Shown: in pieces, positions 1-32,899 of the stretch
Position numbering within the stretch: position 1 is the first letter of the stretch
Layout of the letters: every line of letters starts with the position of its first letter
Assembly (NCBI GenBank): GCA_030611415.1
Contig: JAUWPW010000011.1
Span: 1-32,899, forward strand
DNA length: 32,899 nucleotides
Direction of reading: 5' to 3'
Source: Candidatus Bipolaricaulota bacterium
Lineage (GTDB): Bacteria; Bipolaricaulota; Bipolaricaulia; UBA7950; UBA9294
Translations under genes and position numbers: made by a program
Notes under the pieces: generated by a model
The model's database searches: none
The model's input: only the letters and a program-made list of their open reading frames with translations
What the model was told of the DNA's origin: nothing

Positions 1-1
1 A

Positions 2-1771
2 TCATAACAGTTCCTTATTGTCGATCTTCTTCATCATCATAGTTATCACTTCAGACAGTAAGCGTGGGCCAAGATCTTCTCTGTTTCTGAGCCGCAAGGA
101 AACCTTTTCTTCCTTTGCTTCCCTTTCTCCCACAATGAGCATATAAGGAATCTTTTCAAGCTGTGCTTGACGGATCAAGTAGCTAAGGGTACGATCATGA
201 CTGCTCCAATCCTCGGCACGAATTCCTGCCTCAACAAGCGCATCCTTCACTTGGCACGCGTAATCACAAACTACTTCTGTCACTGGAAGCACGGCTGCCT
301 GTATTGGTGAAAGCCATACCGGAAATGCACCCGCATAATACTCCACTAACAACGCGTAAAACCTCTCTAGGGCACCTAGAAGGGCTCGGTGAATCATGTA
401 CGGACGATGCTTTTTGCCGTCTTCACCTATATAGCTCATGTCAAACCGCCCTGGCAAGTTGAAGTCGAATTGGATCGTTGTGCACTGCCATAACCGGTTA
501 AGTGCGTCCTTAATCTTGATGTCAATCTTGGGTCCGTAAAAGACTGCCTCACCCTCCATCCGTTTGTAGGCCAACTTTCTGATATTAAGAGCCCTCACAA
601 GAGAAGCCTCGGCCTCTTCCCACAAATCATCTTCGCCAGCATACTTCTCTGGGGTGTTTAGATCACGCACCGAAAGCTCAAATGTGAACGCCTTGAATCC
701 GAAACCACGCAACAGATTCAAACTGAAATCGAGAACGCGCAGGATTTCATCATCGATCTGTTCAGGAGTGCAAAAGATATGTGCATCATCCTGGGTAAAG
801 CCCCGCACACGCAACAGACCGTGCAGTGTGCCGCTACGCTCATACCGATACACTGTACCAAGCTCAGCCCATCGCAATGGCAAGTCACGGTAGGAACGAG
901 TACGTGAATTGTAGATTAAGATGTGAAACGGACAATTCATCGGCTTTAAGTAGTATTCCTGACCGTCAACGTTCATTGGAGAGTACATACTGTCCTTGTA
1001 GAACGCAAGGTGACCCGAGGTCTCCCATAGCTGCGCGCGACCAATATGAGGGGTAAACACAATGTCGTAACCACCCTCATAATGCAGCTTGCGCCAGTAG
1101 TCCTCGATCAACACGCGCATCCGTCCACCCTTAGGATGCCAGTACGCCAATCCGGCCCCGGCTTCCTCGTGGAAGCTAACAAGGTCAAGTTCTCTAATCA
1201 ACTTACGGTGATCACGTGCCTCTACATCGGCAAGCTTATCCAGGTAAGCATCAAGCTCTTTCTTCCTCTCCCATGCCGTGCCATAAATCCTTTGCAACAT
1301 TGGTCTACTTTCATCGCCACGCCAGTATGCACCGGCAACCGACATCAGCTTGAATGCATTCACCCTGATTTCACTTGTGTTCTGCAGGTGTGGCCCACGG
1401 CATAGATCAACGAACTCACCCTGCTTATACAGGGTCACCGTCTCTTGCTCTAAGTCCTCTAGAAGCTCGAGCTTCAATGGCTCATTCGATTGGGAAAGGA
1501 TCTTGCGCGCCTCATCCTTGGTCACATCCATCCGCTCAATAGGCAAGGCTTCACCAACAATCTTCCTCATTTCCGCTTCGATCGAAAGAAGTTGTTCGGG
1601 ATTAAACGGTTCAACATCACCAAAGTCATAGTAAAACCCATCCTCGATTGCCGGACCAATTCCCAATGTTGCTCTAGGGAACAATCTCTTCACTGCCTGG
1701 GCCATAATGTGCGTTGTCGTATGGCGTAACACCTCCATTTTTGGCCCATCAGGCAAAGCGACATGGATCAT
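2..1771 (-). CDS. thrS: Threonine-tRNA ligase lacking the TGS domain
   Basis: Class II synthetase that charges tRNA-Thr in the cytoplasm. The protein is about 589 residues, against about 640 for the E. coli type. The editing domain is intact: HTTTH near residue 20 and CRGPH near residue 130 match the HxxxH and CxxxH editing-site residues. The catalytic domain shows MNCPFH, GFTQDDAHIF and MIHRALLG, which supply the Cys-His-His zinc site, followed by an anticodon-binding domain. The start at 1771 is chosen because GGGAGG lies about seven bases upstream; an upstream TTG at 1786 overlaps this Shine-Dalgarno sequence. The N-terminal TGS domain is missing except for a strand-like MIHVALPDG. The stop is at 2-4, so the gene is complete. 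It lies 82 bases downstream of hslU on the same strand. Confidence 0.95.
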   Translation of the reverse strand: MIHVALPDGPKMEVLRHTTTHIMAQAVKRLFPRATLGIGPAIEDGFYYDFGDVEPFNPEQLLSIEAEMRKIVGEALPIERMDVTKDEARKILSQSNEPLKLELLEDLEQETVTLYKQGEFVDLCRGPHLQNTSEIRVNAFKLMSVAGAYWRGDESRPMLQRIYGTAWERKKELDAYLDKLADVEARDHRKLIRELDLVSFHEEAGAGLAYWHPKGGRMRVLIEDYWRKLHYEGGYDIVFTPHIGRAQLWETSGHLAFYKDSMYSPMNVDGQEYYLKPMNCPFHILIYNSRTRSYRDLPLRWAELGTVYRYERSGTLHGLLRVRGFTQDDAHIFCTPEQIDDEILRVLDFSLNLLRGFGFKAFTFELSVRDLNTPEKYAGEDDLWEEAEASLVRALNIRKLAYKRMEGEAVFYGPKIDIKIKDALNRLWQCTTIQFDFNLPGRFDMSYIGEDGKKHRPYMIHRALLGALERFYALLVEYYAGAFPVWLSPIQAAVLPVTEVVCDYACQVKDALVEAGIRAEDWSSHDRTLSYLIRQAQLEKIPYMLIVGEREAKEEKVSLRLRNREDLGPRLLSEVITMMMKKIDNKELL

Positions 1772-1853
1772 ACTAGTACCTCCCAAGCAATATTTCTTCC
1801 TACATAAACCGTACTAAGCAATGAGAATATCGAGTGAAATCAGCTGTTATTAA

Positions 1854-3218
1854 CTACAGAATATAACGTGACAGATTGGGATCCTCAACGATTCCAGCAA
1901 GCTGCGCAACCACGTACTCCTCATCAATTACAACCTTCTTGCCACGCTTATCGCCTGCGGTAAACGATATCTCTTCTACCAGTTTCTCCATCGCCGTAGA
2001 CAACCGTCGCGCACCAATGTTCTCCGTTGTTTGATTAAGCTCATACGCAATCTCTGCGATTCTCACTATTGCATCCTCGGTAAATTCAAGTTTAACCCCT
2101 TCTACCGCAAGAAGCGCTTCGTACTGCTTAGTAAGAGCATCCTTAGGTTCACACAAAATGCGACGAAAATCCGCGGCACTGAGATTATCCAACTCCACGC
2201 GAATCGGCAGCCGCCCTTGTAATTCAGGAATAAGGTCGGATGGCTTCGACATGTTGAATGCACCGGCTGCGATGAACAGAATATTCTCCGTACCAACAGT
2301 CCCATAACGAGTACGAACGCGAGTTCCTTCCAGAAATGGCAGCAAATCCCGTTGCACTCCTTGACGAGACACTCCTGGACTACTTCCCTCATCCTGCCCA
2401 CTGACGGCAATTTTGTCGATCTCATCCAAAAAGATGATCCCCATCTCTTCCGCTAGTTGTAGTCCCTGCTGCCGTATATCATCCATGCTGATCAATTCGT
2501 CGATTGTCTGCTCGAACAGGATCGGCCTTGCCTCACGGATCTGCAAACGCTGTTTTTTTCGCGAGGATGGAAAAATCCCCGAAAGCACACTGCCCATATC
2601 AATACCCAACTGATCTCCACTATCTTGGCTGAAAATCTCCAGTTGAGGAACCACCTGTACTTCAATCGTAATCTCAATGTAACGTTCCTCGAGGTCACCA
2701 TCAATAAGCTTCCTGCGCAATTTGTCACGCGTCTTACCCACACTCTCCCTGCGCTCTTCATCGGATTCGGTGATCGGCAGTAACACACCAAGTATCTTTT
2801 CCGTAACAATCCCTTGTGCTTCCTCTTCTACACGTAGTACTTCCTCTGAACGAACCATGCCAATTGCCACACCAACCAAATCACGAATCATCGACTCCAC
2901 ATCACGCCCAACGTAGCCAACCTCCGTAAATTTCGTTGCCTCTACCTTGACAAATGGGCAACTGGTAAGCCGCGCCAGCCGCCTCGAAATCTCCGTTTTT
3001 CCTACACCGGTTGGCCCAATCATTAGGATGTTTTTAGGCTTGATCTCCTCGCGAATTTCCCCTTCAACCAGCTGACGTCGCATCCTATTCCGTAAGGCAA
3101 TTGCCACTGCACGCTTTGCCCTCTCTTGACCAATAATGTACTTGTCAAGCTGGGCAACAATCTGTTTTGGAGTCAAACCACTGACCCCATTACAAGAAAC
3201 TTCAACCAACTCACCCAT
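1854..3218 (-). CDS. hslU: HslU, ATPase subunit of the HslUV protease
   Basis: AAA+ unfoldase that feeds proteins to the HslV peptidase in the cytoplasm. Visible features are Walker A GPTGVGKT near residue 68, the FTEVGYVGRDVESMIRDLV segment typical of HslU after it, an insertion (I) domain in the middle, and Walker B IIFLDEIDKIA. The C-terminus DPNLSRYIL matches the conserved HslU tail that docks into HslV. The length of 454 residues is normal. A run of G residues (AAGGGGGG on the coding strand) just before the ATG is the ribosome binding site. It starts 12 bases after hslV, so the two are co-transcribed. Confidence 0.97.
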   Translation of the reverse strand: MGELVEVSCNGVSGLTPKQIVAQLDKYIIGQERAKRAVAIALRNRMRRQLVEGEIREEIKPKNILMIGPTGVGKTEISRRLARLTSCPFVKVEATKFTEVGYVGRDVESMIRDLVGVAIGMVRSEEVLRVEEEAQGIVTEKILGVLLPITESDEERRESVGKTRDKLRRKLIDGDLEERYIEITIEVQVVPQLEIFSQDSGDQLGIDMGSVLSGIFPSSRKKQRLQIREARPILFEQTIDELISMDDIRQQGLQLAEEMGIIFLDEIDKIAVSGQDEGSSPGVSRQGVQRDLLPFLEGTRVRTRYGTVGTENILFIAAGAFNMSKPSDLIPELQGRLPIRVELDNLSAADFRRILCEPKDALTKQYEALLAVEGVKLEFTEDAIVRIAEIAYELNQTTENIGARRLSTAMEKLVEEISFTAGDKRGKKVVIDEEYVVAQLAGIVEDPNLSRYIL

Positions 3219-3230
3219 TTCCCCCCTTTT

Positions 3231-3776
3231 TTACCAAGTAACTTCTTCTAAGGTAATCTCTTGATTAGTGTAAATATCAATTGAACTTGCGATCTCAAGT
3301 GATTTGCGTGCAACATCAGCAATCGACAGATCAGACACAGAGAGCATTCCCTTGGCTGCTGCCAAAGCATACAAACCACCGGATCCAATCCCAATCATTC
3401 CCTCATCTGGTTCGAGCACATCGCCGGCACCAGACACCATCAAGATCCCTTCTTCGCTGACGGTCACTAGAACCGCTTCTAAGTGACGTAAAACCCGATC
3501 AGTACGCCATTCTTTCGTCATTTCCACTGCAGCTCGCCGCAGATGTCCATCATACTTACTGAGCTTTCCCTCAAGTCTATCCAGCAGGGCAAGGCAATCT
3601 GCAGTTGCGCCGGCAAATCCAACAAGAACTTGACCATCATGCAAGCGATATACTTTCTTGGTGCTACTCTTGATGACCGCGCTCTCCAGGGTAGCTTGTC
3701 CATCGCTAGCAATTACAGCGCGGTGCTCAGTTGTAGAATAAATACCGATAATTGTTGTGCCCTTACAATGTGACAT
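3231..3776 (-). CDS. hslV: HslV, peptidase subunit of the HslUV protease
   Basis: Threonine peptidase of the proteasome beta-subunit fold, partner of HslU. The chain begins MSHCKGTTII, so the catalytic N-terminal threonine would be Thr7, exposed after removal of a six-residue leader. The conserved segments ASDGQAT, STKKVYRL (with the active-site lysine), GFAGATADCLALLDRLE, EWRTDRVLRHLEA, IGSGGLYALAAAKG and the C-terminal IYTNQEITLEE are all present. The length of 181 residues is typical. No strong Shine-Dalgarno sequence precedes the ATG. It sits between the DciA-like gene (12 bases upstream) and hslU (12 bases downstream). Confidence 0.96.
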   Translation of the reverse strand: MSHCKGTTIIGIYSTTEHRAVIASDGQATLESAVIKSSTKKVYRLHDGQVLVGFAGATADCLALLDRLEGKLSKYDGHLRRAAVEMTKEWRTDRVLRHLEAVLVTVSEEGILMVSGAGDVLEPDEGMIGIGSGGLYALAAAKGMLSVSDLSIADVARKSLEIASSIDIYTNQEITLEEVTW

Positions 3777-3788
3777 AGGTCTATTATT

Positions 3789-4328
3789 CTAGTCTACCGA
3801 GCCGCTATCCGCAATCCCACCAAAACAACATCCAGGACAGATGTCCCCCTCACCACTAAAGACAACTCCACAGCAAGAGCAGCGTTTTGCCCCTCGTCCA
3901 AGCTGTATTTCTTCCCACTTACGAACCGTCAAGTAGAAGCGTTCAAACAACTCACGCAATTCTGGATCCGCCACTTGGGCAAACAGTGTATGTGCCTCAG
4001 CACGATCGCTCGCTAAGAGCCTACCCAAATTCTTGCTTACGGGTTGAGTTCTCGCAAATCTCCCGGGCACGAAACGGATCCTTTTCACAATGTCTTTCGC
4101 TACAAGCTTATTGATTCGCTTGATATATTCGTCGCCAAGTAACGACAGATCCTGTGCTATTGATGGGGAAGAGACCTCTATCCACAGTGTTCCTTTAGAG
4201 AAACGTTGTGCTCGTGTAAGTGTAGCAATTGTTTTACCGCATACCTTATCCCACAGGAGAAGTGTTTGTTGGTAACAGTAATCTTTCCACAAGTTATTCT
4301 TTCTTAGTACTGTTTCTACCCAGTTCAT
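3789..4328 (-). CDS. DciA-like (DUF721) protein with a C-terminal zinc ribbon
   Basis: The N-terminal half (about residues 5-100) resembles the DUF721/DciA family: a KH-like region with LLWDKVCGKTIATLTRAQRFSKG, then TLWIEVSSPSIAQDLSLLGDEYIKRIN. DciA proteins help load the replicative helicase in bacteria lacking DnaC or DnaI; that role here is inferred. The C-terminus carries CSCC, ten residues, then CPGC, a likely zinc ribbon that the short forms of the family do not need. AGGAG lies eight bases before the ATG. The gene borders the putative oriC and dnaA, which fits a replication role. The length of 179 residues is in the family range. The gene body also holds two DnaA-box-like sites (4178-4186 and 4283-4291). 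Confidence 0.8.
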   Translation of the reverse strand: MNWVETVLRKNNLWKDYCYQQTLLLWDKVCGKTIATLTRAQRFSKGTLWIEVSSPSIAQDLSLLGDEYIKRINKLVAKDIVKRIRFVPGRFARTQPVSKNLGRLLASDRAEAHTLFAQVADPELRELFERFYLTVRKWEEIQLGRGAKRCSCCGVVFSGEGDICPGCCFGGIADSGSVD

Positions 4329-4358
4329 TATTAAACTCCTGTAGTAGTTGTAGGCAAA

Positions 4359-4562
4359 TACTTTACTGTGGAAAAGTGATCCTTTGCCTCTCTATATCTT
4401 AGCTAAACTTGTGGAAAATCCTGTGGAGAAACTGCTGAAACAGTTAAAAACCAGTGGATATAGGCGGTGGAGAAATTCGCCTCTGAAAGTCAACAAGACT
4501 TTTCCACAGTAAAGTAGCGTTTTTTACCCTTTTTGCTCCACTTTTCCACAGGGTTTTCCACA
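4359..4562. other. oriC: Putative chromosomal replication origin (oriC)
   Basis: The non-coding gap between dnaA and the DciA-like gene (4329-4584) holds a dense set of DnaA boxes. On one strand TGTGGAAAA occurs at 4367-4375 and 4410-4418, with TGTGGAGAA at 4422-4430. In the opposite orientation TTTTCCACA occurs at 4500-4508, 4542-4550 and 4554-4562. The first box of each group lies in a 19-base perfect inverted repeat (4359-4377 and 4498-4516). Weaker matches are at 4453-4461 and 4466-4474. There is no long AT-only block, so the unwinding element is not obvious; 4390-4409 is one candidate. Position beside dnaA is typical for bacterial origins. Confidence 0.85.
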
Positions 4563-4584
4563 GCATGATCCGAGGCATTCTTGC

Positions 4585-5928
4585 CTAACTAGTACGAAAC
4601 CGTGAATTTAGGTCTTCCTGAATTTCCTTAATTTCGCCATACAAAAGTGGAGTTTCTTCGATTAGAGTCTTGATTTTCATGTAGGAATGCATGATTGTTG
4701 TGTGATCACGATTGCCGAATTCTTTTGCAATTGCGGGAAAGGAATGATTGGTCATTTCACGGGCAAGATAAATGCTAATATGTCGCGGCTGAGAGATCTC
4801 TTTTTTTCTACTTGATCCCTCCAAATCATGTAGCTTGAGGTGATAGCGACTGGCTACTTCTTCTTTGATGTGAGCAATGCTTAGCGGCTTTCGTTTGCCT
4901 TCTTCTGGAAGCATCGTTTCCAGGTTACTCGGTGTTAGCTCTTTCCCTTCAAGCTCGGCGTAAGCAATGGCCTTTACTAATGCACCTTCCAGGACACGAA
5001 CATTAGAGGAGATACGGCTGGCGATGAGTTCCAGAATAGTGTCATCGACTGTGAGTCCACGGGTATTCGCCTTTTCTCGCAAAATTGCAATTCGTGTTTC
5101 TAAGTCAGGTGGCTGGATGTCAGCAACTAATCCCCAACGGAACCGGGAGACCAGTCTTTCCTGTAATCCAGAAAGTTCTTCTGGAGGACGATCACTGGAG
5201 AGTACGATTTGTTTCTCACTACCGTAAAGCTCATTAAAGGTATGAAATAGCTCCTCTTGTGTGCCTTCCTTTCCTTCCAAGAAGTGCACGTCATCGATTA
5301 GTAATAGGTCGATGCGTCGGTATTTCTCACGGAAGGCAGATGTGGTATTATTGCGGATTGAATTGATCAGTTCTATGGCAAACCGTTCGGAAGTTGTATA
5401 TACAACAGCTTTAGGAACTCCAGAAGATATGATGAAGTTGCCGGTTGCCTGTAGCAGATGGGTTTTCCCGAGCCCGACGCTGCCGTAGATAAACAGAGGA
5501 TTGTACGCTTTTCCGGGTGCTTCAGCAACGGCTAGTGAGGCGGCGTAAGCAAGATGATTGTTGTTTCCGCGCACGAAGTGTTCGAATGTATAATCGGGGT
5601 TGAGTGGGAGCGTATTACGTATCTGTGTTGAAGTAATGGAGGGTTCAAGCTTCGGCGGATCGGGTGTGGGTAGTGTTTGACCGGTAACTTGGAGCGTGAT
5701 AGTAACTTGCCTTGCACAAACCTCAGATGCTATATCCTCTAACAAGCTGCGATAGCGACGCTCAATGCCACCCTTGTAGAAACTGGTCGGAACACCAATT
5801 AGTAGTGAATGGTTCTTAAACTCTAGAAGACGAGCATTGGCAAACCAGGTTTCAAAGCTCGTTTGTGAAATCTCTCTCTGTAGCTTTTCCCGCACGTGTT
5901 TCCAGATAGTTAAGGGACTCTCATTCAT
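4585..5928 (-). CDS. dnaA: Chromosomal replication initiator DnaA
   Basis: Binds DnaA boxes at oriC and opens the duplex. Domain I covers about residues 1-80 (SFETWFANARLLEF), followed by a short linker. Domain III has Walker A GSVGLGKT near residue 149 and Walker B LLLIDDVHFL. Domain IV carries the DnaA signature RDHTTIMHSYMKIK. The length is 447 residues. The ATG at 5928 is chosen over one five codons upstream because GAGGGG sits just before it on the coding strand. The gene is transcribed toward the box cluster that begins 23 bases after its stop. A promoter candidate lies between it and tRNA-Phe. Confidence 0.97.
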   Translation of the reverse strand: MNESPLTIWKHVREKLQREISQTSFETWFANARLLEFKNHSLLIGVPTSFYKGGIERRYRSLLEDIASEVCARQVTITLQVTGQTLPTPDPPKLEPSITSTQIRNTLPLNPDYTFEHFVRGNNNHLAYAASLAVAEAPGKAYNPLFIYGSVGLGKTHLLQATGNFIISSGVPKAVVYTTSERFAIELINSIRNNTTSAFREKYRRIDLLLIDDVHFLEGKEGTQEELFHTFNELYGSEKQIVLSSDRPPEELSGLQERLVSRFRWGLVADIQPPDLETRIAILREKANTRGLTVDDTILELIASRISSNVRVLEGALVKAIAYAELEGKELTPSNLETMLPEEGKRKPLSIAHIKEEVASRYHLKLHDLEGSSRKKEISQPRHISIYLAREMTNHSFPAIAKEFGNRDHTTIMHSYMKIKTLIEETPLLYGEIKEIQEDLNSRFRTS

Positions 5929-5951
5929 TGTTCCCCTCATCATATTATTAT

Positions 5952-5981
5952 AAGATAGCTCATCTAAGAATCCCTAGTCAA
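5952..5981 (-). promoter_or_regulatory. Candidate sigma70-type promoter of dnaA
   Basis: On the minus strand TTGACT (5976-5981) and TATCTT (5952-5957) are separated by 18 bases. A predicted start near 5945 gives a short leader holding the dnaA ribosome binding site. A TATAAT at 5947-5952 is present but would need a 23-base spacer. Read-through from the tRNA operon is also possible. Confidence 0.5.
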
Positions 5982-5990
5982 GGAAGGTTA

Positions 5991-6066
5991 TGGTGCCGAG
6001 GCCCAGACTCGAACTGGGGACACCGGCCTTTTCAGGGCCGTGCTCTACCACCTGAGCTACCTCGGC
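5991..6066 (-). tRNA. tRNA-Phe (GAA)
   Basis: The minus strand folds into a full cloverleaf: acceptor stem GCCGAGG with CCTCGGC, D arm with AGCTCAGGTGGTAGAGC, anticodon loop CTGAAAA reading GAA, and T arm with GTTCGAGTC. The 3' ACCA is encoded. It is the last gene of the six-tRNA cluster and the only one of them with an encoded CCA. Confidence 0.97.
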
Positions 6067-6078
6067 ATATCCAGCAAG

Positions 6079-6154
6079 CGGGGACGACCGGATTTGAACC
6101 GGCGATCTCTGGAGTGACAATCCAGCGTCCTAAACCAAGCTAGACCACGCCCCC
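6079..6154 (-). tRNA. tRNA-Asp (GTC)
   Basis: The acceptor stem GGGGGCG pairs with CGTCCCC (one G-T pair), the anticodon stem CTGGA/TCCAG encloses TTGTCAC with anticodon GTC, and the T loop is TTCAAAT. The D loop is somewhat long, giving 76 bases without CCA. The 3' end is followed by CTT, so CCA must be added enzymatically. Confidence 0.96.
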
Positions 6155-6171
6155 GAAACACGACAACTCAT

Positions 6172-6244
6172 TGGGCGAGACAGGACTTGAACCTGTGACC
6201 TTCCGGATGTAAGCCGGATGCTCTCCCAGCTGAGCTACTCGCCC
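6172..6244 (-). tRNA. tRNA-Val (TAC)
   Basis: The acceptor stem GGGCGAG pairs with CTCGCCC, the anticodon stem TCCGG/CCGGA encloses CTTACAT with anticodon TAC, and the T loop is TTCAAGT. It is 73 bases long. No CCA is encoded; the discriminator base A is followed by ATG. Confidence 0.97.
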
Positions 6245-6287
6245 ATTATAGCTCAAGCACTTAGTTTGCTACAAATCTTTGTTTCAG

Positions 6288-6360
6288 TGTCCCCAAGGGG
6301 ATTTGAACCCCTGCCGCCGGGATGAAAACCCGGTATCCTAGGCCGCTAGATGATGGGGAC
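6288..6360 (-). tRNA. tRNA-Glu (TTC)
   Basis: The acceptor stem GTCCCCA pairs with TGGGGAC, the anticodon stem CCGGG/CCCGG encloses TTTTCAT with anticodon TTC, and the T loop is TTCAAAT. It is 73 bases long with no encoded CCA. Confidence 0.97.
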
Positions 6361-6408
6361 AGTTACAAAAAGAATTATAGGGGTCCAGATGCGTCTTTTC
6401 AATTAGAG

Positions 6409-6480
6409 TGGGTCGTGCTGGATTTGAACCAGCGGCTCCCTGATTAAAAGTCAGGTGCTCTACCCCTGAGCTAACGACCC
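6409..6480 (-). tRNA. tRNA-Lys (TTT)
   Basis: The acceptor stem GGGTCGT pairs with ACGACCC, the anticodon stem CCTGA/TCAGG encloses CTTTTAA with anticodon TTT, and the T loop is TTCAAAT. It is 72 bases long with no encoded CCA. Its acceptor stem is identical to that of the neighbouring tRNA-Lys (CTT). Confidence 0.97.
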
Positions 6481-6503
6481 GAATTTCTAATGTGGGAAAG
6501 ATA

Positions 6504-6577
6504 TGGGTCGTGCAGGACTCGAACCTGCAACCGACGGATTAAGAGTCCGTTGCTCTGCCAAATTGAGCTAACGACCC
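6504..6577 (-). tRNA. tRNA-Lys (CTT)
   Basis: The acceptor stem GGGTCGT pairs with ACGACCC, the anticodon stem ACGGA/TCCGT encloses CTCTTAA with anticodon CTT, and the T loop is TTCGAGT. It is 74 bases long with no encoded CCA. It is the promoter-proximal gene of the cluster. Confidence 0.97.
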
Positions 6578-6587
6578 GCAAGAATTT

Positions 6588-6616
6588 ATCATACGTGATG
6601 GGTATTTGACTGTCAA
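6588..6616 (-). promoter_or_regulatory. Strong sigma70-type promoter of the tRNA cluster
   Basis: On the minus strand a perfect TTGACA (6611-6616) and TATGAT (6588-6593) are exactly 17 bases apart. The predicted start near 6581 is only a few bases before tRNA-Lys (CTT). It is the best promoter match in the window and fits stable-RNA transcription. Confidence 0.9.
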
Positions 6617-6655
6617 GGTTGTATTAACAAGCTGCTATCCACTACGATTGGAGTT

Positions 6656-7975
6656 ATGGAACGATTTCAGTTTGATGTGCCAGAAAAGGCACCGCTTGCC
6701 GAGCGCATGAGGCCAACAACGTTTGAGGATCTGGTTGGACAAGGGGACATTCTTGGCGACGGGGCATCTTTGCGCATCCTTGTCGAGCAAGGTAAGTATT
6801 CTTCCTTTCTATTTTGGGGACCACCTGGGACAGGCAAGACCACAGCGGGAAAGATTATAGCCCGCCGCTCAAGAGCGAAATTTGTGCATTTGTCGGCCGC
6901 TCTTTCTAACGTGAAAGAGGTGCGTGCAGCGCTAGACCAATCACATGATCGCTATGTTATTGAAGGGCGACGAGATCTCTTGTTCCTTGATGAGGTACAC
7001 CGGTTTAACAAGGCCCAGCAGGATGTACTTCTCCCTTATCTGGAGGAGGGGAGCGTCATCTTTATTGGCGCAACAACAGAGAATCCTTCCTTTGTTCTGA
7101 ATGCCGCTCTTCTTTCACGCTGTCAGCTATTTAGCTTTTCTCCACTTTCAGAGGATGACATGCAAGTGGTCTTACAACACGCACTGAATGTTGAACAGGG
7201 ACTGAATGGAGAGTATGAACTTTGCTCTGAGGCAGAGGCCGCACTGATTGCTTTCTCAGATGGGGATGCGCGTCGTGCTCTTTCTACACTTGAGCTGGCG
7301 AGTGTCATTGCCCCGGGGAACAAGATCGATGTAGCCTTGATTGAACGGGCACTGCAGCGCAAAGCATTGCGTTATGATCGTGCCGGAGAAGAGCACTATA
7401 ATCTGATTTCAGCCCTTCACAAATCAATCCGCAATTCAGATCCGGATGCTACCCTATACTGGTTAGTACGGATGATTGAGAGTGGCGAAGATCCTCGCTA
7501 CCTTGCCCGGCGACTGATTCGTATGGCCAGCGAAGACGTCGGTCTCGCCGATCCTCGAGGGTTGGATGTGGCTATTGCCGCGCAAAAAGCAGTAGAAAGC
7601 ATTGGTTTGCCTGAGTGTGATCTTGCCCTTGCTCAAGCCGCTGTTTATCTTGCCATGGCCCCGAAGAGCAATGCCCTTTATGTTGGAGTTGGCGAGGCGA
7701 AAAGGGATGTGATGCAGCGCCTAGATGAGCCGGTCCCATTTCACTTGAGGAATGCTCCTACTAAGACAATGGCCAAGCTTGGCTATGGTAAGGGATATAA
7801 ATATGCACACGATTTTGACAGCGGCGTTGCGCCGATGGATTGCCTTCCACCATTACTAAAAGGTAGACGCTATTATCGGCCGAAAGGGTTTGGGTTTGAA
7901 GTGAAGCTTGCGGAAAGATTAAAGCGCATATCTGCGGCCCGGCTGGGCCAGTCGGAAGGCGGGCAGGCCAAATAG
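6656..7975 (+). CDS. rarA: Replication-associated recombination protein RarA (MgsA family AAA+ ATPase)
   Basis: Clamp-loader-like AAA+ ATPase acting at stalled replication forks. Visible are [16 protein letters not shown] near residue 15, Walker [13 protein letters not shown] near residue 55, Walker [17 protein letters not shown], sensor 1 [10 protein letters not shown] and the arginine-finger region [10 protein letters not shown]. The C-terminal half has the RarA/WHIP-type tetramerisation region: [39 protein letters not shown] and the late YKYAHDF. The length of 439 residues is typical. The start has TTGGAG close upstream. An acylphosphatase gene follows after 20 bases. Confidence 0.95.
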
Positions 7976-7995
7976 CAAGGAGCCAAATAGAGGAA

Positions 7996-8265
7996 ATGAA
8001 AAAGCGAGCACATATCCTTGCGTCTGGCCGGGTTCAAGGTGTTTGTTTCCGCATGTACACGTGCGACAAAGCATTGTCCCTTGATCTGAAGGGTTGGGTA
8101 CGCAACCTTCACGATGGACGTGTTGAAATAGTTGCTGAAGGTGAAGGGGAAAAGATTGCTTTATTTCTTGATTTGATACGTACAGGTCCATCATCGGCAC
8201 AAGTGACAGACTTGCAAGTTGACTGGCCAGCCCTACAAGGGGAGGAGCGGTTTACCGTTCGTTAG
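7996..8265 (+). CDS. acyP: Acylphosphatase
   Basis: Small enzyme that hydrolyses the carboxyl-phosphate bond of acylphosphates such as 1,3-bisphosphoglycerate. The 89-residue protein has both family signatures: GRVQGVCFR, whose arginine binds phosphate, and [17 protein letters not shown], whose asparagine orients the water. AGAGGA lies a few bases before the ATG. It is probably co-transcribed with rarA. It lacks the C-terminal G-R-F/Y ending common in the family and finishes ERFTVR, which is a near equivalent. Confidence 0.93.
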
Positions 8266-8297
8266 CGATCTTAGTGCCTTGAGTGAGTGAAACGAAC

Positions 8298-8330
8298 GGG
8301 CGAGAAAGAGCTTGCCCTCTCGCGAGAGAA
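8298..8330. repeat. Intergenic GCGAGA-type palindrome
   Basis: The gap between two convergent genes (8266-8368) contains GGGCGAG and CTTGCCC around a six-base loop (8298-8317). This is followed directly by the 12-base palindrome CTCTCGCGAGAG (8317-8328). No T tract follows, so it is not a classic terminator. Related sequence occurs at 16941-16965 and 27321-27376. Confidence 0.6.
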
Positions 8331-8368
8331 ACGAGATCTAGCTTCCCTGGCAACAAGGTGAGAGAGTG

Positions 8369-10020
8369 TTAGCCGTCGGTTGTGTGCTTCTTGTACAGGT
8401 AGCGCTTGATGTCAAGTTTCACGCTTTTCTCGAATGGTTGATCTGTTAAGGCAATAAGGTCCCTATTCTTGATCCGCTTAAACATGGCCAGGTTTTCGCT
8501 TCTTTCTCTGATCTGTTTCCAAATATGATCGATTGCATCGTCAGATTCAGTGACCCCTAGTTCGTTAAGTGTTGGCCAATTTGGGTAGACCATAGCCGCA
8601 ACGGCAGGCGCACCCTGACGCTCTCCTTCGTAGATCATTATCTCTTCAATTGCAGGGATGGTTGAAAGTTCCCACTCGACTTCCTCAGGATACACATTCT
8701 TGCCGGTTTCAAGGACAATTACGTTCTTTGCCCGACCAGAGATAAGGATCCTATTATTGCTGACAAGGCTGCCCAAATCACCTGTGTGAAACCATCCATC
8801 CTCGCTGATGACTTCCCTGGTTGCCTCGGGATTCTTGTAGTAACCGGTCATTATGTTTGGCCCACGGGCGATGATCTCCCCAACGCCATTCTTATCTGGG
8901 TGATCAATTCGAAGCTCCACTCCTTCAATAGCGGCCATTCCAGGCTCACTAGGAAACTGCTCGCACATGCTAAGCACGGGAGAGGTTTCAGTGAGTCCAT
9001 AACCTTCTAACATCCCGATTCCCATTCGACGGAGACCTTTTGCCACTTTGTTATTGAGGGGCGCCCCTCCAGAAACGAGAAACCGGAAATTCTTGCCGAA
9101 CAGCTTCCGTGTTAACAGTTTTCCCATTAGCGTGGGGGAAAGACGATTGATCGTTCTCTTTATCAGGCTTTTCTCAATTGAACTGGATATTTTTCCGTAG
9201 AGTACGTGGTATAGCTTGGGAACGCCCAGTAGCATCGTTGCCTTGCTTTCAGCATTACCTGAGTAAGGTTGTGATCGACAGGAGCGTAGGTTGTTGTTGC
9301 CCCTGAAATCACACAAGTAAGTAGCGTAACTGTCAATCCGTAGATGTGGTACCAGGGAACGATGGAAAGGAAGTTATCTTGCGTGGAAAGGTCAACGATC
9401 TTACAACAGGCAAGGGCATTGGAAGTGATGTTGGCATGAGTAAGCATTGCCCCTTTAGCATTGCCGGTTGTCCCAGACGTATACATAAGGATTGCAAGGT
9501 CACCTGGGCTGGTGTCCACAAGGGAAAGAGGTTTCTTGTTAAGCAGTAAAGCATCGAGGAATAGCGTGTCTTCTGTTGTAGGACGATCCATGGAGATAAG
9601 GAACAGATCAGTGACGAAATCTTGCTTGGTTGCCTCCAGCTTGGCAAGCTTTTCTCCCGAGACAATAACCCCTTTGACGCCGGCCTCGGTCAAGATTCGT
9701 TCGATTTCTGCCTGTTGCAGTTCGGGGTCTAGTGGGACTACGGTGGCTCCACAGTGTAGGATGGCGAAAAAAGTGGTTGCCCATGCAGCTCGCGGTCTAG
9801 AGATGAGAGCGATCTTGTCTCCTTTCTCGACACCTAATTCGGTGAGGGCACTAGCTAAGCGAGCAACTCTCTCGCCCAATCGACCATAGGAGATCTCGTT
9901 TAGAATCAGACGAATGCCGCGACTATGTTTGCGCTCCTTAGGGATCAACATACGCAAGGCCACGTCGTCCCGATAGGAGGTAACAGCCTGTTGAAACAGT
10001 TCATTAATTGTTGGATACAT
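8369..10020 (-). pseudogene. AMP-dependent acyl-CoA synthetase, split by a single frameshift
   Basis: Adenylate-forming enzyme that would activate a fatty or other carboxylic acid to acyl-CoA. The N-terminal part (10020 down to about 9244) has MYTSGTTGNAKGAMLTH. The C-terminal part (about 9244 down to 8369) has EGYGLTETSPV, GWFHTGDLGSL, LISGRAKNVIVLETGKNVYPEEVE and the late KLDIKRY with a probable catalytic lysine. The two parts are in different frames and join near 9241-9249, where adding one base would give one continuous protein of about 550 residues, normal for the family. The start at 10020 is preferred because AAGGA precedes it. It is 61 bases downstream of xseB. This may be a recent mutation or a sequencing or assembly error; all motifs are preserved, favouring a recent or artefactual cause. 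Confidence 0.85.
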
Positions 10021-10081
10021 GATTACCGTCCTTATCATATCTTACGGGCTTTTTCATAATGAATACGATTATAGGGAGGAA

Positions 10082-10297
10082 CTAAGACAGGTCAAACTTT
10101 TCGAGCACGAAAACTCCTTCGGCGTTTTCGATCACTTTGTTGATGTGTAGTTTTGCGTGATCTAGGTCGGTTTTTATCTTTGTGGCAAGGGTAATTCCCT
10201 GTTCAAACAAGCGAAGTGCCTCTTCTAGTGGGAGATCGTTTTTCTCTAGTTGCTTAGTGATCCCTTCCAGTTTTGTCAAAGCCTCGTTGATTCTCAA
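10082..10297 (-). CDS. xseB: Exodeoxyribonuclease VII small subunit
   Basis: Partner of XseA in the nuclease that degrades single-stranded DNA to oligonucleotides. The 71-residue protein has the family pattern ALTKLEGITKQLEKNDLPLEEALRLFEQGI. It starts with TTG, overlapping the xseA stop in TTGA. The choice of start is supported by AGGAGGTGAT (minus strand, 10304-10313), an almost perfect complement to the 16S rRNA tail, about seven bases upstream. Tight overlap suggests translational coupling for complex assembly. Confidence 0.93.
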   Translation of the reverse strand: MRINEALTKLEGITKQLEKNDLPLEEALRLFEQGITLATKIKTDLDHAKLHINKVIENAEGVFVLEKFDLS

Positions 10298-11517
10298 CTA
10301 TCTATCACCTCCTCTACTTGTGAGAGGATTTTACCCTTTAGTAGGTGAGTTTCGATCTGTTGCCCTTGTGCTAGACACGCAGAGTTTCGGAGAGAGGTGG
10401 TGCTACCGGCCAGGAAGGTTAGGGAATAGCCACGCTGAAGCGGTAGTCCGGGGTCAGAGAGTCGTAGTAGCCCTGTCAGTCTTTCTTGTCGCTGTTTTTG
10501 CCTCTTCCATGACTCTTTTGTCAGGCGCAAGAGTTTGGCAAGAAGCATGTCTAGGCGCTGGCTTAGTGTCTCCATTTGTCTGCTTGGCAGGCGAAAAATG
10601 TACTGTTTGAGCTCTGTCTCTAAACCTCTTTCTTTCTGTTCAATAAGGGAAGTCATTCGCTTACCTAGCATATCCACAAGGGTAGTTAGCGTAGAGGTAA
10701 CCTCTGTGTGATCTGGCACCGCGAGTTCTGCGGCAGCCGACGGTGTAGGGGCGCGTAGATCCGCGACAAAATCGGCTATTGTGAAATCAATCTCATGACC
10801 AATGGCTGACACAACTGGGATAGAACAGGCGAAGATGGCTCTAGCTAGTTGCTCGTCATTAAATGCAGCTAAATCTTCTAGGGATCCACCGCCCCGGCTG
10901 ATGATCAACAGATCGAGTGGAGTCTTATCATGGCTAAAGCGTTCAGCAAGCGCGACAGATGAGACAAGCTCATAAGCCGCTGCTTCCCCCTGAACCAAAG
11001 CAGGAAACATGTAGACCTGTATTGCGGGCCAGCGCCGGGAGAAGACAGACAGGATATCACGGATTGCTGCACCGCTAGGTGAAGTAACAACACCAATCCG
11101 CTGGGGGTAATGTGGAAGTGGTTTCTTATGACCTTTGTCAAATAGTCCTTCCTTATTCAGGTTTTCTTTTAGCTGCTGGAAAGCTAACTGTAGTGAACCT
11201 AAGCCGGCCGGTTGAATAAGAGCGACGATAAACTGGTAGCGGCCACGTGGCTCGTAAATCGTCAGTCGTCCGTAGGCAAGGACCTGCTTTCCGTTATCGA
11301 GTCTCAGAGAAGAGAGCGTAGAGCTGCCCTTGAATCGAACAGCAGCGATCTCAGATGTGGCATCTTTGATCGTGAAATAGGTGTGCCCAGATGGAGCAAG
11401 GGTGAGATTGGAGATTTCTCCCTTTAGCCAAAGGGCACCGATCTCGCTCTCCAGGATTCGACGAGCTTCTTTGTTCAGCTCCGATACACTGTAGATACGT
11501 TGCTTCGGCATTGTCAT
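10294..11517 (-). CDS. xseA: Exodeoxyribonuclease VII large subunit
   Basis: Catalytic subunit of exonuclease VII. The N-terminal OB-fold is visible in YSVSELNKEARRILESEIGALWLKGEISN and GHTYFTIKD. The central domain has IGVVTSPSGAAIRDIL, LLIISRGGGSLEDLAAFNDE and PVVSAIGHEIDFTIADFVADLRAPTPSAAAE. A coiled-coil-prone C-terminal region follows. The longest possible frame begins at 11670 but would overlap rnpA on the other strand and add residues unlike the family. The ATG at 11517 or 11511 gives about 407 residues, a normal size. There is no Shine-Dalgarno sequence at this start, and a promoter ends six bases before the ATG, so the transcript may be leaderless. Confidence 0.93.
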   Translation of the reverse strand: MTMPKQRIYSVSELNKEARRILESEIGALWLKGEISNLTLAPSGHTYFTIKDATSEIAAVRFKGSSTLSSLRLDNGKQVLAYGRLTIYEPRGRYQFIVALIQPAGLGSLQLAFQQLKENLNKEGLFDKGHKKPLPHYPQRIGVVTSPSGAAIRDILSVFSRRWPAIQVYMFPALVQGEAAAYELVSSVALAERFSHDKTPLDLLIISRGGGSLEDLAAFNDEQLARAIFACSIPVVSAIGHEIDFTIADFVADLRAPTPSAAAELAVPDHTEVTSTLTTLVDMLGKRMTSLIEQKERGLETELKQYIFRLPSRQMETLSQRLDMLLAKLLRLTKESWKRQKQRQERLTGLLRLSDPGLPLQRGYSLTFLAGSTTSLRNSACLAQGQQIETHLLKGKILSQVEEVIDS

Positions 11518-11522
11518 CAGTA

Positions 11523-11551
11523 AGTGTATCGTCAGCGTAAGGGAAAGTGAA
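11523..11551 (-). promoter_or_regulatory. Candidate promoter of xseA, possibly leaderless
   Basis: On the minus strand TTCACT (11546-11551) and TACACT (11523-11528) are 17 bases apart. The A of the xseA ATG at 11517 is the sixth base after the -10 box, which is where transcription would normally begin. Confidence 0.45.
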
Positions 11552-11568
11552 GGGGGGTTTAGGGAGCC

Positions 11569-11597
11569 TTGAAAAAACCCGTAGCTATTGCTATATT
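11569..11597 (+). promoter_or_regulatory. Candidate promoter of the rnpA-greA-lysS operon
   Basis: TTGAAA (11569-11574) and TATATT (11592-11597) are 17 bases apart. The rnpA ATG begins nine bases after the -10 box, leaving a leader of zero to a few bases. Confidence 0.55.
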
Positions 11598-11605
11598 TGC
11601 ATTCT

Positions 11606-11971
11606 ATGCAGGTGGAAAGGGGTGATCGATTTCCCGCTACTAGAAGGCTCAAAAGAAGGGAAGATTTCAACCGGGTATACCGTAGCGGTATAGCATGGAA
11701 AGGAGACTACTTCTCCCTTTATCTTCTCTCGAGTGGATACCTTGGCCGAATGGGGATCGTAATGACACGGAGATGGGGAAACGCAGTGGAGAGAAACAGG
11801 ATGAAGCGCATTCTCCGGGAGATATTTCGTCGACATCAGTTGCTTTTTGGTGAGACAGATATGATCGTACAACCGCAGAAAACGTGCAAAGGGAAATCTC
11901 TAGGTGAGATTGAGCGACATCTAATTGAGGAATTCAAGGTGGCCAGTAGGCTGGAGGAGACAAATGGTTAG
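11606..11971 (+). CDS. rnpA: Ribonuclease P protein component
   Basis: Basic protein subunit that helps the RNase P RNA cleave tRNA 5' leaders. The diagnostic region is RLKRREDFNRVYRSG near the N-terminus and the RNR motif in RRWGNAVERNRMKRILREIFR near residue 60. The length from 11606 is about 121 residues. In most bacteria rpmH lies just upstream; here the upstream gene is xseA on the other strand and no rpmH is present in the 88 intervening bases. Start choice is uncertain because no Shine-Dalgarno sequence is seen; TTG at 11588 is an alternative but lies in the promoter. Its end overlaps greA by eight bases. Confidence 0.9.
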   Translation: MQVERGDRFPATRRLKRREDFNRVYRSGIAWKGDYFSLYLLSSGYLGRMGIVMTRRWGNAVERNRMKRILREIFRRHQLLFGETDMIVQPQKTCKGKSLGEIERHLIEEFKVASRLEETNG

Positions 11972-12449
11972 TGAGACGATTTTCCTTACTGAGGAAGGAT
12001 ACAAACGCATGCAGCAAGAGTTGGAACAAGCAAATCAGACACTGTATGAGGAACTTCCACAGAAATTGAAGCACTCAAAGCTAAGCGGGGGAGATCTTCG
12101 GGAGAATAAGGAATACATATACCTGCAGAGCGAGCAGCAATATTATGAGCGTGAAGTGCGGCGTCTTACCGGGGTTCTGGAAGCAGCAGAGATTATTCCA
12201 GAGGATGAGATATCAGGGGAAGAAATAGTGATTGGCTCTAGTTTCATCCTGCAGGATTTGGGTTCTGTCGAAAGCGGGTCATTTACGTTGGTAAGTACGG
12301 CCGAGGTTGACCTGGAAAAGGGAAGGATTTCCGTTGCTTCACCGGTGGGTGGTGCTTTGCTGGGCCGACGGAAGGGGGATGAACTCTCTGTAGAACTTCC
12401 AGGTGGCGCCGTCCGGTTTGTAGTTCTGGCGATCAAAAAGGAGCGATGA
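11964..12449 (+). CDS. greA: GreA/GreB-family transcription elongation factor
   Basis: Binds the RNA polymerase secondary channel and stimulates cleavage of backtracked RNA. The N-terminal coiled coil includes LTEEGYKRMQQELEQ and the loop GGDLRENKEYIYLQSEQQYYE, where the two acidic tip residues of GreA (D and E of DLxEN) are retained. The C-terminal FKBP-like domain ends ASPVGGALLGRRKGDELSVELPGG. The length is 161 residues. GGAGGAGA lies a few bases before the ATG. The coiled-coil sequence is divergent from the usual DLSENAEY pattern, so a Gre-like paralogue cannot be excluded. It overlaps rnpA by eight bases and lysS by four. Confidence 0.88.
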   Translation: MVSETIFLTEEGYKRMQQELEQANQTLYEELPQKLKHSKLSGGDLRENKEYIYLQSEQQYYEREVRRLTGVLEAAEIIPEDEISGEEIVIGSSFILQDLGSVESGSFTLVSTAEVDLEKGRISVASPVGGALLGRRKGDELSVELPGGAVRFVVLAIKKER

Positions 12450-13915
12450 GCGAATCATTGGTGCAGGCAAAGCTGGATAAACTTCGCGCTTTGCGACGCC
12501 AAGGGACTAATCCTTATCCGGCACGTGTTGCTCGCACACATACTATTGGAGAGGTTACTGCCCGCTTTTCTGTGCTTGTGCCGGAAGAAAGAAGTGGCAA
12601 ACAGGTGACGATTGCCGGTCGTGTGGTTGCGTTTCGACGAATGGGGAAGGCTTCATTCTTCGATCTGAGGGATGGGACAGGAGAGATACAGGTATATGTA
12701 ACCCTGGACGCCTTGGAAGTGATAGGCTATCAGAGCTTGTGTGACAACGATATCGGGGATTTCCTCCAAGTATGTGGGGAAGTTTTTCGTACTAAGAGGG
12801 GAGAGCTCACGATTGATGTCGCGAATTGGGTTCTTCTAGCCAAATCCCTTCGCCCACTTCCCGAAAAATGGCATGGCCTAAAGAATGTGGAGTTACGTTA
12901 TCGTCATCGTTCCCTTGACTTGATTGCTAATGAACGGGTACGTGATACGTTTGTCCGCCGCTCACGTATGGTTGCCGGAATGCGTCGCTTCTTGGATGAG
13001 CGTGGGTTTGTTGAAGTAGAAACACCAATGATGCAACCGATGGCTGGTGGAGCTACAGCGCGGCCATTTATTACTCATCACAACACGCTTGACATTGATT
13101 TGTATCTACGTATTGCTCCCGAGCTCTATTTGAAACGACTTGTAATTGGAGGATTCGAACGGGTATATGAGCTGGGAAAGAGTTTTCGTAATGAAGGTGT
13201 TTCTACCGAGCATAACCCTGAGTTTACTACCCTAGAGATCTATGAAGCGTATAGTGACTATGAAGGAATGATGTCTCTAGCCGAAGAGCTGATACAACGA
13301 AGCGCCATGGATGCAATTGGCTCCCTCAAGATTCATTATCAGGGACAACAGATCAGCCTTAAGTCTCCCTGGCGACGGCTAGACCTGGAGGAAGCAGTTG
13401 AAGACGCATCTGGGATTCCCGTAGCCAATCGATCTGCTGAAGAGATTCTATCGGATGCAACACTGGCAGGAATTGATCTTCCCGTGTTGCCACGTGGGAA
13501 ATTGATCGATCAGTTGTTTGAAAGATTTGTCGAGCCAGGGCTGATCCAGCCAACGATTATCAAGGATTACCCGGTAGATACCTCTCCACTTGCTAAGAAA
13601 AAACCCGGCATGAAAGGAGTAGTAGAGCGATTTGAGCTTTTTATTGGTGGAATGGAACTGGCTAATGCTTTTACTGAATTGAATGATCCAATTGATCAGC
13701 GGTGCCGGTTTGAGGAACAGGAAGGTTGGAGAAGAGATGGAGATGACGAGGCACAGCAGATTGATGAGGATTTTCTGTTCGCCTTAGAACATGGAATGCC
13801 TCCGACTGGTGGGATTGGGTTTGGGATCGATCGATTGGCAATGTTGTTGACTGATTGTTCGTCCATCCGTGACGTAATTCTTTTTCCAACTCTAAGGACA
13901 AAGGAAAGGCGATGA
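12446..13915 (+). CDS. lysS: Lysine-tRNA ligase, class II
   Basis: Charges tRNA-Lys. The N-terminal OB-fold (about residues 50-150) shows VTIAGRVVAFRRMGKASFFDLRDGTGEIQVY. The catalytic core shows VETPMMQPMAGGATARPF, motif 2 in FRNEGVSTEHNPEFT and motif 3 in GIGFGIDRLAMLLTD with SIRDVILFPTLR at the end. The length of 489 residues is typical. The ATG overlaps the greA stop (ATGA), and its own stop overlaps the following PAP2 gene in the same way. Two tRNA-Lys genes lie 6 kb away. Confidence 0.97.
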   Translation: MSESLVQAKLDKLRALRRQGTNPYPARVARTHTIGEVTARFSVLVPEERSGKQVTIAGRVVAFRRMGKASFFDLRDGTGEIQVYVTLDALEVIGYQSLCDNDIGDFLQVCGEVFRTKRGELTIDVANWVLLAKSLRPLPEKWHGLKNVELRYRHRSLDLIANERVRDTFVRRSRMVAGMRRFLDERGFVEVETPMMQPMAGGATARPFITHHNTLDIDLYLRIAPELYLKRLVIGGFERVYELGKSFRNEGVSTEHNPEFTTLEIYEAYSDYEGMMSLAEELIQRSAMDAIGSLKIHYQGQQISLKSPWRRLDLEEAVEDASGIPVANRSAEEILSDATLAGIDLPVLPRGKLIDQLFERFVEPGLIQPTIIKDYPVDTSPLAKKKPGMKGVVERFELFIGGMELANAFTELNDPIDQRCRFEEQEGWRRDGDDEAQQIDEDFLFALEHGMPPTGGIGFGIDRLAMLLTDCSSIRDVILFPTLRTKERR

Positions 13916-14484
13916 TAAGCGCGTGGACTCGTGTAGCTAATCGATTTGATGGTGTCATTAATGGGCTCTTGCGCTGGGACGTAGAAGCGCTGTATGCAGT
14001 TAGTGAGAATACGCGGCTGAGGTGCGTCGCGCGTTTACTTGTTGGTGCAACTTACCTTGGCGATGGTTATCTATGGGGCGTACTAGCCCTGGGATTGATC
14101 CTGTTTGGCGAGCCAGTAGATAGGAGCTACGTACTAATAGGGGGTGGAATATCCATTATTAATATTGCCATCTTCCGTTTGTTCAAGTTGTTGTTTGCTC
14201 GACCTCGTCCAGTGTTTGTTACATTTGGCTTACGTTCGCGATTCATGGATAGGTATTCGTTTCCTTCCGGTCATGCCACTACATCCTTTGGCCTTGCCTT
14301 GGTGATTTCTCATTGCTATCCTTTACTTGCGGTGCAAGTTGTCGTTTACCTTGCTGCTGGAACAATTGCTCTGTCCCGCATTTACATGAAGGAACACTAT
14401 CCTTTGGACGTCATTTGTGGAGCACTTCTTGGTATTTGCACTTCCGCGAGCCTTCTTCCCGTTTTCGAGCGGCTGCTTTTTTGA
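13912..14484 (+). CDS. PAP2-family membrane phosphatase
   Basis: Integral membrane acid phosphatase of the type 2 phosphatidic acid phosphatase superfamily. The three signature motifs are present: KLLFARPRP (KX6RP), PSGH in YSFPSGHATTSF, and SRIYMKEHYPLDV (SRX5H). Several hydrophobic segments surround them, for example LWGVLALGLILF and LLAVQVVVYLAAGTIAL. The substrate could be undecaprenyl pyrophosphate, phosphatidylglycerophosphate or another lipid phosphate; sequence alone does not decide. At 190 residues it is a standard small family member. It is translationally coupled to lysS by ATGA. Confidence 0.85.
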   Translation: MISAWTRVANRFDGVINGLLRWDVEALYAVSENTRLRCVARLLVGATYLGDGYLWGVLALGLILFGEPVDRSYVLIGGGISIINIAIFRLFKLLFARPRPVFVTFGLRSRFMDRYSFPSGHATTSFGLALVISHCYPLLAVQVVVYLAAGTIALSRIYMKEHYPLDVICGALLGICTSASLLPVFERLLF

Positions 14485-14549
14485 CACGGTCTCCCTGTAG
14501 TCCTAAAATATGGAGTATTGAGTGATAAGGCTAATCTGGAGGGGGAGGA

Positions 14550-15779
14550 ATGAAGAAGTATATCTCTAAACGTGCAATAGCTACGAAACGCTCTGCGATC
14601 CGTGAGTTGCTTAAGCTAACCGAAGAACCAGATATTATTTCGTTTGCTGGTGGGTTTCCATCTCCGGAGACATTTCCGCATGACGAGTTGGCGGAGATTG
14701 CCGCCGATGAGTTACGCGAGAACTACGAGAACGTTCTTCAGTATGGCTTAACGGAAGGAAGTCTGACACTGCGCCGCGCAGTTGTTGAGTGGCTGCAACC
14801 ACTTGGACTACGGTTGAGTGTTGATCAGATTCTGGTGACTACCGCTTCTCAACAGGGACTGGATCTAGTATCTAAGGCCTTTCTAGACCCGGGTGATGTC
14901 ATATTTTGTGAAGCGCCAACCTATCTAGCGGCACTTCAAGCGTTCAGCTCATTTCAAGCCGAAACAATAGGAATCTCGATGGATGAAGATGGGATGAACC
15001 TTGATATCCTTGAAGAGAGGATTGCAATAGCCAGACAAGGTGGCAAAACCCTGAAAGCAATCTATGTGATCCCTGACTTCCAGAATCCGACCGGAATCAC
15101 AATGTCGCTTGAGAAACGCAGGCACTTGCTTGAGATTGCTCGGCGAGAGGAGCTATTAGTTATTGAAGATAACCCATATGGCCAACTGCGTTTTGCTGGA
15201 GAAATGATCCCAGCTCTCTGGAGTCTAGATACGGATAGTCGTGTGATCACGTTGATGACCTTTTCTAAGGTGTTATCTGCTGGGCTGCGGCTCGCTGTGT
15301 TGTTTACTTCCGATAGTGACTTGATGGATGTTCTTGTACGAATGAAGCAGGCAAGTGATTTATGCACCTCTAAGCTGACGCAGCACATGGCAGCGCGTTA
15401 TATCAAGGAGTACGGGATGGATGAGCACCTAAAAATGGTTCGCACATGTTACCGAAAGAAGCGCGACATGATGATTGCGGCTTTGGAGCGGCACATGCCA
15501 CAGAATGAAGGGATTACTTGGACTCATCCAGATGGCGGCTTGTTTCTATGGGTACGTTTGCCTGACGAGATTGACACAGGGAAGATGTTTCCACGCGCAA
15601 TTGAGAACAAGGTGGCCTATGTGGTCGGTACTGACTTCTACCCCAATGGAGGGGGAGAGAATACAATGCGCCTTTCGTTCTCGTTGAACAGCGAAGCAAA
15701 GATCGATGAGGGAATCAAGCGCCTTGCGAAGGTTGTGCGCGAGGAACTTGCTGCTAAGCGAGTGGGGGTTGGTGTGTAA
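14550..15779 (+). CDS. PLP-dependent aminotransferase, class I/II (LysN/2-aminoadipate type)
   Basis: Cytoplasmic transaminase. The N-terminus ISKRAIATKRSAIRELLKLTEEPDIISFAGG resembles the LysN/MocR-related subgroup, which acts on 2-aminoadipate, aromatic or branched-chain amino acids. PLP-site features are QQGLDLVSKAFLDPGD, IPDFQNPTGITMS, EDNPYGQLRF and the Schiff-base lysine in TFSKVLSAGLRLA. A conserved arginine appears late, in NTMRLSFS. The length is 409 residues. A purine-rich GGAGGGGGAGGA just before ATG is a strong ribosome binding site. The 65 bases before it hold no clear promoter. The exact substrate is not determined. Confidence 0.88.
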   Translation: MKKYISKRAIATKRSAIRELLKLTEEPDIISFAGGFPSPETFPHDELAEIAADELRENYENVLQYGLTEGSLTLRRAVVEWLQPLGLRLSVDQILVTTASQQGLDLVSKAFLDPGDVIFCEAPTYLAALQAFSSFQAETIGISMDEDGMNLDILEERIAIARQGGKTLKAIYVIPDFQNPTGITMSLEKRRHLLEIARREELLVIEDNPYGQLRFAGEMIPALWSLDTDSRVITLMTFSKVLSAGLRLAVLFTSDSDLMDVLVRMKQASDLCTSKLTQHMAARYIKEYGMDEHLKMVRTCYRKKRDMMIAALERHMPQNEGITWTHPDGGLFLWVRLPDEIDTGKMFPRAIENKVAYVVGTDFYPNGGGENTMRLSFSLNSEAKIDEGIKRLAKVVREELAAKRVGVGV

Positions 15780-15809
15780 GGAAAAGTCTTCTAATAAGGG
15801 AACCTTGCA

Positions 15810-16874
15810 TCAACTTCTTTGTTGTAGGAAAGCACCGGGAAGGTCTTCGATGAAATGGGTGAGCAGTTGAATTGTATTCTCCAGATCGTTCAGTCGCACT
15901 GTTGAGGTCGGTGAATGGATGAATCGACAAGGGACTGAAAGAACGCCAGCAATGACTCCTTCACGTGTCAGGTGAATTGCGCCAGCGTCAGTACCTCCAT
16001 AGATTGGTAGTTTGTATTGATAGGGGATTGCCTCTCGTTCAGCGGTTTGCTCCAATGCTTTAATTAGCTTGGGTGAAACGATGATTGAGCGATCAGCAAC
16101 TGTTATTGCCGGACCGTGGCCAAGACGCACTGGCTGATTCTCTTCAGGAATTCCAGGCATGTCCGCTGCGATAGTTCCCTCTAGAGCAAGAGCAAGGTCT
16201 GGGTTTATCTGATAGGCGGCAGTACGTGTTCCGCGCAGGCCTACTTCTTCTCCAATTACAAAGGCGAAGACCAGGTTTAGGTTAAGTTTGGCGCTCGCTA
16301 GTCGGCGGGCTGTCTGAATCATTGCCACACAGCCCACTCGGTCGTCAAACGCCTTTCCAGTCACATATCCATCTCGAAGCTTGGTGAATGGGTAATGGAT
16401 TGTAAGAGGATCGCCAATACGGAGGCCCATGTCGGCCACTTCTTGTGATGAGCTGCCTCCTACATCGATAAACATCTTCTCTATGGGGATTGGCTCCTTG
16501 CGTTGTTCCGCCGTTAGAATGTGGGGGGGAACAGAACCAATCACACCACAATGCTTCTCTCCTGAACGGCTAAGGATTTCTACGCGATGACCAGGGATGA
16601 TCCTCTCATCCCATCCGCCAAGCGGAGTAAAACGTAGGTATCCATTGTTGTCGATCCATTTTACCATAAATCCTACTTCGTCCATGTGTGCATCAAGCAT
16701 GAGAGTTAGATCGCTGTTTCCTCTTCGCGTGGCAATGAGGTTTCCAAGTGTGTCCGTTCTCAGTTCATCGACATATGGAGAGATGAATGTCTCGATCTGT
16801 CTACGCACCTCGTCCTCGAAACCAGCAACACCGAAGGCATCCGAAAGTTGTTGTAGTAGATCAATTGATTCCAT
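15810..16874 (-). CDS. M42-family metallo-aminopeptidase
   Basis: Dinuclear zinc or cobalt aminopeptidase of the tetrahedral (TET) type, often annotated as endoglucanase M or glutamyl aminopeptidase. Metal and catalytic residues are visible in LDAHMDEVGFM (His, Asp), GKAFDDRVGC (bridging Asp), VIGEEVGLRGT (catalytic and metal-binding Glu pair) and FIHSPTSTV (His). ALEGTIAADMPG and YGGTDAGAIHLTREG are also family-typical. The length is 354 residues. GAGGGGGG precedes the ATG. It is convergent with the aminotransferase gene, with 30 bases between the stops and no terminator seen. It supports peptide use. Confidence 0.93.
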   Translation of the reverse strand: MESIDLLQQLSDAFGVAGFEDEVRRQIETFISPYVDELRTDTLGNLIATRRGNSDLTLMLDAHMDEVGFMVKWIDNNGYLRFTPLGGWDERIIPGHRVEILSRSGEKHCGVIGSVPPHILTAEQRKEPIPIEKMFIDVGGSSSQEVADMGLRIGDPLTIHYPFTKLRDGYVTGKAFDDRVGCVAMIQTARRLASAKLNLNLVFAFVIGEEVGLRGTRTAAYQINPDLALALEGTIAADMPGIPEENQPVRLGHGPAITVADRSIIVSPKLIKALEQTAEREAIPYQYKLPIYGGTDAGAIHLTREGVIAGVLSVPCRFIHSPTSTVRLNDLENTIQLLTHFIEDLPGAFLQQRS

Positions 16875-16940
16875 TACTTACCCCCCTCTGATTTGACAAG
16901 AGTATAAGTGAAGTCAGAGATTTCGCCAGTTGGTCTCTTG

Positions 16941-16965
16941 GCGAGAGAAAAGCTTTGCCTCTCGC
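16941..16965. repeat. Intergenic GCGAGAG/CTCTCGC palindrome
   Basis: In the 326-base gap 16875-17200, GCGAGAG (16941-16947) and CTCTCGC (16959-16965) form a seven-pair stem around AAAAGCTTTGC. It is followed by CAGAGATCGCAGAGAAG and a short iterated GTCCAA run (16988-17015). Similar motifs occur at 8298 and 27321. Confidence 0.6.
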
Positions 16966-17045
16966 AGAGATCGCAGAGAAGACCATGGTCCAAAGTCCAA
17001 TGTCCAACGTCCAAAGCCAGAAAGCTGGTGAAGACAGAAGAGATT

Positions 17046-17102
17046 ATGGCAATTAAGAGGTCTGAAGATATCGAAGCATGGAAAGCCGCGGCTGGAGCGT
17101 GA
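17046..17102 (+). pseudogene. Possible N-terminal remnant of a four-helix-bundle (S23-type) protein
   Basis: A frame of 18 codons reads MAIKRSEDIEAWKAAAGA and then stops. The stretch EDIEAWKAA resembles the first helix of the four-helix-bundle family (TIGR02436-like), whose members usually run to about 120 residues. Nothing recognisable continues in any nearby frame. The match is short, so chance cannot be excluded. Confidence 0.4.
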
Positions 17103-17162
17103 GGAGCCTCTTTTGTTGCTCTTCCTATTCTCATCGACAATGCACGTTTCTGCGCAATGCCT

Positions 17163-17168
17163 TATAAT
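17163..17168 (+). promoter_or_regulatory. Candidate -10 element upstream of the DUF502-accDA operon
   Basis: A perfect TATAAT lies 32 bases before the DUF502 start, a normal distance. No convincing -35 box is found at 16 to 18 bases, so this is only a partial promoter match. Confidence 0.35.
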
Positions 17169-17200
17169 GAATATGGTGGAAAGTAGCTAAGGAGCATTTT

Positions 17201-17875
17201 ATGCAAGGATTCCTGCGGCACTTAAGGGATACATTCATCAGTGGCCTTCTCGCAATCATCCCCGTTGGAGGAACAATATTCCTCATATGGTTCCTGTACG
17301 ACTTGATCGATGGATTGGTGGGAAAAGCAACGCCCTTTGGTAAGACAGTAGAAAGAGTGCTTGGCCAATGGATTCCTGGGATGGGAATCTATATGACAAT
17401 AATACTTATCCTGATAATAGGATTCATCACGCGGAATTTCTTTGGTCGTTATCTTCACTACTACCTGGAAAGAATCGTCTTCTCGATTCCCGGTGTACGC
17501 AAGATGTATTTCACATTGAAACAATTTAGTACCGCATTGCTCACACGCGACACCAGTTCTTTTAAACAGGTAGTTATATTCGAGTACCCAAAAGAGGGGA
17601 TAAACATTATCGGGTTGATCACTAATGACAACACCGGGAAATTGCAGCAAGAAACGGAAGAAGAGTGTGCAATAGTTTATGCTCCAACTGCGCCCAATCC
17701 TCTTTCCGGGATGATGTTGATCATTCCCAAACGCAAACTTACCTACGTTGATATCCCTGTAGACGATGCGCTTTCAATGATTCTTTCCAGTGGATCGGTC
17801 TTGCCGGATAGCGTGTCAAAAACGGAACCTAAACCCCGTCCCCGTTTTCATCCATTTGGCATCATTAGGCGGTAA
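17201..17875 (+). CDS. DUF502 membrane protein
   Basis: Membrane protein of unknown function. Two hydrophobic segments are visible near the N-terminus: ISGLLAIIPVGGTIFLIWFLY (about residues 13-33) and a second around MGIYMTIILILIIGFI (about residues 65-80). A soluble C-terminal region has VVIFEYPKEGINIIGLIT and PNPLSGMMLIIPKRKLTYVDI, all typical of the family. AAGGAG six bases before ATG sets the start. It ends four bases before accD, so it is probably transcribed with the acetyl-CoA carboxylase genes; whether this reflects a lipid or membrane role is unknown. Confidence 0.85.
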   Translation: MQGFLRHLRDTFISGLLAIIPVGGTIFLIWFLYDLIDGLVGKATPFGKTVERVLGQWIPGMGIYMTIILILIIGFITRNFFGRYLHYYLERIVFSIPGVRKMYFTLKQFSTALLTRDTSSFKQVVIFEYPKEGINIIGLITNDNTGKLQQETEEECAIVYAPTAPNPLSGMMLIIPKRKLTYVDIPVDDALSMILSSGSVLPDSVSKTEPKPRPRFHPFGIIRR

Positions 17876-17879
17876 TTGT

Positions 17880-18719
17880 ATGGCAATCTTCAAAGAGAAA
17901 CATTACTTACGAGTTAAGCTGGACAAGGAAACGGATGAAAGCCTATGGATGCAGTGCAAGTCCTGTGGCGAGCTCGTGTTTAAGCGGAGGGTACGTGAGA
18001 ATAATAACATATGTCCGTACTGTGGTGAGTACTTCTTCCTCACAGCAAAGGAGCGCATTGAATCGCTGATCGATGAAGGGAGCTTCACCGACATCTCTAA
18101 GCCGATTATGGCTGCTGATCCTCTCTTGTTCCAAGATACAAAGCCTTATCCACAACGAATCGAGGAAGCACAGCAGAAAACAGGGCTTGCGGATGCTATT
18201 ATCATCGGAAATGCAGCCATCTCTGGAATCGTTGTAGTAGTAGGGGTAATGGACTTTCGTTTCATTGGAGGAAGTATGGGTTCGGTAATGGGCGAACAGA
18301 TTTGCCATGGAATGGAGGAGGCAATCCGGAACCACTACCCATTTATCCTTGTCTCTTCATCTGGAGGAGCACGAATCCAAGAAGGTATCTTGTCACTTAT
18401 GCAGATGGCGAAGACATCCGTGGTGCGCGCTCGACTTGCCGAACAACGCCTTCCATTTATCTCCGTGATGACCTATCCCACAACTGCAGGGGTACAGGCC
18501 TCAATTGCTAGTCTGGGAGATGTGATCATCGCTGAGAAAGGCGCAATGATTGGGTTTGCTGGGCGACGGGTAATCAAGGGTACAATCGCTGAGGAGCTTC
18601 CACCTAATTATCAAACCGATAGCTTTGCCCTTGAACATGGCAGTATTGACCGTGTCGCAAATCGTGAGTACCTACGTGAGGAATTGAGCAACGTTCTTCG
18701 CTTCTTTGTGAGGCAATAA
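17880..18719 (+). CDS. accD: Acetyl-CoA carboxylase carboxyltransferase subunit beta
   Basis: With AccA it transfers carboxyl from biotin to acetyl-CoA, the first step of fatty-acid synthesis. The N-terminal zinc ribbon is visible as CKSC and CPYC near residues 25-47. The carboxylase core shows VMDFRFIGGSMGSVMGEQI, SSSGGARIQEG and PTTAGVQASIASLGDVIIAE. The ATG at 17880 gives about 279 residues; a frame extending upstream overlaps DUF502 and adds unrelated residues. The stop overlaps the accA start by one base (TAATG). The biotin carboxylase and biotin carrier genes are not in the window. Confidence 0.96.
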   Translation: MAIFKEKHYLRVKLDKETDESLWMQCKSCGELVFKRRVRENNNICPYCGEYFFLTAKERIESLIDEGSFTDISKPIMAADPLLFQDTKPYPQRIEEAQQKTGLADAIIIGNAAISGIVVVVGVMDFRFIGGSMGSVMGEQICHGMEEAIRNHYPFILVSSSGGARIQEGILSLMQMAKTSVVRARLAEQRLPFISVMTYPTTAGVQASIASLGDVIIAEKGAMIGFAGRRVIKGTIAEELPPNYQTDSFALEHGSIDRVANREYLREELSNVLRFFVRQ

Positions 18720-19672
18720 TGGCTGAGAAAAGGGCTATTGAACTCTTGGAAGCGAAAATACAAGAATTGCGTGAACTGAACAAAATGGAAGAAATCGATA
18801 TGTCCAGCGAGATCGCCCGCCTAGCAGAAAAACTCGAAGCTCTAAAAATCGATACATACAGCAACTTAAGCGATTGGGAACGTGTAAAGATTGCCCGCCA
18901 TCCCGAGCGACCCTATGCACTTGATTACATAGACAAGATATTTACCGATTTCTATGAACTTCATGGTGATCGGCTCATCGGAGATGATCGTGCGCTTCTT
19001 GTAGGATTGGCTCAACTGCAGGGCAAACCGGTAGTTCTTTTGGCCCAACAAAAAGGGCGTTCCACAGAGGAGAACAAGCAGCGATACTTTGGAATGCCGC
19101 GCCCGCAAGGATACCGGAAGGCAAAACGGATAATGGCGCTTGCAGAGCGGTTCTCTTTTCCTCTGATCAGTCTAATTGACACACCTGGGGCCTATCCAGG
19201 ACTAGAAGCGGAGGAATTCAATATCGGCGGAGCAATTGCGAATAACCTCCTTGCAATGGCAAAGCTGCCTACCCCAACGATTGCGGTGATAATTGGCGAG
19301 GGGGGATCAGGCGGTGCATTGGCAGTGGGTGTCGCCGATCGCGTACTCATGTTAGAGAACGCAACCTACTCTGTGATCAGCCCTGAAGGGGCATCGGCAA
19401 TTCTATGGAAAGACAAAGGAAAAACCAGACAGGCAGCACAAGCGCTCAACCTTACCGCAGAACACCTGCTCAAACTGGGAGTAGTCGATGAAGTGATCCC
19501 AGAACCATTAGGTGGCGCGCATAAGGATCCCCAGAAGACAGTTGCTTCTCTTAAAGAGGTCCTCATACGGCATTTTGCGGAGGTTTGTAATACCCCGCTA
19601 GAAGAACTGCTCTCTGCTCGCTACAAGCGGTACCGTTCCTTTGGTTGCTACCGCACCTTAAGTGATCGCTAA
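18719..19672 (+). CDS. accA: Acetyl-CoA carboxylase carboxyltransferase subunit alpha
   Basis: Partner of AccD in the carboxyltransferase. Family features are an N-terminal helical region (IELLEAKIQELRELNKME), then ARHPERPYALDYI, ELHGDRLIGDD, GMPRPQGYRKAKR, LIDTPGAYPGLEAEE, IGEGGSGGALAVGVADRVLMLENATYSVISPEG and ASILWKD-like SAILWKD. The length of 317 residues is typical. The start is fixed by the one-base overlap with accD. The 137 bases after the stop contain the promoter of the next gene and no clear terminator. Confidence 0.97.
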   Translation: MAEKRAIELLEAKIQELRELNKMEEIDMSSEIARLAEKLEALKIDTYSNLSDWERVKIARHPERPYALDYIDKIFTDFYELHGDRLIGDDRALLVGLAQLQGKPVVLLAQQKGRSTEENKQRYFGMPRPQGYRKAKRIMALAERFSFPLISLIDTPGAYPGLEAEEFNIGGAIANNLLAMAKLPTPTIAVIIGEGGSGGALAVGVADRVLMLENATYSVISPEGASAILWKDKGKTRQAAQALNLTAEHLLKLGVVDEVIPEPLGGAHKDPQKTVASLKEVLIRHFAEVCNTPLEELLSARYKRYRSFGCYRTLSDR

Positions 19673-19759
19673 GAGCCATTCACCGGCTATGTATGTTAAT
19701 ACTGGCGCTCAATAATACGAACAAGGTACCATCTCGGGCGGTCCATGTCTTATGTCCCC

Positions 19760-19788
19760 TTGAATGGAGAGAATAACAGGGGTATAAG
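19760..19788 (+). promoter_or_regulatory. Candidate promoter of the aldolase-PFK operon
   Basis: TTGAAT (19760-19765) and TATAAG (19783-19788) are 17 bases apart. Transcription would start near 19795, giving a short leader whose first bases include GGGGG, a possible ribosome binding site for the start at 19810. Confidence 0.55.
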
Positions 19789-19809
19789 CTACCTGGGGGT
19801 TGATAATAG

Positions 19810-20802
19810 ATGGCATTCTTCAACGGAAAAGATCTGCGGCAGGTCTATAAGAAGGCACAGGCAGAGGGATATGGGTTGATGGCCAATAATATTGCCGAAA
19901 CTAATGTACTTATTGGCCTGCTTGAAGGATACGCTAAGCGGTGTTCCGATCTCGTCATCCAGGTTAGCCCGGGAGCTGCTGCCTTTGCCGGCGGTGGAAA
20001 TAAAGCCAGCGGACTAACAATACTCTCTTATACAATCAAACAGCTTGCAGAATACTACCCAATTGGGGTTTCCCTAAACCTTGACCATTTTACGGTTAAT
20101 GATATGCCCCTAATTAAGCAAGCAATAGATAGCTCGCTCGTTTCGTCAATCATGATCGACGCATCCAGAGAGTCGTTTGAGGAAAACGTCCGCATTAGTC
20201 ACCTAGTCGTTCAGATGGCTAAAGGGAGTGGGGTCCTAATTGAGGCGGAATTGGGAAAGATCAAGGGTGTAGAGGACGAGGTCGCCTCTGACGAAGCATT
20301 CTATACCGATCCTGAGGAAGCGGTTGAATTCATCAAGCGAACAGAGGCAGACCTTCTTGCCATCTCTATTGGAACACAGCATGGTGTTTCAAAGGGACGC
20401 GACGTGGTTCTGCAAACGGATATCGCTAAGAGAATTCATGAGCGACTAGAAGAAGATGGCCTTTTGATTCCGCTTGTCCTTCATGGTACATCTGGGCTAC
20501 TTGCCCAGCAGATTCAAGAGATTACTCGCTGTGGGGTATGTAAGCTAAATAAGGATACACGTTACCAATACGAGTATGCGCGGACAGCTCACGATTTCTA
20601 CTGCACACATACATCCTCCATTGTTCCGCCTTTTGGAATAGAAGACAATTCCAGCGGGCTTTTCTCGGAGAGCAACTGGACACCTAATAAGTCCGATTTT
20701 GATCCGCGAGTGGTAGGCAAGCTAGTGCGCGCCAAAATCACGGAAACGGCAATAGAGCTGATTGATCAAGCAGGAAGCGCCAACCACACGCTCCTAAGAT
20801 GA
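19810..20802 (+). CDS. Class II fructose-bisphosphate aldolase family protein
   Basis: Zinc-dependent aldolase, probably cleaving fructose 1,6-bisphosphate to glyceraldehyde 3-phosphate and DHAP. Likely metal ligands are in SLNLDHF, AELGKI, SIGTQHGVSKG and LVLHGTSG. The N-terminal DLRQVYKKAQAEGYGLMANNIAE and IMIDASRESFEENV also fit. The C-terminal part, with HTSSIVPPFGIEDNSSGLFSES, is less usual. The length is 330 residues. Tagatose-bisphosphate or another aldolase activity is possible, but overlap with a phosphofructokinase gene (ATGA) favours a role in glycolysis or gluconeogenesis. Confidence 0.85.
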   Translation: MAFFNGKDLRQVYKKAQAEGYGLMANNIAETNVLIGLLEGYAKRCSDLVIQVSPGAAAFAGGGNKASGLTILSYTIKQLAEYYPIGVSLNLDHFTVNDMPLIKQAIDSSLVSSIMIDASRESFEENVRISHLVVQMAKGSGVLIEAELGKIKGVEDEVASDEAFYTDPEEAVEFIKRTEADLLAISIGTQHGVSKGRDVVLQTDIAKRIHERLEEDGLLIPLVLHGTSGLLAQQIQEITRCGVCKLNKDTRYQYEYARTAHDFYCTHTSSIVPPFGIEDNSSGLFSESNWTPNKSDFDPRVVGKLVRAKITETAIELIDQAGSANHTLLR

Positions 20803-21827
20803 AACGAGTAGGAATATTGACAGGCGGAGGGGACTCGCCAGGGATCAATGCAGCAATTCGCTCAATAGTACGCTTCGGTTACAGGCACAATATCGCGGCA
20901 ATCGGATTCCTTGAGGGGTGGAAAGGTGTGATGGAGAACCTCAAACGTCCTCTTGGACCTGAGAACGTTTCGGGCATTCTGCACATTGGTGGAACGATCT
21001 TGGGAAGCTCACGTACAAACCCATTCGAGAATGAGCAGGGGCTAAGCGGCATTACAGAAACACTGGAACAGAACGCGATTGACTTCCTAGTAGCAATTGG
21101 TGGTGACGATACTCTAGGTGTAGCTCACGAGCTTGCTAGCCATGGAGTGCAAGCAATTGGGATTCCACAGACAATCGACAATGATATCGCCTTAACTGAT
21201 TACTGTATCGGTTTTTCGTCGGCTTTGGGTGTGATAACCGATGCCTTAGACCGACTGCATACTACCGCTTTTTCCCATCACCGTATCCTGGTCCTCGAAG
21301 TAATGGGACGAGACGCTGGTTGGTTAAGCTTGATGGGAGGGATTGCTGGTGGAGCCGACATTATTCTTATCCCCGAGCAAGATTTCAGTGTTGCCGCAGT
21401 ACACCGTCAAATTCTCAACCGTCAGGCACGAAAGAAGCACTTCAGTATTATCATTATCGCCGAAGGCGCAAGACCGAAGGGCTTGGAGAGCCAGGTAGTA
21501 AATGAGGCTGAGGTTGATGCCTTCGGGCATGTTCGTCTGGGCGGAGTAGGGCAATATCTGGCCAACCAGCTGGCAGACAAGCTGCGGGTGCCGGTAAGGG
21601 TCACAAATCTTGCCTACCTACAACGAGGCGGACGCCCCTCCCCATTTGATCGTATACTTGCCACTCGGTTTGGAGCTGCTGCGATCGAATTTGCCTTAGA
21701 AGAAAGATTCGATGTAATGACCGCTATACAGGGCACCACAATCAAAGCGGTGAGCCTTGCAGAAGCACTAGAAAGGGAACGGCATGTAGATCCAGGGCTG
21801 ATTTACCTGGTAAATCTATTTGAGTGA
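20799..21827 (+). CDS. 6-phosphofructokinase, possibly pyrophosphate-dependent
   Basis: Phosphorylates fructose 6-phosphate. The family features are GILTGGGDSPGINAAIR at the N-terminus, GGTILGSSRTNPF, IGGDDTLGVA, PQTIDND (catalytic Asp), EVMGRDAGWLS and LAYLQRGGRPSPFDR. The length of 342 residues fits the short PFK-A forms. GGDDT has aspartate where E. coli ATP-PFK has Gly104, a hallmark of pyrophosphate-using enzymes; the lysine they usually carry in PKTIDND is glutamine here. The phosphoryl donor is therefore uncertain. It is co-transcribed with the aldolase through ATGA. Confidence 0.9.
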   Translation: MKRVGILTGGGDSPGINAAIRSIVRFGYRHNIAAIGFLEGWKGVMENLKRPLGPENVSGILHIGGTILGSSRTNPFENEQGLSGITETLEQNAIDFLVAIGGDDTLGVAHELASHGVQAIGIPQTIDNDIALTDYCIGFSSALGVITDALDRLHTTAFSHHRILVLEVMGRDAGWLSLMGGIAGGADIILIPEQDFSVAAVHRQILNRQARKKHFSIIIIAEGARPKGLESQVVNEAEVDAFGHVRLGGVGQYLANQLADKLRVPVRVTNLAYLQRGGRPSPFDRILATRFGAAAIEFALEERFDVMTAIQGTTIKAVSLAEALERERHVDPGLIYLVNLFE

Positions 21828-21866
21828 TTCCTTCAATTAGCCAATTTCAGTTGTCAGAAAGAAAGA

Positions 21867-21982
21867 CAGTTCTCAGTTCTCAGTTTTCAGTTATCAGTTC
21901 GCCCTTTCTTGCTTAACCAATTGAACGAATCAAACCAATCAACTATTTGACCAATCAGTTCTCAGTTCTCAGTTATCAGTTT
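21867..21982. repeat. CAGTT-heptad iterated repeats
   Basis: Two blocks, 21867-21900 and 21956-21982, consist of degenerate seven-base units such as CAGTTCT, CAGTTTT and CAGTTAT. Another short block is at 22177-22197. The gap 21828-22335 has no gene I can support; its reading frames are built of repeat sequence. Confidence 0.85.
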
Positions 21983-22050
21983 GCCTTTCCAATTCAACCA
22001 TTCAACTTGCCTTTTCTCGTCTCCCAACTGCCGACTGTCTTTTCACTTAT

Positions 22051-22133
22051 CATTGTTCGTCGGCATCTGGATGCCGGATCAAGTCCGGCATGACGGTATG
22101 CATCGTCATTCCGGCGAAAGCCGGAATCCAGCG
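22051..22133. repeat. Paired palindromic repeat (hairpin A + hairpin B)
   Basis: Hairpin A pairs ATGCCGGA (22071-22078) with TCCGGCAT (22084-22091) around TCAAG. Hairpin B pairs ATTCCGGC (22108-22115) with GCCGGAAT (22120-22127) around a GAAA loop. The same elements recur twice at the end of the window (32493-32899). Confidence 0.85.
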
Positions 22134-22302
22134 CAGAGCCTGGGAATCCAGCGTGATGGTAGCTCTATGTTGTTTACAGTTCTCAGTTTTTAGTTCTGGC
22201 TTCTTTGTCTTTCATTGTTTTCGACTCTTGACTGCCGACTCCAGACTCCCGACTGGGTTTTCACCCACCACCCACCGTCTTTCGGCTCCCGGCTATGTTT
22301 TC

Positions 22303-22329
22303 AACTCAACGAACTCAACGAACTCAACA
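22303..22329. repeat. Nine-base tandem repeat, three units
   Basis: AACTCAACG is repeated at 22303-22311 and 22312-22320, with AACTCAACA at 22321-22329. It lies just past the mobB stop. Confidence 0.85.
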
Positions 22330-22335
22330 GACTCA

Positions 22336-22860
22336 TCACCACTCACTGTTTTCCTGCGAAAACATCTCGAGAAGAAAATCAGCGACCTCCTCCGGTTTGT
22401 AAGGAGAAAGGATTATAACTCCATCGGGAAGAGCAGCATGTCTATCAGTAACAACAGCTACAACGTCTATCTCGCCAGTAAGTGGCCCTGCTCTAGTTGT
22501 GCTTGTCTGGCGATATACCTCTATCTTCGGAAACGGCCCATGTTTGAATCCTTCAACAAGCACAATATCATACCCGGAGAACAACCGTTTGACCATTAGA
22601 TCGATCTGTTCATCAGGGTTATTGTCCCAGAACAGAGCACAAGACGATCCACTTATCGCAAGACTACCCTCTGCGCCGGCTTGACGATGCCAATAGGTAT
22701 CCTTTCCCTGTTTGTCAACATCCATTTCACCTGAGATGTGCTTCACTGTTCCCACGCGCAAGCCTCGCCGTACTAAGATGGGTATCAACCGCTTCAACAG
22801 TGTGGTCTTCCCGCTTTCGTGATGTCCGATAAATGAAACAATATGGCACGTTGAGGTCAC
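22336..22860 (-). CDS. mobB: Molybdopterin-guanine dinucleotide biosynthesis protein MobB
   Basis: P-loop GTPase that assists maturation of the molybdenum/tungsten pterin cofactor. Walker A is GHHESGKTTLL near residue 12. Other family features are VGTVKHISGEMDVDKQGKDTYWHRQAGAEG and DIVLVEGFKHGPFPKIEVYR. The length is 174 residues. The start is GTG, overlapping the stop of the upstream oxidoreductase gene (GTGA). That coupling suggests it serves that enzyme. The last codons run into repeat sequence, so the C-terminal tail may be recently altered. Confidence 0.9.
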   Translation of the reverse strand: MTSTCHIVSFIGHHESGKTTLLKRLIPILVRRGLRVGTVKHISGEMDVDKQGKDTYWHRQAGAEGSLAISGSSCALFWDNNPDEQIDLMVKRLFSGYDIVLVEGFKHGPFPKIEVYRQTSTTRAGPLTGEIDVVAVVTDRHAALPDGVIILSPYKPEEVADFLLEMFSQENSEW

Positions 22861-24698
22861 CTGCCGATAACTCCAAGACAGTCATCCATTCCGAGTTCGC
22901 GCAGGGTTGCATCAGTTGGACCGAAACGATCATATCCACGTGCTCGGTAATAGGCTTCTATCGCAGAATGGAGATCCTCTTCACTGATTGAATGACCTGC
23001 GCTTTCCCCACGAGAAAGCGGGCTAGAAAACCGCTTTGGCAACATGTCGTCATCCATTGTGTATCCGCTACGTGTGGCGTGCAAGCGCAAAAGTGCGTAG
23101 TTCCGCGCACCAATCTCTATCATCTCTTGCTGGGTAAGACCGATCCCGGTTACTGCTTCAACAAGGGAGCGAATCTGCGGGTAGTTGTAGTCCGCGCCGA
23201 CCATCCTCGTTGTTAAGGCACACAGGATAAGGGAATTGGAGAATGAGCGTAGATCTTCGTATAGCTTGACAACCTCAGGTTTGTCAGCGAGAGAAAACCG
23301 GTCGTAGGGATGAGTAACGCCAAGTTCTGGGGAAGGGTTCTCACCGCCAAGCATGGTGTCATGTATCCCCTCCATGTGTGTTGCTCCACGTGGGCTCGTT
23401 GCGTATGAGATCCCTAACCCTTGCTTTCCCCGCGGTTCGTGCATCGGGAGCTCTACTCCTTTTATTGTCATGCAGAAATCAGCCCCCATTTCACTGGCGT
23501 AAGCCGCTAGACCATCGGCAACCGAATCTCCAATTCCTTCGCGATAAGCAATCTTGCTAATAAGAGAAACAATTGCTTTGCTATCGCCCCACAGAATGGG
23601 TTCGTCAATCAACCCCTTTTCTCGGGCCTCCATAAGAAAAGCAATGGCAACACCAGCAGAGATCGTATCAATTCCGTAATCGTTACATAACTGGTTTGCC
23701 ATGGCAATGGAGTCCAAATCCCCATTTAAGCAAAGTGATCCAAGGGCGGCAAGTGTTTCGTACTCCGGTCCGCCAAACTCAGGAAGGACATCCTTGGAAG
23801 CGAACGTTGTTCTTACCACACGTTTGCAACGAATCGGGCAGCCGACACAGCCATCGCGTCCGGCAAGAATCGTATCGTGTAAGCGCTGACCGCTGATTGA
23901 CTGTGCATGATCAAAGACGCCAGCTTGGAAATTCTTAGTGGGAAGAAGCCCCATATCAGAGAGCCAAGTAACACCAGCCGCTGTTCCGTACTCACCAAAT
24001 GTCTTCATTCCTTGATCAAGAAAAAGCTTCGCGTAGCTTGTTCGTTCTTTGTGAAAGCGCCGCCGATCATAGAACGTTTTTTCTTTGTTTCCGGAAACAA
24101 CAACAGCCTTTAGGTGTTTTGCCCCCATTACTGCGCCAAGACCTGGGCGTCCGGCTGCACGGGATCGATCGTGGATAATACACGCCATTTGCACCTGGTT
24201 CTCCCCAGCAATCCCAATTGAAGCGACACGTCCATTGGGATGACGCGCAGTGAGTATAGTTTCAGTCTCTCCCGTTCCCTTCCCCCATAGATCGGCTGCC
24301 GAGTGAAGTTTTGGCTGCCCGTTGGTTAGGGTAAGATAAAGAGGACCTGCAGCCTTGCCACGAATGATAATCCCATCATATCCGCTTTTGCCAAGTTCAT
24401 GTCCAAAGTAACCACCAACGTACGAGCCAGCAACACTCCTTGTTTTTGGTGACAGCCCCATAACTAGGTGGCGGCCCGCCCCAAGAAGCCCTGTTCCTTG
24501 AAAGGGTCCAGTGGCAAACACAAGGATGTTATGGGGGGAAAGAGGGTCTTCATCCCCGTTGAGTTCATGTAAGAGGAGCCGCGCCGCGATCCCCCGCCCA
24601 CCGAAATACCTGGCGCTCCACAAAGATGGGATTTCGTAGTCCCTGCAGACTCCGCTAGACAAATCGATATCCGCATACCGGCCAAAGCTTCCGTGCAT
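22857..24698 (-). CDS. Aldehyde:ferredoxin oxidoreductase family protein (tungsten/molybdenum bis-pterin)
   Basis: Oxidises aldehydes to carboxylic acids with ferredoxin as electron acceptor, in the cytoplasm. The N-terminal domain starts GSFGRYADIDLSSG and has RYFGGRGIAARLL, FATGPFQGTG and SYVGGYFGHELGKSGYDGIIIRGKA. The [4Fe-4S] ligands are CVGCPIRC near residue 290, with the fourth in SLILCALTT. PEYETLAALGSLC and GKQGLGISYATSPRGATHMEG bind the pterin. The length is 613 residues, a typical AOR. GAGGAG precedes the ATG. Substrate subtype is not determinable. mobB follows with overlap. Confidence 0.93.
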   Translation of the reverse strand: MHGSFGRYADIDLSSGVCRDYEIPSLWSARYFGGRGIAARLLLHELNGDEDPLSPHNILVFATGPFQGTGLLGAGRHLVMGLSPKTRSVAGSYVGGYFGHELGKSGYDGIIIRGKAAGPLYLTLTNGQPKLHSAADLWGKGTGETETILTARHPNGRVASIGIAGENQVQMACIIHDRSRAAGRPGLGAVMGAKHLKAVVVSGNKEKTFYDRRRFHKERTSYAKLFLDQGMKTFGEYGTAAGVTWLSDMGLLPTKNFQAGVFDHAQSISGQRLHDTILAGRDGCVGCPIRCKRVVRTTFASKDVLPEFGGPEYETLAALGSLCLNGDLDSIAMANQLCNDYGIDTISAGVAIAFLMEAREKGLIDEPILWGDSKAIVSLISKIAYREGIGDSVADGLAAYASEMGADFCMTIKGVELPMHEPRGKQGLGISYATSPRGATHMEGIHDTMLGGENPSPELGVTHPYDRFSLADKPEVVKLYEDLRSFSNSLILCALTTRMVGADYNYPQIRSLVEAVTGIGLTQQEMIEIGARNYALLRLHATRSGYTMDDDMLPKRFSSPLSRGESAGHSISEEDLHSAIEAYYRARGYDRFGPTDATLRELGMDDCLGVIGR

Positions 24699-24724
24699 TT
24701 TGCTCCTCTATTGCTGATACTACT

Positions 24725-24753
24725 ATTGTAGATAACAACGTGAAAGATACCAA
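24725..24753 (-). promoter_or_regulatory. Candidate promoter of the AOR-mobB operon
   Basis: On the minus strand TTGGTA (24748-24753) and TACAAT (24725-24730) are 17 bases apart. The predicted start near 24718 leaves about 20 bases of leader, including GAGGAG. Confidence 0.55.
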
Positions 24754-24754
24754 G

Positions 24755-24783
24755 TTGCCTTAGCTTATGGATTTTTCGATAAT
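24755..24783 (+). promoter_or_regulatory. Candidate promoter of the acyl-CoA synthetase operon
   Basis: TTGCCT (24755-24760) and GATAAT (24778-24783) are 17 bases apart, back to back with the AOR promoter; the two -35 boxes are one base apart. The predicted start is near 24790, about 30 bases before the GTG. Confidence 0.5.
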
Positions 24784-24821
24784 TTCGTTGTTAAGACTGG
24801 CTCCAGGCAGGGGGTGCAACA

Positions 24822-26441
24822 GTGAGAACACTTTCCGAAGTTCTTTCCGAGACAACAACTGCTTTCCCTGAAAGAAATGCAATTGTCCATCAAGGTAAGA
24901 CGATCTGCTACCGGCAGCTAGACGAGCGCGTTGACAGACTTGCGCGTGGATTGATTGAGCTGGGCGTAAGTAAGGGTGAAAAGGTTGCCTTATGGATGCC
25001 AAACATGCCCGAGTGGGTAATCGCTTATTTTGCCATCGCTCGTATTGGTGCGGTCGTTGTGCCGATGAACACACGCTACAAGCCACACGAGGTAAGTTAC
25101 ATTCTCCAAAATTCTGAGGCAACAACCTTATTTATGGTCGATACCTTTGTGGGGATTGACTACCGTGAGATGCTGGGCAAAATTCGTGGCACACTTCCAT
25201 TCCTCAAACATGTCATCGTCTGTGGGCAAGAGGGCTCGAACACCTACACATTCGACGAAATCACAGGCCTTGGTGAGACGCACCTAAGCGATGGCAAAGT
25301 TGCCGAGCACGCTACCCGATGCAATCCCAATGACAATGTGTTCATCCTCTATACATCAGGAACAACCGGAAACCCAAAAGGAGCTATGCTATCGCATCAC
25401 AACATTGCTGAGAATGCCAGGCAAGTGACCAAGTTACTGCATACAAGCGAACAAGACATATTCTTACTTGCGGTTCCGTTTTTCCATTGCTTCGGCTGCG
25501 TGATGGGAATCATGGGTGCAATTACTTGGGGAGCAAGTATTGTCCCGGTGGCCGTGTTCAAGGCAAAGGAAGCACTTAAACTGATCGAGCAAGAGCGTGT
25601 GTCAATCATTTACGGGGTCCCTACGATGTTTGTTCTCAATCTGGAAGAGTACCATAAGGGCAAAGAAGATGGCTCAGCGTATGCCGTGTCGTCACTACGC
25701 AGCGGGATCATGGCTGGGGCACCGTGTCCAACAAAGGTAATGAATGCGGTGATAAGGGAGCTTCACTGCAATACATCGATTGCGTACGGCCTTACTGAAG
25801 CCTCACCAGTGATCACAATGACTCGATTCGATGATTCAGTCAAACGACGAGTAGAGACGGTTGGTCGGGCATTACCCGGAATCGAGATAGAGATCGTCGA
25901 TGATGACCGTCAGCCACTTAGAATAGGAGAGACGGGTGAACTTACCTGTCGCGGGTACAACGTTATGCTTGGCTACTACAAGATGCCAGATAAGACTATG
26001 CAGGTAATCGATGGTGAGGGGTGGCTCTACTCTGGTGATCTGGCAACAATGGATAAGGAAGGATATGTGAAGATCGTCGGCCGTAAGAAAGACATGCTGA
26101 TTACAGGCGGGTTCAATGTGTATCCGGCCGAGATCGAAGAGTATCTATTTACTTATCCCAAGGCACAAAACGTCTCTGTGGTTGGAGTAGATGACAACGT
26201 AATGGGAGAGGTTGCTGTTGCTTATGTGATTCCACGCTCCGGAGCAACAATCAATCCACAGGAGATCGTCGATTTCTGCGCCGGGAAGATCGCAAATTTC
26301 AAGGTTCCTCGTTATGTAGCAATTGTGGATCACCTTCCGATGACACAATCCGGGAAGATTCAAAAATTCCTCTTGCGCGAAAAAGCAGAGCAGCTTGTCT
26401 CAAGTGGAATGCTGACCAAGTTATCGCCAAGGAGAAGATAA
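24822..26441 (+). CDS. AMP-forming acyl-CoA synthetase
   Basis: Activates a fatty or other carboxylic acid to acyl-CoA through an acyl-adenylate. Adenylation motifs are YTSGTTGNPKGAMLSHHN near residue 180, AYGLTEASPVITMTR, GWLYSGDLATMDKEGYVKIVGRKKDMLITGG and the catalytic lysine in MTQSGKIQK near the end. The length is 539 residues. It starts at GTG with AGGGGG upstream. The chain length of the substrate is unknown. It overlaps the methyltransferase start by one base and is divergent from the AOR. A second, frameshifted homologue is at 8369-10020. Confidence 0.92.
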   Translation: MRTLSEVLSETTTAFPERNAIVHQGKTICYRQLDERVDRLARGLIELGVSKGEKVALWMPNMPEWVIAYFAIARIGAVVVPMNTRYKPHEVSYILQNSEATTLFMVDTFVGIDYREMLGKIRGTLPFLKHVIVCGQEGSNTYTFDEITGLGETHLSDGKVAEHATRCNPNDNVFILYTSGTTGNPKGAMLSHHNIAENARQVTKLLHTSEQDIFLLAVPFFHCFGCVMGIMGAITWGASIVPVAVFKAKEALKLIEQERVSIIYGVPTMFVLNLEEYHKGKEDGSAYAVSSLRSGIMAGAPCPTKVMNAVIRELHCNTSIAYGLTEASPVITMTRFDDSVKRRVETVGRALPGIEIEIVDDDRQPLRIGETGELTCRGYNVMLGYYKMPDKTMQVIDGEGWLYSGDLATMDKEGYVKIVGRKKDMLITGGFNVYPAEIEEYLFTYPKAQNVSVVGVDDNVMGEVAVAYVIPRSGATINPQEIVDFCAGKIANFKVPRYVAIVDHLPMTQSGKIQKFLLREKAEQLVSSGMLTKLSPRRR

Positions 26442-27322
26442 TGGTCCGTTTTAGAGAACGTCTCTCTCAACCTGGAACGATAATTGCTGATGGAGCGAGC
26501 GGAACAATGCTGCAGGCCGCGGGGCTTCCCCCGGGCATCGCCCCAGAGTACTGGAACTTGGTCAAGCCGGCAGAGATACGCGCGTTACACCAAGCCTATG
26601 TCGATGCAGGTTGTGATATCGTCCTTACGAACACATTTGGGGCGAGTGGTATTCGCCTGCAAAAGGCCAACTTGGGTGATCGTACATACGAGATCAACCT
26701 TGCTGCTGCCAAACTTGCTCGCCAAGCGGCAAACGACAAAGTACTGGTATTGGGCGATATTGGTCCTACTGGCCAATTGCTGGAACCACTCGGAAGATTA
26801 TCCATCGAAGAGGTGATTGCTACCTTTGCCGAGCAGGCTACTTACTTGGCGGAGGGTGAAGTAGATGGGATTTTCATTGAAACGATGAGCGACCTAGACG
26901 AGGCAGTAGCTGCTGTTAAGGGAGCAAAGCAAGTGACAAAGCTACCAATCTTAGTCTCAATGAGCTTTGACTCACACGGCCGGACGATGATGGGAGTAAA
27001 GCCAGAGGATGCAGCAATAAGGCTCTGGGGACTTGGCGTCGATGTAATCGGCGCTAACTGTGGTCGCACGCTAAGTGAAACGTTCGAAGCAGTAACCAAG
27101 ATGCGGCAAGCTGTACCCCATGCCGTACTGTTGGCTAAACCCAACGCAGGGCTGCCGCACGAAGAAGATGGGAAATCCATCTATGATGTCTCACCACATA
27201 CGATGGCTGACTATGCAATAAGGTTTGTCAAGCTTGGGGTCAAGATTTTTGGTGGGTGTTGTGGTAGCACACCCAAACACATTGAAGCTGTGATACAAGC
27301 ATTGCGAAAGCCTGAGCGCTGA
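26441..27322 (+). CDS. Homocysteine S-methyltransferase family protein
   Basis: Zinc-dependent methyltransferase barrel, like the N-terminal homocysteine-binding module of cobalamin-dependent methionine synthase. Zinc ligands are visible in GANCG near residue 205 and GGCCGSTP near residue 275. Other features are [32 protein letters not shown] and [14 protein letters not shown]. At 293 residues it lacks folate, cobalamin and activation domains, so either other proteins supply them or it uses another methyl donor. The start lies in TAATG with the acyl-CoA synthetase stop. Confidence 0.87.
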
Positions 27323-27376
27323 GAAAGAGCTTGGTGCCTGCCCCTACATGTGCTGCCTCTTACAGAGGCGCAGAGA
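27321..27376. repeat. GAGAAAGAGCTT-type intergenic repeat, interrupted copy
   Basis: GAGAAAGAGCTT at 27321-27332 matches the 8302-8312 element, and GCCTCTTACAGAGGCGCAGAG at the end of the segment matches the CAGAG parts at 16965 and 32281. Between them are about 22 unrelated bases. It fills most of the gap before uvrB. Confidence 0.5.
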
Positions 27377-27428
27377 ATGTCAATTCGTGTTGATCGCGCA
27401 CGATCAAACCGCTAACATTCAAAATGGG

Positions 27429-29423
27429 ATGAGACTATTAAGAATTGGAGAAAAAGCAGGATTTCAGATATCTAAGCGTTTGACGCCGCTTGGGGATCAA
27501 CCGCGGGCAATTCGCCAACTCAGCCAGGGGCTTGCTGGCGGGGCTAGATATCAAACCCTGTTTGGAGCAACTGGAACAGGAAAGACTCTTACCATTGCGC
27601 ATGTTATCCAAGCCGTACAGCGACCCACTCTTGTTATTGCTCATAACAAAACACTTACCGCCCAATTGTGCAATGAGTTCCGCGAGTTATTCCCGAACAA
27701 TGCCGTTCATTACTTTGTTTCCTACTATGATTACTACCAGCCTGAGGCCTACCTTCCACAAACTGATACCTACATAGAGAAGGACTCTTCGATAAACGAC
27801 GAGATCGACCGTCTACGCCATGCCGCGACTTCTGCCCTGTTCGAGCGGCGAGATGTGATCATTGTCGCCTCTGTCTCCTGTATTTATGGGCTTGGTTCAC
27901 CAGAGAACTATCACGACATGTCGATTGGGCTTGCCCCGCACGAAGAGATGGATCGCGATGATCTTATGCGTAGCTTAGTCCTACTACAATACAGCCGAAA
28001 TGATATCGGGTTTGAGCGCGGAACGTTCCGTGCTCGTGGAGACACAGTAGAAATCATTCCTGCCTATCAAGAAAATATCGTACGGGTTGAGTTCTACGGT
28101 GACGAGATTGAACGGCTTGCAGTCCTTGATCCAATTACCGGTAAGCCAATTGGCGAAAAGAATCCAATTACGATTTACCCTGCCTCGCACTTCATCACTC
28201 CGCATGATCGAACAGAGCGTGCCATCAAACTGATTAAAGAAGAGCTTGAAGAACGGCTTAACCAACTCCGTGAAACAGGGAAGCTCCTTGAAGCACAACG
28301 GCTGGAGCAGCGCACACACTACGATCTAGAAATGATGCAGGAGATGGGGTACTGCTCAGGAATCGAGAATTACTCACGTTACCTTGATGACCGCAGTGCT
28401 GGCGAGCCACCGGCAGTGCTCCTTGACTACTTCCCAGAGGATTCCTTGATAGTGATTGACGAGTCTCATCAAACAATCCCTCAAATCCGTGGCATGTACC
28501 GAGGTGACCACTCACGCAAGGAAACCCTGGTTAACTATGGGTTTCGCCTTCCTTCTGCTCTAGACAACCGGCCACTTATGTTTAGTGAATTTGAATCTCG
28601 ATCGAATCAGGTAATCTTTACCTCTGCTACTCCCGGTCCTTATGAACGAAGTTGTAGCGAACGCGTAGTAGAGCAAGTCATCCGGCCAACTGGCCTCGTC
28701 GATCCGGAACTTCAGATCCAGCCTGTATCCGGACAGGTGGATCACTTGCTCAACGAAATCCATAGCGTAACCGCACAAGACGAGCGTGTTCTCGTCACTA
28801 CTCTTACCAAGCGCATGGCTGAGGATCTCACTGAGTACCTGGTTGATCTAGGCACTAAGGCTCGCTACCTACACTCTGAGATCAATACCCTGGACAGGAT
28901 AGAGATACTGCGTGATCTGCGACTGGGAAAGTTTGATGTACTGGTGGGCATTAACCTACTACGTGAAGGATTGGACCTTCCCGAAGTGGCACTGGTGGCG
29001 ATCCTTGACGCAGACAAAGAAGGATTTCTGCGATCCGGAACCTCACTTATTCAAACCATCGGAAGGGCAGCAAGAAATGTGCATGGGAAAGTGATTCTAT
29101 ACGCAGACGTCATCACTGACTCTATTCGTTACGCAGTTGACGAAACCGATCGCCGCCGACGCATCCAAACTGCGTACAACAGAGAACACAATATTACTCC
29201 GAAGACAATCGAACGCGACGTTACTGATATCGTTCAACTGATGCGCAGGTCACGCGAGATTCATTATCCCGAAATACGAAATGTCGAGCGCCTTCCGCGA
29301 AAAGAGATTATTACCACAATCAGCGATCTCCAGAACCGGATGACCGAAGCAGCGAGTCGACTGGAATTTGAGAGGGCAGCCAAATTACGCGACCAGATAA
29401 AGGGGCTAAGAGGAAGACTATGA
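27429..29423 (+). CDS. uvrB: Excinuclease ABC subunit B
   Basis: Damage-verifying helicase-like subunit of nucleotide excision repair. Features are PLGDQPRAI, Walker [12 protein letters not shown], the beta-hairpin region [36 protein letters not shown], helicase motifs in [40 protein letters not shown] and [11 protein letters not shown], and a C-terminal UVR coiled coil ([18 protein letters not shown]). From the ATG at 27429 the length is 664 residues. No good Shine-Dalgarno sequence is seen and a longer frame begins in repeat sequence, so the start is moderately sure. The stop overlaps uvrA (ATGA). Confidence 0.95.
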
Positions 29424-32251
29424 ATGTGCTGCGAGTGAAGGGCGCGCGCGAGCATAACCTAAAAGGTATCGATGTTGAAATCCCACGCAACCAGCTCGTT
29501 GTGATAACCGGGATCTCCGGTTCGGGGAAGAGTTCACTTGCATTTGATACAATCTACGCTGAAGGTCGACGGCGATACGTGGAATCCCTATCAGCCTACG
29601 CTCGGCAATTCCTTGGTCAAGTAGAAAAGCCAAAGATAGATTCCATAGAAGGATTGTCACCAGCGATTTCTATTGACCAAAAATCTCGTAGCCATAACCC
29701 TCGTTCCACCGTGGGAACGGTTACAGAAATCTACGATTATCTACGTCTCCTGTATGCTCGCGTTGGCCATCCGCATTGCCCGAACTGTGGTCGGTCGATT
29801 ACTCAGCAATCCGCCGAACAGATTATAGATATGATTATGAGCCTTAGCAATGGGACAAGAGTACAAATCTTGGCCCCAATTGTGCGTGGCCGCCGAGGAG
29901 AGTACAGGGGTGCTTTTGAGGAGATCCGCCAACAGGGATTCACCCGTGTACGTGTTGATGGAGTAGTACGCACACTGTATGAAGAGATAGATTTGGTCAA
30001 GCAAAAAAAACATACTATCGAAATTGTCGTCGATCGTATCACCATCGAGCCAGGCAGACGCGCGCGCATCGCTGACTCTGTAGAAACAGCCCTTAAGTAT
30101 GGCGAAGGAATACTGACCGTAGTTACTGAGAGCGGGAAAGAGTATCTGTACAGCGAGCATTATGCCTGTATTCACTGTGGAATAAGCTACGAGGAACTCT
30201 CACCGCGCATGTTCTCATTCAACAATCCATACGGTGCATGTCCAAAGTGTGATGGGCTTGGTTATCACAAGGAAATTGATCCCGATCTTGTTGTAGATCC
30301 GAGCTGCAGTCTGTTCGATGGTGGATTGGTTCCCTGGGCCAATTCTAAGAGCCGCTGGTTTGTCGCAGAGATGTCTGCCCTATGCGAAGTATTCGATATC
30401 GATGCGTATAGTTCACTGGGCAAACTTCCGGAAGAGAAGCTCAAGCTGATCTTGTACGGAACCCGGGGCAAACGTATTAAGTTTCACTATACATCAACAA
30501 CCGGATACACGCGCAGTTACACGCGTGCCTTCCGTGGGGTCATCCCCACGCTCGAACGTTGGTATCGAGATACCACCTCAGATGAATGGCGTGCCAAATT
30601 AGAACAATACACGGCGACACTACCATGTCCGACGTGCGATGGAGCAAGGCTAAGACCCGAAATCCTGGCCGTAACAATAGATGGGCTGAATATTGATCAG
30701 GTAACCTCTCTTTCCATCCGCAGTGCCCTTACTTTCTTTGAACAGCTATCTCTCTCACAACGAGAACAGATGATCGCGTCTCAGATCTTAAAGGAGATCA
30801 AAGGTCGTCTTGGATTTATGGTGGCTGTTGGCCTGGATTACCTTACGCTAAATCGCCATGCCGGTACCCTTGCTGGCGGAGAAGCACAGCGAATACGGCT
30901 TGCTAGCCAGATAGGTAATCAGTTAACCGGTGTACTCTATGTGCTTGATGAGCCATCGATTGGCTTACACCAGCGCGATAACCGGCGCCTACTGCAGACG
31001 CTCAAAGGATTACGAGACCTAGGAAATACAGTAATTGTAGTCGAGCATGACGAGGAAACAATGAGAGAAAGCGATTGGATCGTCGATCTTGGCCCCGGAG
31101 CTGGAGAACACGGAGGTAGGGTTGTTGTCTCCGGGCCTCCGGAGGAAGTTATCGCTTGCCCCCGTTCTATCACCGGTAAGTACCTATCCGGAGCCCTTTC
31201 CATCTCAGTACCAGAACGGCGTCGATCGGCAGATAAGTTCTTGCAGGTAAAGGGTGCTGCTGTCCACAATCTTAAACACATCAATGTTAGCTTTCCGTTG
31301 GGTTTGTTCATCTGCGTCACCGGAGTCTCTGGTTCGGGTAAGAGCTCGCTTGTTGAGGATGTACTCTACCGTGGAATTACCCATCGTTTACACCGGGCAA
31401 CACAGCGACCCGGGAAACATGACGATATCCTAGGGATTAAATATATAGACAAGACAATCGAGATAGACCAGTCACCAATCGGTCGTACTCCCAGGTCTAA
31501 TGCAGCAACTTACACTAAGGTGTTCGACGACATCCGCGCCCTGTTTGCGCGTACCCCGGAAGCCAGGATGCGTGGGTATGCCGCGGGACGATTCAGTTTC
31601 AATGTGAAAGGGGGTCGTTGCGAAGCCTGTCAAGGCCAAGGAAAAGAGAAGATTGAAATGCACTTCCTACCAGATATCTATGTTCAATGCGAAGTGTGCA
31701 AGGGAACACGTTACAATCGAGAAACACTACACGTTCACTACAAGCGCAAATCAATTGCTGATGTCCTTGCTATGTCAGTAGAGGAAGCCCTAAGTTTCTT
31801 TTCCAACATCCCGCGCATTCACCGTAAGCTTCAAACCTTATACGATGTGGGACTTACCTATATCAAGCTTGGGCAGCCAGCGCCCGAGCTTTCCGGAGGG
31901 GAAGCACAGCGGATCAAACTAGCCAGAGAGCTAGCCCGCCATTCAAGCGGCAGAACACTATATATTCTCGACGAGCCAACTACTGGTTTACACGCGGCCG
32001 ATGTAAACAGGCTGCTGGAGGTTCTACATCGTTTAGTTGATGGCGGGAATACCGCAGTAGTAATTGAGCATAATCTGGACGTAATCAAGACAGCTGATTG
32101 GATCATTGATCTTGGCCCGGAAGGTGGAGATGCGGGCGGAGAGGTGATCGCTATTGGAACGCCAGAACAACTAGCAGCCACCCCTGGTTCTTATACAGGG
32201 CAATACCTGGCAGAAATACTAGAAGGAAGATCGAAAACAGCCAGGGAATGA
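29420..32251 (+). CDS. uvrA: Excinuclease ABC subunit A
   Basis: Damage-recognition ATPase of nucleotide excision repair. Two ABC modules are complete: Walker [10 protein letters not shown] (residue 31) with signature [12 protein letters not shown], and GVSGSGKSS with [12 protein letters not shown]. Zinc modules are [17 protein letters not shown] with CPKC, and CEAC with CEVC later. [14 protein letters not shown] and [14 protein letters not shown] are the Walker B regions. The length of 943 residues is typical. AGAGGA precedes the ATG and the gene overlaps uvrB, so UvrA and UvrB are made from one transcript. Confidence 0.97.
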
Positions 32252-32277
32252 GGACCTCCTTCTGACATATTCGTTTT

Positions 32278-32365
32278 CTCGCAGAGGCGCCGAGGAGCAG
32301 GGGAGCAGGGGCGCGAAGGAGCTAGGGAGCGGAGGTGCAGGGGAGTAAGGGTGCGGAGGTGAGGG
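32278..32365. repeat. Purine-rich GAGCAGGG iterated repeat
   Basis: After a CTCGCAGAGGCGC stretch, a G/A-rich run is built of degenerate units such as GGGGAGCA, GGAGCTAG and GGAGGTGCAG. No gene is supported in it. Confidence 0.65.
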
Positions 32366-32391
32366 TGAGAAAGTCAGTTCTCAGACTGTTC

Positions 32392-32451
32392 GTAGCGTCG
32401 GGTCTTGCGCCCGACGTTAAAGGCAACGTCGCAGACAAGCTACGACGCTAC
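32392..32451. repeat. 60-base palindromic element with two inner hairpins
   Basis: The ends GTAGCGTCG (32392-32400) and CGACGCTAC (32443-32451) are perfect nine-base inverted repeats. Inside, GTCGGG pairs with CCCGAC (32398-32415) and GACGTT pairs with AACGTC. It resembles a small non-autonomous element; no transposase is present. Confidence 0.75.
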
Positions 32452-32492
32452 ACAAGAACACGTAAACCGTTCGCGGCGTTGGAACCTGCGCG

Positions 32493-32662
32493 CGTCATTC
32501 CGGCGAACCCTGGATCGGGGTCCAGGGCAGGGCCCGGAATTCCCCCACACCGTCATTCCGGCGAAAGCCGGAATCCAGCGTAATAATGGCTTTACGTTAC
32601 CCATTACCCATTACTCATCACTGTTCGTCGACATCTGGATACCGGATCAAGTCCGGCATGAC
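32493..32662. repeat. Composite palindromic repeat, copy 1
   Basis: Three palindromes in order. First, CCCTGGA/TCCAGGG (32508-32527) nested in ATTCCGG...CCGGAAT. Second, the GAAA-loop hairpin of ATTCCGGC/GCCGGAAT (32555-32574). Third, ACCGGA/TCCGG of the hairpin A type near 32641-32657. The whole is repeated 241 bases further on. Confidence 0.85.
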
Positions 32663-32733
32663 CAGATGCATCCTCATTCCGGCCTGCCTGTCGCATGCGC
32701 GACGCAGACAGGCGGAAGGTATTCTGCCCGATT

Positions 32734-32899
32734 CGTCATTCCGGCGAACCCTGGATCGGGGTCCAGGGTAGGCGCCGGAATTCCCCCACTCTGTCATTCC
32801 GGCGAAAGCCGGAATCCAGCGTAATAATGGCTTTACGTTACTCATCACTTATCACTGTTCGTCGGCATCTGGATACCCCCGTATCAGGTCCGGCATGAC
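32734..32899. repeat. Composite palindromic repeat, copy 2 (reaches the window edge)
   Basis: The same order as the first copy. The outer stem ATTCCGGCG/CGCCGGAAT (32738-32781) is a perfect nine pairs around CCCTGGA/TCCAGGG, then comes the GAAA-loop hairpin (32796-32815). In the last palindrome the sequence is changed to GATACCCCCGTATC. It may continue beyond the window. Confidence 0.85.

Follow-up and report, generated by a model that had tools for sequence, protein, structure and literature searches.

The intergenic region between dnaA and dciA in the genome of a Candidatus Bipolaricaulota bacterium is probably the chromosome replication origin (oriC) of this organism. The window, by which is meant the whole stretch of 32,899 nucleotides that was analysed, is contig 38 of a MAG of 1.33 Mb in 78 contigs, the nearest relatives of which are Candidatus Bipolaricaulota/Acetothermia MAGs. 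A literature search found no published origin for the phylum Bipolaricaulota, for which the DnaA box array described here is the predicted oriC. With considerable confidence, the region is read as a continuous oriC, in which two divergent DnaA oligomers would assemble on a rigid scaffold, with a bend, unwinding of the adjoining DNA and DciA-aided loading of the helicase.

Gene context

The dnaA gene (4585..5943, minus strand) encodes a replication initiator of 452 amino acids that matches the TIGR00362 DnaA equivalog at 510 bits (cut-off 343.9) and contains the Pfam domains DnaA_N, Bac_DnaA and Bac_DnaA_C. The dciA gene (3789..4328, minus strand) encodes a probable DnaB helicase loader (PF05258 DciA, E 3e-14, above the cut-off), of which the genome has only one copy, and its 5' end is located inside the unstable DNA that adjoins the array. 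The gap of 256 bp between the two genes is filled by DnaA boxes, the nearest of which is 23 bp from the dnaA stop codon. Downstream of dciA are hslV (3231-3776, minus strand) and hslU (1854-3218, minus strand), both identified as NCBIfam equivalogs, and this synteny is kept in relatives. Scans of positions 4200-4700 for sigma-70 promoters and terminators gave no match, and the sole match of an Rfam search was a tRNA cluster. This cluster of six genes (Phe, Asp, Val, Glu, Lys and Lys; 5991-6577, minus strand), located upstream of dnaA, stands on the dnaA side where other genera have an upstream array.

Architecture of the DnaA box array

Six strong DnaA boxes start at 4367, 4410 and 4422 on the minus strand and at 4500, 4542 and 4554 on the plus strand, with spacings of 43 and 12 bp and of 42 and 12 bp; these coordinates, strands and spacings, listed in an initial annotation of the sequence, were all exact on re-scanning. 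Five of the six 9-mers are exactly TTTTCCACA, and the other (4422-4430) is TTCTCCACA, with one mismatch to TTWTNCACA. There is no overall excess of boxes in the window (40 with at most one mismatch, versus 52 expected); the cluster consists of six within 196 bp, versus about 0.3 expected (Poisson probability roughly 1e-6). The tandem pair TTTTCCACAGGGTTTTCCACA, allowing at most three mismatches, has two matches in the 1.33-Mb genome, both at the origin array, and its reversed control has none. The layout of the six boxes scores 53.0, versus a mean of 30.6 (sd 1.5) in shuffles. A chance accumulation of box-like 9-mers in this AT-rich gap has a negligible probability: the gap is moderately AT-rich, nothing else being in its favour, and chance is refuted by z values of about 15-20 against shuffles, by positions conserved throughout the class and by a pair motif that is unique in the genome.

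From aligned relatives and averaged box scores, the array comprises about 13 boxes, of which the six seen first are the strong members and about seven are weak. The parts list of the initial annotation was correct for the strong boxes and omitted the weak boxes, the trio-like repeat and the neighbouring dnaA and dciA genes. The array is composed of two opposed arms, left and right, an empty 43-bp spacer and a box proximal to the DNA unwinding element (DUE). With offsets counted in the sense of dnaA (offset 0 being position 4562), the left arm has strong boxes at 0, 12 and 54 and weak ones at 23, 34 and 67, all toward dnaA; the right arm has weak boxes at 88, 101, 111 and 121 and strong ones at 132 and 144, all toward dciA; and a detached box is found at offset 187, a 43-bp step beyond the right arm.

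The strong boxes of the left (dnaA-side) arm, on the plus strand, are all TTTTCCACA: a family-conserved box at its outer end (offset 0, 4554..4562), another at offset 12 (4542..4550), and one at offset 54 (4500..4508) that is invariant among the genera compared. The weak position at offset 23 (4531..4539, plus strand) has the degenerate sequence TTTTGCTCC, for which other genera have TTTTGCACC or TTTTCCGCC, and that at offset 34 (4520..4528, plus strand) is TTTTTTACC, for which other genera have TTTTTCACC or TTTTCCACC and family f7 a consensus box. The right (dciA-side) arm, on the minus strand, begins with weak boxes at offsets 88 (4466..4474, TTCTCCACC) and 101 (4453..4461, ATATCCACT), each a consensus box in f7, followed by two degenerate positions at offsets 111 and 121 (4433..4451), which have decayed in the window's genus and are TTTTCCACC and TTATACACA/TTATGCACA in sister genera. 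Its strong boxes are at offset 132 (4422..4430, TTCTCCACA) and at offset 144 (4410..4418, TTTTCCACA), the outer end of the contiguous arm. A spacer of 34 bp (4376..4409) then leads to the DUE-proximal box (offset 187, 4367..4375, minus strand, TTTTCCACA), which points at the trio repeat. The spacer is free in sequence and constant in length within the family (43 bp from start to start), and from this conservation of length alone it is proposed to be a bending site for HU. The weak positions, degenerate in the window's genus, are better in sister genera, kept within family f1 and mostly perfect boxes in f7, in which locus L195 has boxes at 0, 12, 34, 56 and 69 in one arm and 91, 104, 125, 137, 149 and 192 beyond it; the perfect boxes of f7 thus provide an independent check of the weak-position anatomy. 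Near-consensus boxes, conserved in the genus, are also present on the plus strand within dciA, at 4283-4291 (CTTTCCACA) and 4178-4186 (CTATCCACA).

The two groups of strong boxes were originally described as oppositely oriented, which the array comparison strongly supports, and as having the same spacing without mirrored order, which it does not. The 42-bp gap on the left and the 43-bp gap on the right are not equivalent, because weak boxes are present only in the former: the left gap, in which the weak boxes at +23 and +34 are conserved, has a between-genus identity of 0.64 (0.27 expected), whereas the empty right gap has 0.32 (0.26 by chance). By this comparison of sequences, the left single box is assigned as the inner member of the left arm, and the right single box as detached and DUE-proximal. 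Both pairs are at the outer ends of contiguous arms, so that the arms mirror each other and the detached box is an addition to them.

These observations bear on the suggestion that the locus consists of two half-origins derived by inverted duplication, with equal spacing since the groups are copies, which is considered very improbable. It would account for a 19-base perfect inverted repeat, confirmed here, of which one copy (4359..4377) surrounds the DUE-proximal box and the other (4498..4516) the single box of the left arm; for the paired boxes being inverted near-copies (4410-4430 and 4542-4562, 19 of 21 positions identical after inversion); and for the spacings of 42/12 and 43/12. However, inverted duplication would be expected to leave a mirrored order of single box and pair, the left gap has weak boxes and conserved sequence where the right gap has neither, the identity outside the boxes is confined to the genus (the 19-bp repeat is near-perfect only in the four species there), and the full arrays of f7 consist of two arms of five to six boxes and one detached box. 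Thus order, gap contents and genus-limited identity speak against duplication, and the other explanation first offered, a defined geometry of DnaA assembly, is strongly supported, more so than could have been seen from one sequence. The flank GTAAAGTA is a genus-specific sequence that follows two boxes whose places in the array differ in kind (4359-4377 and 4498-4516).

Conservation of the spacing ruler

The strong boxes of about 45 genomes in five families follow a ruler of 12/41-43/70-89/12/42-44 over an array of approximately 190 bp, and 16 genomes of the window's family have exactly 12/42/78/12/43. Family f1 supplied the template, with which other families were then scanned; in f2, f4 and f5, with DnaA identity down to about 55%, the ruler is 12/42-43/70-80/12/42-44, and z values relative to shuffles of equal freedom are mostly 10-30. 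No array match was found near dnaA or dciA in families f3, f6 and f8. The centre spacing is 70 in two species, 77-80 in most and 89 in three, and these two changes suggest that the centre varies roughly in steps of one helical turn. For the length of E. coli oriC, a change of one turn is reported as tolerated and that of part of a turn as not (Woelker and Messer, as cited in PMC4285127). A near-invariant ruler with a free spacer and helical-turn steps leads to a clean prediction of two-oligomer geometry, whereas the mutants of E. coli address the geometry of one DnaA oligomer at a time.

Skew, instability and trio-like repeats

GC skew was read on long contigs of relatives, the window's own genome being in 78 contigs. 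The minimum is at 240-250 kb on the 408-kb contig of a family member (dnaA at 244.7 kb), at 35-40 kb on a contig of 103 kb (dnaA starting at 39.3 kb, within the same 5-kb block), and at 160-180 kb on the single 1.32-Mb contig of a near-complete relative, where the skew is weak (dnaA at 178.4 kb). A 96-kb contig of genus g9 (G011:C17) has no clear skew turn at dnaA. The cumulative GC skew of the window itself has its minimum at approximately 4.5 kb. The locus thus combines a box cluster above chance, a skew minimum and an adjoining, easily melted element. Its initial identification as oriC withstood both the skew comparison and the comparison of boxes and spacings among relatives, and is also favoured by adjacency to dnaA.

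The probable DNA unwinding element, which comprises the trio repeat and the start of dciA (4265..4365), flanks the outermost box on the dciA side; by nearest-neighbour energies, no other 100-bp stretch of the window is as unstable. For 19 of 21 loci in relatives, the 60 bp of lowest stability coincide with the trios. A DnaA-trio-like repeat (4339..4353, plus strand; CTGTAGTAGTTGTAG, 5' to 3') is separated by 13 bp from the DUE-proximal box; it is of TAG type, with the 5' side of its strand leading away from the box, and reads 3'-GAT GTT GAT GAT-5' in that direction, matching (CTA)4 at 11 of 12 positions. Summed over 30 loci, matches to (CTA)4 total 296, versus 179 (sd 5.3) in shuffles, the relatives not being independent of each other; at the other outer flank of the array, such matches are at the chance level only. 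The strict BUS rule calls for at least three uninterrupted DnaA-trios (3'-NAN-5') within 16 bp of a DnaA box (PMC8287927). The longest uninterrupted run in the window is two, and therefore the repeat is named trio-like; the rule holds for nine of 34 loci in relatives, versus 6.7 by chance, and so has no discriminating power here. By analogy, the unwinding element of the window is proposed to work like a BUS, yet to lie outside its strict form. An artefact of the dciA leader or ribosome site was rejected as the source of the trio motif because the motif remains where dciA is gone. The sequences themselves show the layout of the array and its conservation, the register, the instability, the trio-like repeat, the skew minima and the gene content.

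Initiation proteins and proposed mechanism

The genome has three genes of the HU family (HU/IHF), one dnaB and one dciA. No candidate for DnaC/DnaI was found in it, a search for IstB/DnaC-type proteins having returned dnaA and one weak match (a 326-aa frame); the presence of PF05258 together with this absence of DnaC/DnaI is the pattern of DciA-type helicase loading. The DnaA protein retains the Walker A and B motifs, the arginine finger (R267) and the box-contact residues; compared with E. coli, it has I193 at V211, K225 at K243 and glycine at R245. In the incomplete MAGs of genera g2, g4 and g9, there is no match to PF05258 and no DnaC/DnaI candidate among the matches to PF01695. Seven genomes (G004, G006, G011, G017, G019, G023 and G025) have no PF05258 (DciA) match and no recognised DnaC/DnaI candidate, and hslV directly follows dnaA at the loci examined in them.

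The steps at the array, from DnaA binding through ordered filling of the boxes and bending to unwinding and helicase loading, are inferred, and by analogy with E. coli, B. subtilis and T. maritima initiation should proceed through divergent oligomers. ATP-DnaA would occupy the strong boxes first and then the weak boxes, mostly 10-13 bp apart, to form two head-to-tail oligomers that diverge on a rigid scaffold of approximately 190 bp in one helical register. A bend in the 43-bp spacer, probably made by HU, would allow the dciA-side oligomer to meet the detached DUE-proximal box, and together these would melt 4265-4365 and hold the strand at TAG-TAG-TTG-TAG. DciA, the only known loader found, would then help to put DnaB on the open strands.

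Comparison with known origins

The left and right DnaA regions of E. coli oriC are opposite in orientation, and the DNA that separates R1 from the other boxes is bent by IHF/HU (PMC10380432). The window resembles it in having opposed arrays of strong and weak boxes with a DUE at one outer end; in the outermost strong box (R1 in E. coli, 4367 in the window), which adjoins the DUE and points at it; in the spacer that follows this box (55 bp from R1 to R5M, start to start, versus 43 and 55 bp from the detached box to the two boxes of the pair in the window); and in size (180 bp from R1 to R4, versus 187 bp). It differs in the location of the array between dnaA and dciA, in having DciA and no DnaC, in the TAG trio-like repeats at its DUE, in the glycine of its DnaA at R245, and in the 43-bp spacer, which is conserved in length and not in sequence and so has no obvious IHF site.

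In B. subtilis, unwinding takes place at a DnaA box and trios (PMC6669920, PMC8287927). The incC/BUS region of B. subtilis is similar to the window in that the origin is downstream of dnaA and has the succession of box, short spacer, same-strand TAG-type trios and replication gene, but the next gene there is dnaN instead of dciA, and the window differs also in its interrupted run of trios (GAT GTT GAT GAT) and in boxes set in two opposed arms of fixed ruler. The oriC of Thermotoga maritima has TAG repeats (eTrio) that are bound by array-bound DnaA, and a presumed HU site between boxes (PMC10316083); it too belongs to a DciA-type organism with TAG repeats, but has five boxes of another consensus in a minimal origin of 149 bp, in contrast to six strong and about seven weak boxes. 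As judged from sequence, the predicted origin combines opposed arrays like those of E. coli with an unwinding element like that of B. subtilis.

Position of the array relative to dnaA

There are four ARRANGEMENTS of array, dnaA, trios and dciA among the relatives. The first, dnaA-array-trios-dciA, is that of the window and most of f1, f2, f4 and f5, and the outgroups suggest that it is ancestral; the second, array-dnaA-array-trios-dciA, is found in genus g10; the third, array-dnaA-(box)trios with or without dciA, in g2, g4, g5, g9 and g13; and the fourth, array-trios-dciA without dnaA, in f7. In the third, the array ends 215-260 bp before the dnaA start codon and the unstable DNA remains at the trios, approximately 1.5 kb from the array; thus contiguity of array and trios is not required. 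The DnaA tree implies at least four changes of state, and the split state may have arisen once or several times. Genera that lack dciA have not lost the array, as was first supposed: a scan upstream of dnaA found that it had moved there. A link between loss of DciA and the split state was given up in view of g5 and g13, whose origins are split although both keep dciA.

Clusters of boxes that flank dnaA on either side, as in the bipartite origins of Helicobacter pylori and B. subtilis (oriC1/oriC2), are absent from the window and present in g10 and, as an array upstream with a box and trios downstream, in the five sister genera split by dnaA (g2, g4, g5, g9 and g13). The relatives differ from bipartite origins in that their rigid array may be downstream or upstream of dnaA, on both sides, or away from it. 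The boxes of the H. pylori origin share a single orientation (PMC4285127), and the same source describes it as unknown why dnaA divides some bacterial origins in two. Bipolaricaulota offer a natural series within one class, with the array on either side of dnaA and the melting site fixed, so that contiguous, duplicated and split origins lend themselves to comparison on a background that is otherwise nearly constant. That the array of approximately 190 bp is a rigid, portable DnaA-assembly module, moved as one piece relative to dnaA while its ruler and helical register stay nearly unchanged, is put forward tentatively, with rather less than even confidence; if this were true, a DnaA loop would have to bridge about 1.5 kb in the split forms.

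The detachment of the array from the trios in five genera, where it is upstream of dnaA, would also suit a DnaA-binding site that is mainly regulatory, whether for autoregulation of dnaA/dciA or for titration or nucleotide exchange as at datA/DARS, with the DUE-proximal box and trios alone initiating replication; basal unwinding in B. subtilis likewise involves box#6/7 and trios, the distal boxes acting remotely (PMC6669920). This explanation is judged unlikely. The outgroup families keep array and trios contiguous, with little variation in the distance from the end of the array to the trios, and in f7 the array stays with the trios and dciA although dnaA is absent there, so that autoregulation of dnaA could not be its core role; moreover, an arrangement in two opposed arrays is that of E. 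coli oriC and not of datA or DARS (PMC10380432). The preferred reading remains that of an array that is part of the origin itself. In f7, dnaA is on another contig in one genome and was not found in two (G040 and G057, with no Bac_DnaA_C match at all), possibly owing to gaps in the MAGs, and the skew near the array without dnaA is consistent with an origin there and indecisive. At L193, L195 and L196 of this family, the array is beside dciA without dnaA, and hslVU is next in L195 and L196.

Some loci have more than one array. L026, L086 and L087 (g10) have a second full array, of the same ruler, from 353 to 156 bp upstream of dnaA; the idea that it is a recent copy of the downstream array is unsupported, the two having an identity of approximately 0.51 in fixed register. 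At L005 (4166-7588, contig C21 of G008), dnaA and the array are present in tandem with a period of 1,741 bp, exact over about 1.68 kb, which may reflect either recent duplication of dnaA together with the origin or an artefact of assembly. Within the window, an AMP-binding (acyl-CoA ligase) gene (8369-10038, minus strand) is broken into two overlapping ORFs in different frames, one encoding the N-terminal half (9163-10038) and the other the C-terminal half (8369-9316); the break may represent a frameshift, a pseudogene or an assembly error.
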